Origin: Kineococcus sp. NBC_00420
GTDB taxonomy: Bacteria > Actinomycetota > Actinomycetes > Actinomycetales > Kineococcaceae
Assembly: GCF_036021035.1 (NCBI RefSeq)
Contig: NZ_CP107930.1
Span: 4,216,001 to 4,280,000 of the forward strand
Direction of reading: 5' to 3'
DNA: 64,000 nucleotides
The translations under genes and the position numbers were made by a program. The notes beneath the pieces are model-generated. The model saw only the letters and a list, made by a program, of their open reading frames with translations. It did no database searches and was not told where the DNA came from. Below are positions 1 to 64,000 of this stretch, in pieces (within the stretch, counting starts at the first letter, position 1; each line of letters starts with the position of its first letter).

Positions 1-3000
1 GTCGCCCGCGACGAGCTCGGCATCGCGCTCGACACCCGCCGCATCGCCTCCGCCGTCGGCGCGCACTGGGGCTTCGACCCCAACCCCGCCATGGACGAAC
101 TGCGCCGTCAGCTCGCGGGCACCACCGGGCTGCGGGTGGAGCGCCGGTTGGTGCTCGCCACCTTCGCGGACCCCGGCGCCGACCTGCTCGCCGACCTGCG
201 TCGCCGTGGCGCCGTGGTGCGCGACCACCGGATCGTCTCGGCGCTCGCCGCCGGGCAGCCCGTCGAGCCCCCGGAGGACGACCCCCGGGCCGTCGTCGTC
301 CCCGCCGACGAGATCGGCATCGCCCTCGACCCCGCCCAGCGGCGCGCCGTCGACGCGGTGCTCGCCGGCGGCGACCTGCGCCTGCACGCCCCGACGGGGA
401 CGGGGGCCACCCAGGTCGCGGCGGCCGTCATCGCCGCGACCGTCGCCGCGGGAGCGCGCGTGCTGCTCGTGGCCGACTCCGCCGCCGACCGTCGCGCGAT
501 CGACGAACGCCTGCGCGACAACGGCTTCGGACGGCTGGTGCTGCACCTCGTGGCCGACCTCGACCCCCGGGCCGGCGAGACCGACGCCCGCGACCAGGTC
601 GCTGCCGCCCGCCGCGAGGTCGCGGCCCGCGACGCCGCCGAGCGTCCCTCCGGTGCGCTGCCCGACGTCGCCGGGCCCGCCCGCGCGCTGGAGGACCACG
701 CCCAGGCCATGCACCGTCCCCGCGCGCCGTGGGGGGTCAGCGTCCACGAGGCCATGGAGTCGCTCGTCGCCCTCGGCGAGCGCGACGTCCCGCCGACGAC
801 CTCCCGTCGGCTGCGGGGTGAGGACCTCGCCGCGTGCTCCCGCGAGGACGTGACGCGCTGGTCGGGCGTCCTCGAGGAGGCCGTCGACCTCGGCGCGTTC
901 ACCGTCGGGCCGGGCAGCACGCCCTGGGCCGGAGCCCGGCTGCGCAGCGACGAGACGGCCGCGCAGGCGCTGGCCCGCGTCGACGGGCTCGTCGGGGTCC
1001 GGCTGCCCTCGGTGCGCGCCCTGCTCGCCACGGTCTGCGACGCCGCCGGTCTGCGGGGGGCGTCCTCGGTGTCCGAGGCGGCGGAACGCACCGACCTGCT
1101 CGACGGCGTCCGCACGACCATCGGCCGGTTCGGGCCCGAGATCTTCGCGCAGTCCCTGGGGGACGTCGCCGCGGCGACGGCGACGCCGCAGTGGCGACGC
1201 GAGCACGAGGTCCGCCTGGGGTTGCTGACCCGGTGGCGGTTGCGCCGGGCGGCCCGGGCGATGCTCCGCCCCGACGTGACCGCCGGGGACTGGGCGACGC
1301 TGCACGACTGGCTGCAGCAGGCCCGCAGCCAGCGGATGCGCTGGCAACGCGCCTGCGTGCGGGACAACCCGCCCGCGGTGCCGGCCGACCTGGACGCCCT
1401 GGTGGCGGCCGTCGACGACCTCCGTCACGAGCTGGAGGCCCTCGGCGAGGTTCTGCCGCCCCGTTCCTGGGCCGAGCTCGGCGCGGACTCCCTCCTCGAG
1501 GTCCAGCTCCCCGAACTGACGGCGCTGCTGCGCCGCCTCGTCGCCGACGCCGCGGCCCTGGACACGCTGCCCCGGCGCACCGTGCTCCTCGAGGAGCTCA
1601 CCGCCGCGGGCTGGGGTGGTCTGCTCGAGGACCTCGAGGCGCGCTGGGCGGGACCCGGCAGCCTGCACCTGCCCTCCGAGGTGGAGGCGGCCTGGTGGGC
1701 CGGGATCCTCGACACGATCTCCATGACCGACCCGCTCGTCGGGACGGGGGAGGCGGGATCGCTGCGCCGGGCCCGCTACGAGCTGCAGCTCGCCGCCGTC
1801 GCCGGACGGGGCCTGCGTGCCGCCGCGGTGCGCTCCGCGCTCGACGCCCGCAGCACCTCCGACCACGAGGTCCTGCCGGTCACGGCGATGTCCGCGGCCG
1901 GGGTCGCCGCGCTGGCCGACCGCGTCGAGGAGGCCGACCTGCTGGTCGTCCTCGGCGCCCAGGCCACCACCACGGCCGCCGTCCTGCCCGCGCTCTCCCG
2001 CGGTCGCCGGCTGCTCGTCGTCGGCGACCCCGCGCTGCCCGGTCCGGCCGACGTCCTCACGGCGTCGGAACGTCAGGACGAGCCGCAGGCCAGCAGGGTC
2101 AGCTTCTTCGCCGACACCGAGGGGTTGCTCCCCACTCTGCAGCTGGACCGCCAGCACGCCCTCCTCGACGACGGTCTCCTCCACGACGTCCCCGCGGGAC
2201 TGGCTGCGGTGCAGGAGGTCTCGTTGCCCGGACCCGGGCTCGACGCCCGGGCCGTGGCCCGCACCTCGCACCGTCCGCCCGGTGCGCGCCGCGGTCCCGA
2301 CGCGCTCGTGGACCTCGTCGCCGACCGGGCTCTCGCCGCGCTGCGCGCCCACCCCGAGGAGTCCCTCGGGATCGTCGTCCCGGACGCGGCCGGTGCGGAA
2401 CTCCTCGCCGACGCCGTCCGTCGCCGCGCTCTCGCCGAGGGACTCCCGCTGGCCGTCGGACGGGAGGCGCTGCTCGTCGCGACCCCGGCCCGCTGGGCGG
2501 GGGAGCGGCGCGACCACGTGCTCGTCGTCGCCGACGCCGTCCTCAACGGCGCGGGTCTGGGGGTGGCGGGCGACCCCGTCGCCGGCCGCGCGCAGGTCTG
2601 GATGGCGCTGACCCGTCCCCGGCTGCGCACCACCCTCGTCCTCGACGACTCCGGCTGGTCGGCCGAACAGGGTGCCGACGACGTCGCCACCCAGGCCCGT
2701 CGGATGCTCGCCCGCCTCGCGCTGTCCTGGGAGGAGTACCCCGAACCGCTCGAGCGTCCCGGCGCCTCGGCCCTCGTGCGCTCGCTCGCCGCGGCGTGCC
2801 GGGCCCTCGGGTTGCCCGTGGAGTGCGGGGTCGGGGCCTCCCGCCGGCTGGCGATGGCCGTGCGCGACCAGCGCGCCCGGGCCGGGGTGGGTCCGGGTCT
2901 CGTGGTCGAGGTCGACGACCCGGCGTGGGCGGCGGCCGGTCTGCTGGACCGCGAGGTCGACGGGCCGACGGAGTTCGAGCGTCGCGGGTGGCGCTACGTC

Positions 3001-3183
3001 CGGGTCCTGGAGTCCGACGTCTTCGCCGACGTCGACGCCGAGGCCGACCGGATCGCCCGGCTCTGGCGCGAGGCGCTCGCCGACACGGGACACGACCTGC
3101 CCTGGGTCGTCGACGTCACGGACCCGGGCGTGGAGTTCGACCTCGCCGCGGGTGTCGAGGACGTCGCGCGGGACGCGTCGTGA
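1..3183 (+). CDS. Degenerate SF1-helicase-like protein with C-terminal REase-like domain (5' partial)
   Basis: The reading frame is open from base 1, so the gene begins upstream of the window; an internal ATG lies at 91. The layout resembles actinobacterial superfamily-1 helicases that end in a Vsr/MTES_1575-type nuclease fold. A P-loop region (PTGTGAT, about 391-411) is followed much later by LLVVLGAQA (about 1939-1965), LVVGDPALPGP (about 2014-2046, motif III-like) and VWMALTRPR (about 2596-2622, motif VI-like). The C-terminus (about 2900-3060) has VVEVDDPAW then ERRGWRYVRVLESD, as in the nuclease-like domain. The Walker A lysine is replaced by alanine (GAT for GKT) and the DEAS Walker B is replaced by LGAQ, so ATP hydrolysis is doubtful. 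It overlaps the next small gene by 4 bp. The family call is fairly sure; the loss of activity is inferred. Confidence 0.75.
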   Translation, partial: VARDELGIALDTRRIASAVGAHWGFDPNPAMDELRRQLAGTTGLRVERRLVLATFADPGADLLADLRRRGAVVRDHRIVSALAAGQPVEPPEDDPRAVVVPADEIGIALDPAQRRAVDAVLAGGDLRLHAPTGTGATQVAAAVIAATVAAGARVLLVADSAADRRAIDERLRDNGFGRLVLHLVADLDPRAGETDARDQVAAARREVAARDAAERPSGALPDVAGPARALEDHAQAMHRPRAPWGVSVHEAMESLVALGERDVPPTTSRRLRGEDLAACSREDVTRWSGVLEEAVDLGAFTVGPGSTPWAGARLRSDETAAQALARVDGLVGVRLPSVRALLATVCDAAGLRGASSVSEAAERTDLLDGVRTTIGRFGPEIFAQSLGDVAAATATPQWRREHEVRLGLLTRWRLRRAARAMLRPDVTAGDWATLHDWLQQARSQRMRWQRACVRDNPPAVPADLDALVAAVDDLRHELEALGEVLPPRSWAELGADSLLEVQLPELTALLRRLVADAAALDTLPRRTVLLEELTAAGWGGLLEDLEARWAGPGSLHLPSEVEAAWWAGILDTISMTDPLVGTGEAGSLRRARYELQLAAVAGRGLRAAAVRSALDARSTSDHEVLPVTAMSAAGVAALADRVEEADLLVVLGAQATTTAAVLPALSRGRRLLVVGDPALPGPADVLTASERQDEPQASRVSFFADTEGLLPTLQLDRQHALLDDGLLHDVPAGLAAVQEVSLPGPGLDARAVARTSHRPPGARRGPDALVDLVADRALAALRAHPEESLGIVVPDAAGAELLADAVRRRALAEGLPLAVGREALLVATPARWAGERRDHVLVVADAVLNGAGLGVAGDPVAGRAQVWMALTRPRLRTTLVLDDSGWSAEQGADDVATQARRMLARLALSWEEYPEPLERPGASALVRSLAAACRALGLPVECGVGASRRLAMAVRDQRARAGVGPGLVVEVDDPAWAAAGLLDREVDGPTEFERRGWRYVRVLESDVFADVDAEADRIARLWREALADTGHDLPWVVDVTDPGVEFDLAAGVEDVARDAS

Positions 3184-3380
3184 TCCCGCGCGACGGCGAG
3201 CCCACCGAGCCCACCGAGTCCGTCGAGCCCACCGCACCCGAGGTGCCCGCGGAGCCGCGGGAGGCGCCGCTGGAGGACGAACGGTCCGGCGACGACCGCG
3301 ACGAGGGCTGGGGCGAGCGGTCCGGCGGCGGCTTCGACGACGACTGGTACCTCTCGCAGCGCCCTCCGCACTGGGACTGA
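3180..3380 (+). CDS. Small acidic protein with C-terminal WYLSQRPPHWD motif
   Basis: A 66-residue gene starts with GTG at 3180, overlapping the TGA of the helicase-like gene (GTGA), which indicates translational coupling. The N-terminal half is a Glu/Pro/Thr-rich, probably disordered stretch with repeated PTE units. The end carries FDDDWYLSQRPPHWD. I recall small actinobacterial proteins ending in a similar RPPHW tail directly behind this helicase family, so a partner or adaptor role for the upstream protein is a reasonable inference. There is no catalytic motif, signal peptide or membrane segment. It is called from frame continuity, the 4-bp overlap and the recognisable tail; function is unknown. 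Confidence 0.7.
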   Translation: MIPRDGEPTEPTESVEPTAPEVPAEPREAPLEDERSGDDRDEGWGERSGGGFDDDWYLSQRPPHWD

Positions 3381-3406
3381 CCGCACGCTCGTCGTTGCGC
3401 GAACGC

Positions 3407-3432
3407 ACAGCGGGTGATCATCCACTCGCTGT
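3407..3432. promoter_or_regulatory. Inverted repeat upstream of the GGDEF-EAL gene
   Basis: Arms ACAGCGGGTG (3407-3416) and CACTCGCTGT (3423-3432) pair at 9 of 10 positions around a 6-nt centre. It lies in the only sizeable gap before the c-di-GMP gene, so an operator for a dimeric regulator is possible; no regulator was identified. Confidence 0.35.
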
Positions 3433-3476
3433 CCGGCAGCTGTGGATGACTGCGCGCTCAACCAGAATGACTCTGG

Positions 3477-3496
3477 GTCGAAAGTTGGGATTCGAC
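3477..3496. promoter_or_regulatory. Second short inverted repeat before the GGDEF-EAL gene
   Basis: GTCGAA (3477-3482) and TTCGAC (3491-3496) form a perfect 6-bp inverted repeat with 8 nt between. It resembles an actinobacterial SOS box, but the TCGAA/TTCGA spacing is 8 nt and not 6 nt, so LexA binding is unlikely. No clear -35/-10 pair was found nearby. Confidence 0.25.
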
Positions 3497-3623
3497 GGCC
3501 TCCGGGACTTCTGCACAGCGCCCGCCTGCACCCATCATGGGCGCGGAACCTCGACCGGTGCCCCCCGGACGGGGGACGACCACGACACGTGGACGGTCCC
3601 TCGAGGACGGCGGAAGGTGGAGG

Positions 3624-5711
3624 ATGCAGCGCTCGTCGGCCACCCTCGTGGCCCCACGCCCGGTCCCCGTCCCCGCCGGCCGTCCCGCCGTCGGGGTTCC
3701 TGCCGGCGTTCGGAACGCCGTCGTCGTCGTGCTGGCCCTCGCCGTGGTCCTCGCGGCCGTCCTCCTCGGGGCGCGCTCCCCGGCCCCCTGGCACGCGTCC
3801 GCCTTCTCCTTCGTGCTCGCCCTCGTCGTCCTGGTCGCGGAGTCCCGGTCGGTCACCCGCCGCACCTGCGGCGCCGACGTGCTGCCCGTCTCCTGGGGCT
3901 TCCTCGTCGCCCTCGTCGCCCTCGGGCCGTTGTCCCTCGCCCTGGCCGTCCGTGCCGTCCCCGCGCTGGTGCGTGACGTGCGCCGAGGCCGGGGGCCTCG
4001 GGCCCTCGTCGCCGGGATCGCCACCTCCGTGGTCGGCGTCCTGGTCTGCCACATCGTCATCGGCGCGCTGGTGGGAGCCGACACCGCCTCGGGGACCACG
4101 CTCCGATCGCCCGAGCAGTGGCCTGCCGTCCTCGCCGGTGGGGCCGCCGGACTCGCCGCGCAGGGCCTCGTCGGGCTGCTCTCCCGCCGGGTCCTCACCC
4201 GCCCTCCCCGCCGACCGCTGCGCACCGGTTCGGCCTCGGGCGCGCTGCTGTCGCTGGCCGTGATCGCCTCGGCTCCCGTGCTCGCCGTCAGCGCCGAGGG
4301 CGGGCCCTGGCTGCTGCTGCTCGTCTGCGTCCCCCTCGGCGTCCTGCTCGTCAGCGCGGTGCTCGCCCGGCGTCACGAACGACGCGCCGCGGTCGACGAC
4401 CTCACCGGCCTGCCCAACCGCGAGGCCCTGCTCACCGCCACGGCCCGCGCGCTGCGTGGGGTCGGAGGCGGTGCCCGCGGCGGCCCGGGCCTGCTCGTCG
4501 TCGACCTCGACCACTTCAAGGACGTCAACGACACCCTCGGCCACCCCGTCGGTGACGCGCTGCTGCGCGAGGTCGCGGAACGCCTCGTCGCCCTGGCCCC
4601 CTCCGACGCCGTCGTCGCCCGCCTCGGTGGCGACGAGTTCGGTCTGCTGGTCGTCGCCGCGGCCGACGCGGAGGCGCTCGCCGCGGCCGTCGTCGAGGAG
4701 ATGTCCCGGCCGCTGCGGGTGGGCGACCTGCAGGTCCTGCTCCCTGCGAGCGTCGGCGTCGCCCTGGCCCCCGAGCACGGGACGAACGCGCCTTCCCTGC
4801 TCAAGAGCGCCGACGTCGCGCTCTACCAGGCCAAGGAGGTCCGCGGCCGGTACCGCACCTACGCGGGCCGGCACGACGTCAACAGCGTCGAGCGGCTGCG
4901 ACTCCTCGGGGACCTCGGCCGCGCCGTCGACCGCGGTGAGCTCTACGTCCGCTACCAACCGCAGATCGACCCGCGCACCGGGGTCGTCGTCGGGGCCGAG
5001 GCCCTCGTCCGCTGGCAGCACCCCGAGCTCGGCGCCGTCGCCCCCGACCGGTTCATCCCGCTCGCCGAGCAGTCCGGCCTCGTCGCCGACGTGACCGCCG
5101 TCGTCCTCGACCAGGCGCTGGCCGACGTGGCGCGCTGGCGCGCCGCAGGGTTCGGCCCCACCGTGTCGGTCAACCTCTCCGCCCGCCTCCTCACCGACCA
5201 CGACCTCCTCGCCCTCGTCGCGGGGGCGCTGCACCGCCACGGCGTCGACGCCTCCGCGCTCGTCCTCGAGGTCACCGAGACCGGGATCGTCTCCGACCCC
5301 GAACGGGCCGGGGCCGTGGTGCGCCGACTGCGAGCGCTGGGCTGCGGTGTCGCCGTCGACGACTACGGCACCGGCCAGTGCTCGCTCACCTACCTGACCG
5401 ACCTCGACGTCGACGAGCTGAAGATCGACCGCAGCTTCGTCACCGGGATGACCGTCGACCGCGCCCGCGGCGTCATCGTGCGCTCGACGATCCTCATGGC
5501 CCGTGAGCTCGGCCTGCGCGTCGTCGCCGAAGGCGTCGCCGACGCCCCCACCCAGCAGGTCCTCGCCGATCTCGGCTGCCACGTCGCCCAGGGCGAGCAC
5601 GTCGGCGACCCCATGTCGGCCGACGACGTCCTCCGGATGCTGCGCCGCCGGGTACCGCGACCCATCGGCGCCGTCGTCACTGCCCGCTCGCCGCTGGCCC
5701 TGGAGTCCTGA
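3624..5711 (+). CDS. Membrane diguanylate cyclase/phosphodiesterase (GGDEF-EAL)
   Basis: A bifunctional c-di-GMP turnover protein of 695 residues. The ATG at 3624 is preceded by GGAAGG at a 6-nt gap, so it is preferred over the in-frame ATG at 3537. About 200 N-terminal residues form several hydrophobic helices (a membrane sensor region without a recognised domain). The GGDEF domain follows with intact GGDEF at residues 335-339. The usual RxxD inhibitory site just before it reads APSD, so product inhibition is probably absent. The EAL domain has EALVRW (459-464), NLSARLL, LEVTET, DDYGTG, ELKIDRSF and VVAEGV, so the metal- and substrate-binding residues appear complete. Both activities are possible. 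It is monocistronic and converges on the CpaB-like gene. Confidence 0.92.
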   Translation: MQRSSATLVAPRPVPVPAGRPAVGVPAGVRNAVVVVLALAVVLAAVLLGARSPAPWHASAFSFVLALVVLVAESRSVTRRTCGADVLPVSWGFLVALVALGPLSLALAVRAVPALVRDVRRGRGPRALVAGIATSVVGVLVCHIVIGALVGADTASGTTLRSPEQWPAVLAGGAAGLAAQGLVGLLSRRVLTRPPRRPLRTGSASGALLSLAVIASAPVLAVSAEGGPWLLLLVCVPLGVLLVSAVLARRHERRAAVDDLTGLPNREALLTATARALRGVGGGARGGPGLLVVDLDHFKDVNDTLGHPVGDALLREVAERLVALAPSDAVVARLGGDEFGLLVVAAADAEALAAAVVEEMSRPLRVGDLQVLLPASVGVALAPEHGTNAPSLLKSADVALYQAKEVRGRYRTYAGRHDVNSVERLRLLGDLGRAVDRGELYVRYQPQIDPRTGVVVGAEALVRWQHPELGAVAPDRFIPLAEQSGLVADVTAVVLDQALADVARWRAAGFGPTVSVNLSARLLTDHDLLALVAGALHRHGVDASALVLEVTETGIVSDPERAGAVVRRLRALGCGVAVDDYGTGQCSLTYLTDLDVDELKIDRSFVTGMTVDRARGVIVRSTILMARELGLRVVAEGVADAPTQQVLADLGCHVAQGEHVGDPMSADDVLRMLRRRVPRPIGAVVTARSPLALES

Positions 5712-5719
5712 GCGGGCCC

Positions 5720-6424
5720 TCACGCGCCACGCACCGCGACGACGGTCCGACCCGCCGCCGCCGTCAACCGCGTCGCCGTCGCCGCCTCGACCGCGACCAG
5801 CACGCTGCTCCCCGTTCCCGGCGTCCCCGTCGAGGACCCGCCCAGCAGCCCGTCACCCGTCGAGGCGGTCGGTACCCGCAGTACCACCACGTCGCTCGCG
5901 ATGCGCTCGGCCCCCGTCGCCGCACCCGTGACCGGGTCCTCGGTGCGAGCCAGGACGTCCACGTGCACCCCGGGCCCCAACCCGGCCAGCAGCGCCGGGT
6001 CGCCGACGTCCACGGTCACGGCCAGGGTCCCGGCCGGCTGGGCGACCAGCAGCGAGGCCTGCGCGGTCCGGGTGTCGGTGAGCACCTCACCGGTGCGGAC
6101 GGCGCTCGCGAGCACGGCCCCGGTCACCGCCGACGGGGTGAGGAGCCCGCCGGGCAGGGTGTCCGCCGGTCGCTGCACGCTGCGGACGTCGGAGGGTCCG
6201 AGCAGCGCACCCACCGGCAGGTCCCGGGCGGCCACGAGGGCGGTGACCGTCGTGGGGGCGGGAGGAGCGAGGGTGCTGACGGCGATCCCGCCCGCCGCCG
6301 CGACGAGACCCGCGGCCAGCCACCGCCGGGTCAGGCGACGCCGGCGGCGGGCGCGGGGCCCCTCGGCGCGCTCGGCGGGCGGGTCCGGCGTGGTGACGGC
6401 CGGGCGGAACGTGGTCGAGGGCAT
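5720..6424 (-). CDS. CpaB/RcpC-like SAF-domain protein
   Basis: A 234-residue protein with a basic N-terminus (RARRRRRLTRRW), one membrane helix (about residues 34-54) and an extracytoplasmic SAF domain (VTALVAARDLPVGALLGPSDVRSV). It is related to the Flp-pilus assembly protein CpaB/RcpC, whose SAF domain is thought to bind periplasmic or cell-wall polymer. No other tad/flp pilus genes lie in the window, and such solo SAF genes often sit beside FmdB-type genes in actinobacteria. Start: ATG at 6424, with a TAGCGT -10-like hexamer 6 nt upstream and no Shine-Dalgarno sequence, which suggests a leaderless mRNA. The C-terminus is Gly/Ser/Thr-rich. The family call is good; a pilus role is unproven. 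Confidence 0.75.
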   Translation of the reverse strand: MPSTTFRPAVTTPDPPAERAEGPRARRRRRLTRRWLAAGLVAAAGGIAVSTLAPPAPTTVTALVAARDLPVGALLGPSDVRSVQRPADTLPGGLLTPSAVTGAVLASAVRTGEVLTDTRTAQASLLVAQPAGTLAVTVDVGDPALLAGLGPGVHVDVLARTEDPVTGAATGAERIASDVVVLRVPTASTGDGLLGGSSTGTPGTGSSVLVAVEAATATRLTAAAGRTVVAVRGA

Positions 6425-6430
6425 GGGCGG

Positions 6431-6436
6431 ACGCTA
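6431..6436 (-). promoter_or_regulatory. -10-like hexamer for the SAF-domain gene
   Basis: TAGCGT on the minus strand ends 6 nt before the ATG at 6424. It matches the TANNNT -10 consensus and would put the transcript start at or next to the start codon (leaderless). Confidence 0.4.
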
Positions 6437-6521
6437 GGTCCACACCCGGACGCGACAGGGCCCGCCGGCGGTCGGCTGTGGACGACGACCGCTGCGGCGG
6501 GCCTGTGGAGACCGCGGTGGC

Positions 6522-6890
6522 TCAGGCGGCGGAGCTCGACCCGCTGCTCGAGCTGCCCGACGAGCTGCTGGAGCCGGAGCTGCTGGAGCTGCCCGACGAG
6601 CTGCTGGTGCTGGAGCTGCCGGTACCGGTGCTGGTGGAGCTCGACGGCGTGCTCGAGCCGGTCGACTCCTTGGGCGTGCTGCTGCTGGACGAGCTCTCCG
6701 AGGACGTGGACGAGCTCCGGGAGTCGTTGCGGTAGAAGCCGGACCCCTTGAACACGATCCCGACGTTGTTGAACAGCTTCCGCAGTTGACCGGAGCACTC
6801 GGGGCAGACCGTCAGGGTGTCGTCGCTGAAGGACTGGCGGACCTCGAAGGAGTGTCCGCACGACTGGCAGGCGTAGGCGTAGGTGGGCAC
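6522..6890 (-). CDS. FmdB-family zinc-ribbon protein with Ser-rich tail (Ruc-like)
   Basis: 122 residues starting at a GTG with GGAG upstream. Residues 1-55 are an FmdB zinc ribbon: PTYAYACQSCGH with C8-x2-C11 and C29-x2-C32, then FNNVGIVFKGSGFYRND. The remainder is almost only Ser, Gly and Thr (SSSSG-like units) and surely disordered. This matches the architecture of mycobacterial Rv0991c (Ruc), a redox-switched, heat-inducible chaperone acting with Hsp70; that function is inferred here. A CIRCE operator lies directly upstream, supporting heat-shock control by HrcA. It would act in the cytosol with zinc bound when reduced. The next conserved gene of the block, 5-formyl-THF cyclo-ligase, is displaced by three interposed genes. 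Confidence 0.82.
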   Translation of the reverse strand: MPTYAYACQSCGHSFEVRQSFSDDTLTVCPECSGQLRKLFNNVGIVFKGSGFYRNDSRSSSTSSESSSSSSTPKESTGSSTPSSSTSTGTGSSSTSSSSGSSSSSGSSSSSGSSSSGSSSAA

Positions 6891-6917
6891 GCTGTCTCCG
6901 TAGCTCCTGGACCCCGG

Positions 6918-6944
6918 CTGGCACTCGGGGAGTTCGAGTGCCAA
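6918..6944. promoter_or_regulatory. CIRCE (HrcA operator) upstream of the FmdB/Ruc-like gene
   Basis: CTGGCACTC, 9 nt, then GAGTGCCAA matches the CIRCE consensus TTAGCACTC-N9-GAGTGCTAA at 15 of 18 arm positions with the exact 9-nt spacer. It lies 28 bp upstream of the GTG start (minus strand). A TACCAT -10-like hexamer (6944-6949) abuts it, so bound HrcA would block transcription initiation. Confidence 0.85.
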
Positions 6945-6975
6945 TGGTACTCGGCGCGCGGGGCTCCCGTGGAGC

Positions 6976-9936
6976 TCAGCGCACGTCTCGCTCGTACCGG
7001 TCGACCAGCGGACCCGACGGCTGGAGCCGCAACCAGCCGTCGTCGGTGCCCGGAGCCGCCGCCCGCGCCGTCGCGGGGAGGCCGGCCCGGTCCGCGGCGA
7101 CCGAGAGCACCGCGGCGTTCGCCGTCCCCACCCGCAGGACCTCCTCGTCGCGCCGGACCGCTGCGGGGGCGCCACCCTCGACGACGGCGACCCGCACACC
7201 GCGAGCCCGCAACGCCTCAGTCCACCGCCCCAGCAGCACCGACTCGTCGGGGTCGGTGAGGGGACCGGCGCTCACGAGCACGACGCTGCGCGAGGCCGCG
7301 CCCGCAGCGGCGAGGTCGTCGCGCACCCGGGTCAGGGCGTGGGCGTCGGCGCCGCGGATCGTGCCCGCCCGCGTGGCCACGCTCACGAAGCGCGTCCCCG
7401 CCACGTCGACGGCGGTGGCGGGCGGTCCCGTCGAGGAGAGCCCGCCCGCCGCCGGCGTCCCGACCTCACCGTCGCCGGCGATCCAGGTCCAGGACACCGT
7501 CGGCGGCAGGCTCCGGGCCAGCACCGCCCGCACGAGGTCGACGTCCTGGGCCGTCCCGGGGGCGGCCACCGAGCCGACGACGTCACCGGCGAGCAGGACC
7601 CGTTGCGCGCCGGCGGCGACCACGCGGCGGAGTTCGCCCGCGAGGTGCTCCGCGGAGGAGGGGCGGGCCGCGCTCACCGACGTGCCCGAGACCACCGCGA
7701 CGCGAGTGGTCCGGGGGCCCGTGGCCGCCGGCGGTCCGAGCGACGGGTCCGGTGCACCCGATCCGGTGGTGGCGACCGGCGGCACCGTGGCCTGCAGGGC
7801 CGCGACGTCGAGCGATCCCGCCCGGCGCGCGGCCACCGAGGTCTGGGCGAGGTAGATCCGTTCCAGGGCGACCGAGCGGGCTCCTGCCGGGACCGCGACG
7901 CGCACGGTCCGCCAGCCGGTGAAGTCCACGCGGGAGGCGAAGGTGACCGGGCGGAGGGCACCGTCGACGACGAGCTGCCCGCGCAGCCAGCCGCCCTGCC
8001 CGTCCCCCCTGACCTGCAGGACGACCTCGCGACCGCCGCTCGGCAGCGGCAGCGGGGCCCGCCCCACCAGGGCCGCCGTGCTCGTGCCCGCCGGCTGTCC
8101 GGTGAAGTCGTAGTCCAGGCGCAGCGCCGCCGCGACGCCCGGGAGGTCGGGGACGTCGACCCGGCGCAGCGAGGCGGTCGCCCGGGTCGCGCTCGGCGTC
8201 CAGCCCGCGGGGTCGTCGAGCGCGTCCAGCAGGACGGGACGGGTGCCGACCGCGACCGTCGCGGTCGAGGTGAGCCCCGCGGCGCTCAGCCGCAGGTCGA
8301 CGCTCGCGGGGCCGGCGGCCAGGGCCGTCAGCCGCAGCCGCCCGTCGGGGAGGGGCTCGGCCCGCAGCGCGGCGGGGTCGGTGGCGACGGTGACGTCGGC
8401 GGCGCTGAGCGGCGCCGAGCGACCTTCCGCGTCGCGGCCCACGAGGGTCACGTCGGCGACGACCCCGGGGCCGTCGAGGACCGTCGGCGTCTCGAGGTCC
8501 ACCCGGCGCAGGGGGTTCAGGACCTCGACGTCGAGGGACCCGATCGCGCCGCCGAGGGAGGCGTGCAGGGAGGACAGGCCCGGTGCGGTGCCGCGGACCC
8601 GGGCCCCCTCGACCGTGGCGACCGCGCCGTCCGTGCTGGTCAGCACCGGGGTCCCGGGCACGGGGGCGCCCGTGGAGTTCACCGGGACCGCCGCCACGAG
8701 ACCGGTCAGACCGGGGAACAGGCGGGTCGGGGACCCGTTGCCGCGCAGCACGACCGAGGCGGCGACGGAGGACGCCGCGGCCGGGACCAGGCCGATGGCG
8801 TTCGCGACGGGACGTGCGGCGCCGTCGGAGGGGACGGCCACCTCGCTGACTCCCGCCTCGCCCGGTCGGCGGGCGACGAGCTGGGCGGAACCGCCGCCGT
8901 CGAGCATGACGGCACCGCGGGCGCCGGCCTGGACCATCCGCTGCGCGGTCTCGACGGCGGTCACCCCGCGCGAGCGGGAGGTGCCGCCGTCGATGGTCAG
9001 GAGCAGCAGGTCCCCGCCCGCGCTCCACCCGATCGCGGTCCGGGCGCGCAGGGCCGCCCAGGTCGGGTCCGTCGTGTCGATCGCCGCGACCGCCCCGTCG
9101 CGCACGAGTTCGAGGCGGGCGCCGAGGGCGAACCCGCGGGAGCCGGGGGTGAGCGCGTCGTCGCGGACCTGCAGGTCGGTCGTGGCGGGGGTGCCGAGCG
9201 TGGTCGCGGCCAGGGCGGTGGCGACCGTGCCGGTGGCGACGAGGACGAACCCGTCCCCCGGGACGGGCGTCGGGCCGGGGGAACGGACCGCGCTGATCCG
9301 ACCCGAGCGGACCTCCAGCTCGATCCCGGTGGGCGCGGTGAGGGCGCGGTCGCCGCTGCCCCAGGCCGGGGTGAAGAGGGCGAGGGAGTCGGCCGGGACG
9401 GTCCGGGTCCCGAGCGCGGCCAGCGGGAGGCTCCGGCCGCCGAGCGATGCGCTGCCCTGCAGCAGGACCTGTCCGAGGCGGCCGACCCAGCCGCTCGCGC
9501 CGGCGTCGACGCCGACCGCGGTCTGCGGCTGGGCGTCGGCCTTGAGCGGGGTGCCGTCGAGGACCACGGGTCCGTCCGGCGTGCCGGTGCGGTCGATGTC
9601 GAAGAAGTCGCCGTTGACGGCGGCGACCGCGCCGGCGGCGGTGGCGAGGTCGCCGGGGGTCCGGGGGGAGGAGAGGTCCTGCTGGAGCAACCGCGGCGTG
9701 GTGGTGGAGCCCGTGCTCAGGCGCAGCAGGGAGCTGCGGACGGGGCCGGTGGCGTCGAGGGTCGTGCGGCGTTCGAGGCTCACCCCGGGGGCGATGCTCT
9801 GCTGCTCCGCCGAGACCTCGACGGAGTCGACGGGGTCGAGGGGGTCGGCGAGCGCCGGTGCGGCGGCCGCGGTGGTGAGCAGAGCGCCGAGGAGGGTGGT
9901 GCACATCCCGAGGGCGACGGTGCGGAGGGCGCGCAT
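6976..9936 (-). CDS. Secreted phosphodiester glycosidase (NAGPA-type) with Ig-like and phosphoesterase-like regions
   Basis: 986 residues with a signal peptide (residues 1-30, cut after APALA). Residues about 90-380 are a NAGPA/phosphodiester glycosidase domain: AAVNGDFFDIDRTGTPDG, then RTAIGWSAGGDLLLLTIDGG and GARGAVMLDGGGSAQLV. Several beta-sandwich stretches of the bacterial Ig type follow. The last 240 residues resemble a calcineurin-like phosphoesterase (LLAGDVVGS, WIAGDGEVG), but the metal-binding GNHD reads AGDG and the expected HxP motif reads SAGPL, so that domain is probably inactive. The substrate is unknown; family members cleave sugar-phosphodiester linkages, so a cell-envelope polymer is plausible. 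Start: ATG at 9936, 6 nt after TACGGT. Confidence 0.8.
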   Translation of the reverse strand: MRALRTVALGMCTTLLGALLTTAAAAPALADPLDPVDSVEVSAEQQSIAPGVSLERRTTLDATGPVRSSLLRLSTGSTTTPRLLQQDLSSPRTPGDLATAAGAVAAVNGDFFDIDRTGTPDGPVVLDGTPLKADAQPQTAVGVDAGASGWVGRLGQVLLQGSASLGGRSLPLAALGTRTVPADSLALFTPAWGSGDRALTAPTGIELEVRSGRISAVRSPGPTPVPGDGFVLVATGTVATALAATTLGTPATTDLQVRDDALTPGSRGFALGARLELVRDGAVAAIDTTDPTWAALRARTAIGWSAGGDLLLLTIDGGTSRSRGVTAVETAQRMVQAGARGAVMLDGGGSAQLVARRPGEAGVSEVAVPSDGAARPVANAIGLVPAAASSVAASVVLRGNGSPTRLFPGLTGLVAAVPVNSTGAPVPGTPVLTSTDGAVATVEGARVRGTAPGLSSLHASLGGAIGSLDVEVLNPLRRVDLETPTVLDGPGVVADVTLVGRDAEGRSAPLSAADVTVATDPAALRAEPLPDGRLRLTALAAGPASVDLRLSAAGLTSTATVAVGTRPVLLDALDDPAGWTPSATRATASLRRVDVPDLPGVAAALRLDYDFTGQPAGTSTAALVGRAPLPLPSGGREVVLQVRGDGQGGWLRGQLVVDGALRPVTFASRVDFTGWRTVRVAVPAGARSVALERIYLAQTSVAARRAGSLDVAALQATVPPVATTGSGAPDPSLGPPAATGPRTTRVAVVSGTSVSAARPSSAEHLAGELRRVVAAGAQRVLLAGDVVGSVAAPGTAQDVDLVRAVLARSLPPTVSWTWIAGDGEVGTPAAGGLSSTGPPATAVDVAGTRFVSVATRAGTIRGADAHALTRVRDDLAAAGAASRSVVLVSAGPLTDPDESVLLGRWTEALRARGVRVAVVEGGAPAAVRRDEEVLRVGTANAAVLSVAADRAGLPATARAAAPGTDDGWLRLQPSGPLVDRYERDVR

Positions 9937-9957
9937 CGCCTCACCGTAGTTGGGAGG

Positions 9958-11451
9958 TCACTCTCTGTGGTGCCAGTCGGCGAGCTTCCCGTGCCGGCTG
10001 ATCGCCTGCAGCCGTTCCTCCACCGCGGAGCGTTCGGCGGTCGCGGTGACCACCAGCAGGTCGTCACCGTGACGCAGGACGGTGCGCGGCTGGGGCACGA
10101 AGGTCGCGCCGTCCCGCGCGACCAGGCTGACGTTGGCCCCGCGCGGCAGCCGCAGCTCGAACACCTCCACGCCGTGCAGCCGCGACGCCGGCCCGACCCG
10201 GACCTGCACCACGTCCGCGGACAGGGTGCCCAGCGGCGACACCTCGACGTCGAGGTCCTGCGTGGGGGTGGCGGAGATCAGCCCGAGCCGCCGGGCCAGG
10301 GGAGCCAGCGTCGGGGCCTGGACCAGGGTGAAGACGACCACCAGGACGAGCACGAGGTCGAACAGCCGCTCGGAGCCGGGGATGCCGGCGACCACGGGCA
10401 CCGTCGCCAGCACGACCGGGACGGCCCCGCGCAGACCCGCCCAGGACAGGAACACCAGGTCCGGCCGGGGCATCCGGAACCCGACGAGGCTGACCAGGAC
10501 CGACAGCGGGCGCGCGAACAACGTCAGGACGAGCCCGACGAGCAGGGCGTCGACGAGGGCTCCGGGGAGCCGGGAGGGGCTGGCCAGCAGGCCGAGCATG
10601 ACGAACAACCCGATCTGGGCCAGCCACCCGAAGGCCTCGGCGAAACCCCGGGTCGCGTGCCGGTGCGGCAGGCGCGCGTTGCCCAGCACCAGACCGCACA
10701 GGTAGGTGGCGAGGAACCCCGAGGCGTGCAGCACGTCGGCCACCGCGAAGGCCAGGACGGTGAGGGCCAGGACCGCGACGGGGTACAACCCGGAACTCGG
10801 CAACGCGGTGCGCCGCAGCAACAGCGCCCCCGCGGCCCCGATGCCGACCCCGAGCAGGGTGCCGAGGGCGAGTTCGAGGACCGCCTCGCCGGCGAAGAAC
10901 CACCAGGCGTGCTCGTTGTGTCCGCCCGCGACCTCGGTGAGGGCCAGCACGGCGATGACGACGGGGGCGTCGTTGAGTCCCGACTCGGCCTCGAGCAGCC
11001 CGGACAGCCTGCGCGGCAACGGCACCGATCGCAGCACCGAGAACACGGCGGCCGCGTCGGTGGAGGACACGACGGCGCCGATGAGGAACGACACCGGCCA
11101 GGTCGTGTGCAGCAGCAGGTGCGCCCCGCAGCCGACGACCCCGATCGAGACGAGCGTCCCTCCCGTCGCCAGCACCCCGGCGGGGGCGATGACGCCGCGG
11201 ATCGTCGACCACCGCGTCGTCAGCCCGCCTTCGGCCAGGATCAGGACGAGGGCCCCGTAGCCGAGGACCTGGGCGATCTTCGCGTCCGCGAAGGGGATCC
11301 CCAACCCGTCCTCGCCGAGCACCAGCCCGAGGGCGAGGTAGAGGAGGAGGGAGGGGAGCCCGGTCCGGGCGGCGAGCCGGACGGCGAGGACGGCGAGGAG
11401 GAGGACCCCGGAGGACAGCAGCAGGATGCGACTGAACTCATCCAGGGTCAT
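9958..11451 (-). CDS. K+/H+ (CPA1-type) antiporter with C-terminal TrkA-C domain
   Basis: 497 residues with about 12 hydrophobic helices up to residue 390 and characteristic antiporter motifs: SSTDAAAVFSVLR (the Asp-bearing ion-site helix), LLEAESGLNDAPVVI and WAGLRGAVPVVLA. The C-terminal 100 residues form a TrkA-C/RCK-C regulatory domain (LRLPRGANVSLVARDG...HGDDLLVVTA). This matches the NhaP2/CvrA K+/H+ antiporters of the inner membrane, which help pH and potassium homeostasis. It lies 21 bp upstream of the NAGPA-like gene on the same strand but has no evident functional link. ATG start at 11451; TACGGT lies 5 nt upstream and no Shine-Dalgarno sequence is seen. Confidence 0.88.
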   Translation of the reverse strand: MTLDEFSRILLLSSGVLLLAVLAVRLAARTGLPSLLLYLALGLVLGEDGLGIPFADAKIAQVLGYGALVLILAEGGLTTRWSTIRGVIAPAGVLATGGTLVSIGVVGCGAHLLLHTTWPVSFLIGAVVSSTDAAAVFSVLRSVPLPRRLSGLLEAESGLNDAPVVIAVLALTEVAGGHNEHAWWFFAGEAVLELALGTLLGVGIGAAGALLLRRTALPSSGLYPVAVLALTVLAFAVADVLHASGFLATYLCGLVLGNARLPHRHATRGFAEAFGWLAQIGLFVMLGLLASPSRLPGALVDALLVGLVLTLFARPLSVLVSLVGFRMPRPDLVFLSWAGLRGAVPVVLATVPVVAGIPGSERLFDLVLVLVVVFTLVQAPTLAPLARRLGLISATPTQDLDVEVSPLGTLSADVVQVRVGPASRLHGVEVFELRLPRGANVSLVARDGATFVPQPRTVLRHGDDLLVVTATAERSAVEERLQAISRHGKLADWHHRE

Positions 11452-11503
11452 GCGGCACCGTAGCGCGTCGGTCGCGGCACGGGGCGGTGTCGGCGGGTGG
11501 TGA

Positions 11504-12472
11504 TCAGCTGGTGGTGCTCGGTTCCCGGTCGCCGGTCAGGTCGACCCAGGTCGGCCAGCCCTTGCCCCAGTCGCCACGTTCGTTCCACAGCGGCCGCCAG
11601 GTCTCGCCACGGCGCAGGACGACCTCGCCGACGGAGCGCAGCGCGACCCCCGCGGTCAGCAGTCCGACGCCGGCCCTGGCGCGCCCCGGCGTCCAGTGCT
11701 TGATCGCGTACTCGGCCTTGCCGCGCAGCAGGAGTCGCTGCTTGGCGGTCTTGGTCGAGGACGACTTCCCGCCGGCGTGGACGACGACGGCCGCGGGGGT
11801 GATGGCCGGGTGGAAACCGGCGTCGGCCGCGCGCCGGTTGAGGTCGGCGTCCTCGCCGTACATGAAGAACTTCTCGTCGAAACCGCCCAGGGCGCGCCAG
11901 GTCTCCGTCGTCGCCATGAGGAAGGCGCCGCTGATGATGTCGACGTCGCGGACGCTGTCGCGGTCCCAGTGGCCCATCGACTCGGGGTCGAAGAGCGAGC
12001 TGCGCTTGAACGCCGTCGAGAGCCCGGTGGCGTAGCAGAACCAGCTCCAGAGCGAGGGTTGCGCGAAGCAGCTCGTGAGCGAGACGGAACCGTCGGGGTA
12101 GAGGACGCGGCCGCCGACGATCCCGCGGGTGGGGTCCTCGTCGAGGAACGCGAGCAGGGCGTCCACGGCCCCCGGCTTGATCATCGCGTCCGGGTTCATC
12201 AGCAGCACCGTCCGGCCGGTGGCCATCTCGGCGGCGCGGTTCACCCCCACGGCGAAGCCGAGGTTGTCGGGGGAGAAGTGCGTGCGCAGCTCGGGGGTGG
12301 TCTCCGCGCGCTCGCGCAGCAGCTGCTTCGTCTCCTCGCCCGAGGCGTTGTCGAAGGCGATGACCTCGAAGGAGGCCCGCGGCCTGGACTCGCCCGTGAG
12401 GGAGTCCAGGCACTGGGCGATCCACTCGGGGGCGTTGTAGGTGATCACCAGGATCGACACGTCCACACTCAT
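11504..12472 (-). CDS. Family 2 glycosyltransferase, rhamnosyltransferase-like
   Basis: 322 residues. ATG at 12472 follows AGAGGAG at 9 nt. The GT-A fold is clear: VSILVITYNAPEWIAQCL at the N-terminus, FDNASG, VLLMNPDAMIKPG (nucleotide/metal site) and GGFDEKFFMYGEDADLNRRA (acceptor/base region). The GEDxDL signature and overall spacing recall WbbL/RfbF-type rhamnosyltransferases, so a dTDP-rhamnose donor is possible and would fit the rmlABCD genes further on; this is inference. No membrane helix. It sits between the antiporter and the cyclo-ligase gene, interrupting a block that is compact in mycobacteria. Confidence 0.8.
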   Translation of the reverse strand: MSVDVSILVITYNAPEWIAQCLDSLTGESRPRASFEVIAFDNASGEETKQLLRERAETTPELRTHFSPDNLGFAVGVNRAAEMATGRTVLLMNPDAMIKPGAVDALLAFLDEDPTRGIVGGRVLYPDGSVSLTSCFAQPSLWSWFCYATGLSTAFKRSSLFDPESMGHWDRDSVRDVDIISGAFLMATTETWRALGGFDEKFFMYGEDADLNRRAADAGFHPAITPAAVVVHAGGKSSSTKTAKQRLLLRGKAEYAIKHWTPGRARAGVGLLTAGVALRSVGEVVLRRGETWRPLWNERGDWGKGWPTWVDLTGDREPSTTS

Positions 12473-12561
12473 GGCCAGGCGCTCCTCTTGACGTTCCGTA
12501 TCGGTCTGGTCACCGTCGACGCGCGCACAGTGAACCACGAACCGCTCCGGGGTCGGGAGTC

Positions 12562-13197
12562 TCAGGCCGCCAACCACAACCAGCGGGACGGGGTGACGAC
12601 GGCCTGGACGAGCCGGTCGTGGGGGAGCACGGGCAGCGGGCTGACCGCGGCGTCGAGCAGTTCGTCGTCGTGCACGACGGCCAGCACCGGCACTCGCGCC
12701 GGCACCCGCGCCAGCGCCCGGTCGTAGCTGCCCCCGCCCTGCCCGAGCCGGCGGCCGGCGGTGTCGACGGCGAGCGCCGGGACGACGACGAGGTCCACGG
12801 AGGCGACGGCGTGCGGGCCGAGAGGACCCAGCGGAGCGGGGGCTCCGCGACGCGGCGCGCGCAGTTCCCAGTCGAGGTCGCCGTCCTCGAGCAGGACGGG
12901 CAGCAGGACCTCGACGTCGTGGCGCCGCAGTTCGGCGAGCAGGGTCCTCGTTCCGGGTTCACCGGTCGTCGAGGAGTAGCAGGCGATGCGGCGGGCGCCG
13001 GCCAGCAGCGGGCAGCCGGCGAGGACGCGGGCGACCGCCGTGTCGAGGCTGCGGGTGGTGTCGGCGTCCCGTTCGCGACGGCGGGACCGGATCCCGTGGC
13101 GCAGTCGGCGTTTGCGGGCCTCGACCTCGAGGACGTCCACGGTGACGGACAACGAGTCGACGGTCACCTCGTCGCTGGTGTCGGGTGTGGTGGGCAC
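12562..13197 (-). CDS. 5-formyltetrahydrofolate cyclo-ligase
   Basis: 211 residues from GTG at 13197, preceded by AGGAG at 5 nt. It converts 5-formyl-THF to 5,10-methenyl-THF using ATP, rescuing an inhibitory folate form. Visible family motifs are the basic ATP-binding segment ARKRRLRHGIRSRRRER, ACYSSTTGEPGT, VDLVVVPALAVDTAGRRLG and the signature GQGGGSYDRAL (usually GGGYYDR). It is divergent from galU with a 168-bp gap; this pair is conserved in actinobacteria (Rv0992c/Rv0993 in M. tuberculosis, from memory). The much longer frame reading up to 14136 is a shadow of galU and is not used. Confidence 0.9.
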   Translation of the reverse strand: MPTTPDTSDEVTVDSLSVTVDVLEVEARKRRLRHGIRSRRRERDADTTRSLDTAVARVLAGCPLLAGARRIACYSSTTGEPGTRTLLAELRRHDVEVLLPVLLEDGDLDWELRAPRRGAPAPLGPLGPHAVASVDLVVVPALAVDTAGRRLGQGGGSYDRALARVPARVPVLAVVHDDELLDAAVSPLPVLPHDRLVQAVVTPSRWLWLAA

Positions 13198-13352
13198 GGC
13201 GGCTCCTGGTTCGCACGGACGGCACGACGATTGTTTCGTCGGGTCGTCCTCCCCCCGAGTTTGCCCCGCCGCGGGCCAGAAGGGAATGCGGCGCGCGTCG
13301 TCCCCCGACGGCCCATCACCACAGCACGCAGTGCACGACCCGGGACGGGCGG

Positions 13353-13358
13353 TAGCCT
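13353..13358 (+). promoter_or_regulatory. -10-like hexamer for galU
   Basis: TAGCCT (TANNNT) ends 7 nt before the galU ATG with no Shine-Dalgarno sequence in between, indicating a leaderless transcript. No good -35 was found. Confidence 0.45.
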
Positions 13359-13365
13359 CCGGGCC

Positions 13366-14298
13366 ATGACTGAACGCGACGAGCGTCCCGGCCGCACGGT
13401 ACGCAAGGCCGTGATCCCCGCCGCCGGGCAGGGAACGCGCTTCCTGCCGGCCACCAAGGCGATGCCCAAGGAGATGCTGCCGGTGGTCGACACCCCGGCC
13501 ATCCAGTACATCGTCGAGGAGGCCGTGCGCGCGGGCCTCACGGACGTGCTGATGATCACGGGCCGCAACAAGCGGTCCCTGGAGGACCACTTCGACCGCA
13601 ACGTCGAGCTCGAGGTCGGCCTCCAGGCCAAGGGCGACCAGGCCAAGCTGGCCCGGGTGCAGGAGTCCACCGACCTCGCCCAGGTGCACTACGTGCGCCA
13701 GGGCGACCCGAAGGGCCTGGGGCACGCCGTGCTCGTCGCCGAGCAGCACGTGGGTGACGAACCGTTCGTGGTCCTGCTCGGCGACGACATCGTCGACGCC
13801 CGGGACCCGTTGCTGGACATCATGATCAAGGTCCGCGAGGAGCGTGGCGGCAGCGTCGTCGCCTTCATGGAGGTGCCCCACGACCAGATCCACCTCTACG
13901 GCTGCGCGGTCGCCGAACCGACCGACACCGAGGACGTCGTGAAGGTGTCCGGGCTCGTCGAGAAGCCGAAGACGGAGGAGGCCCCCAGCGACCTCGCCAT
14001 CATCGGCCGCTACCTGCTGGACCCGGCCGTCTTCGCGGTCCTGCGCGAGACCGCGCCCGGCAAGGGCGGCGAGATCCAGCTGACCGACGCCCTGCAGGTC
14101 CTGGCCCAGGGCGAGGGGCCCGGTTACGGCGTGCACGGGGTCGTCTTCCGCGGCCGTCGCTACGACACCGGCGACAAGCTCGACTACATCAAGGCCGTCG
14201 TCCGGCTGGCGAGCGAGCGCAAGGACATCGGGGCGGACCTGCGTGAGTGGCTCGGCGAGTACGTCGCGTCGGGTGCGGGGGCCAGCACCTCAGCGTGA
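13366..14298 (+). CDS. galU: UTP-glucose-1-phosphate uridylyltransferase
   Basis: 310 residues. It makes UDP-glucose from UTP and glucose-1-phosphate, feeding envelope polysaccharide synthesis including the island downstream. The nucleotide-binding signature AVIPAAGQGTRFLPATKA followed by MPKEMLPVVD is complete. Also visible are LGHAVLVAEQHVGDEPFVVLLGDD (uridine and metal site), SGLVEKPK and FRGRRYDTGDKLDYIKA. Length and order match bacterial GalU. ATG at 13366 follows a TANNNT hexamer directly, so translation is probably leaderless. moeA starts 13 bp after the stop, so galU probably leads the transcript galU-moeA-moaC-mog-rimJ. Confidence 0.96.
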   Translation: MTERDERPGRTVRKAVIPAAGQGTRFLPATKAMPKEMLPVVDTPAIQYIVEEAVRAGLTDVLMITGRNKRSLEDHFDRNVELEVGLQAKGDQAKLARVQESTDLAQVHYVRQGDPKGLGHAVLVAEQHVGDEPFVVLLGDDIVDARDPLLDIMIKVREERGGSVVAFMEVPHDQIHLYGCAVAEPTDTEDVVKVSGLVEKPKTEEAPSDLAIIGRYLLDPAVFAVLRETAPGKGGEIQLTDALQVLAQGEGPGYGVHGVVFRGRRYDTGDKLDYIKAVVRLASERKDIGADLREWLGEYVASGAGASTSA

Positions 14299-14311
14299 CA
14301 ACCTGTCGCAG

Positions 14312-15592
14312 GTGAGTGTCGAGACCCTGACCACCGTCGCGGCGCACCGGGCGGCGTGCCTGGACCTGGTGCGGCCGTTGCCGCCGCTGGACCTGGCGCT
14401 GCGCGACGCCCTCGGCTGCGTGCTGGCCGAGGACGTCGTCAGCCCGCGGCCGCTGCCCGCCTTCGACAACTCCGGCATGGACGGCTACGCCGTGCGCCTG
14501 CGCGACGTCGCGGGCGCGACCGAGGAGACCCCGGTGGGTCTTCCAGTGGTCTCCGACATCGCGGCCGGCCGGGCCGACGCCGTGCGCCTGACGAGCGGGA
14601 CGACCGCCCGGATCATGACCGGGGCACCCGTCCCCGCGGGCACCGAGGCGATCGTGCCGGTGGAGTGGACCGACCGCGGCGTCAGCCAGGTGCTGATCCG
14701 CCAGGTGCCCGTGATGGGCCAGCACATCCGTCGCGCCGGCGAGGACGTCGTCGCCGGGACGCTCGTCCTGGAGGCCGGGACGCGACTGGAACCCCGCCAC
14801 ATCGGCGTCCTCGCCGCGCTCGGGCGGGCCCGGGTGCGCGTGCGCCCGCGGCCGCGGGTGGTGGTCGTCTCGACCGGGACCGAGGTCGTGGAACCCGGTA
14901 CGGCGCTGGCCCGCGGGCAGTTGCACGACGCCAACGGCTACCTGCTGACCGCGGCGGCCGAGGAGGTGGGCGCGCTGGCCTTCCGGGTCGGGGTCGTCTC
15001 CGACGACGCCCGCGAACTGGCCTCCGTCCTCGACGACCAGCTCGTGCGCGCCGACGTGATCGTCACCTCCGGCGGGGTCAGCGAAGGCGCCTACGACACG
15101 GTCAAGGAGGTGCTCTCCGGTCCGGGGGAGCACTCCGTCCGCTTCGACCGGGTCGGCATGCAGCCCGGGATGCCGCAGGGCTGCGGGACGCTCGGCGAGA
15201 ACGCCGTCCCCGTCTTCACCCTGCCCGGCAACCCGGTCAGCTCCTTCGTCTCCTTCGAGGTGTTCGTCCGTCCTGCGTTGCGGCGCATGCTGGGAGCCGA
15301 GGGGCCCGACCACGAGCGGCCCCACGTGCGGGCCGTGGCCGGGGCGCGCTGGACCTCGCCCCCGGGCAAGGAGCAGTACGTGCGCGCGGCCTGGACCCGC
15401 GACGCCGAGGGGCGCTTCGTGGTCGAGCCCGTCTCCGGCCACGGCTCGCACCTGGTGACCGGGCTGGCCCGGGCGACGTGCCTCGTCGTCGTCCCGGTCG
15501 GCACCTCCGTCGTCGAGGTCGGTGACGAGGTCGAGTGCGTCCTCCTCGGCCCGTTGCCCGGAGCGCCCGAGGCGCCGGGAAGGATGTCCTGA
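14312..15592 (+). CDS. moeA: Molybdopterin molybdotransferase MoeA / gephyrin-like Glp
   Basis: 426 residues from GTG at 14312. MoeA inserts molybdate into adenylylated molybdopterin. Motifs: FDNSGMDGYAVR, RIMTGAPVPAGTEAIVPVE, VVVVSTGTEVVEPG, TSGGVSEGAYDTVKEVL and LPGNPVSSFVSFEVFVRPAL. All subdomains (I-IV) are present at normal length. The setting galU-moeA-rimJ-membrane protein is the one in which corynebacterial Glp, a gephyrin-like divisome scaffold, pairs with its receptor GlpR; sequence alone does not separate Glp from a catalytic MoeA. Here moaC and mog follow directly, favouring true cofactor synthesis, or a dual role. TGA overlaps the moaC ATG by one base. Confidence 0.93.
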   Translation: MSVETLTTVAAHRAACLDLVRPLPPLDLALRDALGCVLAEDVVSPRPLPAFDNSGMDGYAVRLRDVAGATEETPVGLPVVSDIAAGRADAVRLTSGTTARIMTGAPVPAGTEAIVPVEWTDRGVSQVLIRQVPVMGQHIRRAGEDVVAGTLVLEAGTRLEPRHIGVLAALGRARVRVRPRPRVVVVSTGTEVVEPGTALARGQLHDANGYLLTAAAEEVGALAFRVGVVSDDARELASVLDDQLVRADVIVTSGGVSEGAYDTVKEVLSGPGEHSVRFDRVGMQPGMPQGCGTLGENAVPVFTLPGNPVSSFVSFEVFVRPALRRMLGAEGPDHERPHVRAVAGARWTSPPGKEQYVRAAWTRDAEGRFVVEPVSGHGSHLVTGLARATCLVVVPVGTSVVEVGDEVECVLLGPLPGAPEAPGRMS

Positions 15593-16065
15593 TGGACCGT
15601 CTCACCCACCTCGACGACGCGGGGCACGCGCGCATGGTCGACGTCTCCGCCAAACCCGTCACGGCCCGCGAGGCCCGCGCCGAAGGGTTCGTCCGCTGCT
15701 CGCAGGCCGTGCTCGACCTCATCGCCGAGGGCGGTCTGCCCAAGGGCGACGCCCTGGCCGTCGCCCGGATCGCGGGACTCCAAGCGGCCAAACGCACCCC
15801 CGAACTCATCCCGTTGGCGCATCCTGTTGCCGTGCACGCGGTCGAGGTCGACATCACCCCTCGGTCGGACGGGGTGCGGATCACCGCCGCCGTGCGGACC
15901 GCGGACCGGACGGGGATCGAGATGGAAGCGCTGACCTGCGTGGTCGTCGCGGGGCTGACGTTCGTGGACATGGTCAAGGCCGTCGACCGGCGGACCGTCC
16001 TCGACGGCGTCCGGGTCACCGCCAAGAGCGGTGGACGGTCGGGGGACTGGAGCGTCGATGACTGA
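15592..16065 (+). CDS. moaC: Cyclic pyranopterin monophosphate synthase MoaC
   Basis: 157 residues; ATG at 15592 overlaps the moeA stop, with GGAAGGA upstream. It catalyses the second half of molybdopterin ring formation, producing cPMP from the MoaA product. Signature segments: ARMVDVSAKPVTAREARAEG, LPKGDALAVARIAGLQAAKR, TPELIPLAHPVAVHAVEVD and MEALTCVVVAGLTFVDMVKA followed by DR (active-site Lys and Asp). Full length for the family. It shares an 8-bp overlap with mog. No moaA, moaD or moaE lies in the window, so the rest of the pathway is elsewhere. Confidence 0.96.
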   Translation: MDRLTHLDDAGHARMVDVSAKPVTAREARAEGFVRCSQAVLDLIAEGGLPKGDALAVARIAGLQAAKRTPELIPLAHPVAVHAVEVDITPRSDGVRITAAVRTADRTGIEMEALTCVVVAGLTFVDMVKAVDRRTVLDGVRVTAKSGGRSGDWSVDD

Positions 16066-16558
16066 GGCCAGGGCACTCGTCGTCACCGTCTCCAACCGCG
16101 CCTCGGCCGGGGTCTACTCCGACCGGTCCGGCCCGATCGTCGTCGAGGGGTTGCGGGAGAGCGGGTTCCTCGTCGACGGGCCGCTCGTCGTCCCCGACGG
16201 CGACCCCGTCGAGGAGGCGCTGCGGGACGCGGTGGCCGCCGGGTACGACGTCGTCGTCACCAACGGCGGGACGGGGCTGAGCCCGCTCGACCTCACGCCC
16301 GAACGGACGCGACGTGTCCTGGACTACGAGGTTCCCGGTGTGCCGGAAGCGATCCGGGCTTACGGGGTGGCCCACGGGATCGCGACCTCGGTGCTGTCGC
16401 GGGGGATCGCGGGCGTCGCCGGCCGGACGTTCGTGGTGAACCTGCCCGGTTCGCCCGGCGGCTGCAAGGACGGTGTCGCGGTGCTGCAGGGTTTCCTCGT
16501 CCACGCCGTCGACCAGTTGCACGGTGGGGACCACACCCCTCCCGGCGGGACCCGGTGA
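16058..16558 (+). CDS. mog: Molybdopterin adenylyltransferase (MoaB/Mog)
   Basis: 166 residues from ATG at 16058. It adenylylates molybdopterin before MoeA inserts molybdate. Visible: ALVVTVSNRASAGVYSDRSGP at the N-terminus and the substrate-binding loop VVTNGGTGLSPLDLTPE, then SRGIAGVAGRTFVVNLPGSPGGCKDG, which is the usual MogA/MoaB C-terminal core. MogA and MoaB are close relatives; the Asp of the DLTPE segment needed for catalysis is present. It overlaps moaC by 8 bp and the acetyltransferase by 4 bp (GTGA), so the genes are tightly coupled. Confidence 0.92.
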   Translation: MTEARALVVTVSNRASAGVYSDRSGPIVVEGLRESGFLVDGPLVVPDGDPVEEALRDAVAAGYDVVVTNGGTGLSPLDLTPERTRRVLDYEVPGVPEAIRAYGVAHGIATSVLSRGIAGVAGRTFVVNLPGSPGGCKDGVAVLQGFLVHAVDQLHGGDHTPPGGTR

Positions 16559-17157
16559 CCCCGACCTGGCCCGTCGAACTGCGCGAGGGGTCCGTCCGCC
16601 TGCGGCCGCTGCGCCGCGGTGACGCCTCGACGTGGCGCCGGGTCCGCGCCGCGAACGCCTCCTGGTTGCGGCCCTGGGAGGCCACGAGCCCTGAGGGCAG
16701 CGGACCGGCGCCGACGTTCCCGCAGATGGTCCGGGGTTTCTCCCGCGAGGCCCGCGCCGGACGGATGCTGCCCTTCGTCGTGGAACTCGACGGGAACCTC
16801 GTCGGTCAGATCACCGTCTCCGGGATCACCTGGGGGTCGCTGCGTTCCGCCCACGTCGGGTACTGGATCGACCAGCGCGTCGCGGGGCGCGGAACCATCC
16901 CGATCGCCCTCGCCCTGGTCGGGGACCACTGCTTCAGAGCCCTTCGGCTGCACCGGATCGAGGTGAACATCCGGCCCGAGAACGCGGCGTCGCTGCGGGT
17001 AGCGGAGAAGCTCGGGATGCGCGACGAGGGACTACGCAAGGCGTTCCTGCACATCGACGGTTCCTGGCGCGACCACCGGACGTTCGCGATGACCGCGGAG
17101 GAGGTGCCGGAGGGTCTGCTGAACCGCTACCGGTCCTCGCGCGGGGCCCGCCACTGA
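16555..17157 (+). CDS. rimJ: GNAT N-acetyltransferase, RimJ-like
   Basis: 200 residues from GTG at 16555. GNAT fold: VELREGSVRLRPLRRGD at the N-terminus, LVGQITVSGITWGSLRSAHVGYW (beta4/acetyl-CoA site region) and HRIEVNIRPENAASLRVAEK (helix typical of RimJ/RimL ribosomal-protein acetyltransferases). It probably transfers acetyl to a protein N-terminal amine; the substrate is unproven. The same gene occupies the same slot between moeA and the SepX/GlpR gene in mycobacteria (Rv0995, from memory), so its place is conserved even though moaC and mog are added here. Confidence 0.88.
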   Translation: MTPTWPVELREGSVRLRPLRRGDASTWRRVRAANASWLRPWEATSPEGSGPAPTFPQMVRGFSREARAGRMLPFVVELDGNLVGQITVSGITWGSLRSAHVGYWIDQRVAGRGTIPIALALVGDHCFRALRLHRIEVNIRPENAASLRVAEKLGMRDEGLRKAFLHIDGSWRDHRTFAMTAEEVPEGLLNRYRSSRGARH

Positions 17158-17254
17158 GCCGTGCGCAGGGCCGTGCGTGGGGCTGTGCGACGGCCCGCCG
17201 CAACTCCACCGCGCGACACGCCCGGACGTGCACGATCTTCCCGGTCGTGAGCCC

Positions 17255-17260
17255 TAGCGT
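17255..17260 (+). promoter_or_regulatory. -10-like hexamer for the SepX/GlpR gene
   Basis: TAGCGT ends 8 nt before GTG 17269 with no Shine-Dalgarno sequence. It indicates a promoter separate from the galU-rimJ transcript and a leaderless mRNA. Confidence 0.4.
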
Positions 17261-17268
17261 TGCGTTTC

Positions 17269-18063
17269 GTGCCCGCCAGCAGTCTCATCTTCCTCGTCAT
17301 CATCGTCCTGTGGGCTGCCTACCTCGTCCCCGGTGCGATCAGGAAGCACCGACGGGTCGCGTCGGCGAGACAGGCCGACCGCGACTCGCAGGCGATGCGG
17401 GTCGTCGTGCGCAGGAACTCCGCCCCGGTGGGCCAGGCCCTCGCGGCCGCCGCGGTGAACGCCGCCGTCCTCGGCGCCTCCAGCCGCCCCGTCCTCGGGG
17501 GGGCCGGGAGCCCGGCCCTCCCCGCGGCGCCGTCGGTGTCGAGCCCCGCTCCCTCGCTCGTCCGTGCGGCTCCGTCGGCCCCGTCGTCGCGCACGGTCTC
17601 CGCCGTGGTCACCCGGCGTCGTCGGCTGCTCGGCACCGTCGTCGGTCTCACCGTCCTCGGCTGGCTGACCGTGCTCGTCGGCCTGGCGCCCTGGTACTCC
17701 GGTGCCCTCCCGACGCTCGGGCTGCTGCTGGTCGTCGCTGCGTTGTCCCGCCACGGTGCGGCGAGGTCGGCCCGCCCCGTGGTCGCGCCCTCGCGCGTCA
17801 GCGAGGTCACGCAGGTGCTGCCCGTCCTGCGTCCGAGCGCACCGACCGTCCCCGTGCAGCGGGAGCAGAAGCCGTCTCCCCTCGCCGGCGACCGCAGCTG
17901 GCAGCCCGTGCCCGTGCCGCTGCCGACGTACCTGCTCAAGGACAAGGCCCCCTTCGTCGCACCGCCGCTGCCCGCGGTCGCCGTCGCGACGGAGGAGTGG
18001 GAGGACGAGCTGGCCACCCGCGTCATCGACCTCCGCGACCACGCGAGGGTCGTCAACCAGTAG
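17269..18063 (+). CDS. sepX: Divisome membrane protein SepX/GlpR
   Basis: 264 residues. GTG 17269 is chosen because a TANNNT hexamer lies 8 nt before it; an in-frame TTG lies 9 bp upstream. The N-terminus starts with a membrane helix (SSLIFLVIIVLWAAYLVPGA) followed by the basic IRKHRRVASARQ. A Pro/Ala/Ser-rich linker leads to two further hydrophobic stretches (GTVVGLTVLGWLTVLVGLAP and LPTLGLLLVVAAL). The C-terminal cytoplasmic tail contains WQPVPVPLPTYLLKDKAPF, which I recognise as conserved in the SepX/GlpR family. SepX works with SepF in Streptomyces division; GlpR binds the MoeA-like Glp in corynebacteria. Its position close behind moeA-rimJ supports the identification. Confidence 0.85.
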   Translation: MPASSLIFLVIIVLWAAYLVPGAIRKHRRVASARQADRDSQAMRVVVRRNSAPVGQALAAAAVNAAVLGASSRPVLGGAGSPALPAAPSVSSPAPSLVRAAPSAPSSRTVSAVVTRRRRLLGTVVGLTVLGWLTVLVGLAPWYSGALPTLGLLLVVAALSRHGAARSARPVVAPSRVSEVTQVLPVLRPSAPTVPVQREQKPSPLAGDRSWQPVPVPLPTYLLKDKAPFVAPPLPAVAVATEEWEDELATRVIDLRDHARVVNQ

Positions 18064-18154
18064 CTCCCCGTGGTCCGAGGCGGGGTGCGGGACTGGTAAC
18101 CTCTTCTCCGTTGCCGCGTCGCCCGCAACTCCGGGTGCGACGAGGGAACGACAA

Positions 18155-18229
<75 letters not shown>

Positions 18230-18238
18230 CTTCGCCAC

Positions 18239-18271
18239 GAAGGCCCCCACCGGGTTCCGGTGGGGGCCTTC
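18239..18271 (+). terminator. Strong hairpin after tRNA-Ala
   Basis: AAGGCCCCCACCGG (18240-18253) and CCGGTGGGGGCCTT (18257-18270) form a 14-bp perfect stem with a 3-nt loop, extended by one G-C pair. A few T residues follow. It sits 12 nt after the tRNA and is an evident transcription terminator. Confidence 0.9.
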
Positions 18272-18475
18272 GTCGTTCCAGGGTGGTCGCGGCGCGTGCG
18301 GCCCAGACGTGCACCCGCTGTGAGGGGCTTGCGGCGAACGGGTGACCCCCGGCTACCATGGGTGGTGTCAGCTCATCCGTCCGTAGTGGTGTTCCGCCGT
18401 TCGGAGCGTCCGTTCGGGTGACTGGCGTCCCACACCGTCGTGGGGTTCCTGAGAGGACTCACGACGGGGGAGGTC

Positions 18476-20038
18476 ATGGCGACTGAGGAAGTGCGGCTCC
18501 TGCCGACGCAACAGCGTCGGCTCATCGAAGCTGACGCGAAGAGCAGGTCCGGCGACGTCAGCCAACCGTTCCTGCCGCGCTCCCGGCGTCGACCGGTTCC
18601 CTCACGCCCCCGGGACGGACGTCGTCCCGTCTGGCAGCGCGAGTACGTCCGCACGATCGTCGTCGCCGACCTCCTCGCGGCCGCCCTCGGTGCCCTGCTC
18701 GGCTGGGCCGTCCGCTTCGGTGACGTCGACCTGCACGTCGGGACCGCCAGCGGGATGTCCGTCGCCTGGACCATGGCGCTGCTCCCGCCCGTCTGGGTGC
18801 TGGCCATGCTCTTCTTCCGCGCCTACGAGCCGCGCTTCCTCGCGGTCGGGTCGGAGGAGTTCCAGCGGGTCCTGCTGGCGGGGACGACCGTCGTCGCCCT
18901 CGTCGGGACGGCGTCCTGGGCCTTCGACCTCGATGTCGCCCGCGGGTTCGTCGTCGTGGCCCTGCCCAGCGCCGGCCTCCTCACCGTCCTCGCCCGCCTC
19001 GGCGTCCGCCACTTCCTGCACGTGCGGCGCGCGGCGGGGGAGTGCATGCAGTCGACGCTCGTCGCCGGCCACCCGGCCGCCGTCGCCGCCCTCGTCCGCC
19101 AGGTCCGTCGCCAGACCGACCACGGCCTGCGCGTCGACGCCGCGTGCACCCCGGGCGGGGTGACGTCACCGGAGCTGCAGGACCTCGGCGTCCCCGTTCT
19201 CGGCTCGCTCGACGACATCGCCCCTGTGACCCGGGCCATGGACGCCGACGTCGTCGCCACCCTCACCTGTCCCGAGCTCGACGGCCCGGTGTTGCGCCGC
19301 CTCGGGTGGGAGCTCGAGGACACCCGGGCCGACCTCGTCGTCGCGCCGGCGCTGACCGACGTCGTGGGGCCCCGGGTCGTCATCCGCCCCGTCTCCGGGC
19401 TCCCGCTGCTGCACGTCGACCGCCCGGAGCTGCGGGGGATCCGTCACCTCGGCAAGACCGTCCTGGACCGCGGCAGCGCCGCGGCCGGGCTGTTCGTCCT
19501 GACGCCGCTGTTCCTCGTGCTGGCTGCGCTGATCAAGCTCGACTCGCCCGGACCGGTGTTCTTCCGCCAGACCCGCGTCGGCCGCGACGGCCGCGAGTTC
19601 TCCATGGTCAAGTTCCGCTCGATGGTCACCGACGCGGAGAAGCTCCTCATCGACCTGCGCACCGAGTCCGAGGGCAACGGGCTGCTCTTCAAGATGCGCC
19701 GCGACCCGCGCGTCACCCGCGTCGGGGCGTTCCTGCGGCGGTACTCCGTCGACGAGCTGCCCCAGCTGTTCAACGTCCTCGGCGGGAGCATGTCGTTGGT
19801 CGGGCCGCGGCCGCCCCTGCCCGCCGAGGTCGCCGAGTACGGCCACGACCTGCGGCGTCGGCTGCTGGTGAAACCCGGACTGACCGGCTTGTGGCAGGTC
19901 TCGGGGCGTTCCGACCTCGACCTCGACGAATCGACCCGCCTCGACCTGCAGTACGTCGAGAACTGGTCGCCGGCCTTCGACCTGATGATCCTCGCCAAGA
20001 CGGCGAAGGCCGTGTTCGGCGGGCGCGGGGCGTACTGA
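18476..20038 (+). CDS. Polyprenyl glycosylphosphotransferase initiating polysaccharide synthesis
   Basis: 520 residues from ATG 18476 (GGGGGAGG lies only 2 nt upstream; an in-frame GTG at 18440 is an alternative). It should transfer a sugar-1-phosphate to undecaprenyl or decaprenyl phosphate, the first step of Wzx/Wzy-type polymer assembly. The N-terminal half has four or five membrane helices and a CoA-binding_3-like region. The C-terminal bacterial sugar transferase domain starts with KTVLDRGSAAAGLFVLTPLF and has DSPGPVFFRQTRVGRDGREF, MVKFRSM, VDELPQLFNVLGG, MSLVGPRPP and KPGLTGLWQVSGRS. First gene of the island after the tRNA terminator. Confidence 0.93.
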   Translation: MATEEVRLLPTQQRRLIEADAKSRSGDVSQPFLPRSRRRPVPSRPRDGRRPVWQREYVRTIVVADLLAAALGALLGWAVRFGDVDLHVGTASGMSVAWTMALLPPVWVLAMLFFRAYEPRFLAVGSEEFQRVLLAGTTVVALVGTASWAFDLDVARGFVVVALPSAGLLTVLARLGVRHFLHVRRAAGECMQSTLVAGHPAAVAALVRQVRRQTDHGLRVDAACTPGGVTSPELQDLGVPVLGSLDDIAPVTRAMDADVVATLTCPELDGPVLRRLGWELEDTRADLVVAPALTDVVGPRVVIRPVSGLPLLHVDRPELRGIRHLGKTVLDRGSAAAGLFVLTPLFLVLAALIKLDSPGPVFFRQTRVGRDGREFSMVKFRSMVTDAEKLLIDLRTESEGNGLLFKMRRDPRVTRVGAFLRRYSVDELPQLFNVLGGSMSLVGPRPPLPAEVAEYGHDLRRRLLVKPGLTGLWQVSGRSDLDLDESTRLDLQYVENWSPAFDLMILAKTAKAVFGGRGAY

Positions 20039-20057
20039 CCCCGCCGGGCAGGGTCAG
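20035..20057. terminator. Compact hairpin spanning two convergent stop codons
   Basis: CTGACCC (20035-20041) and GGGTCAG (20051-20057) form a perfect 7-bp stem around a 9-nt loop. The TGA of the glycosylphosphotransferase and the TGA (minus strand) of the beta-helix gene each lie in an arm. It is probably a bidirectional terminator. Confidence 0.6.
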
Positions 20058-21259
20058 CGCGGGTCGATCGTGACCGCCGCGCCGGTCCAGCCCAGGACGT
20101 TGCCCGTGAAGACGATGTCCTTGCCCGTGGGCGCGACGATCGCCCCGTAGCGGCTGTTGTCGTCGAAGGTGTTGCCCTTGACGACGAGGCCGGAGATGTT
20201 CGCGTCGCTGCGGATGTTGACGGTGTAGGAGCCGCCGCCGAGGAAGTTCTTCTCGATGAGGACGTTCTTCAGCGACTGCTGGCCCGTCTCGGTGCCGATC
20301 ATGATGGCGGAGTTCAGCGGGTCACCGTTGTTGGACGGGTCGAGGGTGTTGTGCCGGATGACGACGTTGGCGCCGGAGGTGGTCTGCATCGCGTCGGAGT
20401 GCAGGCTGTCCTCGCGGGACATGTCGTGGATCCAGGAGTCCTCGATGGTGACGTTGGTGCCCCAGCGGGCGCCGTCGGCCGAGCCGTGGAGGTTCACCCG
20501 GCGCAGGGTGTAGTTGCCCCAGCCGATGCCGACGTCGGTGCCGGTCGCGTCGATCTCGGAGTCCTCGATGACGAGGTTCTTCGCGCCGTCGGCGACGTTG
20601 ATCGCCAGCTGGCGGCCCTTGCGGTTGCAGACGACCTTGCTGTTGCGGATGGTGACGTTGCTGGCCTTCACGACGAGGCAGCCGTTGATCAGGACGCCGT
20701 CGATCACGGTGCCGTCGGCCGTGATGGTCAGGTCGCCGGTCTGGCTGCGGGCGGGAGCGCCGCCGCGCAGGCCGGTGGTGAAGGCGTTGGGACGGCCGTC
20801 GCTGTACTGGGCGCGGGCGGTGCGGGTCGGGCGGTCGACGGTGGCGCCGTTGCCGGAACCGAGGTTGGTGGAGGGGTCGACCACGCGGAGCGACTTCGCG
20901 ACGCTGCTGCTGCTCTTCCCGCTCACCATCTTCGCGGTGAGGCTGATCCGGCCGGCGAAACCGGACAGGTCGACGGAGGTGGTGGCGGCCCAGTCGCCGT
21001 CGGCCAGCTGCGCGGCCTTCGCGGTGGCGCTGACGACCTTGCCGGAGACCACGTAGGTCACGGTGTCGAAGGCCTTGGGGGAGCGGGTGGTCATGTCGAT
21101 CGTGCTCGCGGGGACGCGGGCGTTGTTCACGGAGGTGCCGTTGTAGGCGATCCACGGCGAGGAGCTCGCGGCCAGGGCCGGCGCCGGGGTCGAGGCGATG
21201 ACCGCGGCGGTGCCGAGCACGGCCAGGGCGCAGCGCCAGGTACGTCGGGTGGTGAACAC
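20054..21259 (-). CDS. Secreted right-handed beta-helix protein (paralogue 1)
   Basis: 401 residues. GTG 21259 is preceded by GGAGG at 6 nt and opens a clean signal peptide (residues 1-30, ending APALA). After an N-terminal domain beginning WIAYNGTSVNNARVPA comes a parallel beta-helix resembling pectate-lyase or polysaccharide-lyase folds: VIDGVLINGCLVVKASNVTI, LVIEDSEIDATGTDVGIGWG, NYTLRRVNLHG, TIEDSWIHDM, HSDAMQTTSGANVVIRHNTL, SGLVVKGNTFDDNSRYGAIV. Two paralogues are in this window (22821 and 52176). No lyase catalytic set could be assigned; a polysaccharide-binding or -modifying exoprotein is the best guess, since all three lie beside polysaccharide genes. Confidence 0.82.
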   Translation of the reverse strand: MFTTRRTWRCALAVLGTAAVIASTPAPALAASSSPWIAYNGTSVNNARVPASTIDMTTRSPKAFDTVTYVVSGKVVSATAKAAQLADGDWAATTSVDLSGFAGRISLTAKMVSGKSSSSVAKSLRVVDPSTNLGSGNGATVDRPTRTARAQYSDGRPNAFTTGLRGGAPARSQTGDLTITADGTVIDGVLINGCLVVKASNVTIRNSKVVCNRKGRQLAINVADGAKNLVIEDSEIDATGTDVGIGWGNYTLRRVNLHGSADGARWGTNVTIEDSWIHDMSREDSLHSDAMQTTSGANVVIRHNTLDPSNNGDPLNSAIMIGTETGQQSLKNVLIEKNFLGGGSYTVNIRSDANISGLVVKGNTFDDNSRYGAIVAPTGKDIVFTGNVLGWTGAAVTIDPR

Positions 21260-21347
21260 GGGGTGCCTCCGCTGGGGTGATGTCTCGAGAACGTTGTCGT
21301 CCTCCAAGGCATCGGGTCGCGGGGCACCTCACCGCCATCCCCTCAGC

Positions 21348-21389
21348 GGGTGACGCGAACGGGTCGCCGAAGGCCGGTTCGCGTCACCC
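21348..21389. promoter_or_regulatory. Perfect 13-bp inverted repeat between beta-helix gene and acetyltransferase
   Basis: GGGTGACGCGAAC (21348-21360) and GTTCGCGTCACCC (21377-21389) are perfect complements with 16 nt between. It is about 90 bp upstream of the beta-helix start and 45 bp past the acetyltransferase stop, both on the minus strand. There is no T-run, so an operator or processing hairpin is likelier than a classical terminator. Confidence 0.5.
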
Positions 21390-21434
21390 TCCGTGAGCCG
21401 TTGCGTCCAGCCGGGCGCAGGCGTCACCCACCGC

Positions 21435-21896
21435 TCACGAAGCCGGTGCGGGTTGCTCCTTCTGGAGCCGTCCGTACGGACCGACGGTGATGTCGCTGCG
21501 GATCACCTTCGCCGGGGACCCCGCCACGATCGAGCGAGGCGGGACGTCCTTGGTCACCACGGCACCGGCCGCGACGATCGACCCGTCGCCGATCGTGACC
21601 CCCGGCAGCACGATCGCGCCGGCCCCGACGAAGCAGTTCCGCCCGATCCGGGTGTGCGTCTTCTTCGCCCGCGTCATGTCGTGGGCCAGGACGATGGCCT
21701 CGAGGGCCACGTAGCTGCGTTCCCCGACGTGGATGCCCCGGGGGAAGGTCTTGTCGAACTTCGCCGAGAGGCTGAACGTCGCGGTGGGGTGGATGTCCAT
21801 GCCCCACACGCGGGTGAAGACGAAGCGCTTCGTCCCCACGAGGCCTTGGCGCAGCCAGCGCAGCTTGTTGAGGGAGCGTCCGGGTGGGGTGGGCAC
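21435..21896 (-). CDS. Left-handed beta-helix O-acetyltransferase
   Basis: 153 residues from GTG 21896 with GGAGG at 6 nt. It is a hexapeptide-repeat acyltransferase of the colanic-acid/maltose acetyltransferase type. Repeats run through MDIHPTATFSLSAKF, IHVGERSYVALEAIVLAHD (probable catalytic His in LAHD), TRIGRNCFVGAGAIVLPGV and TIGDGSIVAAGAVVTKDVPP, ending SIVAGSPAKVIR. It likely O-acetylates a sugar of the polymer using acetyl-CoA. It follows the GT2 gene by 14 bp, so both probably share a transcript. Confidence 0.88.
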   Translation of the reverse strand: MPTPPGRSLNKLRWLRQGLVGTKRFVFTRVWGMDIHPTATFSLSAKFDKTFPRGIHVGERSYVALEAIVLAHDMTRAKKTHTRIGRNCFVGAGAIVLPGVTIGDGSIVAAGAVVTKDVPPRSIVAGSPAKVIRSDITVGPYGRLQKEQPAPAS

Positions 21897-21910
21897 GAGG
21901 GGCCTCCAGG

Positions 21911-22762
21911 TCAGGCGGTGGGCGTGGGGCGGGAGGTCGTGTCGCGGTCCCAGGCGACGTCCGTGCCGGCGGTGAGCCGTCGGCGGGCGCGGAGCCGGGT
22001 CAGCAGCCCCACCGCCGCGTAGACCGGGACCGCCGGCCACACCGCGGGGGAGGTGAGCAGGCGCCGACCGGCCGAGGCCGGGGCGGCCTGCGATCCCGTC
22101 GAGGAGGTCTGGGCGTGCTCGGCGACGCTGAAGCGGGCCCGGGTCTTGATCGCCAGCAGGGCCTCGAGCGTGCGCGGCGGGTGGACGGTGAACCGCGTCC
22201 CCGCGACCCCGACCCGCTCGCCGGGGGTGAAGAGGGACCGGACGAAGGTGTCGTCGCCCGTCGCGGCCGGGAAGCGGCCGAAGCGCGCGCGTCCCGCCGC
22301 GGACAGCACGTAGACCCCGGAGCCGATGAGGTCGTCGGTGACGTAGGGGAGCGCGGTCCACACCTTGTAGTACGCGCGCACCACCGGGGAGGAGTGGGTG
22401 ACGTCGACGTGCAGGCGCGGGGCGGCCGCCAGGGCCGGACCGTCGCGGACCACGTCGAGCACGCGGCGCAGGTCGTCTGCGTCGAGGGTGATGTCGGCGT
22501 CGAGGTAGGCGCGGGGGAACGTCGTGGCCGCCGCGTCCCCGAGGTCGAGGGCGTTGGCCTTGCCGGCCACGTCGGTCTCGACGACGGTCACCCCGTGGGC
22601 GCGGGCCCGTTCGGCGGTGTCGTCCGTGCAGGCGTTGGCGACGACGACCACCTCGAGGTCGCCGCGGGCGAGGTCGAGGCGCTGCAGGCAGCGGTCGATG
22701 ACCGCGGACTCGTCGTGCGCCGGGATGACGACGCTGCCGGCGGAACCCACCCGATCGCTCAC
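21911..22762 (-). CDS. Family 2 glycosyltransferase
   Basis: 283 residues, GTG start. GT-A signature VVIPAHDESAVIDRCLQRL, VVVVANACTDDT, KANALDLGD and the metal-binding AYLDADITLD. The middle segment GSGVYVLSAAGRARFGRFPAATGDDTFVRSLF is typical of processive or single-addition GT2 enzymes. A hydrophobic stretch near residue 250 (VWPAVPVYAAVGLLTRL) may touch the membrane. It probably adds one sugar of the repeat unit; donor unknown. TACGGT lies 6 nt upstream of the start with no Shine-Dalgarno sequence, so its mRNA may be leaderless. Confidence 0.85.
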   Translation of the reverse strand: MSDRVGSAGSVVIPAHDESAVIDRCLQRLDLARGDLEVVVVANACTDDTAERARAHGVTVVETDVAGKANALDLGDAAATTFPRAYLDADITLDADDLRRVLDVVRDGPALAAAPRLHVDVTHSSPVVRAYYKVWTALPYVTDDLIGSGVYVLSAAGRARFGRFPAATGDDTFVRSLFTPGERVGVAGTRFTVHPPRTLEALLAIKTRARFSVAEHAQTSSTGSQAAPASAGRRLLTSPAVWPAVPVYAAVGLLTRLRARRRLTAGTDVAWDRDTTSRPTPTA

Positions 22763-22768
22763 GCGCGC

Positions 22769-22774
22769 ACCGTA
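22769..22774 (-). promoter_or_regulatory. -10-like hexamer for the GT2/acetyltransferase pair
   Basis: TACGGT (minus strand) ends 6 nt before the GTG at 22762 and matches TANNNT. A leaderless transcript covering the GT2 and the acetyltransferase is inferred. Confidence 0.4.
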
Positions 22775-22820
22775 GCAGTCAGGCCACTCAGGGTCGCCTG
22801 GCTACGACGAACGGGTGAAA

Positions 22821-23747
22821 TCAGGGCTGGACTTCCTTGATCTTCGTCGTCGTCCCGCGGAGGTTGTTGGAGTCGTCGACGTCCACCTTCTCCTCGGGGG
22901 CGATGAGCGGTCCGTAGCGCGCCGACGTGCCGAAGACGTTGTCGCGCAGCACGATCCCCGAGATCCCGGCGTCGCTGCGGACGTTGATCGTGTAGTTGCC
23001 GCCGTCGAGGTAGTTGTCCTCGATCGTGATGTCGGAGAGCGTGCCGCTGTCCGCCTCCGCCCCCAGCTGGATCGCCGAGTTCAGCACGTCGCCGGTCGAG
23101 GTCTCGGTCGGCATCAACGTGTTGTGCCGGACGACGATCCCGGTGCCGCCGTTGGCCTGCAGGGCGTCGCTGTGGAAGTCGTCCTTGCGGACCATGTCGT
23201 GGATCCAGCTGTCCTCGATCGTGACGCCGCCACCGAGCCGTGGGCCGTCCTGGACGTCGTGGACGTTCACCCGGCGCAGCGTGTACCCGCCCCAGCCGAT
23301 CGCGACCTCCGTCGTGCCGGCCCCGTCGATCTCGGAGTCCTCGATCACGATCCCCTTGCGCGACCCCTCGATGACGATCGCGCGCTGCTTGCCCCCGCAG
23401 GTCAGCTTCACGTTGCGCACCACCACGTTGCTGGCCTTGATGGAGAGGCAGCCGGTGATGTTCAGGTTCTCCACGACCTGCCCGTCCCGGTCCGCCGTGA
23501 CCGGTCCCGAGTCCGTGAGCGCCGTGCCCAGCGGGACACCGGTGTTCTGCGGCCCGGGGTAGCCGTCGGGGATGCCGAGCCCACGGGCCTGCTGGGTGAG
23601 GCGCTCGCGCTGGGCAGCGTTGCGGTCCTCCGAGGTCGACGACCGGTCCGTGGAGGCGCCGCCGGAGCAGGCGGTCAGGGCCAGGGCCAGCGTGGCCAGC
23701 ACCGGTCCGAGGAGTCGCAGGGGACGGGACGGGGGGAGCGGGAACAC
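22821..23747 (-). CDS. Beta-helix lipoprotein (paralogue 2)
   Basis: 308 residues from GTG 23747 (GAGAGG 5 nt upstream; GTG 23753 is an alternative). Signal peptide with lipobox LTAC, lipidation Cys at about residue 27, then a disordered Ser/Arg-rich linker. The rest is a parallel beta-helix closely related to the genes at 20054 and 52176: IVIEDSEIDGAGTTEVAIGW, GYTLRRVNVHDVQDGPRLG, TIEDSWIHDM, HSDALQANGGTGIVVRHNTL, LNSAIQLGAE, YTINVRSDAGISGIV. It lacks the N-terminal YNGTSV domain of the other two. It would be anchored outside the membrane; carbohydrate binding or cleavage is an inference from fold and context. Confidence 0.82.
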   Translation of the reverse strand: MFPLPPSRPLRLLGPVLATLALALTACSGGASTDRSSTSEDRNAAQRERLTQQARGLGIPDGYPGPQNTGVPLGTALTDSGPVTADRDGQVVENLNITGCLSIKASNVVVRNVKLTCGGKQRAIVIEGSRKGIVIEDSEIDGAGTTEVAIGWGGYTLRRVNVHDVQDGPRLGGGVTIEDSWIHDMVRKDDFHSDALQANGGTGIVVRHNTLMPTETSTGDVLNSAIQLGAEADSGTLSDITIEDNYLDGGNYTINVRSDAGISGIVLRDNVFGTSARYGPLIAPEEKVDVDDSNNLRGTTTKIKEVQP

Positions 23748-23957
23748 GGTCACCTCTCGAGCGCGGACCTCGTCATCAAACCACGGCGCCGAGGCCGCCC
23801 GATCGGCCCAGTCACTGGGGATGTTCGCTACGGACAGGTGATTGTGCAATGCTCTGCGTCGTCCAGCAGAGGAGCCGTTCGGCGGAACGACGCTCTCTTC
23901 CCGGCCGAACGATCCTCCGACCGGACCTGTGTGCTCGAGAGGCCGAGGAGACCGCCT

Positions 23958-24797
23958 GTGACCATCGGATCGTTGTCCAGGGTGCTGCTGCACCGCTGGT
24001 ACCTGACCATCGTGGTGCTCGCGGTCGTCGTGTACTTCGCCCGTGGCGCCTGGAACCAGGCCGAGCCGGAGTACCAGACGTCCACGACGTTCTTGGTGAC
24101 GCCGAGCGTCGCGCTCTCCACGCCGAAGCCCGAGCTCCCGCAGGGGACGCAGCCCGGCCCCAGCAACCCGTTCTCGCTCTCCGGTGGCGCCACCACGCTG
24201 GCCCAGACCATCTCGACGTCGCTGAACACCGACAGCCTGCAGGCCGGGTTCATGGCCCCCTTCCCCGACGCGCAGTTCAGCGCGGCGGAGGCCTCGAGCA
24301 CCTCGGGCAGCAAGACCTTCTTCACCGTCACCGCGGTCACCGCGACCCCCGACCAGGGCGGAGCGGTCCTGCAGGCGGCCCTCGGCGCCGCGGCGCAGAA
24401 CCTGCTCGACGTCCAGCACGCCGTCCAGGCGCCGGACAACGCGCTCTTCATCGTCATCCAGTCGACCCCGGTCAACGGGCCGGTCGAGAGCTACCCCGAC
24501 CGGGCCCGCGCCGTCGGCGCCGTCGGCCTGGGCGGTCTCGTCGCCGGGATCGTCGCCATCGTGCTGGTCGACCTGATCCTCTCCGGGATCGTCGGGGCGA
24601 TCCGTCGCCGCCGTGACCGGGCGGCGGGGCGCAGTTCCACCCCCGGGACCGCGGTCGTCGACGGCGCGCCGCTGAGCACGGAGGACCCCGCGGCGGTCGG
24701 GAGCACGGGCGAGGAACCTCGCATCGACGTGCGTGAGTCGAACGGGTCCAGCCGTGAGTCGCGCGAACGCGCGAGCTCCGCCGGCCCCCGTCCCTGA
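23958..24797 (+). CDS. Wzz/YveK-like polysaccharide chain-length or co-polymerase protein
   Basis: 279 residues from GTG 23958 (GAGGAG at 7 nt). A membrane helix near the N-terminus (LLHRWYLTIVVLAVVVYFARGAW) is followed by about 150 extracytoplasmic residues beginning YQTSTTFLVTPSVAL, then a second helix (AVGLGGLVAGIVAIVLVDLI) and a basic/acidic disordered tail. This helix-loop-helix plan is that of Wzz/Wzc-N proteins, which set polymer length, but there is no kinase domain. It precedes the Wzy-like gene by 7 bp and probably opens the operon reaching the pyruvyltransferase. Confidence 0.75.
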   Translation: MTIGSLSRVLLHRWYLTIVVLAVVVYFARGAWNQAEPEYQTSTTFLVTPSVALSTPKPELPQGTQPGPSNPFSLSGGATTLAQTISTSLNTDSLQAGFMAPFPDAQFSAAEASSTSGSKTFFTVTAVTATPDQGGAVLQAALGAAAQNLLDVQHAVQAPDNALFIVIQSTPVNGPVESYPDRARAVGAVGLGGLVAGIVAIVLVDLILSGIVGAIRRRRDRAAGRSSTPGTAVVDGAPLSTEDPAAVGSTGEEPRIDVRESNGSSRESRERASSAGPRP

Positions 24798-24804
24798 TCC
24801 CCGC

Positions 24805-26154
24805 GTGAGCCTGGCCACGATCGGGCGCTCGGTCGCCCGCACCGTCGCAGACCCCACGCGGCACGTCCCCCACCGGCCCCGGCCGGTGCGGGTGTCGTGG
24901 CTGCCGGTCGCCGTCATCGCCTTCGCGTTCCTCGTCCCGGGCAACTTCGTCGTCCCCGGGCCGCTGCGCTCCAACGGCAGCCCCGCACGCATCTTCTCGC
25001 TGGTCTGCCTGGCGCTGGCGGTGCTGACCTTCGTGGCCGCCTCGCGTCGGCGCAGCGACGACGACGCCCCGCGCTGGTCCGTGGTCGGGGGCGCGATCGC
25101 GCTCTACCTCGGCGCGGCGACGTGGAGCTACGGCGTCGCCGTGATGCACCCGCTGGACGCGGGGCAGTCCGCCGGTGCGCTGCGCTCGCTCATCGCGGTG
25201 CTCGGGGCCGCCGGGGTCGCGCTCTACGTCTGGATGCTCGTGCGCGACCGCGCCGACATGGACCGCATCCTCGGCTGGATCGTCGTCGGGGCCACGTTCT
25301 CCGTCCTCGTCGCGCTCGCCGGGATGGCCGGGCTGATCCCCAGCTGGGCCTCGATCGCGCGGATGAGCGGACTCGTCGAGAACACCGCGACCCTGCGGGA
25401 GCTGAGCCGACTGGACTTCACCCGGGCCCGGGGGACCAGCGAGCATCCCATCGAGTTCTCGCTGGCCACCACCGCGGCCCTGCCGCTGGCCCTGCACTAC
25501 GCCCGCTACGCGCTGACCCGCACCGCCCGCGGCTGGTCCGCGGTGGCCTCGGTCCTGCTCGTCGTCGGGGTGCCGCTGGCCGTCTCGCGCACCGCCGTCC
25601 TCGGGGTCGTCATCGCCCTCGTCGTGGCGGTCTCGATCTGGCCCGCGGTCCAGAAGTTCGTCGCCGCGCTGGTCGGGGCCGCCGCCGTGGTCGGTTTCTT
25701 CGTGCTCGCGCCGGCCCTCGTGCAGTCGCTGGTGGAGATCTTCACGACCGCCCAGGAGGACAACTCCGTCACGGGCCGCCTCGACGACTACGTCGTCGTC
25801 GAGCAGCTGTTCCGGGCGAACCCGGCGCTCGGTCTGGGCATGGGCGTCTACCGCCCGGACACCGGCGGGAACTACCTCGACAACACCTGGCTGAACACGA
25901 TCATCGGTGGGGGTGCGGTCGGGACCCTGGTGTTCGCCGCGCTGTTCCTGCTGGCTGCGGGCGTCGCCTGGGACCGCAGCCTCATCGGCTCCGACCCCGC
26001 GCACCGCAGCCTGAACCGTGCGCTGCTCGCCGTCCTCGCGGTGGTGCTCATGGGCTCGCTGACCAGCGACCTCACCTCGTTCCAGCAGCCCACGCTGGTG
26101 TTCATGGTCGTCCTCGGGGTGCTCGCGTCCCGGGCCGGGAAGGGAACTCCGTGA
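24805..26154 (+). CDS. O-antigen ligase/Wzy-like polymerase
   Basis: 449 residues from GTG 24805; in-frame GTGs at 24733 and 24754 would overlap the previous gene and none has a clear Shine-Dalgarno sequence. It has about ten or eleven membrane helices. The long extracytoplasmic loop contains RARGTSEHPIEFS and, later, DNSVTGRLDDYVVVEQLFRA and GLGMGVYRPDTGGNYLDNTW, which match the Wzy_C/WaaL pattern (Arg and His in the loop). It likely joins lipid-linked repeat units. Its stop overlaps the next glycosyltransferase start (GTGA). Confidence 0.82.
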   Translation: MSLATIGRSVARTVADPTRHVPHRPRPVRVSWLPVAVIAFAFLVPGNFVVPGPLRSNGSPARIFSLVCLALAVLTFVAASRRRSDDDAPRWSVVGGAIALYLGAATWSYGVAVMHPLDAGQSAGALRSLIAVLGAAGVALYVWMLVRDRADMDRILGWIVVGATFSVLVALAGMAGLIPSWASIARMSGLVENTATLRELSRLDFTRARGTSEHPIEFSLATTAALPLALHYARYALTRTARGWSAVASVLLVVGVPLAVSRTAVLGVVIALVVAVSIWPAVQKFVAALVGAAAVVGFFVLAPALVQSLVEIFTTAQEDNSVTGRLDDYVVVEQLFRANPALGLGMGVYRPDTGGNYLDNTWLNTIIGGGAVGTLVFAALFLLAAGVAWDRSLIGSDPAHRSLNRALLAVLAVVLMGSLTSDLTSFQQPTLVFMVVLGVLASRAGKGTP

Positions 26155-27224
26155 CCCCGCGGCTGCTGGTCCACCTCCACCCCGCCCCCGACCGCGACAT
26201 GGTGAACCCCTACCTGTCGATGCTCGTCGCGGGCTTGCGCTCCGAGGGTGTCGAGGTGGTGGAACTGGGCACCCGGGAGTTCGACGACACCTCCGTCGTG
26301 CACGTGCACTGGCCCGAGATGCCCCTGAACGCGGCGAAGCTGCAGTGGACGCTGCGGCGGCTCAAGAACCTCTTCGCGGCCCTGGTGAGCGCCCGTCGCC
26401 ACGGTGTCCCGGTCGTCTGGACGGTCCACAACCTGCGGGCCCACGACGGTCGGCGGCCGGCTCTGCAGCGACTCCTGTGGCAGGTCTTCCCCCGACTCGT
26501 CGACGGGTGGATCTCGCTGTCGCGCAGCGGGATCGAGCCCACCGAGGTCGCGTTCCCGGCGCTGCGCGGCAAACCCCGGGCCGTCGTGGCGCACGGCACC
26601 TACGCCGGCGTCATCGGACACCCGGACCGCTCGGCGTCCCGCTCCGGGCTGGGGCTGCCGCAGGAAGCCAGGATCCTGGGACTGGTCGGCCGCATCAAGC
26701 CGTACAAGGGGGTCGAGGACCTCGTCGACGCCGTCACCGCGAGCACGGACGAGGACCTGCGCCTCGTCGTCGGCGGGGGGTGCGACAACGCGGCGCTGCG
26801 GTCGCGGCTGGAGGCGGTCGCCGCGCTCGACCCGCGGATCACGTTGCTGCTCGAGCGGTTGCCGCAGGAGCGGGTCGACGCCGTCCTCGCCGCCTGCGAC
26901 CTCGCCGTGCTGCCCTTCCGGGCCGTGTTCAACTCCGGGTCCGTGCTGCTCTGCCTCAGCGCCGGTCGTCCCGTCCTCGCCCCCCGCACGCCCGTCTTCA
27001 CCGAGCTCGCCGAGCAGGTGGGACCGGGATGGCTGACGACGTTCGACGGCGAGCTGACCACGGCCGTGCTCGAGGACGCCCTGCGGCGGCTGTCCCGTGC
27101 GGGGGCGCCGGACCTCTCCGCCCACGAGTGGCCGGCCGTCGCGGCGGCGCACGTGGAGTTCTACGAACGGCTGCGCCACCGGGCCGAGCAGACCACCGAC
27201 CAGTTCTCCGGAGGAACGCGATGA
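26151..27224 (+). CDS. Family 4-type glycosyltransferase
   Basis: 357 residues, GTG at 26151 overlapping the Wzy-like stop. GT-B fold: an N-terminal acceptor domain (LLVHLHPAPDRDMVNPYLSM, VHVHWPEMPL, VVWTVHNLRAHDGRR) and a C-terminal nucleotide-sugar domain (ILGLVGRIKPYKGVEDLVDA, LRLVVGGGCDNAALR, DLAVLPFRAVFNSGSVLLCL). The usual E-x7-E motif is replaced by FRAVFNSGS, as in some GT4 relatives. It adds a sugar to the growing lipid-linked unit on the cytosolic face; donor unknown. ATGA overlap with the pyruvyltransferase gene. Confidence 0.83.
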   Translation: MTPRLLVHLHPAPDRDMVNPYLSMLVAGLRSEGVEVVELGTREFDDTSVVHVHWPEMPLNAAKLQWTLRRLKNLFAALVSARRHGVPVVWTVHNLRAHDGRRPALQRLLWQVFPRLVDGWISLSRSGIEPTEVAFPALRGKPRAVVAHGTYAGVIGHPDRSASRSGLGLPQEARILGLVGRIKPYKGVEDLVDAVTASTDEDLRLVVGGGCDNAALRSRLEAVAALDPRITLLLERLPQERVDAVLAACDLAVLPFRAVFNSGSVLLCLSAGRPVLAPRTPVFTELAEQVGPGWLTTFDGELTTAVLEDALRRLSRAGAPDLSAHEWPAVAAAHVEFYERLRHRAEQTTDQFSGGTR

Positions 27225-28219
27225 CCGCCGACGCGGCCACCCACGTCAACGGCCTGCGGGAGCAGTTGCTCTCCACCCTGCGCGAGGTGCTGCCCGACGC
27301 GCCGCGCTGGACGGCGTTGGACTACCCCATGCACTTCAACTGCGGGGACGCCGCGTTGCACCTCGGTCTCGAGGCCGCCGCGGCGCACCTGCAGCGGCCG
27401 GTCGTGCGCGTCCTGGACCGGGTCTCGTTCCGGCCGCACCTGGTGGACCCCGGTTCCCTCATGGTGATCCAGGCGGGGGGCAACTTCGGCGGGCTCTACC
27501 CGACCCACCACAAGCTCCGGATCCGCGTCCTGGAGCAGACCAAGGGCCGCGACCTCGTCCAGCTGCCGCAGTCGATCGAGTACGTGGACGAGGCCCACCG
27601 CGAGGAACTGCGCCGCGCCGTCGGCGAGCACGGTGCCTTCACCCTGCTGGTCCGCGACCGGCGCAGCCACGAGATCGCCGTGCGCGACTTCGACTGCCCC
27701 GTGCACCTCGTGCCCGACCTCGCCTTCGCGCTGGGGCCGTTGCCGCGGCGCGCGGCCGTGGTGCCGCGGGTCGTGCAGGCGCGCACCGACAAGGAAGCCT
27801 CTCTCGACACGGTGGCGGGCGAGACCTTCGACTGGTTGCAGGCCCCCGCCACCAGTCGGTCGGCCCTGATGCTCCGTCTCGGCAAGCGGGTCAACGCCCA
27901 GCAGCGGCGCACCGCCTCGGGTGCGCTCGCCACCGTCAACCGCCGCGTGCTGCACGGCCTCGCGCAGGCCAACCTCGACCGGGCGGTCGCGCTGCTCTCG
28001 CGCGGGGAGCAGGTCGTCACCGACCGGCTGCACGGTCACGTGCTCTGCACCCTCCTGCAGATCCCGCACGTCGTCGTCAACGACAAGTTCGGGAAGATCC
28101 GGGCCCTCTACGACACCTGGACCGCTCAGGACCCCACCAGCGCCTTCGCCGCCGACTGGGACGGGGTCGAGGGCGCCCTGGCCTCGCTCGCAACGCCTCA
28201 GCCGACCCAGCAGCGGTAG
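27221..28219 (+). CDS. Polysaccharide pyruvyltransferase
   Basis: 332 residues, ATG 27221 with GGAGG upstream. It belongs to the CsaB/WcaK pyruvyltransferase family, which places a ketal pyruvate on a sugar using PEP and gives the polymer negative charge. Motifs: FNCGDAALHLGLEAAA, VIQAGGNFGGLYP, LPQSIEYVDEAHREEL, LVPDLAFALG and the hallmark VVTDRLHGHVLCTLLQIPHV. It is the last gene of the 23958-28219 operon, overlapping the previous gene by 4 bp, and overlaps tail-to-tail by 22 bp with the convergent GT2 gene. Confidence 0.92.
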   Translation: MTADAATHVNGLREQLLSTLREVLPDAPRWTALDYPMHFNCGDAALHLGLEAAAAHLQRPVVRVLDRVSFRPHLVDPGSLMVIQAGGNFGGLYPTHHKLRIRVLEQTKGRDLVQLPQSIEYVDEAHREELRRAVGEHGAFTLLVRDRRSHEIAVRDFDCPVHLVPDLAFALGPLPRRAAVVPRVVQARTDKEASLDTVAGETFDWLQAPATSRSALMLRLGKRVNAQQRRTASGALATVNRRVLHGLAQANLDRAVALLSRGEQVVTDRLHGHVLCTLLQIPHVVVNDKFGKIRALYDTWTAQDPTSAFAADWDGVEGALASLATPQPTQQR

Positions 28220-29085
28220 GTCCGGGCCCCTTCGAGACGCCCCAGCAGCGTCGCGGCGCGGCAGATCCACCGGCCGCGCTGAGCCTCGTCGCGGGCGAGG
28301 TGGTGGGCGTGGCGCACCAGCCACTTCGCCTCGCGCGCCGAGCGGGAGGGGCGGCTGGGCCGGGCTCCCTGCTCGCGGAAGTCGCGCAGCAGCCGGGCTT
28401 CGCTGCGGGCGTAGTGCCGGAACTGACGCGCGGTGCCCCGCAGGTCGGTGCGGTAGCGGTAGTGCACGACTGCCCCGGGGGCGAGCGCGAGCTCGTGCCC
28501 CGCGAGCTGCAACCGCCAGCTGAAGTCGACGTCGTCGCCGCCGGCCACGTACGTCTCGTCCCAGCCGCCGACGGCGAGGGCCGCGTCGCGGTGGACCGCG
28601 AGGTTGCAGCCGACGGCGTAGGGCAGGAAGTCCAGCTTCGTCGGGAGCCGTCCCGCGGGTGGACCGGGTCGCCAGGTCGTGCGGATCGCGTCGTTGACCT
28701 GCGTGGTCTCGTTCACCCCGCCCACCACCGTCGCGTCGACGGCGGCCGCGACCAGGGCCCGCAACCACCCGGGGACCACCTCGTCGTCGGCGTCGCACAC
28801 GGCGACGAGGTCGGCGCGGGCGGCCCGCAGGCCGGCGTTGCGGGCCGCGGACACCCCGCGGACGGCGGAGGCGTCCACCCAGTGCAGGTCCAGCCCGAAG
28901 GTCCGGGCCCAGTCCGGGACGCGCTCCCGCAGACCGTCGCTGCTGCCGTTGTCGGCGAGGAGGACCTCGAAGGGCGCCCCGAGGTCCTGCTGGGCCAGCG
29001 CCTTCAACTGCGCGTCGACGACGTCGACGACGTTCAGGCAGGGCACGACCACGCTCACCACCGGGCTCACCACGGGATCAGCCAC
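28198..29085 (-). CDS. Family 2 glycosyltransferase
   Basis: 295 residues. GTG 29085 is chosen because it overlaps the flippase stop by 8 bp and opens directly on the GT-A fold: VVSVVVPCLNVVDVVDAQL, VLLADNGSSDGLRERV, SAARNAGLRAARADLVAVCD, DADDEVVPGWL, VGCNLAVHRDAALAVGGW and DETYVAGGDDVDFSWRLQ. It probably acts on the lipid-linked repeat unit. The C-terminus is rich in Arg and carries no membrane helix. It shares a minus-strand operon with the Wzx-like gene. Confidence 0.87.
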   Translation of the reverse strand: MADPVVSPVVSVVVPCLNVVDVVDAQLKALAQQDLGAPFEVLLADNGSSDGLRERVPDWARTFGLDLHWVDASAVRGVSAARNAGLRAARADLVAVCDADDEVVPGWLRALVAAAVDATVVGGVNETTQVNDAIRTTWRPGPPAGRLPTKLDFLPYAVGCNLAVHRDAALAVGGWDETYVAGGDDVDFSWRLQLAGHELALAPGAVVHYRYRTDLRGTARQFRHYARSEARLLRDFREQGARPSRPSRSAREAKWLVRHAHHLARDEAQRGRWICRAATLLGRLEGARTYRCWVG

Positions 29086-30682
29086 GCGACACCTGCTTCC
29101 CGTCACGAACGTCCGCGACCCCGGCGGGGGAGTTCTCCTCGAGGCTGGTCTCCAGCGTCTCGCCGTCCGGGGCGTCGCCCGCGGGGTTGGCGACGGCGCC
29201 GGGTTCGGGCGGGGACGCGGCGTTCTTGCGACCGCCGCCACGGAGGCGGCGCAGGTCGCCGCCGAACTCGCGGACGACCGGGCGGGCGACCAGCAGCAGC
29301 GCCGCCAGGTAGACGACGCCGGCCGTCACCGCCGCGACGAGCAGGCTGGCCCACGTCGGCAGCCCGCCGGTGAACTGCAGCTCCAGCACCACGACCCCGG
29401 CCATGATCAGGGCGGCGAGCAGGACACGCATCGGCTGGACCAGGCAGCGGTAGGGGACCCCGGCGACGCGGTGCAGCACGATCTGACGGATCGGCAGGAA
29501 CACGGCGGTCCGGGCGAAGAGGGCCAGCGCGACCGCGACGAGGCCGTGCGAGGCGGTCAGGGCGGTGAGTCCGAGGTGGGTCGCGACGATGACGGCGACC
29601 AGGACGATCTCGGGACGGAGCCGGTTGATCGCCACGACGACCTGACGGTCGAAGTAGCTGAACACCCCGAGGACGGCGGTCAGCGTCGTGATCTGCGCGA
29701 CCGTCGCCGTCGTGGCCCACTGCTTCCCGAGGAGGAAGGGGATGAGCTCGGTGCTGGTGACGGTCAGGAACAGCATCGCGGGGAACATGACCATCCCCGC
29801 CGCCGTCATGCTCGTCTCGTAGGCGCGGTAGAGCCGCGGGCGGTCGTCCTGCAGCTTCGCGAAGGTCGGCGTCGTGACCGAGCTGATCACCGAGGAACCG
29901 GTCTCCTGGATGATGCGCATCAGGCGCGTCGCCACCGACCAGTAGCCCAGCGTCGTGGCGCCGGAGATGCCCGCGAGGACGAACTCCTCACCCCGGTCGC
30001 GGGCCTGGATCAGCAGGTCGATGCTCAGCAGCTTCGTCCCGAACGAGAGCATCGCGCGCGACGTCGCGGGGTGGGGCAGCTGCTTCGGGAACCAGTGGGC
30101 CGAGGTCCAGATGATGACGACGCTGATGAGACCGCGCAGCAGGGACTGCGCGACGAGGGCCCAGACGCCCGCGCCCATCAGCGCGAGGACGATCGCGACG
30201 ACGGAGCCGCTCACGGTGGCGATCGTTCCGCGCACGGCGAGGGACTTGAACCGCATCTCCCGGCGCAGCAACGCGGTGGGGACGCTGTTCAACCCGGTCA
30301 GCACGACGCCCAGGGACAGGACCCTGAGCACGGGCGCGAGGGCGGGTGTGCCGAAGAGCGCCGACACGGGGGTCGCCAGCAGGGCCAGGAGGGCGGCGAG
30401 CACGACGGCGATGCCCATGCTCGTCCAGAAGGCGGTGCTCCGCGTGCGTTCGTCCAGGTCCTTCTGCCGGACGATGAACGTGGCGAGGCCGGAGTCGCTG
30501 AGCAGGGTCAGGACGCCGATCACGGACATCGCCAGCGCCACGAGACCGAACTCCGCCGGCTGCAGCTGTCGTCCGATGACGATGAAGGCCCCGGCCGTGG
30601 TGGCCCGTACCGTCCAGATCTGGATCGCCGACCAGAGAACGCCGTGGGCGGCCTTGGTGCGCAGCGACGGGGTGGCGCTCAC
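29078..30682 (-). CDS. Wzx-type polysaccharide flippase
   Basis: 534 residues from GTG 30682 (GGAGG at 8 nt). Twelve to fourteen membrane helices; the MATE/Wzx start AAHGVLWSAIQIWTVRATT and the segment RQLQPAEFGLVALAMSVIGV are typical of polysaccharide biosynthesis flippases, as is YWSVATRLMRIIQETGSSVI later on. It should flip the undecaprenyl-linked unit to the outer face for the Wzy-like polymerase. The tail after the last helix is a charged, disordered stretch of about 60 residues. Confidence 0.9.
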   Translation of the reverse strand: MSATPSLRTKAAHGVLWSAIQIWTVRATTAGAFIVIGRQLQPAEFGLVALAMSVIGVLTLLSDSGLATFIVRQKDLDERTRSTAFWTSMGIAVVLAALLALLATPVSALFGTPALAPVLRVLSLGVVLTGLNSVPTALLRREMRFKSLAVRGTIATVSGSVVAIVLALMGAGVWALVAQSLLRGLISVVIIWTSAHWFPKQLPHPATSRAMLSFGTKLLSIDLLIQARDRGEEFVLAGISGATTLGYWSVATRLMRIIQETGSSVISSVTTPTFAKLQDDRPRLYRAYETSMTAAGMVMFPAMLFLTVTSTELIPFLLGKQWATTATVAQITTLTAVLGVFSYFDRQVVVAINRLRPEIVLVAVIVATHLGLTALTASHGLVAVALALFARTAVFLPIRQIVLHRVAGVPYRCLVQPMRVLLAALIMAGVVVLELQFTGGLPTWASLLVAAVTAGVVYLAALLLVARPVVREFGGDLRRLRGGGRKNAASPPEPGAVANPAGDAPDGETLETSLEENSPAGVADVRDGKQVSRG

Positions 30683-30826
30683 CGGGTGAGCCTCCGGAAC
30701 GTGTGCGGACGCGTCTTCCTCACGTCGTGGTCTCCTCCTGCCGAGTCGGGTTCGGTCCTGCGGTTGCCGGACCACCAGACATCAGCGTGTGGCGCGACGG
30801 AACTTACCGTGCGTTGCTGCAAGACC

Positions 30827-31918
30827 TCAACGAGTGGTGTCGTTCACCACATCGAGGAGGTAGCCCTCGCGTTCCGCGACGACCACGTCGCTCAGCGCTG
30901 CTGGTCCCGCCGGAACGGCGGGCCGGGGAGCGGACGATCGGGCGAGGCGGCGCCGAGCCTCCGAGACCAGGACGGTCGCGCTGGCCCGGCCCGTCCCCGC
31001 CGTGCTCTGGTAGAGGACCGCCCCGTTGCGCGCCGCGTCGCCGACCACGTGCGGGGGGCGCACCGTCGTCACCGCCGCGCCGAGCGCGAGCCACGGCGAG
31101 GACCCCGAGAGGGCGCGCAACGTCCGTCGGGGGACGGGCGCGTCCAGCACCTGCCGCGCTCTGTCCAGCGCGAGGGCGACCGCGAGCCCGGTACCTGCCG
31201 CTCCGGCGGTCTCGCGGAGTCGCTCCCAGTCGGCCCCGGAGCTCGCCAGGCGCAGGTCGTAGGACCACAGCAGCCGCCACGCCCCGGACAGGCAGGCGTG
31301 CAGCGCGAGGTGGTGCAGCTGGTCCGTCGCGTCGAGCACGCGGGCCCGGGTGCCGAGCAGGGTGATGTCGCGGGTGCGCTCGAGCATCGCGTCGACGTCG
31401 ACGGCGAAGCGCCGGCGACGGGAGGGGCGGTTCACCAGGTGCCAGTGCAGGTCGAGGAAGGTGCCGTGCGGCAGGGCGACGGCGATCTCCCCGGCCCGGG
31501 CGGCGCGGATGCCGGCCCAGTCGGGGTCCATCGCGCGGGCGCCGATCGACTCCAGCGCGCGCAGGGCGTCGCCGAAGGCGGCGGGGGAGACGAGGACGTC
31601 GAGGTCGTGGAACTCCCGCGGTGCGCCACCGTGGACGGTCGCCGCGACCGCGGGGCCCTTCAGCACGGCCCAGGGGAAGCCGGCGAGGGCCTCGGCGACG
31701 AGCTTCAGGTCGAGCTGGACCGGGAGCTGGCGTCCGGCCTGGGCGAACACGCTCGGCCGGGTCGCGGCGCGCAGGTGCGCGACGGCGGCGGCGTCGTCGG
31801 CGTGCTTGAGCAGGTGGTCGAGGGAGGGCCCGATCCGGTGGTGGTGCACCACCTCGGCGAGCACCTCGGTCTCGACCCCGGTCGGGTTGGCGGCGATGGC
31901 GCGCAGGCGGTCACGCAC
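30827..31918 (-). CDS. PF14907-type nucleotidyltransferase of the lasso-peptide locus
   Basis: 363 residues from GTG 31918. It matches the uncharacterised nucleotidyltransferase family often seen in RiPP loci: AVLKGPAVAATVHGG then REFHDLDVLVSPAAFGDALR, with the metal-binding pair at D105 and D107, followed by FLDLHWHLVNRP and LHHLALHACLSGAWRLLW, DLRL. In the pseudomycoidin system (from memory) such a protein adds hexose to the phosphate made by the lasso kinase. Here it lies 59 bp behind the second precursor on the same strand, and an HPrK-like kinase is divergent, so the same two-step tailoring of a C-terminal serine is a reasonable inference. Confidence 0.85.
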   Translation of the reverse strand: MRDRLRAIAANPTGVETEVLAEVVHHHRIGPSLDHLLKHADDAAAVAHLRAATRPSVFAQAGRQLPVQLDLKLVAEALAGFPWAVLKGPAVAATVHGGAPREFHDLDVLVSPAAFGDALRALESIGARAMDPDWAGIRAARAGEIAVALPHGTFLDLHWHLVNRPSRRRRFAVDVDAMLERTRDITLLGTRARVLDATDQLHHLALHACLSGAWRLLWSYDLRLASSGADWERLRETAGAAGTGLAVALALDRARQVLDAPVPRRTLRALSGSSPWLALGAAVTTVRPPHVVGDAARNGAVLYQSTAGTGRASATVLVSEARRRLARSSAPRPAVPAGPAALSDVVVAEREGYLLDVVNDTTR

Positions 31919-31977
31919 GAAGGTCCCCGCCGCGCGGACGCGGTGGGGACCCCTGGTGCTGCGCGGAGCGTCGGTGC

Positions 31978-32136
31978 TCAGCTCGGGATCGAGCAGTCGC
32001 AGGAGGAGACGGAGTAGAGGGGCTTCCCGGCCAGGAAGTCGCCGTCGCTCTTCTGCCCGAACTGCTTGCCCGAGAGCGTCAGGTCGGCGAGCGAGCCGAG
32101 GGTGGTCAGGGTGGGGGCCTGGTAGGGCTGGGTCAC
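31978..32136 (-). CDS. Lasso-peptide precursor A1
   Basis: 52 residues, too short for most gene callers. GTG at 32136 follows GAGGAGG at 5 nt. The leader carries the RRE-binding pattern Y5-x2-P8-x-L10-x3-G14-x5-T20 (YQAPTLTTLG, then LADLTL). The C-terminal part contains KQFGQKSDGDFL and ends in CDCSIPS with a terminal Ser. The Asp residues of SDGD are the only acidic side chains at suitable places for the macrolactam. Two Cys near the end (CDC) distinguish it from A2. It is 24 bp behind A2 and ahead of the nucleotidyltransferase, so A2-A1-N form one transcript. Confidence 0.88.
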   Translation of the reverse strand: MTQPYQAPTLTTLGSLADLTLSGKQFGQKSDGDFLAGKPLYSVSSCDCSIPS

Positions 32137-32160
32137 GGGGTCCTCCTCAGGAGCGGGGCG

Positions 32161-32310
32161 TCAGGAAACGGTGTACAGCGTGGCGGTGCTGCCGTCGTCC
32201 TCGCAGAGGAAGTCGCCGTCGCTGCGCGTGCCGAACTTCTTGTTCCGCAGGGTCAGCTCGGCGAGCGATCCCAGCGTCGTGAGGCGCGGAGCGGTGTAGT
32301 GCTCGGCCAT
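32161..32310 (-). CDS. Lasso-peptide precursor A2
   Basis: 49 residues from ATG 32310, with AGGAGG 5 nt upstream. Leader Y5-x2-P8-x-L10-x3-G14-x5-T20 (YTAPRLTTLG, LAELTL), nearly identical to A1. The C-terminal part has KKFGTRSDGDFL, then CEDDGS, and ends LYTVS, so the last residue is again Ser. Shared leader, shared FGxxSDGDFL block and a C-terminal Ser define the pair as products of one system. A longer in-frame start at 32382 has no ribosome site and would add residues unlike any lasso leader, so it is rejected. Confidence 0.92.
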   Translation of the reverse strand: MAEHYTAPRLTTLGSLAELTLRNKKFGTRSDGDFLCEDDGSTATLYTVS

Positions 32311-32500
32311 GGTTGCCTCCTGAGGCATCGCGGTCCAGCGGTACGTGGTGGCGGTGCGTCCGAAACGTGACACTCGGTCCATCGGACGTTACTGCACCTG
32401 GGGCATCCTTGGGCACTCTTCGTCAAGATCATCTCAACGGAGAGTAGGGATCTTCCCGGGTGGTGCGGCACGTGGGGGAACGGGCTGCTTGTCTTCTCCC
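32311..32500. promoter_or_regulatory. Divergent control region between lasso precursors and lasso kinase
   Basis: 190 bp separating the A2-A1-N transcript from the kinase gene must hold promoters for both. A TACTCT hexamer on the minus strand (32441-32446) matches TANNNT and is the same hexamer found before the B1 gene; TTGACG also occurs on the minus strand near 32420. The 11-mer ACGGAGAGTAG (32437-32447) recurs at 52058. No convincing full promoter can be drawn. Confidence 0.4.
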
Positions 32501-33391
32501 ATGACCACCACCTCCGGGGCACCCGTCGCCTACGGACTCGCCCTGCCCGACCTGCGCGGGGCCACGCACCTGCTGCACCCCGCCCGTGGCGACGAGACCC
32601 TCTGGCGCATCGAGCGCACCCGGGTCGAGGGGCGGACCCCCGTGGAGACCGCGGTGGACTCCCGGCGGGCCGTGCTGGCGATGGACGGCGGTGACGTCGA
32701 GATCGACCGCGCGTCCGCGACGACGACGTTCCGGGCGAGCACCCTGCCCACCGACCTCGAGGTCGTGCACCCCCACCTGGCCTCCACGGCCGTCACCGTC
32801 GCCCACTGGACGGGCCGGATCGCCCTGCACGCCGGTGCGGTCGTCGTCGACGGACGGGTCTGGGCGGTGCTGGGGGAGCGCGGGGCCGGCAAGAGCACCG
32901 CGATGTACTCCCTGGTGGGTGCGGGCTACCCGCTGGTGACCGACGACGTCCTGGTCCTCGACGGCGCCCGGGTGCTGCCCGGGCCGCGCTGCATCGACCT
33001 GCGCCGTCCCACCGCCGAGCACTACGGGGTCGGCGAGGACATCGGCGTCGTGGGCCGTCGCCGGCGCTGGCGGGTGGAACTGCCCGGCAGCGGCCGGGAC
33101 GACCGCCTCGACCACGACCTGGAGCTGGCGGGCCTCGTCCACCTGGCCTGGGGCGACCACCTCGCCGTCACCGAGGTCCCCCTCGACCAGCGGTGGCCGG
33201 CCCTGCTGGAAGGTCTGGCGCTGAAGCTCCCGCCCGCCGACCAGCGCGGGATGCTGCGGCTGCTGGCCCTGCCGACGGTGCGGTTCCAGCGTCCGCAGCG
33301 CTTCGCCGAGGTCGACCGGGCGGCGCACACCCTCGGGCGCGAGCTCAGCCGGTGGGGTGCACGGCGAGCCACGCCTGCTGCAGCAGGGTGA
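32501..33391 (+). CDS. HPr-kinase-like lasso peptide kinase
   Basis: 296 residues from ATG 32501 (no strong Shine-Dalgarno sequence). C-terminal two thirds are an HPrK/P-like kinase: RIALHAGAVVVDGRVWAVLG, Walker A GERGAGKS around residues 125-132, and LVTDDVLVLDG (Walker B-like Asp pair). The N-terminal part is the variable domain of such kinases. In paeninodin-type loci this family phosphorylates the hydroxyl of the C-terminal Ser of the lasso precursor; both precursors here end in Ser. It converges on the cyclase gene with a 47-bp tail overlap. The alternative of a metabolic HPr kinase is unlikely because no PTS genes are near. Confidence 0.85.
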   Translation: MTTTSGAPVAYGLALPDLRGATHLLHPARGDETLWRIERTRVEGRTPVETAVDSRRAVLAMDGGDVEIDRASATTTFRASTLPTDLEVVHPHLASTAVTVAHWTGRIALHAGAVVVDGRVWAVLGERGAGKSTAMYSLVGAGYPLVTDDVLVLDGARVLPGPRCIDLRRPTAEHYGVGEDIGVVGRRRRWRVELPGSGRDDRLDHDLELAGLVHLAWGDHLAVTEVPLDQRWPALLEGLALKLPPADQRGMLRLLALPTVRFQRPQRFAEVDRAAHTLGRELSRWGARRATPAAAG

Positions 33392-34535
33392 GGGTGTGCA
33401 GGTCCGGGGCCGGTGAGCTCCACTGCGCGTGCAGCGCCTGCGGGTCGACGAGGTCGGTGTCGACCCCGCTCCCGGTCCAGCCGCGGGCGAACTCCGCCGC
33501 CGGTCCGGCCCAGAACGCCCCGTTGAACCCGGCCTTCGTCTCACGGGTGAGGAGTTCCCGCGGCAGCAGGTCGCCGAAGTGCTCGAGCAGTTCCCCGCTG
33601 CGACCGCGGGGGCCGGACCAGCCCCAGGTCGCCGCGGCCGCGACCAGCACCGGAGCCGCCGCGAAGGGGTGCTCGACGACGACGTCGTGGGCCTGCGCCA
33701 TCCGCTGCTTGGCCCGGCGGGGGAGTTGCAGGACCCGCCCGGGCCACGTCCACGTCGCGGCGGCGACGTCCCAGCGCAGCGGCTGCGCCGCGGCGTCGAG
33801 GGCGTTGGCCCGCCGCAGTTCCCGCGCGGTGCCCGGGCGCAGCCAGTCGTAGTCGAGGTCGAGGTGGCGGCCACCGCGCCGGGCCCGCCACGACCTCGGC
33901 GCCGCGGCCGAGAACCCGAGGTTCGGCAGCGAACGCCACCGCATCGGCGCACGACGGGCCGCGACCCGCACGACGGGGTAGCGCGAGACCTGCGAGAAGA
34001 GCTCGTCGCCGCCGATCCCGGTGAGCACCGACCCCCCGCGGGCCGCAGCGAAGACCGGTTCGTGCAGGTGACCGTTGAACGGGGACAGCACCCCGTCGCG
34101 CCGCAGGACGGTGCGCGCGTGCGGGCCCAGGACGTCGAGCTCGTCGGTCCACGTCGGGCGCTGCCACTCCTCCAGGCCGAGGTGGCGCACGACGAGTTCC
34201 TGCCAGTCGTCCTCGTGGGAGTCCGCGACGGCCGGGAAGCGGTGGGAGTAGGGGACCGGGTCGGCCAGCCCCTCCCGCCGGGCGACCGAGGTCGCCACCG
34301 CGAGCACGGTGGAGGAGTCGCGGCCGCCGGAGAAGCTCACGACGCACGGAGCGCGCTGCAGCGCGGGCAGCACGACGGTCTCCACCGCGGTGCGCAGCGG
34401 TGACGGACCCCGCGACGGCGTCCGGGGGAGCAGGGTCAGGGGCTCGACCCCGGGCTGCGGCCCGAGGGGCATGCCCCAGGTGCTCTCCAGCGGGGTCAGC
34501 CGCAGCAGCGGGTCGTGCGGGAGGGCCGAGGTCAC
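33345..34535 (-). CDS. Lasso macrolactam synthetase (asparagine-synthetase-like, short)
   Basis: 396 residues from GTG 34535, overlapping the B2 stop. It activates the ring Asp/Glu carboxylate with ATP and joins it to the core N-terminus. The PP-loop SFSGGRDSSTVLA is at residues 67-79; FPAVADSHEDDWQELVVRHL, SVLTGIGGDELFSQVSRYP and LLPRELLTRETKAGFNGAFW are typical of AsnB-like cyclases. Canonical cyclases (McjC, about 510 residues) carry an N-terminal glutaminase-like domain; here only about 65 residues precede the PP-loop, so that domain is absent or reduced. Gene order C-B2-B1 runs on the minus strand. Confidence 0.88.
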   Translation of the reverse strand: MTSALPHDPLLRLTPLESTWGMPLGPQPGVEPLTLLPRTPSRGPSPLRTAVETVVLPALQRAPCVVSFSGGRDSSTVLAVATSVARREGLADPVPYSHRFPAVADSHEDDWQELVVRHLGLEEWQRPTWTDELDVLGPHARTVLRRDGVLSPFNGHLHEPVFAAARGGSVLTGIGGDELFSQVSRYPVVRVAARRAPMRWRSLPNLGFSAAAPRSWRARRGGRHLDLDYDWLRPGTARELRRANALDAAAQPLRWDVAAATWTWPGRVLQLPRRAKQRMAQAHDVVVEHPFAAAPVLVAAAATWGWSGPRGRSGELLEHFGDLLPRELLTRETKAGFNGAFWAGPAAEFARGWTGSGVDTDLVDPQALHAQWSSPAPDLHTLTLLQQAWLAVHPTG

Positions 34536-34939
34536 CGCAGGGCCGGGACCCTCGTCAGCTCGCGGTAGGTCGCGCTCTCGTCCTCGTCGTGCCCGTCCAG
34601 CCAGGCGTGCGCCGCGAAGCCGTCCGCCACCGAGGCGGCGACGACGATCTCGTGGTGCTCACCGTGGGCCGTCAACCAGGCCTGCACGACGAGGCAGCGC
34701 TGCAGGCAGGTCGCCCCGCGCCGGCTCAGCACGGCCTCGACGGCGGCCAGGGCCTGGGGAGGCAGATCCCTCGGGGGGACGACCCGGGTCCGCAACCCGT
34801 CCTCGGGCAGCACCCTGCGCACCGTGCGCAGCGAGCGGTCGGCCCACCACGCCGCGCTCAGCCCCCCGCCGCGGGCCAGGCGCAGCCGCCGGCCGACCCG
34901 GCGCCCGGTGCGACGCAGCGCCCGACGGGTGGGGTGCAC
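34532..34939 (-). CDS. Lasso leader peptidase B2 (transglutaminase-like)
   Basis: 135 residues from GTG 34939. It is a stand-alone B2 protease of the transglutaminase-like fold with the Cys-His-Asp triad: C78 in RRGATCLQRCLVVQAWL, H111 and D115 in FAAHAWLDG. It removes the leader before cyclisation, using B1 to hold the leader. N-terminal 40 residues are strongly basic. It starts one base after the B1 stop and overlaps the cyclase start, so B1, B2 and C are translated from one mRNA. Confidence 0.9.
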   Translation of the reverse strand: MHPTRRALRRTGRRVGRRLRLARGGGLSAAWWADRSLRTVRRVLPEDGLRTRVVPPRDLPPQALAAVEAVLSRRGATCLQRCLVVQAWLTAHGEHHEIVVAASVADGFAAHAWLDGHDEDESATYRELTRVPALR

Positions 34940-34940
34940 G

Positions 34941-35216
34941 TCAGGTCGTCCGCAGCAGCGGGGCGCAGGAGTCCAGGAAGGCCTCGAGGTCGGCCTCTGC
35001 GCGCTCGGCGGGGACGTCGAAGGTGTCGGTCAGCCGGACCAGCAGGTCCGCCCGCGTGGTGCCCTCGACCAGGAGCGGCCACAGCGTGACCCCGGCTCCG
35101 GACACCGCGTGGTAGGTGGAGGTGGCGGTGTCGAGGACGACGATCTGGTCGTCGACCTCGTTCCACGCCAGCTCGTCCGCCCGGACCGCGACCAGCGACT
35201 GACCCCGTTCATTCAC
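34941..35216 (-). CDS. Lasso leader-recognition protein B1 (PqqD-like RRE)
   Basis: 91 residues if GTG 35216 is used (GTG 35222 adds two). Single PqqD-like winged-helix RRE domain: SLVAVRADELAWNEVDDQIVVLD, TATSTYHAVSGAGVTLWPLL and TTRADLLVRLTDTFDVPAERAEADLEAFLD. It binds the YxxPxL leader of both precursors and delivers them to B2 and C. The start at 35216 is favoured because a TACTCT -10-like hexamer ends 6 nt before it, with CTGCCA 17 nt further up; no Shine-Dalgarno sequence exists for either start. Confidence 0.9.
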   Translation of the reverse strand: MNERGQSLVAVRADELAWNEVDDQIVVLDTATSTYHAVSGAGVTLWPLLVEGTTRADLLVRLTDTFDVPAERAEADLEAFLDSCAPLLRTT

Positions 35217-35222
35217 GAGCAC

Positions 35223-35251
35223 AGAGTAAGTGCAGGACGACTCTGTGGCAG
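35223..35251 (-). promoter_or_regulatory. Probable promoter of the lasso B1-B2-C operon
   Basis: On the minus strand CTGCCA (35246-35251, 4 of 6 to TTGACA) and TACTCT (35223-35228) are separated by 17 bp. The -10 ends 6 nt before GTG 35216, implying leaderless translation of B1. It lies in the 37-bp gap after the ABC transporter gene. Confidence 0.5.
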
Positions 35252-35259
35252 CGCGATCC

Positions 35260-37155
35260 TCACTGCGCTGCGTGACGCCCCGCGCTCCCCGGGGGCAGGA
35301 CCTCCGTCTGGTACGCCTGCGCCTGCAACGTGTAGAGCTCCGCGTACAGCCCGCCCCGGGCCAGCAGCTCGTCGTGGGTCCCGGTGTCGTCGACCCGTCC
35401 CTCGCGCAGCACCACGATCCGGTCGGCCTCGCGCACGCTGGAGAACCGGTGCGAGACGAGCACGACCGTCCGCCCCGCCATCAGCTCGCGGATCCCGGCG
35501 AAGAGTTCCGCCTCGGCGCGGGCGTCGAGGGCGGCGGTGGGTTCGTCGAGGATCACCAGGTCCGCCCCGCGGTAGAACGCCCGGGCCAGCGCCACCCGCT
35601 GCCACTGCCCGAGCGAGAGGTCGACCCCGCCGGGCAGTTCCGCGCTCAGCGGTGTCGCGTAGCCCGCCGGCAGCCGCCGCAGCAGGTCGTCGGCACCGGC
35701 CTGGCGGGCGGCCGCCGGCACCGCGGAGGCCTCGTCGCCGCGCCCGGTCCGGCCCACGGCGATGTTCTCCTGCCCGCTGAACTGCCACTGCACGAAGTCC
35801 TGGAACACCACCGCGATCTGGTCGCGCACCGAGGTCTCGTCCAGACCCGCGACGTCCTCCCCGTTCCAGCGCACCGCACCGGAGTCCGGTCGCAGCAACC
35901 CGGCGATCAGCTTCGACAGCGTCGTCTTCCCCGACCCGTTCTCCCCCACCAGGGCGACGACCTCACCGCGCCGGACCGACAGCGAGACCCCCTGCAGCGC
36001 CGGCCCGCCACCCTGCGGGTAGCCGAACACGACGTCGTCGACGCGCAGTTCCTCGAAGGCACCGGCCGCCGGTCCCGGTGGGCGCGCGGCCTCGGCGCCC
36101 AGCTCCAGGAACCCGTGCAGGTCGTCCAGGAACAACCCCGACTCCAGCACGTTCCCCACGCCGCTCGCCAGCGTCTGCAACCGCGACGCCAGCAACGGGG
36201 CCGCCGCACCGGCCGCCCCCGCGTCGGCCAGCGTCATCCGGCCCGAGTCCACCAGCCACAACAGGATCGCCACCGTCGCGACGACGCTCGCCGCGGTGAG
36301 CACCTGGGCGAGCAGCGTCAACCGCATCCGCCGACCGACGTGCGCCGTGAGGTCCTGCTGGTAGCGGTCGAGCAGGTCGTCGTAGCGCTCCCGGAGGTCA
36401 CCGGCCAGGTCGTAGGCCCGGACCTCCTTGGCCTCGCGGCGACCCGTCAGCGCGGAGCGCACGTAGGTCCGGACCCGGTAGGCCGTCGCCTGCCCGACGG
36501 CGAAGTCGAACTCGAGGCGTCCCCCGCGACGGGTGAGCAGGAGCAGCGGGACCCCCGCGAGGACCAGGACCGGCAGCAGCACGGGCTGGATCGTCCAGAG
36601 GGCGATCACCAGCCCGACCGACCCCACGAGACCACCGAGGATCCCCACGAGGCCCTGGGCGACACCGACCGGGCGCGACACGGCGTTCGTCGTCACCCGT
36701 TGCAGCCGGTCGTAGAACGCGGGGTCGTCGAAGCGGTCGAGGCCCACCCGGGTCGTCGTGTTCAGCACCCGGTCCCAGACCGCGCGCTGCACGGCCTCCG
36801 AGAGCAGCCGCATCCGCTGCCCGCGCACCGCCCCCGCCAGCCCGGCGAGCAGGCTCACCCCGGCCAGCGTCACCAGCGGGCCCGCGGCGGCCCGCAGCAG
36901 ATCGCCTTCAGCGCCGCTCGTCGCGCCGCTCGTCGCGCCGCCCCCACCGCCCAGGACGCGGGTCAGGGCCTCGCGCCCCACCAGCACCTGCACCGCGACC
37001 AGGGCCGACCCCAGCAGCTGCACGCCGAAGATCAGGACCAGGTCGCGGCGACGGGCGCTCCAGCACAACCGCAGCGCCTCGACCACCAGCGTCGGCAACG
37101 ACCCGAGCCGGCGCCGACGGGAACGGCGCTCGCGGGCGATGCTCACCGCGTCCAC
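35260..37155 (-). CDS. ABC exporter of the lasso-peptide locus
   Basis: 631 residues from GTG 37155. A fused half-transporter: a membrane domain with about six helices (residues 40-330), then an ATPase domain with Walker A VGENGSGKTT, Q-loop VVFQDFVQWQ, signature LSLGQWQRVALARA, Walker B LVILDEPTA and switch His in VLVSHRFSS. It would act as a homodimer in the membrane. Its place next to B1-B2-C on the same strand suggests export of, and immunity to, the lasso product (D function); a role in polysaccharide export cannot be excluded, but Wzx and Wzy are already present. Confidence 0.86.
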   Translation of the reverse strand: MDAVSIARERRSRRRRLGSLPTLVVEALRLCWSARRRDLVLIFGVQLLGSALVAVQVLVGREALTRVLGGGGGATSGATSGAEGDLLRAAAGPLVTLAGVSLLAGLAGAVRGQRMRLLSEAVQRAVWDRVLNTTTRVGLDRFDDPAFYDRLQRVTTNAVSRPVGVAQGLVGILGGLVGSVGLVIALWTIQPVLLPVLVLAGVPLLLLTRRGGRLEFDFAVGQATAYRVRTYVRSALTGRREAKEVRAYDLAGDLRERYDDLLDRYQQDLTAHVGRRMRLTLLAQVLTAASVVATVAILLWLVDSGRMTLADAGAAGAAAPLLASRLQTLASGVGNVLESGLFLDDLHGFLELGAEAARPPGPAAGAFEELRVDDVVFGYPQGGGPALQGVSLSVRRGEVVALVGENGSGKTTLSKLIAGLLRPDSGAVRWNGEDVAGLDETSVRDQIAVVFQDFVQWQFSGQENIAVGRTGRGDEASAVPAAARQAGADDLLRRLPAGYATPLSAELPGGVDLSLGQWQRVALARAFYRGADLVILDEPTAALDARAEAELFAGIRELMAGRTVVLVSHRFSSVREADRIVVLREGRVDDTGTHDELLARGGLYAELYTLQAQAYQTEVLPPGSAGRHAAQ

Positions 37156-37169
37156 GCGGCCGGCGGTGC

Positions 37170-38054
37170 TCAGCGGTACTTCACCGCCGCCGCAGCCCGT
37201 CCGTAGCGCATGTAGAACGCCCCGACGACGTAGGCCGCGCGACTGCGGGGCCCCGAGAGTTCCCGGGCCCGGAGCGCCCGCAGGACGGAGCCCACCGGGG
37301 GGGCGAAGGCCTTGAGCGACAACTCACCCGGCGGGTTCTCGCCCGCGCGGACGCGCAACTGCCGGCCGTGCTGGACCCGGCACAGCTTCTTCCACGCCTG
37401 CGCGTAGGACTCCCGCGCGGGGTGGGCGACGACGGCGTCGTCGACGTAGGTGAGGGGGAAACCCGCGGCCACGGCCCGGCCGCACCACTCGGCGTCCCCG
37501 CCGGAGGGGAGGTCGGCGTTGAACGGGCCGACGACGTCGAGGACCTCGCGCGGGACGACGATGTTCGCGGTCACCGCGAAACCCCGCGGGACGGTGCGGT
37601 CCTGGCGGAAGGCGTTGACGACCTCGAAGGCCTCGACGGGGTGCGGGCGGGTGTCGTCGCGGGCGTAGACGCGGACACGCCCGGCGACGACCTTCGCGCC
37701 GGCCTCGATCGCCCGCAGCGCACCCGAGACCCACCCGGGGTCGGGCAGGGTGTCGGAGTCGGTGAAGGCGAGGACGTCGCCCTTCGCCACCGCGAGTGCC
37801 GCGTTGCGGGCGGCGTAGGAGCCGGGGCGGGTCTCGACGAGGAACTCCACCCGGGGGTCGAGGTCGGCGACCTGGCGCTGCGGGCGGGCGGAACCGTTGT
37901 CGACGACGATGACGCGCAGGGCATCGGCCGGGTGGTCCTGGGCGAGGACGGCGCGGACGCAGTCGATCAACCGGGGATCGTCCTTGGTGGGGACGATGAC
38001 GTCCACGGACCGGAGGCTCGGGATGTTCGTGGACCTGGGGTTCGAGCTGTTCAC
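37170..38054 (-). CDS. Family 2 glycosyltransferase
   Basis: 294 residues from GTG 38054 (AGGAG 11 nt upstream; ATG 38087 is an alternative). GT-A motifs: VDVIVPTKDDPRLIDCVRAV, VIVVDNGSARPQ, GSYAARNAALAVAKGDVLAF, TDSDTLPDPGWV and SGGDAEWCGRAVAAGFPLTY. It is closely similar to the divergent gene at 38140 (same GSY-ARNAAL, FTDxD, GDAEW and HPAR segments), so the two are paralogues. Probably adds a sugar to the polymer unit. It precedes the ABC transporter gene by 14 bp on the same strand. Confidence 0.85.
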   Translation of the reverse strand: MNSSNPRSTNIPSLRSVDVIVPTKDDPRLIDCVRAVLAQDHPADALRVIVVDNGSARPQRQVADLDPRVEFLVETRPGSYAARNAALAVAKGDVLAFTDSDTLPDPGWVSGALRAIEAGAKVVAGRVRVYARDDTRPHPVEAFEVVNAFRQDRTVPRGFAVTANIVVPREVLDVVGPFNADLPSGGDAEWCGRAVAAGFPLTYVDDAVVAHPARESYAQAWKKLCRVQHGRQLRVRAGENPPGELSLKAFAPPVGSVLRALRARELSGPRSRAAYVVGAFYMRYGRAAAAVKYR

Positions 38055-38139
38055 GGGGGTCGTCGCTCCTCTCGCTCGTCGCCGCATGGTTGCACACGCT
38101 TCGTTGCGCTCAGATGACCTGGCGTAGCATCCTCGCGCC

Positions 38140-39141
38140 GTGACCCCGCCCGATCAGACGACCCGTGACCCCTCCGAACCCGGCCGTCTCCCCGGGGGCC
38201 TCCCGAGGGTCTCCGTCGTCGTCCCCGTGCACGACGGCACCGCCCTCCTGCGCACCTGCGTGCAGGCCCTCCTCGCGCAGGACTACCCGGGCGACCTGAT
38301 CGAGGTCCTCGTCGTCGACAACGCCTCCACCGAGGACGTCGCCGCCGTGTTGCCGCCCGACCCCCGGGTCCGGCTGCTGCACGAACCGGTCCCGGGTTCC
38401 TACCGCGCCCGCAACGCCGCCCTGCCCCACGTCCGCGGGGAGGTCGTGGCCTTCACCGACGCCGACTGCCGGCCGCACCCGGACTGGATCACCCGGGGGG
38501 TGGCCGCGCTGCGTTCGCAGCCCGACGTCGCGATGGTCGGCGGCCGCGTCGACCTGGTGTTCCGGGAGGGGCACCCGGTGACGGCCTGGGAGGTCTACGA
38601 GGCGGCGCACGCGTTCCCGCAGCGCGACTACCTGGCCAAGCAGCACTTCGCCGTCACCGCCAACGTCCTCACCTGGCGCACGACCCTCGACGACGTCGGG
38701 GGTTTCGACGCCCGCCTCGCCTCCCGCGGTGACGCGGAGTGGGGCCAGCGGGTCGCGCGCAGCGGAGGCAAGCAGGTCTACGCCGAGGACGCGGTCGTCG
38801 ACCACCCGGCCCGCGCGACGTGGAAGGAGATGTGCGGCAAGACGTTGCGGGTGGCCCGGGGCCGTCGCGACGTCGACGTCTCCCGTTCCCGCGGCCGTCG
38901 CCACTTCCTCGGTGTCGCCGCGGCCCACGTCCGGCTCGGGGTGGTGGGCCTGGCCCGGCCGGCCGCGGCGAAGGAGTTCCGCCCGACCCCTGCCGCGACG
39001 CTCCGCTACGTCGCGGCGTACTCCACCGCGCGTGTCCTGTTCGTCGGGGTGAACCTCGCGACCGGTCTGCGCCCCCGGTCGGGACCGCGCAGCGTCGAGC
39101 TCCCCGAACCCGTCGTGAACTCCCAGGAGGTGGGCCGGTGA
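38140..39141 (+). CDS. Family 2 glycosyltransferase (paralogue of 37170)
   Basis: 333 residues from GTG 38140; TAGCAT lies 9 nt upstream. GT-A motifs VSVVVPVHDGTALLRTCVQA, VLVVDNASTEDV, GSYRARNAALPHVRGEVVAF, TDADCRPHPDWITRG, ASRGDAEWGQRVARSGGKQV. Divergent from its paralogue with an 85-bp gap. Its C-terminus has hydrophobic patches but no clear transmembrane helix. Stop overlaps the next gene (GTGA), so it starts the pair 38140-40301. Confidence 0.86.
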   Translation: MTPPDQTTRDPSEPGRLPGGLPRVSVVVPVHDGTALLRTCVQALLAQDYPGDLIEVLVVDNASTEDVAAVLPPDPRVRLLHEPVPGSYRARNAALPHVRGEVVAFTDADCRPHPDWITRGVAALRSQPDVAMVGGRVDLVFREGHPVTAWEVYEAAHAFPQRDYLAKQHFAVTANVLTWRTTLDDVGGFDARLASRGDAEWGQRVARSGGKQVYAEDAVVDHPARATWKEMCGKTLRVARGRRDVDVSRSRGRRHFLGVAAAHVRLGVVGLARPAAAKEFRPTPAATLRYVAAYSTARVLFVGVNLATGLRPRSGPRSVELPEPVVNSQEVGR

Positions 39142-40301
39142 GCGGCCAGGACGTGGTGTTCTACGGCAGCAGTCCCTGGGACGAGACGTGGCTCACCGAG
39201 CACTACCTCGCCGAGGCGTTGAGCCGCGACGGCCGCGTCCTCTTCGTCGACCCGGCGTTCAGCGTCCTGACGGTGCTGAAGCGCCGGCGCGGGGTGCGGG
39301 CCGTGCGCGGCGTCGTGGAACTCCTGGCCGCTCCGACGCGGACCGAGGGTGAGGTCACGGTCGTGCGCACCTCGTCGCTGCCGAAGAAGGAGAACGCCCT
39401 GGTCCGCCGCGCCTCGGCGCCGTGGCGACGCGCGCAGGTGGCGCGTGCGGTGAAGGCGGCCGGGCTCGACGTCGGCGTCGTGGTGACCGCGGCGGCCTTC
39501 GACGACAGCACCTGGATCCCGCGCGGCGCGGTGAAGGTCGCCATCGTCAAGGACTGGCTGGAGGCCGGTGCGCACCTCACGGGGTTGTCGGCGCAGGTGA
39601 TCCGCGAACGCCAGCGACGCACCTGGGAGATCGCCGACGTGGTCTGCGCGATCTCGACGCGCCTGGTCGCCCGACTGGCCGAGGAGGGGGTCACAGCCCG
39701 CCTGCTGCGCCACGGGTCCCTCGCGGGACGTTTCGGATCGACTGCGGTGCAGGCGGTTCCCGAACCCCTGGAACGTTTCCCGCGGCCGCTGATCGGGGCC
39801 GTCGGCCGGGTCGACTCGCGCTGGGACCACGCCGCGCTGGGCGAGGTCGCCGACCGGAACCCCGGGGGTTCCGTCCTGCTCATCGGCCCGGTCAGCCAGC
39901 GGATCGACCGCGCGGAGCTCGACGCCCTGCTGCGGCGCCCGAACGTGCACCTGCTCCCGCCGGTGCCGAACACCGAGGTTCCCGCCTGGGTCGAGGCGCT
40001 GGACTGCAGCACCGTCCCCTACGTCGACGACCCGTGGCAGCAGTACGCGTCGCCGCTGAAGATCTGGGACTACCTGCGCGCGGGGACCCCCATCGCGGCG
40101 ACGGGCTGCCCGGCGCTGGGGGAGTTCCCGGAGGGACTGGTGCACTTCTCGCTGCCCTCGCGCGACCTGCCGAAGCTCGTCGAGGCCGCGCTCGCGGAAC
40201 CCGCCCGGACCCGCGCGGAACGCCGGACCTACGCCGCGGCGAACACCTGGGACGACCGGGCGGCGCAGTTGCGCGAGATCGTGGCGGAAACCGTCCGCTG
40301 A
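39138..40301 (+). CDS. GT-B glycosyltransferase
   Basis: 387 residues from GTG 39138 with AGGAGG upstream. N-terminal domain: VVFYGSSPWDETWLTEHYLA and GRVLFVDPAFSVL; C-terminal nucleotide-sugar domain: RPLIGAVGRVDSRWDHAALG, GSVLLIGPVSQRI, VHLLPPVPNTEVPAWVEALD and PLKIWDYLRAGTPIAATGCP. This layout is that of the exopolysaccharide GT-B enzymes that find their target by the sequence SPLKxWxYLA. It is cotranscribed with the preceding GT2 and probably serves the same repeat unit; donor and acceptor are unknown. Confidence 0.82.
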   Translation: MSGQDVVFYGSSPWDETWLTEHYLAEALSRDGRVLFVDPAFSVLTVLKRRRGVRAVRGVVELLAAPTRTEGEVTVVRTSSLPKKENALVRRASAPWRRAQVARAVKAAGLDVGVVVTAAAFDDSTWIPRGAVKVAIVKDWLEAGAHLTGLSAQVIRERQRRTWEIADVVCAISTRLVARLAEEGVTARLLRHGSLAGRFGSTAVQAVPEPLERFPRPLIGAVGRVDSRWDHAALGEVADRNPGGSVLLIGPVSQRIDRAELDALLRRPNVHLLPPVPNTEVPAWVEALDCSTVPYVDDPWQQYASPLKIWDYLRAGTPIAATGCPALGEFPEGLVHFSLPSRDLPKLVEAALAEPARTRAERRTYAAANTWDDRAAQLREIVAETVR

Positions 40302-40326
40302 CCCGTCGTCGTGACCCGCGGGTCAG
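40298..40326. terminator. Hairpin spanning two convergent stop codons
   Basis: CTGACCC (40298-40304) and GGGTCAG (40320-40326) pair perfectly around 15 nt. The TGA of the plus-strand gene and that of the minus-strand gene each lie in an arm, as at 20035-20057 with the identical arm sequence. Probably a bidirectional terminator. Confidence 0.55.
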
Positions 40327-41558
40327 GCCGGGTGGCCGGCCCGCGGGTGACGGGGCAGGAAGTCCGGCAGGTCGGTCACGTCGGCCGCGAACGGGCCGCC
40401 GAGTTCCAGACCGCGCACCAACCGGGCGGCCAGCGCCGACCAGGTGAACAGGGGCGAACGGGCCGCGGCCCGGGCGCCCGTCCCGGCCGCCACCACGGGG
40501 TCGGCGAAGCGCAGCATGGCCGCGTGGACGGCGTCGGTGTCGGTGGGTTCCACGACGACCCCACCGTCGCCGATGAAGTCCGCGGACCCCCCGTTGGAAC
40601 CGCCGATGCTGGGCAGCCCGGCGGCGGCGGCCTCGGTGAACACGACTCCGGCGGGTTCGTACAGCGACGGCATCACGAAGCAGGTGGCGTCGTCGAACAA
40701 CTGCTGCAGGCGGGCCCGCCCGGCGGGTTCCCGGCGCGGGATCCTCCCGTGCGTGCGCACCCCGGGGGCCGAGATCGGCGGGTGCCCGCCGACGACGTCG
40801 AGGGTCGCGTCGGGGTGCACCGCCCGGACCCGCGCGAACGCCTCGAGCACGCGCGGTCCGTTCTTGCGGGTGAAGTCCAGCCCGACGAAGAGGTAGCGCG
40901 GGGGCGTCTGCTCGCGCGCCGGCGTCCGGGGTCGTTCGTGGGTCCCCGCCCCGACGACACGGACGTGCTCGGCGGGGACGCCGTAGTCCTGCTCGGCGGA
41001 GTCCGCCGCCCAGCTGCTGGTCATGCAGCACGTCGTCGCGGAGCGGTAGACGCGGGTCTGCAGCGTGAGGCGGGAGTCGACGTCGCGGCGGCGCATCGTC
41101 TCCCAGTTCACGTAGGGGTAGCGCAGCGCCTGCGCGACGGTCATGTCGTCGTAGACGACCCGGGGCAGCGCCGTCCGGACCTCGTAGCCGCCACCGAGCT
41201 GGACGACGCCGTGCAGGCCCTCGAGCCGGTCGAGGCGTCGCTGACCGGTGACCGTGCGCCCGGCGGCCAGGTGCGCCCCGACGAGGGCGGCGCTGTAGCC
41301 GCGCTGGAACCGCTCGCGCGCAGGGCGTCCGGCGCCGCCACCGCGGTGCAGCGGGGCCAGCGCGGCCGCCGCGTAGCGTTCGACCCTCGCCCCGGGCCGG
41401 ACGTCGAGCGGCACGACGTCGACCCCCCAGCCACGCAGGCCCTGCAGCACGCCGTAGGGCGTGCCCGAGCGCACGGTCGGGTCGGTGGCGTCGCCGGGGA
41501 AGAGGACGGCCAGCCGCAGCCCCCGCAGCGGCTGGTGTTCGGGGTGCTCGGCGGTCAC
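40323..41558 (-). CDS. Family 4 glycosyltransferase
   Basis: 411 residues from GTG 41558, overlapping the rmlC stop (GTGA). GT-B: RLAVLFPGDATDPTVRSGTP at the start, MTVAQALRYPYVNWETMRRR in the acceptor domain, then YLFVGLDFTRKNGPRVLEAF, LDVVGGHPP, CFVMPSLYEPAGVVFTEAAA (the E-x7-E motif) and GLPSIGGSNGGSADFI. Coupling to rmlC suggests a dTDP-rhamnose donor, which is inference only. No membrane helices. Confidence 0.86.
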   Translation of the reverse strand: MTAEHPEHQPLRGLRLAVLFPGDATDPTVRSGTPYGVLQGLRGWGVDVVPLDVRPGARVERYAAAALAPLHRGGGAGRPARERFQRGYSAALVGAHLAAGRTVTGQRRLDRLEGLHGVVQLGGGYEVRTALPRVVYDDMTVAQALRYPYVNWETMRRRDVDSRLTLQTRVYRSATTCCMTSSWAADSAEQDYGVPAEHVRVVGAGTHERPRTPAREQTPPRYLFVGLDFTRKNGPRVLEAFARVRAVHPDATLDVVGGHPPISAPGVRTHGRIPRREPAGRARLQQLFDDATCFVMPSLYEPAGVVFTEAAAAGLPSIGGSNGGSADFIGDGGVVVEPTDTDAVHAAMLRFADPVVAAGTGARAAARSPLFTWSALAARLVRGLELGGPFAADVTDLPDFLPRHPRAGHPA

Positions 41559-42187
41559 CGGTTCACCGCCTCGCCGCGCAGTCCGGCGACGTGGGCGGCG
41601 ACGACGTCGGCCTGGGGCAGGGCGCCCGCGGCCAGTGCTTCCGCGAGCGAGGGGGCCTGCTCGTCCTTGCCGGACAGCGTCAGCTCCAGCGGGCGGCCGT
41701 CGCGCCCCTGCGTCGGCCACGCGATGGCGAGGTCCGGGTCCAGCGGGTGGATGCCGTGCTCGCGGTCGGGGGCGTAGCCCTCCGAGCACAGGTAGACGAC
41801 CGTCGAGCCGTCCGCGAGGGAGAGGAACGCGTGCCCGAGCCCCTCGGAGAGGTAGACCGCGCGGCGGTCCACGTCGTCGAGCAGGACGGAGTCCCACCGC
41901 CCGAACGTCGGCGAGCCGACCCGCAGGTCGACGATCACGTCGAGGACCGCGCCGGCCGCGCAGAACACGTACTTCGCCTGTCCCGGAGGGACATCGGCGT
42001 AGTGCACACCGCGCAGGACCCCGGCCGCCGAGACGGAGCAGTTCGCCTGGGCGAGGTGCAGGCCGTGGCCGAGCGCGGCGGTGAAGGCGGGTTCCTTGAA
42101 CCACTCCATGAACGTTCCCCGGTCGTCGCCGAACTGGCGGGGGGTGATCTCCCAGGCGCCGGGGATGCTCAGTTCGCGTGTCTGCAC
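41555..42187 (-). CDS. rmlC: dTDP-4-dehydrorhamnose 3,5-epimerase
   Basis: 210 residues from GTG 42187. It epimerises dTDP-4-keto-6-deoxyglucose at C3 and C5, third step to dTDP-L-rhamnose. Cupin motifs: DDRGTFMEWFKEPAF, LAQANCSVSAAGVLRGVHYA (catalytic His), GQAKYVFCAAGAVLDVIVDL, RAVYLSEGLGHAFLSLADGS and VVYLCSEGYAPDREHGIHPL. Normal length. A TAGGGT hexamer ends 7 nt before the start and there is no Shine-Dalgarno sequence, so leaderless. Divergent from rmlD, cotranscribed with the GT4 gene. Confidence 0.94.
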   Translation of the reverse strand: MQTRELSIPGAWEITPRQFGDDRGTFMEWFKEPAFTAALGHGLHLAQANCSVSAAGVLRGVHYADVPPGQAKYVFCAAGAVLDVIVDLRVGSPTFGRWDSVLLDDVDRRAVYLSEGLGHAFLSLADGSTVVYLCSEGYAPDREHGIHPLDPDLAIAWPTQGRDGRPLELTLSGKDEQAPSLAEALAAGALPQADVVAAHVAGLRGEAVNR

Positions 42188-42194
42188 GTGGCGG

Positions 42195-42200
42195 ACCCTA
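42195..42200 (-). promoter_or_regulatory. -10-like hexamer for rmlC
   Basis: TAGGGT (minus strand) ends 7 nt before GTG 42187. Leaderless start inferred; -35 weak. Confidence 0.45.
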
Positions 42201-42310
42201 TCTGCTCGTCCGGAGCAGACGGAGGGCTGTGCGTGACATCACGGTCACCGTAGGGTGTCGCCCGAGAACGCCCGGGGCCGGGAGTTCCGAACTCAGGAAC
42301 GGGGGACCGC

Positions 42311-43180
42311 GTGCGCTGGATCGTGGCGGGAGCGGGCGGGATGCTCGGCACCGACGTCGTGGAGGTGCTGCGCGCGGCGGGGCACGAGGTCGTCGGGCTC
42401 ACCCGGGCCGAGGTCGACGTGACCGACGTCGAGGCCTGCCGTCGGGCCGTCGGGGCCGTGGGGGCTGCCGACGTCCTGGTGAACTGCACCGCGCACACGG
42501 CCGTCGACGCGGCCGAGTCCGAGGAGGGTGCCGCGTTCGCGGTGAACGCCGTCGGAGCCCGGAACCTGGCCCTGGCCGCACGGGACGCCGGTGCCCGGTT
42601 CCTGCACGTCTCCACCGACTACGTCTTCGACGGCGAGGCCGACGAGCCCTACGCCCCCGACGCGCTGCCGACCCCGCGCGGAGCCTACGGACGCACCAAG
42701 GCCGCGGGGGAGTGGGCGGTGCGGGCCAGCGGGGCCGACGCCCTGGTCGTGCGGACGGCCTGGCTCTACGGCGAGCACGGAGGGTGCTTCCCCAAGACCA
42801 TGGTCACCGTCGGGCGGGCCCGCGGGGCGCTGTCGGTGGTCGACGACCAGGTCGGGCAGCCGACCTGGACCCGGGACGTGGCGCAGCTGCTGCTGCGGCT
42901 CGTGGCGGCGCAGGCCCCGGCGGGGACGTACCACGCGGTGGCCGCGGGTCGGTGCTCGTGGTTCGACTTCGCCGGTGCGGTGCTGGCCTCCGCCGGCCTC
43001 GACGCCGTGGAGCTGAAACCCACCACGAGCGCGGAGTTCGTGCGTCCGGCCCCTCGTCCGGCGTTCTCGGTCCTGTCCACCGCGAACCTGTCCGGGGTGG
43101 GGGTCGAGCCGATCGGGGACTGGCGCGAGCGGTGGGACGTCGCCGCAGCGACCGTCCTGGCCGACGGGGAAGTTCTCTAG
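42311..43180 (+). CDS. rmlD: dTDP-4-dehydrorhamnose reductase
   Basis: 289 residues from GTG 42311 (GGGGGA upstream). It makes dTDP-L-rhamnose from the RmlC product with NAD(P)H. SDR motifs: IVAGAGGMLGTDVVEVL (dinucleotide binding), VNCTAHTAVDAAES, LHVSTDYVFDGEADEPYAPD (Thr/Asp), AYGRTKAAGEWAV (catalytic YxxxK), RTAWLYGEHGGCF and VDDQVGQPTWTRDVAQ. Normal length. Divergent from rmlC; a 5' leader of about 50 nt follows a TAGGGT hexamer at 42251. Confidence 0.95.
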   Translation: MRWIVAGAGGMLGTDVVEVLRAAGHEVVGLTRAEVDVTDVEACRRAVGAVGAADVLVNCTAHTAVDAAESEEGAAFAVNAVGARNLALAARDAGARFLHVSTDYVFDGEADEPYAPDALPTPRGAYGRTKAAGEWAVRASGADALVVRTAWLYGEHGGCFPKTMVTVGRARGALSVVDDQVGQPTWTRDVAQLLLRLVAAQAPAGTYHAVAAGRCSWFDFAGAVLASAGLDAVELKPTTSAEFVRPAPRPAFSVLSTANLSGVGVEPIGDWRERWDVAAATVLADGEVL

Positions 43181-43222
43181 AACTTCTTCCCGAAAAGCGG
43201 GGTGTGACGCACAGTCGCGTCC

Positions 43223-43228
43223 TATGGT
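43223..43228 (+). promoter_or_regulatory. -10-like hexamer for the 43235 gene
   Basis: TATGGT ends 6 nt before GTG 43235 with no Shine-Dalgarno sequence; it matches TANNNT and suggests a leaderless operon of three genes (43235-46298). Confidence 0.45.
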
Positions 43229-43234
43229 CGGCGC

Positions 43235-43720
43235 GTGACGAACTCGCCCTCCGCGTCGCCCACCCGGCGTCGCGCGGTCCGTACCGTCTTCGTGCTCGCC
43301 CTGTGCGCGCTCCCGGTCCAGGTGGTGGTCCGGGAGGTCGTGGGGGAGCCCTACCCCGGTCTCTACCAGCCCTCGTTCGGGGGTGTACCCCTGACGGGGG
43401 GCGAGGCGACGACCACCGACGCGGTGGTCACGCTCGACTACGCCGACGGACGCACCCGGGCGATGTCCATGGCGGATGCGTTGCCGCCCACCGGGATCCT
43501 GCCGCGGTACGTCTTCAGCCGGGGTTTCCGCGACCAGGCCACCGCCGACGACCCGCGGACGGTCGCGTGGTTGCGGGAACGCTTCGCCGACGACCCCGGC
43601 GGTCCCGTCACGGGTTTCGACGTCCAGTGGCAGCAGGTCGGCTACTCCGTCACCGACGGCTCCCGCCGCGTCCTCTCCGAGGGCCGGCACGTCCACGTCG
43701 ACCTCGGGGGAGCGCGGTGA
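43235..43720 (+). CDS. Small membrane-anchored protein upstream of HTTM protein
   Basis: 161 residues from GTG 43235. One N-terminal membrane helix (AVRTVFVLALCALPVQVVV) preceded by basic residues, then an extracytoplasmic domain with YPGLYQPSFGGVPLTGGEAT and the C-terminal VQWQQVGYSVTDGSRRVLSE. I do not recognise a named family, and no catalytic motif is seen. Its stop overlaps the HTTM-type gene start (GTGA), so the two proteins probably work together in the membrane. Function unknown. Confidence 0.75.
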   Translation: MTNSPSASPTRRRAVRTVFVLALCALPVQVVVREVVGEPYPGLYQPSFGGVPLTGGEATTTDAVVTLDYADGRTRAMSMADALPPTGILPRYVFSRGFRDQATADDPRTVAWLRERFADDPGGPVTGFDVQWQQVGYSVTDGSRRVLSEGRHVHVDLGGAR

Positions 43721-44850
43721 ACCAGCTCGGAGCGGTCTTCGACCGGTGGGTCTCCCGCGGCGACGCCACCCCGCGCGACCTGGGGATCTACCGCATCGTC
43801 TTCGCGCTGCTGATCCTGCTGTCCCCCCCGAGCTTCCGCTGGGTCTCCCAGTTCCCGGACTCCTTCGTGAACGGCCCGGCCGGACCGTTCGCGTTGCTGC
43901 ACAGCGTCCCCCCGGACGGTGTGCTGCTGGGCCTGGAACTCCTGGTCGGGACCTGCGCGGGGTTCCTGCTGGTGGGGTTGTTCACCCGCACCGCCTCGAT
44001 CGTGCTGGCCCTCGCCCTGGTGGGCGGGTACGGGACCGTCTACAGCCTGGGCAAGATCGACCACACCATCTTCCTCGTCATCGTCCCGGTGCTGCTCGCG
44101 TTCGCGCGCTGGGGCGACGCGCTGTCGGTCGACGCCCTGCGACGGGGGGCGGGCGCTCCGGTCGCCGAGACCCCGCAGTGGCCGCTGCGCCTGCTCGCCC
44201 TGCTCGTCGGCCTGGGGTTCCTGACGGCCGCCGTCCCGAAGGTGCTCAGCGGCTGGCTGGACCCGCGAACCCATGCGGTGCAGGGAGTCATGTTCACCCA
44301 GTACTACGTCAACGACCGGACGGACCTGCTCGCCGGACACTTCATCGGTCTGCACGACGGGGTCTTCTGGGAATCCGTCGACGTCGCCACCGTGCTGCTC
44401 GAGGGCCTGCTCGTGCTCACCGTCCTGAACTGGCGCTGCTGGCGGGTCGGGATCGCGATCGCCTCGCTCTTCCACCTCGGCGTGCTGCTGATGATGAACA
44501 TCGGGTTCTCCGGCAACGTCGTGACCTACGCCGCGTTCGTGCTCTGGGCCCGGTCGCCGCTGCTGCGGCGGGAAGTCCCCCGGGCCACTGCGGCGCAGCG
44601 CCTGGCGGCCCGCCCCGGATCCGCCCGGATCACCCCCGTCGCGGCGGGGGTGCTCGCCCTGGCGCTGGGGGTCGGCGCGGTGCTGCGCCCGGAGGCGTGG
44701 GCGGTCCCGCGGCTCAACCAGGTCGTCGTCGTGGTGGGCGCGGCGCTCGCGCTCTGGTACCTGGTGCACGTGGCCAGGGACCTGCTCGGTCGCCTCGGCG
44801 GTGGCCGTACGGTGAGCGTCGTGGACGAATCCGCCGGAGTCAGACCGTGA
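43717..44850 (+). CDS. HTTM-domain membrane protein
   Basis: 377 residues from GTG 43717. About eight to ten membrane helices in the pattern of the HTTM (vitamin-K-gamma-carboxylase-like/DoxX-like) family: PRDLGIYRIVFALLILLSPP, LLVGLFTRTASIVLALALVG, GKIDHTIFLVIVPVLLAFA, and LRLLALLVGLGFLTAAVPKVLSG. Bacterial members are mostly uncharacterised. It lies between a small membrane-anchored protein and an FAD oxidoreductase, with 4-bp overlaps on both sides, so the three form one unit. No direct link to polysaccharide synthesis is visible. Confidence 0.82.
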   Translation: MNQLGAVFDRWVSRGDATPRDLGIYRIVFALLILLSPPSFRWVSQFPDSFVNGPAGPFALLHSVPPDGVLLGLELLVGTCAGFLLVGLFTRTASIVLALALVGGYGTVYSLGKIDHTIFLVIVPVLLAFARWGDALSVDALRRGAGAPVAETPQWPLRLLALLVGLGFLTAAVPKVLSGWLDPRTHAVQGVMFTQYYVNDRTDLLAGHFIGLHDGVFWESVDVATVLLEGLLVLTVLNWRCWRVGIAIASLFHLGVLLMMNIGFSGNVVTYAAFVLWARSPLLRREVPRATAAQRLAARPGSARITPVAAGVLALALGVGAVLRPEAWAVPRLNQVVVVVGAALALWYLVHVARDLLGRLGGGRTVSVVDESAGVRP

Positions 44851-46298
44851 TCGGACGCGCGACCGTCGTCGGGGCGGGACCCAACGGGTTGTCCGCGGCC
44901 GTGCTGCTGGCCCGCGCCGGGTTGGAGGTCACCGTCCTCGAGGCCGCCGACAGCATCGGCGGTGGGGTCCGCAGCGCGGAACTCCTCGGCCCGGGGGTCG
45001 TCAGCGACCTCGGGTCCGCCGTGCACCCCTTCGGCGTGGCGAGCCCGTTCTTCCAGAGCCTGCCGCTGGAGCGGCACGGTCTGCGGTGGCTGCACGGCCG
45101 CTACCCACTCGGCCACCCCCTCGACGACGGCCCCGCCGGGCTGCTCGAGGGCGACCTCGACGCGACGGCGCGGGAACTCGGCCGGGACGGCGCCGCCTGG
45201 AAGGCGCTCTTCGCCGGGCCCGTGAAGCACTGGGAGTCCCTCGTCCCCCAGGTCATGGGTCCGCTGCTGCGGGTGCCGGCCGACCCGTTCGTGCTCGGCG
45301 GGTTCGGGGTGAAGTCCGTCTGGCCGGCGAACCTCGTGAACCGCACGCTCTTCCGCGAGGACCGGGCCCGGGCCCTGTTCGCCGGGATGGCCGCGCACGC
45401 CCTGCAGCCGCAGAGTCGTCCGCTCACGGCGGCGTTCGGGATGCTCTTCGGGGCCGCGGCCCACGCCACCGGGTGGCCGGTGCCCCAGGGGGGCGCCCAG
45501 GCCATCGCGACCGCGCTCGCGGCCGAGCTCGCCGAGCACGGGGGCACCGTCCTGCTGAACCACCCCGTGCGGACCCTGGGGGACCTGGAGGTCGCCGGGA
45601 CCGCGGACGTGACGCTGCTCGACCTGACCCCGCGCCAGCTGTTGCGCATCGCCGGCACCGCGCTGCCGCCCCGCTACGCGGCGCAGATGCGGCGCTGGAC
45701 CTACGGCGCGGGCGCGCACAAGGTCGACTACCTGCTCGACGGGCCCGTCCCGTGGCGCGATCCCCGGCTCGCCGGGGCCGTCACGGTGCACCTCGGCGGG
45801 AGCGCGGCGCAGGTCGCGGCGGCCGAGGACGACGTCGCCCGCGGCCGCCACCCGGACCGGCCCTTCGTGCTCGTCGCCCAGCAGGACGTCGCCGATCCCG
45901 GTCGGGCACCGGCTGGGCAGCACGTGGTGTGGGCCTACGGGCACACGCCGCAGGGGTCGACCGACCGCGGCACGGGGGAGCGGATCGACCGCCAGTTCGA
46001 GCGGTTCGCGCCGGGGTTCCGTGACCGGGTCCTCGCCCGGGTCGAGACGACGCCGGCGGCGTTGGAGGAGCAGAACGCCAACCTGGTCGGGGGCGACGTC
46101 GGGGGCGGTGCGCTGACCCTGCGTCAGCAGGTCTTCCGGCCCGTCCTCGGTCTGGACCCGTACTCGACCCCGCTGGAGGGGGTCTACCTGTGCTCCTCCG
46201 CGACCCCGCCCGGCGGCGGGGTCCACGGCATGTGCGGTTTCCACGCCGCCACCCGGGCGCTCACCGACCTCGCCCGGCGGCGCCGCACCGGCCGCTGA
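44847..46298 (+). CDS. FAD-dependent phytoene-desaturase-like oxidoreductase
   Basis: 483 residues from GTG 44847. N-terminal FAD-binding motif VVGAGPNGLSAAVLLARAG then LEAADSIGGGVRSAEL. The C-terminus has GVYLCSSATPPGGGVHGMCG, the family's second FAD contact. The middle includes VPQGGAQAIATALAAELAEH. It resembles the NAD(P)/FAD-dependent oxidoreductases related to carotenoid desaturases and amine oxidases, but the substrate is not evident. It is the last gene of the three-gene unit and converges on rmlA with one base between the stop codons. Confidence 0.85.
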   Translation: MIGRATVVGAGPNGLSAAVLLARAGLEVTVLEAADSIGGGVRSAELLGPGVVSDLGSAVHPFGVASPFFQSLPLERHGLRWLHGRYPLGHPLDDGPAGLLEGDLDATARELGRDGAAWKALFAGPVKHWESLVPQVMGPLLRVPADPFVLGGFGVKSVWPANLVNRTLFREDRARALFAGMAAHALQPQSRPLTAAFGMLFGAAAHATGWPVPQGGAQAIATALAAELAEHGGTVLLNHPVRTLGDLEVAGTADVTLLDLTPRQLLRIAGTALPPRYAAQMRRWTYGAGAHKVDYLLDGPVPWRDPRLAGAVTVHLGGSAAQVAAAEDDVARGRHPDRPFVLVAQQDVADPGRAPAGQHVVWAYGHTPQGSTDRGTGERIDRQFERFAPGFRDRVLARVETTPAALEEQNANLVGGDVGGGALTLRQQVFRPVLGLDPYSTPLEGVYLCSSATPPGGGVHGMCGFHAATRALTDLARRRRTGR

Positions 46299-46299
46299 C

Positions 46300-47175
<876 letters not shown>

Positions 47176-47196
47176 GACACCGTAGTATGTCGGTCC
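47176..47196. promoter_or_regulatory. 21-bp bidirectional promoter between rmlA and rmlB
   Basis: The two ATGs are 21 bp apart. For rmlB, TAGTAT (47183-47188) ends 8 nt before ATG. For rmlA on the other strand, CATACT (47184-47189) also ends 8 nt before ATG. The near-symmetric overlapping -10 elements imply leaderless transcripts in both directions, with both -35 regions inside the opposite coding sequence. Confidence 0.65.
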
Positions 47197-48186
47197 ATGA
47201 GACTTCTGGTCACCGGCGGTGCAGGTTTCATCGGCAGCCACTACGTGCGGTCCGCCCTGACGGGGGTGCACGGGGCCACGGGGATCGACTCGCTCGTCGT
47301 CCTGGACAAACTGACCTACGCCGGCAACCCGCGCAACCTGGACCCGGTGGCCGGTGACCCCCGGTTGGAACTGGTCGAGGCCGACATCACCGACGCGGCC
47401 GCGGTCGACGCGCTGATGGCCCGCGCGGACGTCGTCGTGCACTTCGCCGCCGAGAGCCACGTGGACCGATCCATCGACGGCGCAGCGGGTTTCGTCCACA
47501 CGAACGTCGTGGGGACCCAGGTCCTGCTGGACGCCGCGGTGCGTCACGACGTCGACAAGTTCGTGCACGTCTCCACCGACGAGGTCTACGGCACGATCCC
47601 CGAGGGTTCCTGGCCCGAGGACCACCCGCTGGAACCGAACAGCCCCTACTCGGCCTCGAAGGCCTCCAGCGACCTGCTGGTGCGGTCGTTCCACCGCACG
47701 CACGGGTTGCCGGCCTGCATCACCCGTTGCTCGAACAACTACGGCCCGTACCAGTTCCCCGAGAAGGTCATGCCGTTGTTCATCACGAACCTGATGCGCG
47801 GCGGGACGGTTCCGCTCTACGGCGACGGCCTCAACGTCCGCGACTGGTTGCACGTCGACGACCACTGCCGCGGGATCCAGCTCGTCGTCGACGGAGGTCG
47901 TCCCGGAGAGGTCTACAACATCGGCGGGGGGACGGAACTCACCAACCGTGAACTCACCGAACGGATCCTCGAGGCGTTCGGGGCCGGCTGGGAACGCGTC
48001 CGTGAGGTCGAGGACCGCAAGGGGCACGACCGCCGCTACTCGGTCGACATCTCGAAGATCTCGGCCGAACTCGGCTACACCCCTCAGCACTCCTTCGACG
48101 AGGGTCTGGCCGAGACGGTCCAGTGGTACCGCGACCACGAGGCCTGGTGGGCCCCGCTGCTCGAGAAGGTCTCCACCGCGAAGTGA
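47197..48186 (+). CDS. rmlB: dTDP-glucose 4,6-dehydratase
   Basis: 329 residues from ATG 47197. Second step to dTDP-rhamnose, NAD-dependent. Motifs: [59 protein letters not shown] (the TDE catalytic set), [17 protein letters not shown] (YxxxK), [20 protein letters not shown] and [19 protein letters not shown]. Full length. With rmlA, rmlC and rmlD it completes the pathway inside this window. A long hairpin follows it. Confidence 0.97.
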
Positions 48187-48191
48187 GGGGA

Positions 48192-48235
48192 GACCCGGAG
48201 GTCGATTCCCCCCGCGGGTCATCGACCTCCGGGTC
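48192..48235. terminator. 15-bp inverted repeat between convergent rmlB and GT28-like gene
   Basis: GACCCGGAGGTCGAT (48192-48206) and ATCGACCTCCGGGTC (48221-48235) are perfect complements around 14 nt. It starts 5 nt after the rmlB stop and lies 33 bp from the stop of the opposite gene, so it is a bidirectional terminator. Confidence 0.8.
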
Positions 48236-48268
48236 GGTTCCGGGTGACGCGGACGTCACGCGTGGAAC

Positions 48269-49210
48269 TCAGAGAGCCAGCGGCCGGGCGTCCTCGCGGA
48301 GGTTCACGACACTGCTGGCGGCCAGCACCAGGTCTTCCGGGGTGACCGCGTCGGCCTCGCGCACGACGGCGAGGCCGCGGTGCTTGAGCATGTCGGCGAT
48401 CTGTTCCTGGTGGTCGTCGATGTGCTCGGAGAACTCGGCCCGCCGCGGGATGAGGACCGGCAGCTTCCCGGCCCCGAGGGCCTCCAGGGCGACACCCGTA
48501 CCGGCGTGGGCGATGACCAGGTCGGCCTCGCGCATCGCCGCCGACAGTTCCTGGGCGGGAACCGCGGGACGGGGGTCGAGCACCGGCAGGCCGGTGGTGT
48601 CGGTGGTCCCGGTCTGCCAGAGGACCTCGGCTCCCAGGTCCTGCAGGAGCGGGGCGATGCTCTCGACGAGACGGCGGAAGCCGTAGGTCCGGGAGGTCCC
48701 GAGGGAGACCACGACCTTGGACACCTTGCGGCGTTCCGGCAGCTGCTCCGGCTCCCAGCCGTCGAAGACCGAGCCGGCGTACTTCCACTTCTTGGAGGCC
48801 CAGGAGGCGTTCTGGGTGTAGAGCTCGACGCCCGGGATCCTGGCCAGGAGCCGGCCGCTGAGGCTCGGTCCGTGGGTGCGGGTCGCGCTCTCGATGTAGT
48901 AGGTCTTCGTCCCGTGCAGGCGGGCCTGCGGCAGGACGGAGACGGCGAGGCTGGAGCCGGTGCTGACGACGGCGGAGATGCGTCCGCGGCGGAACAGCGA
49001 CGAGGCGAGGACCGCGTTGTGCAGCGCGGCCCGCAGGTCGCGGGTCGGCCCGGGTTTCACCCACAGCACGTCCTCGCCCTCCAGGAGGGACAGGGACTGC
49101 GGGGTGGGGACCGTGACCCAGCGGAAGGCGTCAGCGATGGGCAGCCGCTTGGCGAGCGACTTGAGCTGAGCCAGGTGTCCGCCGTCATTGGCTACGAGAA
49201 GTGCAGTCAT
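48269..49210 (-). CDS. Alg14/Alg13-type fused glycosyltransferase (GT28-like)
   Basis: 313 residues from ATG 49210, with CGAGGA at 5 nt (the upstream start at 49264 has none). The N-terminal half resembles Alg14/PssD: TALLVANDGGHLAQLKSLAK, VVSTGSSLAVSVLPQARLHG, TYYIESATRTHGPSLSGRLL. The C-terminal half resembles Alg13/PssE and MurG: KVVVSLGTSRTYGFRRLVES, ADLVIAHAGTGVALEALGAG, PVLIPRRAEFSEHIDDHQEQ. So both halves of the usual two-subunit enzyme are joined in one chain. It would glycosylate a polyprenyl-diphosphate sugar at the membrane's inner face. Confidence 0.85.
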   Translation of the reverse strand: MTALLVANDGGHLAQLKSLAKRLPIADAFRWVTVPTPQSLSLLEGEDVLWVKPGPTRDLRAALHNAVLASSLFRRGRISAVVSTGSSLAVSVLPQARLHGTKTYYIESATRTHGPSLSGRLLARIPGVELYTQNASWASKKWKYAGSVFDGWEPEQLPERRKVSKVVVSLGTSRTYGFRRLVESIAPLLQDLGAEVLWQTGTTDTTGLPVLDPRPAVPAQELSAAMREADLVIAHAGTGVALEALGAGKLPVLIPRRAEFSEHIDDHQEQIADMLKHRGLAVVREADAVTPEDLVLAASSVVNLREDARPLAL

Positions 49211-49420
49211 GGGCGTCCTCGGGATCGCGGTCGCCCGGACGGGCGAACCTGTGACGAACCGCACCCTAGCGAGTGCTGAGCGTGACCGCTAGGAGGCGAT
49301 CGTCACACTTCCGCCGTACCACGCGCACTCGAAGAGCCGATCGTCGTTGCCTGATCGTGATCGGATCCTCGAGAAGCGCAGGTCAGGTGCCCTGCCGCAA
49401 CCGTTCGGCGAAGCGGCCGG

Positions 49421-51049
49421 TCAGATCCAGCTCGGCAGCCACATCCGCCGGCTCCAGGACTCGTAGGGGATGACCTGCGCCGTGTAGACCGGCCAGAAGA
49501 AGGCGAAGCAGGCGACGGCGAGCACCACGACCGCACCCGCCACCGCGGCGCCCCCGCGCCGCCGCCACAACGCCGCCTCGATGGCGACGCCGCGGCGCAG
49601 CACGGCGGTGCTGGGGTCGGGGCCGAGGACCAGGCCCAGCACGTGGACCACCGCCAGCACCACGAACGGGACGAAGACGACGGCGTAGAACGTGAAGATC
49701 GTCCGGTGCTGGTACTGGAACCACGGCAGGTAGGCGCCGGCGTACCCCGCGAGGATCGCCCCCGCCCGCCAGTCGCGGCGGAAGAACCAGCAGAAGAGGA
49801 GGACGAGCAGTGCGAGGAGCCCCGCCCACCAGATCACGGGGTTGCCCAGCGAGGTGATGGCCTTCGAGCAGTTGTCGACCGAGCAGCCCTCCACGCCCGA
49901 CGTCTTGGCCTCGTAGAAGAAGGACGTCGGGCGTCCCTGCACGAGCCACGACCACGGGTTGGCGGAGTAGGGGTGGGGGGAGTCGAGGCCGACGTGGAAG
50001 GCGTAGGCCTGCTGGTGGTAGTGCCACAGGCTCCGCAGGGCGTCCGGGACGATCCCGCCGGCCCCCCGGGAGGGGTGCACCTCGCCCCACTGCCGGTCCC
50101 AGCCGGCGTCGCTGCGGAACCAGCCCACCCACGAGGCCAGGTAGGTGGCGACCGCGATCGGGACCATCAGGACGAACGCGCCGATCCCGTCCCGCCAGAG
50201 CGCGGCGGGCAACCAGGGCCGCACCCCCACGGCCCGCCGGGCGCCGGCGTCCCAGAAGACGGTCATGACCCCGAAGACCGCGAGCACGTAGACGCCCGAC
50301 CACTTCACCCCGCAGGAGAGCCCCAGGCTCATCCCGGCGGCCAGCCGCCAGCCGCGGAAGCCGATCCGCGGGCCGAGCCCGTCCACCCCGTGCACGGCGA
50401 CGGCCCGGGCGAGGCGCTCGCGCGCGTGGTCCCGGTCGATCAGCAGCAGGGCGAAGGCGACGAGCACCCACCACATGAGGAAGACGTCGAGGAGGCTGGT
50501 GCGGCTCTCGACGAAGTGCTCACCGTCCACGGCCAGCAGGACGGAGGCCGTGACCCCGAGCAGCGTGGAGCGGAACATGCGCCGTGCGATCCGGCCGATC
50601 AGCAGGATCGACAGCGTCCCGATGAGCGCCGCGGAGAAGCGCCAGCCGAAGGAGGAGTCGATGCCGAACAGCCACTCCCCGAACGCGATCATCCACTTCC
50701 CGACCGGCGGGTGGACGACGAAGTCGCCCTCGGTGCCGAAGACGTTCGGGGCGCCGTGGGTGAAGAGCTCGTCCGGCTTCGCGATGCTCGAGTCGTTGCG
50801 CAGCTCCACCCCGTGCAGCAGCAGCGAGTACGCCTGCTTCACGTAGTACGTCTCGTCGAAGACGAGCTGGTGGGGGCGGCCGAGCTGGAAGAAGCGGAGG
50901 AAGCCGCCGATCGCGGTGACCAGCAGCAGCGGCAGCCAGGCCCGACGCCAGGACTCCCCGGTGATCTCCGAGGAGGTTCCCAGCAGCCGTTCGCGGGCAT
51001 CACCCGGACCCGGTGTGCGGGGCGTGGCGACGGTGTCCACCGCGCTCAC
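49421..51049 (-). CDS. pmt: Dolichyl-phosphate-mannose-type protein mannosyltransferase
   Basis: 542 residues from GTG 51049. GT39/PMT integral membrane enzyme moving mannose from polyprenyl-phosphomannose to secreted proteins. Motifs: the first-loop acidic pair in LVFDETYYVKQAYSLLLHG, then VVHPPVGKWMIAFGEWLFG and VDGEHFVESRTSLLDVFLMW, with GLSCGVKWSGVYVLAVFG; about eleven helices. Divergent from rsmI, as in mycobacteria (Rv1002c/Rv1003, from memory). The 210-bp gap on its downstream side (49211-49420) has no gene and only a TAGGGT hexamer (minus, 49263-49268) that may serve the GT28-like gene. Confidence 0.93.
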   Translation of the reverse strand: MSAVDTVATPRTPGPGDARERLLGTSSEITGESWRRAWLPLLLVTAIGGFLRFFQLGRPHQLVFDETYYVKQAYSLLLHGVELRNDSSIAKPDELFTHGAPNVFGTEGDFVVHPPVGKWMIAFGEWLFGIDSSFGWRFSAALIGTLSILLIGRIARRMFRSTLLGVTASVLLAVDGEHFVESRTSLLDVFLMWWVLVAFALLLIDRDHARERLARAVAVHGVDGLGPRIGFRGWRLAAGMSLGLSCGVKWSGVYVLAVFGVMTVFWDAGARRAVGVRPWLPAALWRDGIGAFVLMVPIAVATYLASWVGWFRSDAGWDRQWGEVHPSRGAGGIVPDALRSLWHYHQQAYAFHVGLDSPHPYSANPWSWLVQGRPTSFFYEAKTSGVEGCSVDNCSKAITSLGNPVIWWAGLLALLVLLFCWFFRRDWRAGAILAGYAGAYLPWFQYQHRTIFTFYAVVFVPFVVLAVVHVLGLVLGPDPSTAVLRRGVAIEAALWRRRGGAAVAGAVVVLAVACFAFFWPVYTAQVIPYESWSRRMWLPSWI

Positions 51050-51117
51050 GCGGGACCTGCCTGCTGCTTCGCGATCACCGATCCATCGTAGGCACGCAGG
51101 TCAGCGCCTGCGGGGAC

Positions 51118-51178
51118 GGCACGATGGCGGCCCGACCGTGCGGCACGATGGCAGGCCGACAGTGCGGCACGATGGTGC
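51118..51178 (+). repeat. 24-bp tandem repeat before rsmI
   Basis: GGCACGATGG recurs at 51118, 51142 and 51166, an exact 24-bp period, with spacers that share CCGACxGTGC. Read in the rsmI frame it gives an 8-residue repeat around RHDGxPTV, but it lies before the chosen start codon, so it is probably untranslated leader. Confidence 0.7.
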
Positions 51179-51179
51179 C

Positions 51180-52055
51180 GTGAGCGGGGACAGCGGTACG
51201 GGACGACTGGTGCTCGCGGGGACCCCGATCGGCAACGCCGGGGACGCGACCCGGCGGCTGGTCGACCTGCTGGAGACCGCCGACGTGATCGCCGCGGAGG
51301 ACACCCGCCGGCTGCACCGCCTGGCCGGGGCGCTGGAGATCACCCCGCGCGGTCGCATCCTGAGCTACCACGAGCACAACGAGACCGAGCGGACCCCGGA
51401 GCTCGTCGACGCCGTGCGCCAGGGCTCGGTCGTCGCGCTGGTGACCGACGCCGGCATGCCCTCGGTGTCCGACCCGGGCTACCGGCTGGTGCGCGGGTGC
51501 GTGGACGCGGGACTCCCGGTGACGGTCGTCCCGGGACCGTCGGCCGTGCTGACGGCCCTCGCGGTGTCGGGTCTGCCCAGCGACCGGTTCGCCTTCGAGG
51601 GCTTCGCCCCGCGCAAGCCGGGGGAGCGGGCGCGGGTCTTCGCCGAGCTCGCCCAGGACCCGCGGACCCTGCTCTTCTTCGAGTCCCCGCACCGCACCGG
51701 GGCCACGCTCGCCGCGATGGCCGAGGCGTTCGGGGCGGACCGTCCGGCCGCGGTGTGCCGGGAACTGACCAAGACCTACGAGGAGGTCGTGCGCGGGACG
51801 CTGGCCGAACTCGCGGTCTGGGCCCAGGGCGAGGTCCGCGGTGAGGTGTGCCTGGTGGTCGCGGGTTCCACCGGCCCGCAACGGGTTCCCGAGGTGGGCG
51901 AACTGGTGGAGGAGGTGTCGGAACTCGTGCGGTCCGGGTACCGGATGAAGGACGCCGTGAAGGTCACCGCCGGTCGCCACGGAGTTTCCGGGCGTGAGTT
52001 GTACGACGCGGTCACCCTGCAGCGCCGGGCAGGGACTCCGACGACCCCGAACTGA
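51180..52055 (+). CDS. rsmI: 16S rRNA (cytidine1402-2'-O)-methyltransferase
   Basis: 291 residues from GTG 51180; upstream in-frame starts would add the tandem-repeat stretch. RsmI methylates C1402 in the ribosomal P site with SAM. Motifs: LVLAGTPIGNAGDATRRLVD, VIAAEDTRRLHRLAGAL, LSYHEHNETERTPELVDAV, LVTDAGMPSVSDPGYRLVRG, VVPGPSAVLTALAVSGLPSD, FFESPHRTGATLAAMAEAFG and CRELTKTYEEVVRGTLAEL. Complete. Divergent from pmt. Confidence 0.95.
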   Translation: MSGDSGTGRLVLAGTPIGNAGDATRRLVDLLETADVIAAEDTRRLHRLAGALEITPRGRILSYHEHNETERTPELVDAVRQGSVVALVTDAGMPSVSDPGYRLVRGCVDAGLPVTVVPGPSAVLTALAVSGLPSDRFAFEGFAPRKPGERARVFAELAQDPRTLLFFESPHRTGATLAAMAEAFGADRPAAVCRELTKTYEEVVRGTLAELAVWAQGEVRGEVCLVVAGSTGPQRVPEVGELVEEVSELVRSGYRMKDAVKVTAGRHGVSGRELYDAVTLQRRAGTPTTPN

Positions 52056-52114
52056 CCACGGAGAGTAGTGTCACCGCCGTTCACCCGATCGCCGCACCGG
52101 AGTGGACGACTTAG

Positions 52115-52120
52115 TTGACA
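52115..52120 (+). promoter_or_regulatory. Consensus -35 (TTGACA) upstream of the third beta-helix gene
   Basis: A perfect TTGACA lies 55 bp before the gene start; no good -10 follows at 16-18 bp (CATTGA is the closest). The 11-mer ACGGAGAGTAG at 52058-52068, with TAGTGT (TANNNT) inside its end, recurs from 32437. Confidence 0.3.
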
Positions 52121-52175
52121 CCGGGGCCGACCGAAGCATTGAGGACACACCCGTTCTCGATACCTGGAGGCTCCC

Positions 52176-53387
52176 GTGACCCCCCCACGCGCCCTCGCAA
52201 CTCCCCAGCCCCACGACTCCGTCCGCAACCACTCCCGTGTCGCCCGTGTCGCCCGTGTGCTCTCCGGGGTCGCCGCGGCGGCCGCCCTCGTGGTCGGCGG
52301 GGTTTCCGCCGCCGTCCCCGCGCAGGCCGTCGTGAACCCCTACATGACCTACGAGGGAACCTCGGTCAACAGCGCGAACGTCCCCGCCACCACCGTCGAC
52401 ATCTCGACGCTGACCGGCGTGAAGTTCGACCGCGGGACCTACTACGTCAACGACGTCGTCCAGGACGGTTCGATCGGCGGCGTCGGGCTCGCCGGGAACT
52501 ACTACACCGGTGACGGCGAGGTCGACCTCACGGGTCTCTACGGTTCGGTCAAGGTCGTCGCGAAGTTGTACAGCGGCAAGTACATGGTGCAGTCGGTCAC
52601 CAAGTACCTGCGCGCCGTCCCCATCGTCACGAACACCATCCCCGCGGGTTTCCCGACGGCGGCCACCACCGGGGTGCCGGACGGCGTCACGCTGACCCCC
52701 TCGACCGCACTCGACGTGTGGACCCCGGGCGCGGTGCTCGACGGTCTCGACGTCCAGGGATGCCTCTCCGTCCACGTCCCCGACGTCACCGTCCGGAACT
52801 CCCGCATCACCTGCACCGACGAGACGCTGCGCGCCGTCAGCCTCACCGACGCCCCCGGGTTCGTCATGGAGGACTCCGAGATCGTCTCCGACGGCAGCGC
52901 GCAGGTCGCGATCGGCTGGGGCGGGTACACCCTGCGCCGGGTCGAGATCCGCGGCACCCAGGACGGTCCGCGGCTCGGGGACAACGTCTCGATCAGCGAC
53001 AGCTACGTCCACGGCCTCGTGCGTCACGACGGCGTCCACACCGACGCCGTGCAGTCGACCTCGGGTTCCGGCATCGTGGTCAGGCACAACACGCTCGACC
53101 CGCGCCAGGCCGGGTCGGACGACTTCCTGAACTCCGCGGTCCAGCTCGGCACCGAGACCGGTCTCCAGCGCTTGGAGAACGCCCTCTTCGAGGGCAACTT
53201 CTTCAACGGCGGCTCCTACTCGGTCAACGTGTCCTGCTCGGCCAACGTCCGGAACGTGGTGTTCCAGGGCAACGCCTACGGGCACGGCAACCGCTACGGC
53301 GCGGCCATCGCGGTCCCGGGTGTGACGTTCACGCAGGACCGGTGGGTCGACACCGGCAACCTGATCAAGGTCGCCCCCGCCTGCTGA
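52176..53387 (+). CDS. Secreted right-handed beta-helix protein (paralogue 3)
   Basis: 403 residues from GTG 52176 (GGAGG at 5 nt). Signal peptide about 51 residues, ending VPAQA. The N-terminal domain MTYEGTSVNSANVPATTVDI corresponds to paralogue 1. The beta-helix follows: VLDGLDVQGCLSVHVPDVTV, FVMEDSEIVSDGSAQVAIGW, GYTLRRVEIRGTQDGPRLGD, GIVVRHNTLDPRQAGSD and LNSAVQLGTETGLQRLEN. Contains four Cys (two near VQGC and ITC, one in VSCSA, one at the very end), so disulfides are possible. Same family as 20054 and 22821; substrate unknown, exopolysaccharide suspected. Confidence 0.82.
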   Translation: MTPPRALATPQPHDSVRNHSRVARVARVLSGVAAAAALVVGGVSAAVPAQAVVNPYMTYEGTSVNSANVPATTVDISTLTGVKFDRGTYYVNDVVQDGSIGGVGLAGNYYTGDGEVDLTGLYGSVKVVAKLYSGKYMVQSVTKYLRAVPIVTNTIPAGFPTAATTGVPDGVTLTPSTALDVWTPGAVLDGLDVQGCLSVHVPDVTVRNSRITCTDETLRAVSLTDAPGFVMEDSEIVSDGSAQVAIGWGGYTLRRVEIRGTQDGPRLGDNVSISDSYVHGLVRHDGVHTDAVQSTSGSGIVVRHNTLDPRQAGSDDFLNSAVQLGTETGLQRLENALFEGNFFNGGSYSVNVSCSANVRNVVFQGNAYGHGNRYGAAIAVPGVTFTQDRWVDTGNLIKVAPAC

Positions 53388-53538
53388 TCCGGGGCCTTTT
53401 CCCGATCCGCTGGTCAAACGGCGGTTGAGGTGTCAACCTTCCTCGGTGGGTGGACACATCGGCCGGCGGTACCTCGCGGCGAGCGCTGCGCGGTACCGCC
53501 TCTGGACCGTGGAGCAGTTCGCGCGGGAGGTCCGCGGG

Positions 53539-54633
53539 ATGACCGCCCGGACCGTCCCGGCCTCCGCCCTGACGACGTTCGGAGCCCGCTACCGCGTCAC
53601 GGAAACCTCCCGTCACGTGAGGTTGTCGGTGCCGGGCCACCTGGACCCCCAGGACCGGTCGGCCCTCCGCCAGCGCGACGTCTCCTCCGTTCCCGAACAG
53701 TTCACGCTGGAATTGCCCCAGGCAACTCTCCAGGGACGTGAGGGTTGGGTCTTCCACCGTGGGCACCTGGTCGAGGACATCTGGCAGGAAGAGGGTTTCT
53801 CCGCCCGTTCCCTGAGACCGCTGTGGCGCCAGGAGTCCACCGTTCGGCTGCCGGGAACCACTGTCTCCCTCCTGCAGCCGTGGTTGCCGAACTACTACCA
53901 CTGGACGGTGCAGGTCGTCCCCCGGATCGTGCGCATCCTCGACCTCCTCGCCGAGCGGGGGGAGGAGGCCGACCGGTGGCTGATCCCCAGTGGCGCTCCG
54001 GGGTACATCAGGCAGTGGCTCGACCTCCTCGGCATCCCGGAGGAACGCCGGATGGGCGTCGAGACCCGCGGGCAGGTCTTCGACGTCGAGCGTCTCCTCG
54101 TGGCGAGCGTGCCCGGACGCAACCGGTGGGTCCCGCCCTCGACGGTCGAGCAGGTCCGTGCCGCCGTCGCCCACGTCCCCCCCGGCGCCGGCGGTCGGCG
54201 GCTGCTGCTCCAACGGGAGGGAGAACGCCGCCGGGTCCTGCTCAACGCACCCGAGGTCGTGGACGCGCTCACCCGGCGGGGCTTCGAGGTCGTCGACCCC
54301 GGGGGGATGACCGTGGCCGAGGAGGCTTCGCTGTTCTCGGGGGCGGACCTCGTGGTCGGCGTTCACGGCGCCGGGCTGACGAACCTGGTGTTCTGCCGTC
54401 CCGGGGCGACGGTCGTGGAGTTGACCCCGCGCGGTCTTCTCTACCCGACGTTCGTCAAACTCGCGGCGGCAGCGGAGGTGGGCCACCACATGGTGGTCGG
54501 CACCGAACCTCGCCTGCCGTGGCCGTTGCGCTTCCCGGACGTCGATGCCGACCTCGTCGTGGACGTTCCCGAACTGTCAGCGGTGGTCGACCGCGTCCTG
54601 CGCGGGTCCACGCACGGGATCTCCAGCCCCTGA
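53539..54633 (+). CDS. Family 61-type glycosyltransferase
   Basis: 364 residues from ATG 53539, chosen because GGAGG lies 8 nt before it; the frame extends to GTG 53446 and TTG 53425 without ribosome sites. GT61-like features: LLQPWLPNYYHWTVQVVPRI (the YYHW core), WLIPSGAPGYIRQWLDLLGI, LLLQREGERRRVLLNAPEVV and the C-terminal LVVGVHGAGLTNLVFCRPGA. Such enzymes move xylose, GlcNAc or arabinose in eukaryotes and serve polysaccharide loci in bacteria. Donor unknown. It follows the beta-helix gene in the same direction. Confidence 0.85.
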   Translation: MTARTVPASALTTFGARYRVTETSRHVRLSVPGHLDPQDRSALRQRDVSSVPEQFTLELPQATLQGREGWVFHRGHLVEDIWQEEGFSARSLRPLWRQESTVRLPGTTVSLLQPWLPNYYHWTVQVVPRIVRILDLLAERGEEADRWLIPSGAPGYIRQWLDLLGIPEERRMGVETRGQVFDVERLLVASVPGRNRWVPPSTVEQVRAAVAHVPPGAGGRRLLLQREGERRRVLLNAPEVVDALTRRGFEVVDPGGMTVAEEASLFSGADLVVGVHGAGLTNLVFCRPGATVVELTPRGLLYPTFVKLAAAAEVGHHMVVGTEPRLPWPLRFPDVDADLVVDVPELSAVVDRVLRGSTHGISSP

Positions 54634-55014
54634 CCCGCGGGGCGGCGTTCGGCGGTCCCCCTCCGACGCAGGAGCGCCTGTACCCGGTCTGCCGGTGACG
54701 AGCGGCCTCCGCCTGTGGTGGTGCCCGCCCCGGGCCCGTCGCGGCCGGCCTGGACGGACCTGCTGCGGGGTGCAGCCGTGCTGCCGGCCCTCGTTCACTC
54801 CGCGTCACTGTCTCCTCCCCGCCGCCCGCAGTCCTCCCCTGATGACGACGTGGGGTAACCCTTGACTGCGCAGAGTGAATCCTAGAAGGATGCCCGTGCG
54901 CGTCCCCGAGGTGGACGCGGACGCCCACGCCCTTCTCCGCCACGACCCGTCCGGACGCGCCGCGGGAACCCCGTCGTGCGCCGGTTCGTGGCCACCACCG
55001 CCGGAGGTCGACCC
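54634..55014. other. 381-bp gap with weak promoter-like elements
   Basis: No confident gene. TTGACT (54862-54867) is followed 15 bp later by TAGAAG (54883-54888). The short palindrome ATCCT-AGA-AGGAT (54879-54891) overlaps the latter. A 42-codon frame from ATG 54890 to TGA 55018 overlaps the TTG start of the acyltransferase gene (TTGA) and could be a leader peptide, but it has no proper ribosome site. Nothing else was seen. Confidence 0.35.
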
Positions 55015-55018
55015 TTGA
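54890..55018 (+). CDS. Possible 42-residue leader ORF coupled to acyltransferase
   Basis: ATG 54890 opens a 42-codon frame ending TGA 55016-55018, four bases into the acyltransferase gene whose TTG start is at 55015. The sequence starts MPVRVPEVDADAHALLR and ends PPPPEVDP. AGAAGG abuts the ATG with no spacing. No homologue is recognised. It is listed because of the coupling overlap; it could equally be a chance frame. Confidence 0.25.
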   Translation: MPVRVPEVDADAHALLRHDPSGRAAGTPSCAGSWPPPPEVDP

Positions 55019-56151
55019 GCGATGCCCGACCGCCTTCCCCGACCGCCCACCCGGCCCGCATCGACGGGCTGACGGTGCTGCGAGGTGTGGCCATCGGCCT
55101 CGTCGTCCTCCGCCACGCCGCCCCGGACGTCTTCGGCGGCGCCGGCATCGTCGGCGTGACGATCTTCTTCGCCCTCTCCGGCTGGCTGATCTCCGGGATC
55201 CTGCTGGGTGAGGTGGAACGCACCGGGCGCGTCGACTTCCGCCGCTTCTACCTCAACCGCGTGTTCCGCCTCTACCCCGCCCTCATCGCCTTCGTGGTGG
55301 TGCTCGCGCTGGTCGGCGTCCTCGCGGACCCGCTCGAGCAGGGGCCGACCTGGCGCTACGCGGTCCCGGTGGCCCTGACCTACGTCGCGGACCTCCCCCT
55401 GGGGGTGTGGGTGGGCAGTGCCTCCACCCACCTCTGGACGCTCTCGGTGGAGGAGCAGTTCTACCTGGTCTGGCCCCTCCTGATCGTGCTGGCCCTCCGG
55501 GGTCGTCACCTCCGCCGCACCCTGGGGATCGCGGTCCTCCTGTGCTGGCTCGCCGCGGTGCTCACCGTCGTCGTCGTCGGTCACGACACCGTCGCCGCCT
55601 ACTCGCTGCCCACCTCCTGGTTCGTCGCGCTCGCGATCGGCGGGTTCGCCCGCGCGCTCGGCCGGGACCGGCTGACCGCACTGCTCGGAGGCCGCCCCGC
55701 GCTCGCGGGCGCCGTCGTCGTGCTCGCCCTGCTCTGCGTCGGGCCCGAACTCAAGGGGAACCCCCTGACCTACCTCCTCGGTGGCCCGGTCATCGCCGTG
55801 GCCGCCGTCGTCCTCGTCCTCGCGGCACTCCGCGTCGACACCGTCCGCGTCGACACCGTCCGCGGCGTCCCCGGACGACTGCTCCTCGGCCTCGGTACGA
55901 TCTCCTACGCGGTCTACCTCTGGAACTACGCGATCGTCGTCTGGGCCGAGGCGGTGTTCGCGGACCGCCCCACGCTCCTCGTGACGGTAGGCGCCACCGC
56001 GGTGAGCCTCGGCGTCGCGACCGCCAGCTGGTTCCTGCTCGAGCGGCCCGTCGTCCGGGCGCGCCGACGTCACCACGCCCGCTCGAGCGCCCGCGCCCTC
56101 GACCTGTCCCGCTCCGCCTCCGGAGTTCCCAGCGCGGCACCACGACCCTGA
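55015..56151 (+). CDS. OafA-type membrane acyltransferase
   Basis: 378 residues from TTG 55015 (CGGAGG 7 nt upstream); GTG 54976 is an in-frame alternative without a ribosome site. Acyltransferase-3 family with about ten helices: ARIDGLTVLRGVAIGLVVLR, HAAPDVFGGAGIVGVTIFFA, LSGWLISGILLGEVERTGRV, FRRFYLNRVFRLYPAL and STHLWTLSVEEQFYLVWPL. The catalytic His is in VVLRHAAP. It acylates sugars of exported polymers, probably O-acetylation. An in-frame duplication RVDTVRVDTVRG lies near residue 280. The next gene is a second member of the family. Confidence 0.9.
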   Translation: MSDARPPSPTAHPARIDGLTVLRGVAIGLVVLRHAAPDVFGGAGIVGVTIFFALSGWLISGILLGEVERTGRVDFRRFYLNRVFRLYPALIAFVVVLALVGVLADPLEQGPTWRYAVPVALTYVADLPLGVWVGSASTHLWTLSVEEQFYLVWPLLIVLALRGRHLRRTLGIAVLLCWLAAVLTVVVVGHDTVAAYSLPTSWFVALAIGGFARALGRDRLTALLGGRPALAGAVVVLALLCVGPELKGNPLTYLLGGPVIAVAAVVLVLAALRVDTVRVDTVRGVPGRLLLGLGTISYAVYLWNYAIVVWAEAVFADRPTLLVTVGATAVSLGVATASWFLLERPVVRARRRHHARSSARALDLSRSASGVPSAAPRP

Positions 56152-56194
56152 CGCCTCCCGGCCCCGCTCCACACCCCGACCAGGGAAGGTCGTC

Positions 56195-57373
56195 ATGACC
56201 GGAACGCACGTCCCGTCCCGACGTCCCCGGCTGGAGTTCGCCTTCCTCGACGGGTTGCGCGGCCTCGCGGCGTTGTTCGTCGCCGTCCACCACACCTACC
56301 TCTTCACCGGGACGTCGCAGGACCACGAGGCGTTGCCCGCGGTCTTCGAGCCCCTGCGCTACGGCCAGTACGCCGTGACCGTGTTCATCGTCCTGTCGGG
56401 TTTCGTCCTCGGACTCCCGCTCGCCCCGGACCGCCCCGCGTTGACCCGGGGGTGGGCGACGTTCCTGAAGCGCCGCGCGCGGCGGATCCTGCCGCCCTAC
56501 TACGCGGCCCTCGCGTTCTTCCTGCTGCTGATCGCCCTCGTCCCGCCACTGCGCCAGGTCTCCGGAACCGCCTGGGACAGCAAGGTTCCCGTGACCGCGA
56601 CGGGTGTCGTCTCGCACCTGCTCATGCTGCACAACCTCGGCGGCGACTGGAAGTGGCAGATCGACGGCCCGATGTGGTCGGTCGCGACCGAGTGGCAGCT
56701 GTACCTGGTGATGCCCCTCGTGCTCTTGCCCGTGTGGCGCAGGTTCGGGGCGGTCGCGATGGTCCTGCTGGCGGTCGCGGCGGGCTGGGGGATCCACGTC
56801 CTGTTCCCGCGCTTCGACGGCGCGCACTTCTGGTTCGTCGCGGACTTCGCCTTCGGCCTCGTCGCCGCCCGCTACGTCGCCCGGGCCCGTGCGCTTCCCC
56901 GCGCAGGGCTGCTCGCGGTGGTGGCGGTCGTCGTGGTCGCGGTCCTCTTCCTGCTCGTCCCCGGGCACGGTCTGCGCGACCTGTGGTTCACCGAGGTCGT
57001 CGTCGGTGCGGCGGTGGCCCTGGTCCTGCTGGCCCTGGCGCAGCAGTCCGTGGCCGGGACCCGGACCCCCGTGCACGCCGTCCTGCAGTGGCGCCCGCTG
57101 GTCTGGATCGGCTTCTGGTCCTACAGCCTCTACCTCCTGCACAGTCCGCTGCTCGGCCTCGGGAACCTGCTGACCCTCGACCGCCCCTGGGGGGTGGGCG
57201 CCCGGTTCGCCGTGATGCTGCTGGTCGTCCTGCCGCTCGCCCTGGCCGTCAGCTACGGGTTCCACCGCCTCGTGGAACGTCGCTTCACGACCGCTCACCA
57301 GGCCCGCCTCCGTCAGGGCGCCCCGGCGGCCGCGGTGGACGTCCCGGAGACCAGGAGTTCCCTCCCGTCCTGA
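56195..57373 (+). CDS. Second OafA-type membrane acyltransferase
   Basis: 392 residues from ATG 56195 (GGGAAGG upstream). Acyltransferase-3 family: LEFAFLDGLRGLAALFVAVH, HTYLFTGTSQDHEAL, YAVTVFIVLSGFVLGLPLAP, FLKRRARRILPPYYAALAFF and GPMWSVATEWQLYLVMPLVL, with about ten helices. The catalytic His follows at AVHHTY. Distantly similar to its neighbour, 43 bp upstream, so a different acceptor is likely. Probably modifies the same exopolysaccharide or a glycolipid. Confidence 0.9.
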   Translation: MTGTHVPSRRPRLEFAFLDGLRGLAALFVAVHHTYLFTGTSQDHEALPAVFEPLRYGQYAVTVFIVLSGFVLGLPLAPDRPALTRGWATFLKRRARRILPPYYAALAFFLLLIALVPPLRQVSGTAWDSKVPVTATGVVSHLLMLHNLGGDWKWQIDGPMWSVATEWQLYLVMPLVLLPVWRRFGAVAMVLLAVAAGWGIHVLFPRFDGAHFWFVADFAFGLVAARYVARARALPRAGLLAVVAVVVVAVLFLLVPGHGLRDLWFTEVVVGAAVALVLLALAQQSVAGTRTPVHAVLQWRPLVWIGFWSYSLYLLHSPLLGLGNLLTLDRPWGVGARFAVMLLVVLPLALAVSYGFHRLVERRFTTAHQARLRQGAPAAAVDVPETRSSLPS

Positions 57374-57392
57374 CGGCTGCGAGAGTGGCCGG

Positions 57393-58637
57393 ATGCCCGC
57401 ACCGCACCGTGAACAGGTCTCCCGAGACGTCGCCGTCGTGGGAGGGACGCTGCTGCGGCTGACCCCGGACTGGCACGGCGAGCGCGAACCCGGCACGGTG
57501 CTCGTCCGCGACGGCCGGATCGTCGCCGTCGGCGCCCACGTGCCCGTCCCCGCGGACGTCCCCGTGCTCGACGCGACCGGCCGGTTCGTCCTGCCCGGCT
57601 TCGTCGACCCGCACACCCACCTCGGCGTCCACGCCGAGGGGGAGGGCTGGCACGGGGCCGACGTCAACGAGAAGGGTGAACCCCGCGGCGCCCGGCTGCG
57701 GTCCTGGGACGGGGTCGACCCCCGTGACCAGGGTTTCGCCGACGCCCTGAGCGCAGGGGTCACCACCGTGGCCGTCCTGCCGGGTTCCGCCAACGTGGTC
57801 GGGGGACAGACCGGAGCCCTGAAGACCTGGGGGGCCACGGTCGAGCAGATGCTGCTGCGCGCGCCGATCGGGGTGAAGAGCGCGCTCGGCGAGAACCCCC
57901 GGAAGAACTCCGGAGGCCCCTCGACCCGCATGGGGATCGCGGCCGCCCTGCGCGACGCCTTCGCGGCGGCGCAACGGTTCAGCGCCCAGCGGACGCGCGC
58001 TGCCGAGAAGGGTGAACCCCTCGACCCGCCCACCGACCGGGACCGCGACGCCGAGGTCCTCGCCCGGGTCCTCGCCGGCGAACTCGTCTGGCAGCAGCAC
58101 GCCCACCGCGCCGACGACATCGCGACCGCGGTCCGCCTCGCCGAGGAGTTCGGCTACCGGCTCGTCCTGAACCACGTCACCGAAGGCCACCGCGTCCTCG
58201 ACCTGCTCGTCGAGAAGGGGCTGCCGGCCGTCGTCGGTCCGCTGCTCACCTCGCGCTCGAAGCCCGAACTGCGCCACCGCTCGCTGAGCGTGCCGGGGAT
58301 CCTCGCCGGCGCGGGGCTGCGGATCGCGCTGACCACCGACCACCCCGTCGTCCCCATCCAGTTCCTCGCCCTCTCCGCGACCCTGGCCGTCAAGGAGGGC
58401 CTCGACCCCGACGAGGCGCTGCGAGCCCTGACCCTCAACCCGGCCGTGATCCTGGGGATCGACGACCGCGTCGGGTCGCTGGCCCCCGGTCTCGACGGCG
58501 ACGTCGCCGTCTGGTCCGGGGACCCGCTCGATGTGATGTCGCGCGCCGTGCACGTGGTCAGCGGCGGTCGCCCCGTCTACCGGTGGGACGGGGTCGGCGA
58601 GGTGCTCGAGGCGGACGGGACCTGGCGTCCGCTGTGA
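57393..58637 (+). CDS. Amidohydrolase (imidazolonepropionase-like)
   Basis: 414 residues from ATG 57393. Metal-dependent hydrolase: LPGFVDPHTHLGVHAEG (HxH), GALKTWGATVEQMLLRAPIG, LVWQQHAHRADDIATAVRLA, RLVLNHVTEGHRVLDLLVEK and IALTTDHPVVPIQFLALSAT (catalytic Asp), then NPAVILGIDDRVGSLAPG and GDVAVWSGDPLDV. These match the cytosolic imidazolonepropionase-like amidohydrolases of unknown substrate. It follows the acyltransferase by 19 bp but is probably unrelated to it in function. Confidence 0.9.
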   Translation: MPAPHREQVSRDVAVVGGTLLRLTPDWHGEREPGTVLVRDGRIVAVGAHVPVPADVPVLDATGRFVLPGFVDPHTHLGVHAEGEGWHGADVNEKGEPRGARLRSWDGVDPRDQGFADALSAGVTTVAVLPGSANVVGGQTGALKTWGATVEQMLLRAPIGVKSALGENPRKNSGGPSTRMGIAAALRDAFAAAQRFSAQRTRAAEKGEPLDPPTDRDRDAEVLARVLAGELVWQQHAHRADDIATAVRLAEEFGYRLVLNHVTEGHRVLDLLVEKGLPAVVGPLLTSRSKPELRHRSLSVPGILAGAGLRIALTTDHPVVPIQFLALSATLAVKEGLDPDEALRALTLNPAVILGIDDRVGSLAPGLDGDVAVWSGDPLDVMSRAVHVVSGGRPVYRWDGVGEVLEADGTWRPL

Positions 58638-58685
58638 GGTCCGGGGCGTCCGGCACGAGTCGGCGTCCTGGTGCGTTGGGCAGGC

Positions 58686-59585
58686 GTGAGTGGGAACCAG
58701 TACCTGGCCGTCGTCAACGCGGGGGCGGGATCGGCGCGGACCGGCGCGGTCGACGCCGCCGTGCAGGAGCTGCGCCGCCACGGTGACGTGGAGCTGCGCC
58801 GCACGAGCTCCCTGGACGACCTGCGCGCCGCCCTGCTCGGGGCGGGCGGCCGCCGGGTCGTGCTGCTGGGCGGGGACGGCTCCCTGCACGCTGCGCTGCA
58901 ACTGCTCTGGAACGCGGGAGCGACCCGCTCGGTGGGGCCGCTGGGCATCGTCCCGCTCGGCACCGGCAACGACCTGGCCCGCTCGCTGCGGTTGCCGCTG
59001 GACCCGGTCGCCGCGGCCCGCGTCGTCGCCCAGGGGAGCCCGAAGGGGCTGGAGCTCCTCGTCGACTCCCACGACCGGATCACCGTCAACACCGTCCACG
59101 CGGGCATCGGGGCGTCGGCGACGGCCAAGGCGCAGCGGCTCAAGCGCTTCCTCCGGGCCGGCGCCTACCCGGTCGGTGCGGCCTGGGCGGGGGTCAGCGC
59201 GGGCAAGGGGTTCCGGCTGCGCGTCGACGTCGACGGCACCACCGTGTCGCCGGGGGAGCGTCCCGTCCTGATGGTCGGCATCGGCATCGGCGGCACCATC
59301 GGCGGCGGCGCCCCCCTGGTTCCCGGCGCCGACCCGCACGACGGGCTGGCCGACGTCGTCGTCTCCGAGTCCACCGGCCCCCTCGCCCGCCTGGGCTTCG
59401 CTGCCGGGCTGCGCAGCGGGGTCCACGTCGAGCGGCAGGACGTCGTCACCGCGACCGGGAAGGTCGTCGAGATCGACGCCGGGTCCGGGACGTTCCGGTT
59501 GAACTCCGACGGCGAGGTCACCGACCACCAGAGCTACGAACGGTTCAAGATGCACACCGACGTCTACGACGTCATCTGCCCCTGA
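58686..59585 (+). CDS. Diacylglycerol/lipid kinase family protein
   Basis: 299 residues from GTG 58686 (GTG 58671 is an alternative). DAGK catalytic domain: YLAVVNAGAGSARTGAVDAA, VVLLGGDGSLHAALQLLWNA (the GGDG ATP motif), LGIVPLGTGNDLARSLRLPL and NTVHAGIGASATAKAQRL, with the C-terminal FRLNSDGEVTD. It phosphorylates a lipid or isoprenoid alcohol at the membrane; the substrate cannot be told. It lies 48 bp after the amidohydrolase gene and is followed by a bidirectional terminator. Confidence 0.9.
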   Translation: MSGNQYLAVVNAGAGSARTGAVDAAVQELRRHGDVELRRTSSLDDLRAALLGAGGRRVVLLGGDGSLHAALQLLWNAGATRSVGPLGIVPLGTGNDLARSLRLPLDPVAAARVVAQGSPKGLELLVDSHDRITVNTVHAGIGASATAKAQRLKRFLRAGAYPVGAAWAGVSAGKGFRLRVDVDGTTVSPGERPVLMVGIGIGGTIGGGAPLVPGADPHDGLADVVVSESTGPLARLGFAAGLRSGVHVERQDVVTATGKVVEIDAGSGTFRLNSDGEVTDHQSYERFKMHTDVYDVICP

Positions 59586-59593
59586 ACGGCGGA

Positions 59594-59620
59594 ACCCCCG
59601 TCGCGATCACGACGGGGGGT
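59594..59620. terminator. Bidirectional terminator between lipid kinase and metI
   Basis: ACCCCCGTCG (59594-59603) pairs with CGACGGGGGGT (59610-59620) with one extra G, around a 6-nt loop. It lies between the convergent stops at 59585 and 59637. Confidence 0.8.
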
Positions 59621-59636
59621 CCGGGGGAACCGGGGA

Positions 59637-60314
59637 CTAGCGGCGCATGACGCCGCGGGCGATCCGGTTCCCGACGAGCTGACCCACCTGGACGATGACC
59701 ACGATGGCGACGACGCTGACCACGATGATGCCGTTGTCGTAGCGCTGCGAGCCGTAGGTGATGGCGTACTCGCCGAGACCGCCGCCGCCGACGAGGCTGG
59801 CCTGTGCTGACATGTCGACGATGCCGATGAAGATGAACGTGTACCCGAGCACCAACGGCCCGAGGCCCTCCGGGACGACGACCTTCAGCAGGATCGAGAC
59901 CCGTCCCGCCCCGACGGCGCGTGCCGCCTCGACGACCCCCGGGTCGACGTTGACGAGGCTCTGCTCCACGATGCGTGCCACGGCGAAGGCGGCCGCGAGG
60001 GAGATCGCGAACGTGACCGCCGTGGTCCCGATCGTCGTCCCGACCACGACCCGCTGCAGCGGACTGATGGCGGCCAGGAAGATGACGAACGGGATCGGGC
60101 GCACCAGGTTCACGACGAACCCGATGATCCCGAACACCCACCGGCTGCCGAACAGGTTGCCCGGCCTGGTCGCGTAGAGAGCGATGCCCAACGCGAGCCC
60201 GAGGACGCCGGCGACGACCAGCGAGATGCCGGTCATGAACAACGTCTGCCAGATCGACTCGCGGAAGACGTCGACGCTGTCGAGGAAACCGTCGAAGAAG
60301 CCCTTCCCGGCCAT
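59637..60314 (-). CDS. metI: Methionine ABC transporter permease
   Basis: 225 residues from ATG 60314. Five helices; the MetI pattern includes WQTLFMTGISLVVAGVLGLA, FVVNLVRPIPFVIFLAAISP and the EAA-like loop PGVVEAARAVGAGRVSILLK, then VGGGGLGEYAITYGSQRYDN. It forms the membrane channel of the D-methionine/methionine importer with MetN and MetQ. Its ATG overlaps the metN stop by 1 bp. The operon is headed by a SAM-IV riboswitch, which fixes the substrate as methionine-related. Confidence 0.95.
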   Translation of the reverse strand: MAGKGFFDGFLDSVDVFRESIWQTLFMTGISLVVAGVLGLALGIALYATRPGNLFGSRWVFGIIGFVVNLVRPIPFVIFLAAISPLQRVVVGTTIGTTAVTFAISLAAAFAVARIVEQSLVNVDPGVVEAARAVGAGRVSILLKVVVPEGLGPLVLGYTFIFIGIVDMSAQASLVGGGGLGEYAITYGSQRYDNGIIVVSVVAIVVIVQVGQLVGNRIARGVMRR

Positions 60315-61336
60315 CAGACCTCCTCTTCGGCGTGCACGCCGTCGGCGGCGAGCGCACGGAGCGTGCCGTCCACGTCGGGGCCGCTGAGTTCGTAGGTCAG
60401 TGAGCCGGTCCGGCGTTCGCGGATCTCCGAGACACCGCCGAAGACCAGTTCCGCGGTCGCGCCGGTGCTCCGGAACACCGAGTCGATGCGCTGCTGCAGA
60501 CCGGGTTCGTCGGTGATGCGGACGCTCACGAGCCGGCCGGGGTGGTGGGTGCGCAGCCGGGCCAGGGTCTCGGCCGGGGGCCGGTCGTGGGTGGCGCTGC
60601 GCACGAAGCGCTGGGCCGCGGCGGTCTGCGGGTTCGAGAACACGTCGTAGACCTCGCCGACCTCGACGATCCGCCCCTCTTCCATGACCGCGACGCGGTC
60701 GGCGATCTGGCGCACGGCGTCCATCTCGTGGGTGATGACGATGATCGTCACCCCGAGTTCGGTGTTCACCCGCCGCAGCAGCGACAGGACCTCGGTCGTG
60801 GTCTCGGGATCCAGCGCGCTGGTGGCCTCGTCGGCCAGCAGCAGCGGGGGGTTCGTGGCCAGCGCGCGGGCGATGCCGACGCGTTGCTTCTGCCCACCCG
60901 AGAGTTGTTCAGGGTAGGCGTGCGCCCGGTCGAGGAGACCGACGAAGTCCAGGAGTTCCGCGGTGCGGGCGTCGCGCTGCTTCGCGGGGACCTTCGCGAC
61001 CCGCAGCGGGTAGGCGACGTTCCCGGCGACCGTCCGCGAGCGGAACAGGTTGAACTGCTGGAAGATCATCCCGATCTTCGACCGGGCCGTGCGCAGCTCG
61101 CCCTCCGACAGCTTCGTCAGGTCCTGCCCCCCGACCCTGACGCTGCCGGAGGTCGGCAGCTCGAGGGCGTTGACGAGGCGGACGAGCGTGGACTTGCCGG
61201 CGCCGGAGTAGCCGATGACGGCGAGGACCTCTCCCTCCTCGACGTCGAGGGAGACGTCGTCGACCGCCGCGACGGACTGGCCGTCGCGGCGGTCGAAGCG
61301 CTTGGAGACGTTCTCCAGCGTGACGAGGGCGCTCAC
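60314..61336 (-). CDS. metN: Methionine ABC transporter ATP-binding protein
   Basis: 340 residues from GTG 61336, overlapping the metQ stop (GTGA). ATPase with Walker A GYSGAGKSTLVR, Q-loop IFQQFNLF, signature LSGGQKQRVGIARAL, Walker B LLLADEATSALD and switch His in VITHEMD. The C-terminal 90 residues form the NIL (ACT-like) domain that binds methionine and inhibits transport when the cell is replete (VRITDEPGLQQRIDSVF). Full length for MetN. Confidence 0.96.
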   Translation of the reverse strand: MSALVTLENVSKRFDRRDGQSVAAVDDVSLDVEEGEVLAVIGYSGAGKSTLVRLVNALELPTSGSVRVGGQDLTKLSEGELRTARSKIGMIFQQFNLFRSRTVAGNVAYPLRVAKVPAKQRDARTAELLDFVGLLDRAHAYPEQLSGGQKQRVGIARALATNPPLLLADEATSALDPETTTEVLSLLRRVNTELGVTIIVITHEMDAVRQIADRVAVMEEGRIVEVGEVYDVFSNPQTAAAQRFVRSATHDRPPAETLARLRTHHPGRLVSVRITDEPGLQQRIDSVFRSTGATAELVFGGVSEIRERRTGSLTYELSGPDVDGTLRALAADGVHAEEEV

Positions 61337-62289
61337 TTGCCCTTCGCGGCCTTCGCGTCGGCCTCGACGGTGGCGAGGTCGGCCTGCAGGTCCGCGGCGC
61401 TGCGGTCGGAGACGACCGCGTTCGGGTAGTCCTTGGAGAACACCGTCTGCACGGCCGGGTCCTGGAAGAGGGCCGCCAGCTTCAGGTAGGTCTCGTTGTC
61501 CTTGTCCTTGGCCCGCGCGGCGAAGATGTTGACGTAGGGCGCGGCCGAGGGGTCGGACGGGTCGTCCTTGGCGATGACGTCGGTCTCCGGCAGCTTGGCG
61601 CTGGTCGCGTAGTTCACGTTGACGATCGCGGCGGCGACGGAACCGCTCTGCAGCGCGTTCGCGGTCTGCGAGGCGTCGATGGCGGTCACGTCGACCTTCT
61701 TGGTCTCGATGTCCTCGATCGAGGAGAAGGCGTTGCCCCCGTCCTTGAGGGTCAGCAGACCCGCCGATTGCAGCACCAGCAGGCCGCGTGCCTGGTTGAT
61801 GTCGTCGTTCGGGATGGCGACCTTCGCGCCCTCGGGGAGCTCGGACGGGCTCTTCGCCGTGGTCGAGTACAGCGGCAGCGGGTAGATGGCGGTGCCACCG
61901 ATGGGCTGGATGTCGTCGTCGGCGGTGACGTCGTAGTTCGCCAGGTACTGGATGTGCTGGAACTGGTTCAGGTCGATCTCGCCCTGCGACAGCGCCGGGT
62001 TCGGCAGGCTGTAGTCGGAGAAGTTGACCAGGTCGACGGTCACGTTCAGCTTCGACTTCGCCAGGTCCACGTACGTCGTCCAGTAGTCCAGCGACTTGTC
62101 GGCCACGCCGATCTTCACGGTCTGGGCCGGGGCGGAACCGGCGGCGGTGGTCGTCGCGGTGTCGTCCTTGCGGGTCCCGAGGACGACGGCGACGATCACC
62201 ACGACCACGACGACGACGGCCGCGACGATCCCGATGAGGAGGCCGCGGCGCTTCGGCTTGTCGGGCAGGGCGGGGGCGGGGCTGGACAC
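61333..62289 (-). CDS. metQ: Methionine-binding protein MetQ (membrane-anchored)
   Basis: 318 residues from GTG 62289, GGAG 6 nt upstream. NLPA family binding protein: TVKIGVADKSLDYWTTYVDL, VDLVNFSDYSLPNPALSQGE, IDLNQFQHIQYLANYDVTAD, GAKVAIPNDDINQARGLLVL, and VDVTAIDASQTANALQSG. Most MetQ are lipoproteins, but this N-terminus is one long hydrophobic helix (GLLIGIVAAVVVVVVVIVAV) preceded by KPKRRG with no lipobox Cys, so it is probably held by an uncleaved anchor. First gene of metQNI. Confidence 0.94.
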   Translation of the reverse strand: MSSPAPALPDKPKRRGLLIGIVAAVVVVVVVIVAVVLGTRKDDTATTTAAGSAPAQTVKIGVADKSLDYWTTYVDLAKSKLNVTVDLVNFSDYSLPNPALSQGEIDLNQFQHIQYLANYDVTADDDIQPIGGTAIYPLPLYSTTAKSPSELPEGAKVAIPNDDINQARGLLVLQSAGLLTLKDGGNAFSSIEDIETKKVDVTAIDASQTANALQSGSVAAAIVNVNYATSAKLPETDVIAKDDPSDPSAAPYVNIFAARAKDKDNETYLKLAALFQDPAVQTVFSKDYPNAVVSDRSAADLQADLATVEADAKAAKGK

Positions 62290-62359
62290 GGTGGCACTCC
62301 GGTGGTCGAACGGCGGGCGCGCGGCTCGCAGCACGCCGTGATCGACGGCGTCCGTTGTT

Positions 62360-62467
62360 CCGCGCTTGCCGGACGGGGTCGTCCGGCCTGGTCTTCACCT
62401 GGGGCACCCCGCCGCGGGGGAGGGTTGCCGGACAGCGAGCCAGGGCTTGTCGCTGTCACTCATGACC
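62360..62467 (-). ncRNA. SAM-IV riboswitch upstream of metQNI
   Basis: On the minus strand GGTCATGAGTGACAGCGACA opens the aptamer, followed by AGCCCTGGCTCGCTGTCCGG, the core CGGCAACCCTCC, GCGGGGTGCCCCAGGTGAAG, ACCAGG and a hairpin CCGGACG/CGTCCGG, ending CAAGCGCGG. Sequence and order agree with the actinobacterial SAM-IV class, including the 3' hairpin and CAAGCGCGG pseudoknot partner. It ends 70 nt before the metQ start and should lower expression when S-adenosylmethionine is abundant. Whether the switch acts on transcription or translation is not clear; no T-run follows. Confidence 0.93.
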
Positions 62468-62568
62468 GTGGGGGAACCGTAGGTTCCCGTCGTCGAACCC
62501 GTCAAATCGCCCCCGCGCCGGTGTTCAGCCGACCGTAGGACTGCCCGCGTCTCAGCGCAGGCGTTCGG

Positions 62569-62772
62569 TCACGCCGCCCCGCCGTCACCGGGTCGGGTCA
62601 GGACGTGGGGGAGGACGACGGCCTGCGCGGCGACGGTGCGCCCGTCCGTCGTCGTCACCGACGGGCTGCCGTACAGGACGTAGCCCTCGGCCAGGGCCGC
62701 CGTGACCTTCTCGCAGAAGGAACGGTCGTCGGGGCCGGTCAGCAGCCGGTACGTCAGCTTCTCGTCGCTCAC
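62569..62772 (-). CDS. DUF1737-domain protein
   Basis: 67 residues from GTG 62772, overlapping the stop of the preceding gene (GTGA). The whole protein is one DUF1737 unit: KLTYRLLTGPDDRSFCEKVT, AALAEGYVLYGSPSVTTTDG, VAAQAVVLP. These small cytosolic proteins have no known function. Coupled to the 62769-63395 gene. Confidence 0.85.
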   Translation of the reverse strand: MSDEKLTYRLLTGPDDRSFCEKVTAALAEGYVLYGSPSVTTTDGRTVAAQAVVLPHVLTRPGDGGAA

Positions 62773-63395
62773 GCGTCCAGACCGTTCGCGCCCAGAGCGT
62801 CGCGGGCGTCCTGCAGGCTCAGCAGGCCCAGGGCGGCGTCCGCCAGCGCGTCGCCGAGCTTCTTGTGGTTGGCCCGGGCCCAACGCTTCCCGTCGTAGTC
62901 GGTGGCCGTGCGGCGCAGTGCCTCGAGGCTCGCGCGCAGGTCGCGGTCGAGGCGTTCGCGCAGTTCCCCGTCCGTGGGCGCCTCGGGGCGCAGCGCCTCG
63001 CCGTCGCCGTTGCGCAGCTGCAGGAGCGCCTCGTGGTCCAGGCCCTCCTCCCGGGCCCAGAACCGCACCGGCCGTTCGACCAGGTGGTTCCACACCGGGG
63101 CCTGCGCGGACCGGAAGAGGACCTGGACGGGGCTCTTCCCCAGTCCGGACGCGTTGAGCCAGAACTCACCGGCCTGCGGTCGGCTGAAGAGCGCGCACTC
63201 GTCCTCGGGGAGGTCGACGACGACGGCGACCCGGACGAACGTCGGGTCCTCGCTGTCCTGCTGCGGGCCGAGCAGGGCGCCGAAGACCCACGCCTCCTCG
63301 GCGCGGAAGAGGTTCAGCTCGGTGGGCAACGAGTTCGCGTGCTCGCACCCCTGGGCGACGTCGGCGAGCTTGCTGACGGCAGTGGTCCACTTCAC
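62769..63395 (-). CDS. Conserved actinobacterial protein of unknown function
   Basis: 208 residues from GTG 63395. No catalytic motif recognised. It begins KWTTAVSKLADVAQGCEHAN, has VVVDLPEDECALFSRPQAGE, SAQAPVWNHLVERPVRFWAR and the basic GKRWARANHKKLGDALADAA towards the end. I associate this WNH-RPVRFW pattern with a conserved actinobacterial family (possibly DUF7711; not verified). Soluble, no signal peptide. Translationally coupled to the DUF1737 gene and divergent from the OsmC gene. Confidence 0.75.
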   Translation of the reverse strand: MKWTTAVSKLADVAQGCEHANSLPTELNLFRAEEAWVFGALLGPQQDSEDPTFVRVAVVVDLPEDECALFSRPQAGEFWLNASGLGKSPVQVLFRSAQAPVWNHLVERPVRFWAREEGLDHEALLQLRNGDGEALRPEAPTDGELRERLDRDLRASLEALRRTATDYDGKRWARANHKKLGDALADAALGLLSLQDARDALGANGLDA

Positions 63396-63439
63396 GGCAG
63401 CATCTTCGCGGGTGTTGCGGGGCCGGCCCCACGGGGGCC

Positions 63440-63445
63440 TAAGCT
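63440..63445 (+). promoter_or_regulatory. -10-like hexamer for the OsmC gene
   Basis: TAAGCT ends 6 nt before GTG 63452 with no Shine-Dalgarno sequence between; a leaderless transcript is inferred. Confidence 0.45.
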
Positions 63446-63451
63446 CGCCCG

Positions 63452-63955
63452 GTGGATTCGACCGAACTGAGGGCCCTGCAGAAGCCGTTGAAGGACGCCT
63501 ACCGCGAGGACCCGGCCCAGGCGCTGGTCCCCGCGAAGGCCGTGGCGGTGCTGGACGGGCAGTCCATCGGCGTGTCGGTCGACGGGTTCGCGGGCACCAC
63601 CCGCGCCGGGCTGCACCCCGCCGCCGGGGGCGACGGGACCGAGGCGTGCTCCGCCGACATGCTCTGCGAGGCCGTCGCGGCCTGCGCCGGCGTGACCCTG
63701 CGCAGCGTGGCCACCGCCATGGGCGTGGAGCTGCGCAACGCGTCGGTGACCGCCGAGGCGCACTGGGACGCCCGCGGCACGCTCGGCGTCTCGCGCGAGG
63801 TGCCCGTCGGCATCACCGACGTCACCCTGACCTTCACGTTCACCTCCGACGCCGACGAGGCGACCGAGGCCAAGATGATCTCGCTGGCCGAGCGCTACTG
63901 CGTCATCGCCCAGACCCTGCAGACCCCGCCCAAGGTCTCCGTCCAGCGCGGCTGA
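63452..63955 (+). CDS. OsmC/Ohr-family protein
   Basis: 167 residues from GTG 63452. OsmC fold with both redox cysteines: EACSADMLCEAVAACAGVTL (first Cys on the long helix) and LAERYCVIAQTLQ (second Cys), plus VGITDVTLTFTFTSDADEAT. OsmC/Ohr proteins reduce organic hydroperoxides with thiol electrons, but many OsmC-like members have unknown substrates. The last 45 bases of the window after it carry no gene. Confidence 0.88.
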   Translation: MDSTELRALQKPLKDAYREDPAQALVPAKAVAVLDGQSIGVSVDGFAGTTRAGLHPAAGGDGTEACSADMLCEAVAACAGVTLRSVATAMGVELRNASVTAEAHWDARGTLGVSREVPVGITDVTLTFTFTSDADEATEAKMISLAERYCVIAQTLQTPPKVSVQRG

Positions 63956-64000
63956 GCCCCGCCGGGAGGGGGATCGTTGCCTCCACGGTCCCACTCCGCG

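Follow-up and report, generated by a model that had tools for sequence, protein, structure and literature searches.

A Kineococcus lasso-peptide locus with two precursors, an HPrK-like kinase, a short cyclase and possibly expanded rings

Rings of 7–9 residues have been described for lasso peptides of known structure. Kinases of the PadeK/PsmK kind act on the terminal Ser, whereas BsfK and LppK act on Ser3, and PsmN itself belongs to the PF14907 nucleotidyltransferase family. The paeninodin and pseudomycoidin clusters (PadeK, PsmK, PsmN) combine split B1 and B2 proteins, a macrolactam cyclase and an exporter with an HPrK-like kinase, a Ser-ended precursor and, in some, a nucleotidyltransferase (PMC9266682, PMC8498205, PMC5067487). 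The locus described here shares these features but is actinobacterial, has two precursors and a divergent kinase, and carries an Asp at predicted core position 10, not within 7–9. The RREs of paeninodins favor Trp in the leader motif (PMC13381572), whereas both precursors of our locus have Tyr. Tyr(-17), Pro(-14) and Leu(-12) are also found in the leader of the Bsf cluster of Bradymonas, whose low-similarity HPrK-like kinase has the same active-site spacing; that system differs in acting at Ser3, in having Ile at leader position -2 and in its proposed Gly1-Asp8 ring (PMC10368454).

Eight proteins fill positions 30827-37155 of the window, the 64,000-nucleotide stretch of the Kineococcus sp. NBC_00420 genome that was analyzed. 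On the minus strand are an MsbA-like ABC exporter (35260..37155), the PqqD-like RRE B1 (34941..35222, start codon uncertain), the transglutaminase-like leader peptidase B2 (34532..34939, CLQR...HAWLD), and the AsnB-type cyclase C (33345..34535). The HPrK/PEPCK-fold kinase K (32501..33391) lies on the plus strand; in each of the five window-clade loci the kinase gene points away from the precursors. A gap of presumed promoter DNA (32311..32500), in which no shared operator was clear by eye in an alignment, separates it from the minus-strand genes for precursors A1 (32161..32310, 49 residues) and A2 (31978..32136, 52 residues) and the PsmN-like nucleotidyltransferase NT (30827..31918, start codon uncertain; PF14907 E-value 1.1e-30). 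In both precursors the leader spans residues 1-21, follows the pattern Y-x2-P-x-L-x3-G-x4-L-T with Thr at -2, and is closely preceded at the gene level by a GGAGG site. An RRE, a cysteine leader peptidase and an AsnB-type cyclase thus adjoin short precursors, and the identification of a lasso-peptide cluster is well supported. The gene content, catalytic motifs, conservation and position of the Asp can be read from the sequence itself.

Pfam gathering scores were exceeded by NT (PF14907, 107.5 vs 31.2), C (PF00733, 58.9 vs 21), B1 (PF05402, 45.5 vs 23.4), B2 (PF13471, 26.2 vs 26) and the ABC protein (PF00005, 115.1 vs 25), but not by K (PF07475, 15.9 vs 33.3). The curated NCBIfam models were less generous: B2 scored 24.9 against a cut-off of 33, which the B2 of the related locus L030 passed (55.6), and C fell below its cut-offs as well. 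For the leader model lasso_leader_L3 (cut-off 19), A2 passed (21.7) and A1 was narrowly short (18.8); among the relatives, L083, L079, L029 and L027 passed, L084 was short (16.5) and L040 gave no match. An earlier note on this DNA had described the same gene set, with its divergent kinase, and had called it a lasso cluster whose B1, B2 and C genes should score in lasso HMMs and whose precursors should recur beside the same enzymes. The description holds throughout; of the three proteins, all passed in Pfam, and B2 and C fell short in NCBIfam. The note had also presented the surrounding polysaccharide island as unusual, which is overstated because paeninodin-like lasso clusters inside capsule loci have been published for Bacilli (PMC13381572), a setting thus shared by the two types.

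The order ABC, B1, B2, C, divergent K, precursor(s), NT is repeated in three other congeneric genomes (loci L025, L026 and L027), so the locus is not a chance arrangement. A1 is 83% identical to its counterpart in L025 and 88% in L026, and the single precursor of L027 shares 58% identity with A1 across 33 residues. Against the window, dN/dS in L025 and L026 was 0.27 and 0.15 for A1 and 0.33 and 0.28 for A2; in the close pair L025-L026 the values were 0.73 and 0.49, on 11 differences each. These ratios are evidence of selection on both precursors, and together with the conservation in congeneric genomes they rule out an origin of A1 and A2 as chance ORFs.

Beyond the genus, we assembled 37 loci of an actinobacterial short-cyclase family. 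A kinase was present in 36, a B2 pattern was matched in 26, and a PF14907 enzyme lay inside the fetched stretch in 21. Precursor pattern matches that lacked an adjoining cyclase or a lasso leader were dropped by eye (11, 4, 12 and 2), L045 proved to be a duplicate of L040, and L052 (genome G792) was excluded from the counts and the tree, its cyclase frame being broken by a stop; the L052 precursor would read Gly1...Asp8 in Tyr(-17) numbering; it has Ala at -2 and lacks the terminal Ser. Searches with the kinase, counting the own genome wherever a set included it, found it in 4 of 297 genomes of the order, in 2 of 396 of the phylum (the own genome and G792) and in 1 of 294 of the Nocardioides family. 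When named genomes were scanned with the aligned kinases, using two peptide patterns that relatives can escape, the sole hits were one in Nocardioides mangrovicus and a partial one in Tabrizicola soli. Plasmids searched with the cyclase (E-value 1e-20) gave no match, nor did the cluster proteins in the 19-kb stretches flanking the region on the left and right (L056, L057).

The predicted ring acceptor is where the locus departs from described lasso peptides. With cores numbered from Tyr(-17) and Thr(-2), neither A1 nor A2 has an Asp or Glu at core positions 7–9, and a conserved Asp stands at position 10. The predicted A1 core (RNKKFGTRSDGDF...LYTVS, residues 22-49, 32164..32247, minus strand) starts with Arg22 and has acids at 10 (32218-32220), 12 and 16-18, ending in Ser (32164-32166). 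That of A2 (SGKQFGQKSDGDF...SIPS, residues 22-52, 31981..32073, minus strand) starts with Ser22, has acids at 10 (32044-32046), 12 and 26, and carries a CxC tail. The earlier note was silent on the missing acid at 7–9. Asp12 of the window was considered as the ring acceptor and dropped, being absent in L027 and L040. The simplest reading would be a macrolactam ring of 10 or 11 residues; the ring size depends on a leader-core boundary that is set by analogy.

This pattern is found in a minority of the family. Among its 52 precursors, again in Tyr(-17) numbering, 38 have Asp9, some with an extra acid at 7 or 8, and 3 have Asp at both 7 and 10. The remaining 11 have no acid at 7–9 and an Asp at 10 or 11: 8 belong to the window clade and 3, all reading Gly1...Asp10, to a second clade. 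Two further genomes fetched afterwards gave three more second-clade precursors, outside the 52, that are all Gly1...Asp10 with no acid at 7–9; two likely precursors of this clade, in L084 (core GKLASGPMKD with Asp10, its 3' end long and altered) and in L083 (degraded), were also left uncounted. In the cyclase tree the precursors without an acid at 7–9 are split between the two clades. For the 8 loci concerned, origin in a single event was rejected (p 0.004), but with the Asp7/Asp10 trio included it was not (p 0.07). Since Arg1 and Gln1 also occur among Asp9 precursors (L042, L043), the first core residue of the window precursors is in keeping with the family. We found no report of 10-residue rings or of Asp10 in lasso peptides among open-licence papers, which does not prove their absence.

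The main rival to an expanded ring is a shifted leader cut. A shift of 1-3 residues would be needed to bring an acid into 7–9. If B2 cut at least one residue past Thr-Leu, the product would have a 9-residue ring (starting at Asn1 in A1 and Gly1 in A2) or an 8-residue one (Lys1-Asp8). We consider this possible, though it is not the reading we favor. A Lys (Lys24 in A1 and A2) stands seven residues before the Asp in all 8 window-clade precursors, with a spacer of 2-3 variable residues between it and Thr-Leu, and would suit an 8-residue ring. Expanded rings would moreover differ between orthologous A2 cores, at 10 and 11 residues. A one-residue change in ring size is reported to lower production significantly, which speaks against such a difference; in its favor, caulosegnins show that one enzyme set can close 8- and 9-residue rings (both PMC13352647). 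Taking Lys as residue 1 would place Thr at -2 in L027 and in the A2 precursors of L025 and L026, but would leave Arg, Ser, Thr or Val there across the clade; BsfA is reported with Ile(-2) (PMC10368454), so -2 can differ from Thr, and residue 1 of metanodin is proposed as Asn (PMC12670498), which would suit Asn1 in A1. Against a shifted cut, Thr-Leu is at its usual place in all 8 window-clade precursors, a count to be read with the search pattern in mind, which asked for a nearby Thr. The three second-clade precursors keep Thr-Leu with Gly directly after, and there residue 2 varies (Ser, Lys, Arg) while Gly1 is constant. Retention of Thr(-2)-Leu(-1) in 11 of 11 precursors without an acid at 7–9 argues against a moved cut. 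Thr(-2) is found in 52 of 52 family precursors, partly by construction of the first search pattern; the L040 precursor was found by that pattern alone, those of L025, L026 and L027 also by tblastn.

The same Lys suggests another connectivity, in which the AsnB-type cyclase would join the Asp to the Lys side chain (i to i+7) and leave a free N-terminal stub, giving a lariat of a new kind. The fixed Lys-Asp spacing beside a stub variable at 2-3 residues would fit, but none of the 3 counted second-clade precursors has a Lys there, Gly1...Asp10 accounts for them, and to our knowledge no lasso cyclase uses a side-chain amine. We regard this lariat as very improbable.

The cyclase itself is short. 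C has 396 residues, and family cyclases, at about 390 residues, likewise have no glutaminase-like domain. Its matches begin at model position 259 of NF033535 (668 positions; score 10.1 vs a cut-off of 525) and 321 of NF033561 (561 positions; 32 vs 300), so that neither NCBIfam model is matched over its N-terminal part, and the first 252 positions of TIGR01536 have no counterpart in C. The closest PDB folds were human AsnS (8sue, E-value 1.6e-6), TsnB9 (7ylz), 1q15 and 1m1z, with TM scores of 0.40-0.48. C thus shares its fold with asparagine, beta-lactam (1m1z) and carbapenam (1q15) synthetases, and differs from them in being the synthetase domain alone. The truncation was not remarked upon in the earlier note, and no report of lasso cyclases lacking the N-terminal domain was found among open-licence papers, their absence not being proved.

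A missing domain could mean that the lasso role of C is lost and that the products are linear or unthreaded, like the linear polyphosphorylated peptides (LPPs) of Bacilli. LPP clusters share with the locus the RRE, the HPrK-like kinase, the NTP transferase and the MsbA-like exporter, and often lie in polysaccharide loci (PMC13381572). They differ in having a signal-peptidase-like LppS and no cyclase; the locus here has B2 and C, and none of its 8 proteins matches a signal peptidase in Pfam. C also retains SGGRDSS, GGDE and R..KA.F, for which simple patterns were matched in 36, 29 and 33 of the 37 cyclases, and the canonical Asp9 is kept in 38 of the 52 family precursors. Linear products are therefore unlikely.

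K missed the Pfam cut-off, but its catalytic residues are those of an HPrK-like kinase, the type that the earlier note had named. In BsfK, changes at H148, G163, K169, S170, D186 and D187 lowered activity (PMC10368454). These residues correspond, with equal spacing, to H110, G125, K131, S132, D148 and D149 of K (which also has G130), are invariant in all five K rows, and form a motif pattern found in 38 of 38 kinases. A structure search with the K model (pLDDT 91) was headed by PEPCK/HprK folds, at moderate similarity (TM about 0.5). All 22 aligned rows, including those of the window and L052, carry the KG...D-x-D motif of NT, and a PF14907 enzyme beside the kinase recalls pseudomycoidin. A1 and A2 both end in Ser, as do 43 of 47 distinct family precursors. 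The note had proposed that both products are phosphorylated, and possibly glycosylated, at this Ser. Phosphorylation of the terminal Ser is likely for A1; for A2 it is less sure because in L025 its orthologue has a C-terminal Asn. Like BsfK and LppK, which act at Ser3, K may instead target a Ser elsewhere in the precursor.

A working model can be proposed in which both precursors would be bound by B1 at their YxxPxL leader, K would phosphorylate the precursor, most likely at the C-terminal Ser, and NT would add a further group onto the phosphate, a hexose by analogy with PsmN. B2 would cut after Thr(-2)-Leu(-1), and C would adenylate the Asp of a conserved S-D-G motif and couple it to core residue 1 through the alpha-amine. 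Closed around the tail, the macrolactam would have 10 residues in both window precursors; in L027, L040 and the A2 orthologues of L025 and L026 it would have 11. The ABC protein would export the product. We infer the phosphorylation site, NT chemistry, cut site, ring size, threading and export. That the locus functions in making two kinase-modified lasso peptides along this route seems to us evenly poised between right and wrong. The broader proposal, that Actinobacteria make natural lasso rings of 10 and 11 residues, beyond the 7–9 rule by which the class is defined, with short cyclases, that these expanded rings arose at least twice, and that the window adds phosphate-based tailoring, is tentative and falls a little short of even.

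Rings of 10 or 11 residues would mean that lasso cores are predicted with too strict a size rule, and entire groups of precursors may then be scored wrongly; the larger hole would change which plug residues can hold the thread, and design would gain a wider scaffold. Ring closure without the N-terminal domain would be demonstrated by the short cyclase, which would also be a smaller enzyme for structural work. With a kinase family in Actinobacteria, some of its loci lying among polysaccharide genes as they do in Bacilli, the role of phosphorylated lasso peptides could be tested in a second phylum.

The lasso-peptide locus (30827-37155) lies on the single 5.43 Mb contig of the Kineococcus sp. 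NBC_00420 genome, in a window where G+C, taken in 2-kb steps, ranges from 69 to 78% and continues across the locus without a break. The minus strand carries, in this order, the MsbA-like ABC exporter, B1 (RRE protein), B2 (leader peptidase) and C (a short AsnB-type cyclase) and then, beyond the plus-strand HPrK/PEPCK-fold kinase K, the precursors A1 and A2 and the PF14907 nucleotidyltransferase NT. The convergent C and K share 47 bases, and a 190-base gap separates the divergent A1 and K. The flanking genes encode a Wzy-type polymerase/ligase, group 1 and 2 glycosyltransferases, a pyruvyl transferase, a Wzx-type flippase and RmlC, all polysaccharide genes, as in the island described in the earlier note. 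Among ten proteins chosen by eye, glycosyltransferases are present in loci L027, L038 and L043 too, and L027 adds a UDP-sugar dehydrogenase, so the association with polysaccharide genes may extend beyond close relatives of the window.

The cyclase was found in 4 of the 12 genomes of the window's taxonomic family, all from its genus. Gene order in L025, L026 and L027 is that of the window; in L040 (Nocardioides mangrovicus, judged by a sequence match) NT and the exporter are placed elsewhere. The divergent kinase noticed earlier recurs in all four. The A1/A2 pair is found in the window, L025 and L026, and a single precursor in L027 and in L040. For the window against L025 and L026, dN/dS was 0.27 and 0.15 for A1 and 0.33 and 0.28 for A2, 0.42 and 0.43 for K, and 0.44 and 0.44 for C; the close pair L025-L026 gave 0.73 (A1) and 0.49 (A2), on 11 differences per precursor, 0.15 (K) and 0.33 (C). 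All precursor values are based on 36-41 synonymous sites.

Searches of the class and the order found short cyclases of the window type in 20 of 394 and 18 of 297 genomes, respectively (overlapping sets). Among 37 loci read at length, window included, all 37 had a lasso-type precursor. The kinase was present in 36, NT in 21 (counted within the stretch fetched) and the B2 pattern in 26; the sole kinase-less locus, L042, was read over 9 kb at the end of a contig. Cyclase motifs matched SGGxDS in 36, GxGGDE-like in 29 and RxxKAxF in 33. The frame 5' of the cyclase match closed within 35 residues in many loci (e.g. L038, L039, L053, L055 and L072), so these hold no hidden N-terminal cyclase domain. 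The window locus is genuine and of a known kind, and the actinobacterial short-cyclase, kinase-bearing family is, as far as our searches show, new.

Several loci have features of their own. L055 holds two different kinase genes. In another genome of the phylum (G792), L052:9014-11600 carries a K-like kinase, an RRE protein, an NT-like gene, a cyclase frame broken by a stop and a precursor that would be Gly1...Asp8, without terminal Ser. About 7 kb from the L041 cyclase, a 57-residue ORF (1568-1741, minus strand) has a YxxPxLxxxG...T leader and no Pfam match. Four loci of family f28 have a CysD/CysN-like gene close to the lasso genes, either for a PAPS-reductase-domain protein (L029 and L030) or for an EF-Tu-like GTPase (L028, L029 and L032), suggesting a sulfate-activation neighbour.

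The six BsfK residues that matter for activity (H148, G163, K169, S170, D186 and D187) all have counterparts in K at equal spacing (H110, G125, K131, S132, D148 and D149). BsfK stayed active when G168, the counterpart of G130 in K, was changed to Ala; G166 was likewise dispensable, and L027 and L040 show no conservation at its position. A structure model of K (pLDDT 91) retrieved PEPCK first (E 1.6e-8) and then HprK (E 2.3e-5), with moderate TM-scores; the two share a common P-loop kinase fold. A sequence search of solved structures placed HPr kinases at the top, weakly (E 0.03-0.2), with an unrelated ribosomal protein scoring similarly (E 0.16).

The earlier note proposed terminal-Ser modification of both products. 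This is likely for A1, which ends in YTVS in the window, L025 and L026 (3/3), and is less sure for A2, which runs on beyond the equivalent YTVS/YSVS with a CxC tail to a final Ser (window, L026) or Asn (L025); A1 would therefore be the surer kinase substrate. The window A2 tail (31978-32016) follows YSVS, and A1 has a single Cys; a disulfide or tail trimming is possible. Second-clade precursors (L079, L083, L084, L091 and L092) have a Gly-Ser-Arg terminus, in which Ser is penultimate, and L079, L083 and L084 have a kinase despite this end; here Arg may be trimmed or the kinase may act at another site. In NT, the nucleotidyltransferase signature KG...D-x-D is present in 22/22 aligned rows (window and L052 included). 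PsmN puts a hexose on the phosphate of pseudomycoidin in vivo (PMC9266682), while lppN deletion had no visible effect (PMC13381572), so hexose transfer by NT would be one possibility.

Setting the leader Tyr at -17 (numbering of PMC10368454) places the cut after Thr(-2)-Leu(-1). The search patterns covered the leader alone, one of them requiring Thr near -2, so the position of Asp played no part in selection. They yielded 52 precursors, 47 of them distinct. Asp occupies position 9 in 38 (33 distinct), in some cases together with an extra acid at 7 or 8, and three have Asp7 and Asp10 (L076, L081 and L082). The other 11 have no acid at 7-9: Asp is at 10 in both window precursors, L025 A1, L026 A1, L079, L083 and L084, and at 11 in L025 A2, L026 A2, L027 and L040. 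Compared with SGKNHGKSD of L029 (Asp9), window A2, SGKQFGQKSD (Asp10), reads as having one residue inserted inside the predicted ring.

All eight window-clade precursors have a Lys seven residues ahead of Asp, and the variable part is the two or three residues from Leu(-1) to this invariant Lys. B2 might then cut past Thr-Leu and give an ordinary ring: a cut directly before Lys would yield an 8-residue ring with Lys1, and one a residue past Leu would yield Asn1 in A1, as proposed for metanodin (PMC12670498). However, Thr-Leu is invariant at its usual place and Gly directly follows it in the second clade; the shifted cuts, though plausible, are therefore ranked below a cut after Thr-Leu, which predicts the larger ring.

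In the cyclase tree, which has several long branches, the window clade (5 loci, support 97/97) is separate from the second clade (3 loci, 100/100), which adjoins the Asp7/Asp10 trio (96/95). The single-origin test, which presumes a group named before the tree is seen, rejected one origin for the eight Asp10/Asp11 loci, grouped by precursor beforehand (p 0.004), and did not reject it for the eleven including the trio, grouped afterwards (p 0.07). After the Gly1...Asp10 pattern was noticed, the cyclase was found in 5 of 6 genomes searched of the second-clade genus; two new ones (G1268 and G1269) contributed three precursors, 3/3 Gly1...Asp10 with no acid at 7-9.

Genome G505 (C20:274500-299000) carries two short-cyclase lasso clusters (L078 and L079), cyclases ~9 kb apart, one Asp8/Asp9 and the other Gly1...Asp10; this genome would therefore make the two ring types side by side. 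Structurally characterised lasso peptides have rings of 7, 8 and 9 residues according to PMC13352647 (June 2026). As far as our searches show, an Asp position predicting rings of more than nine residues is the main novelty of these loci.
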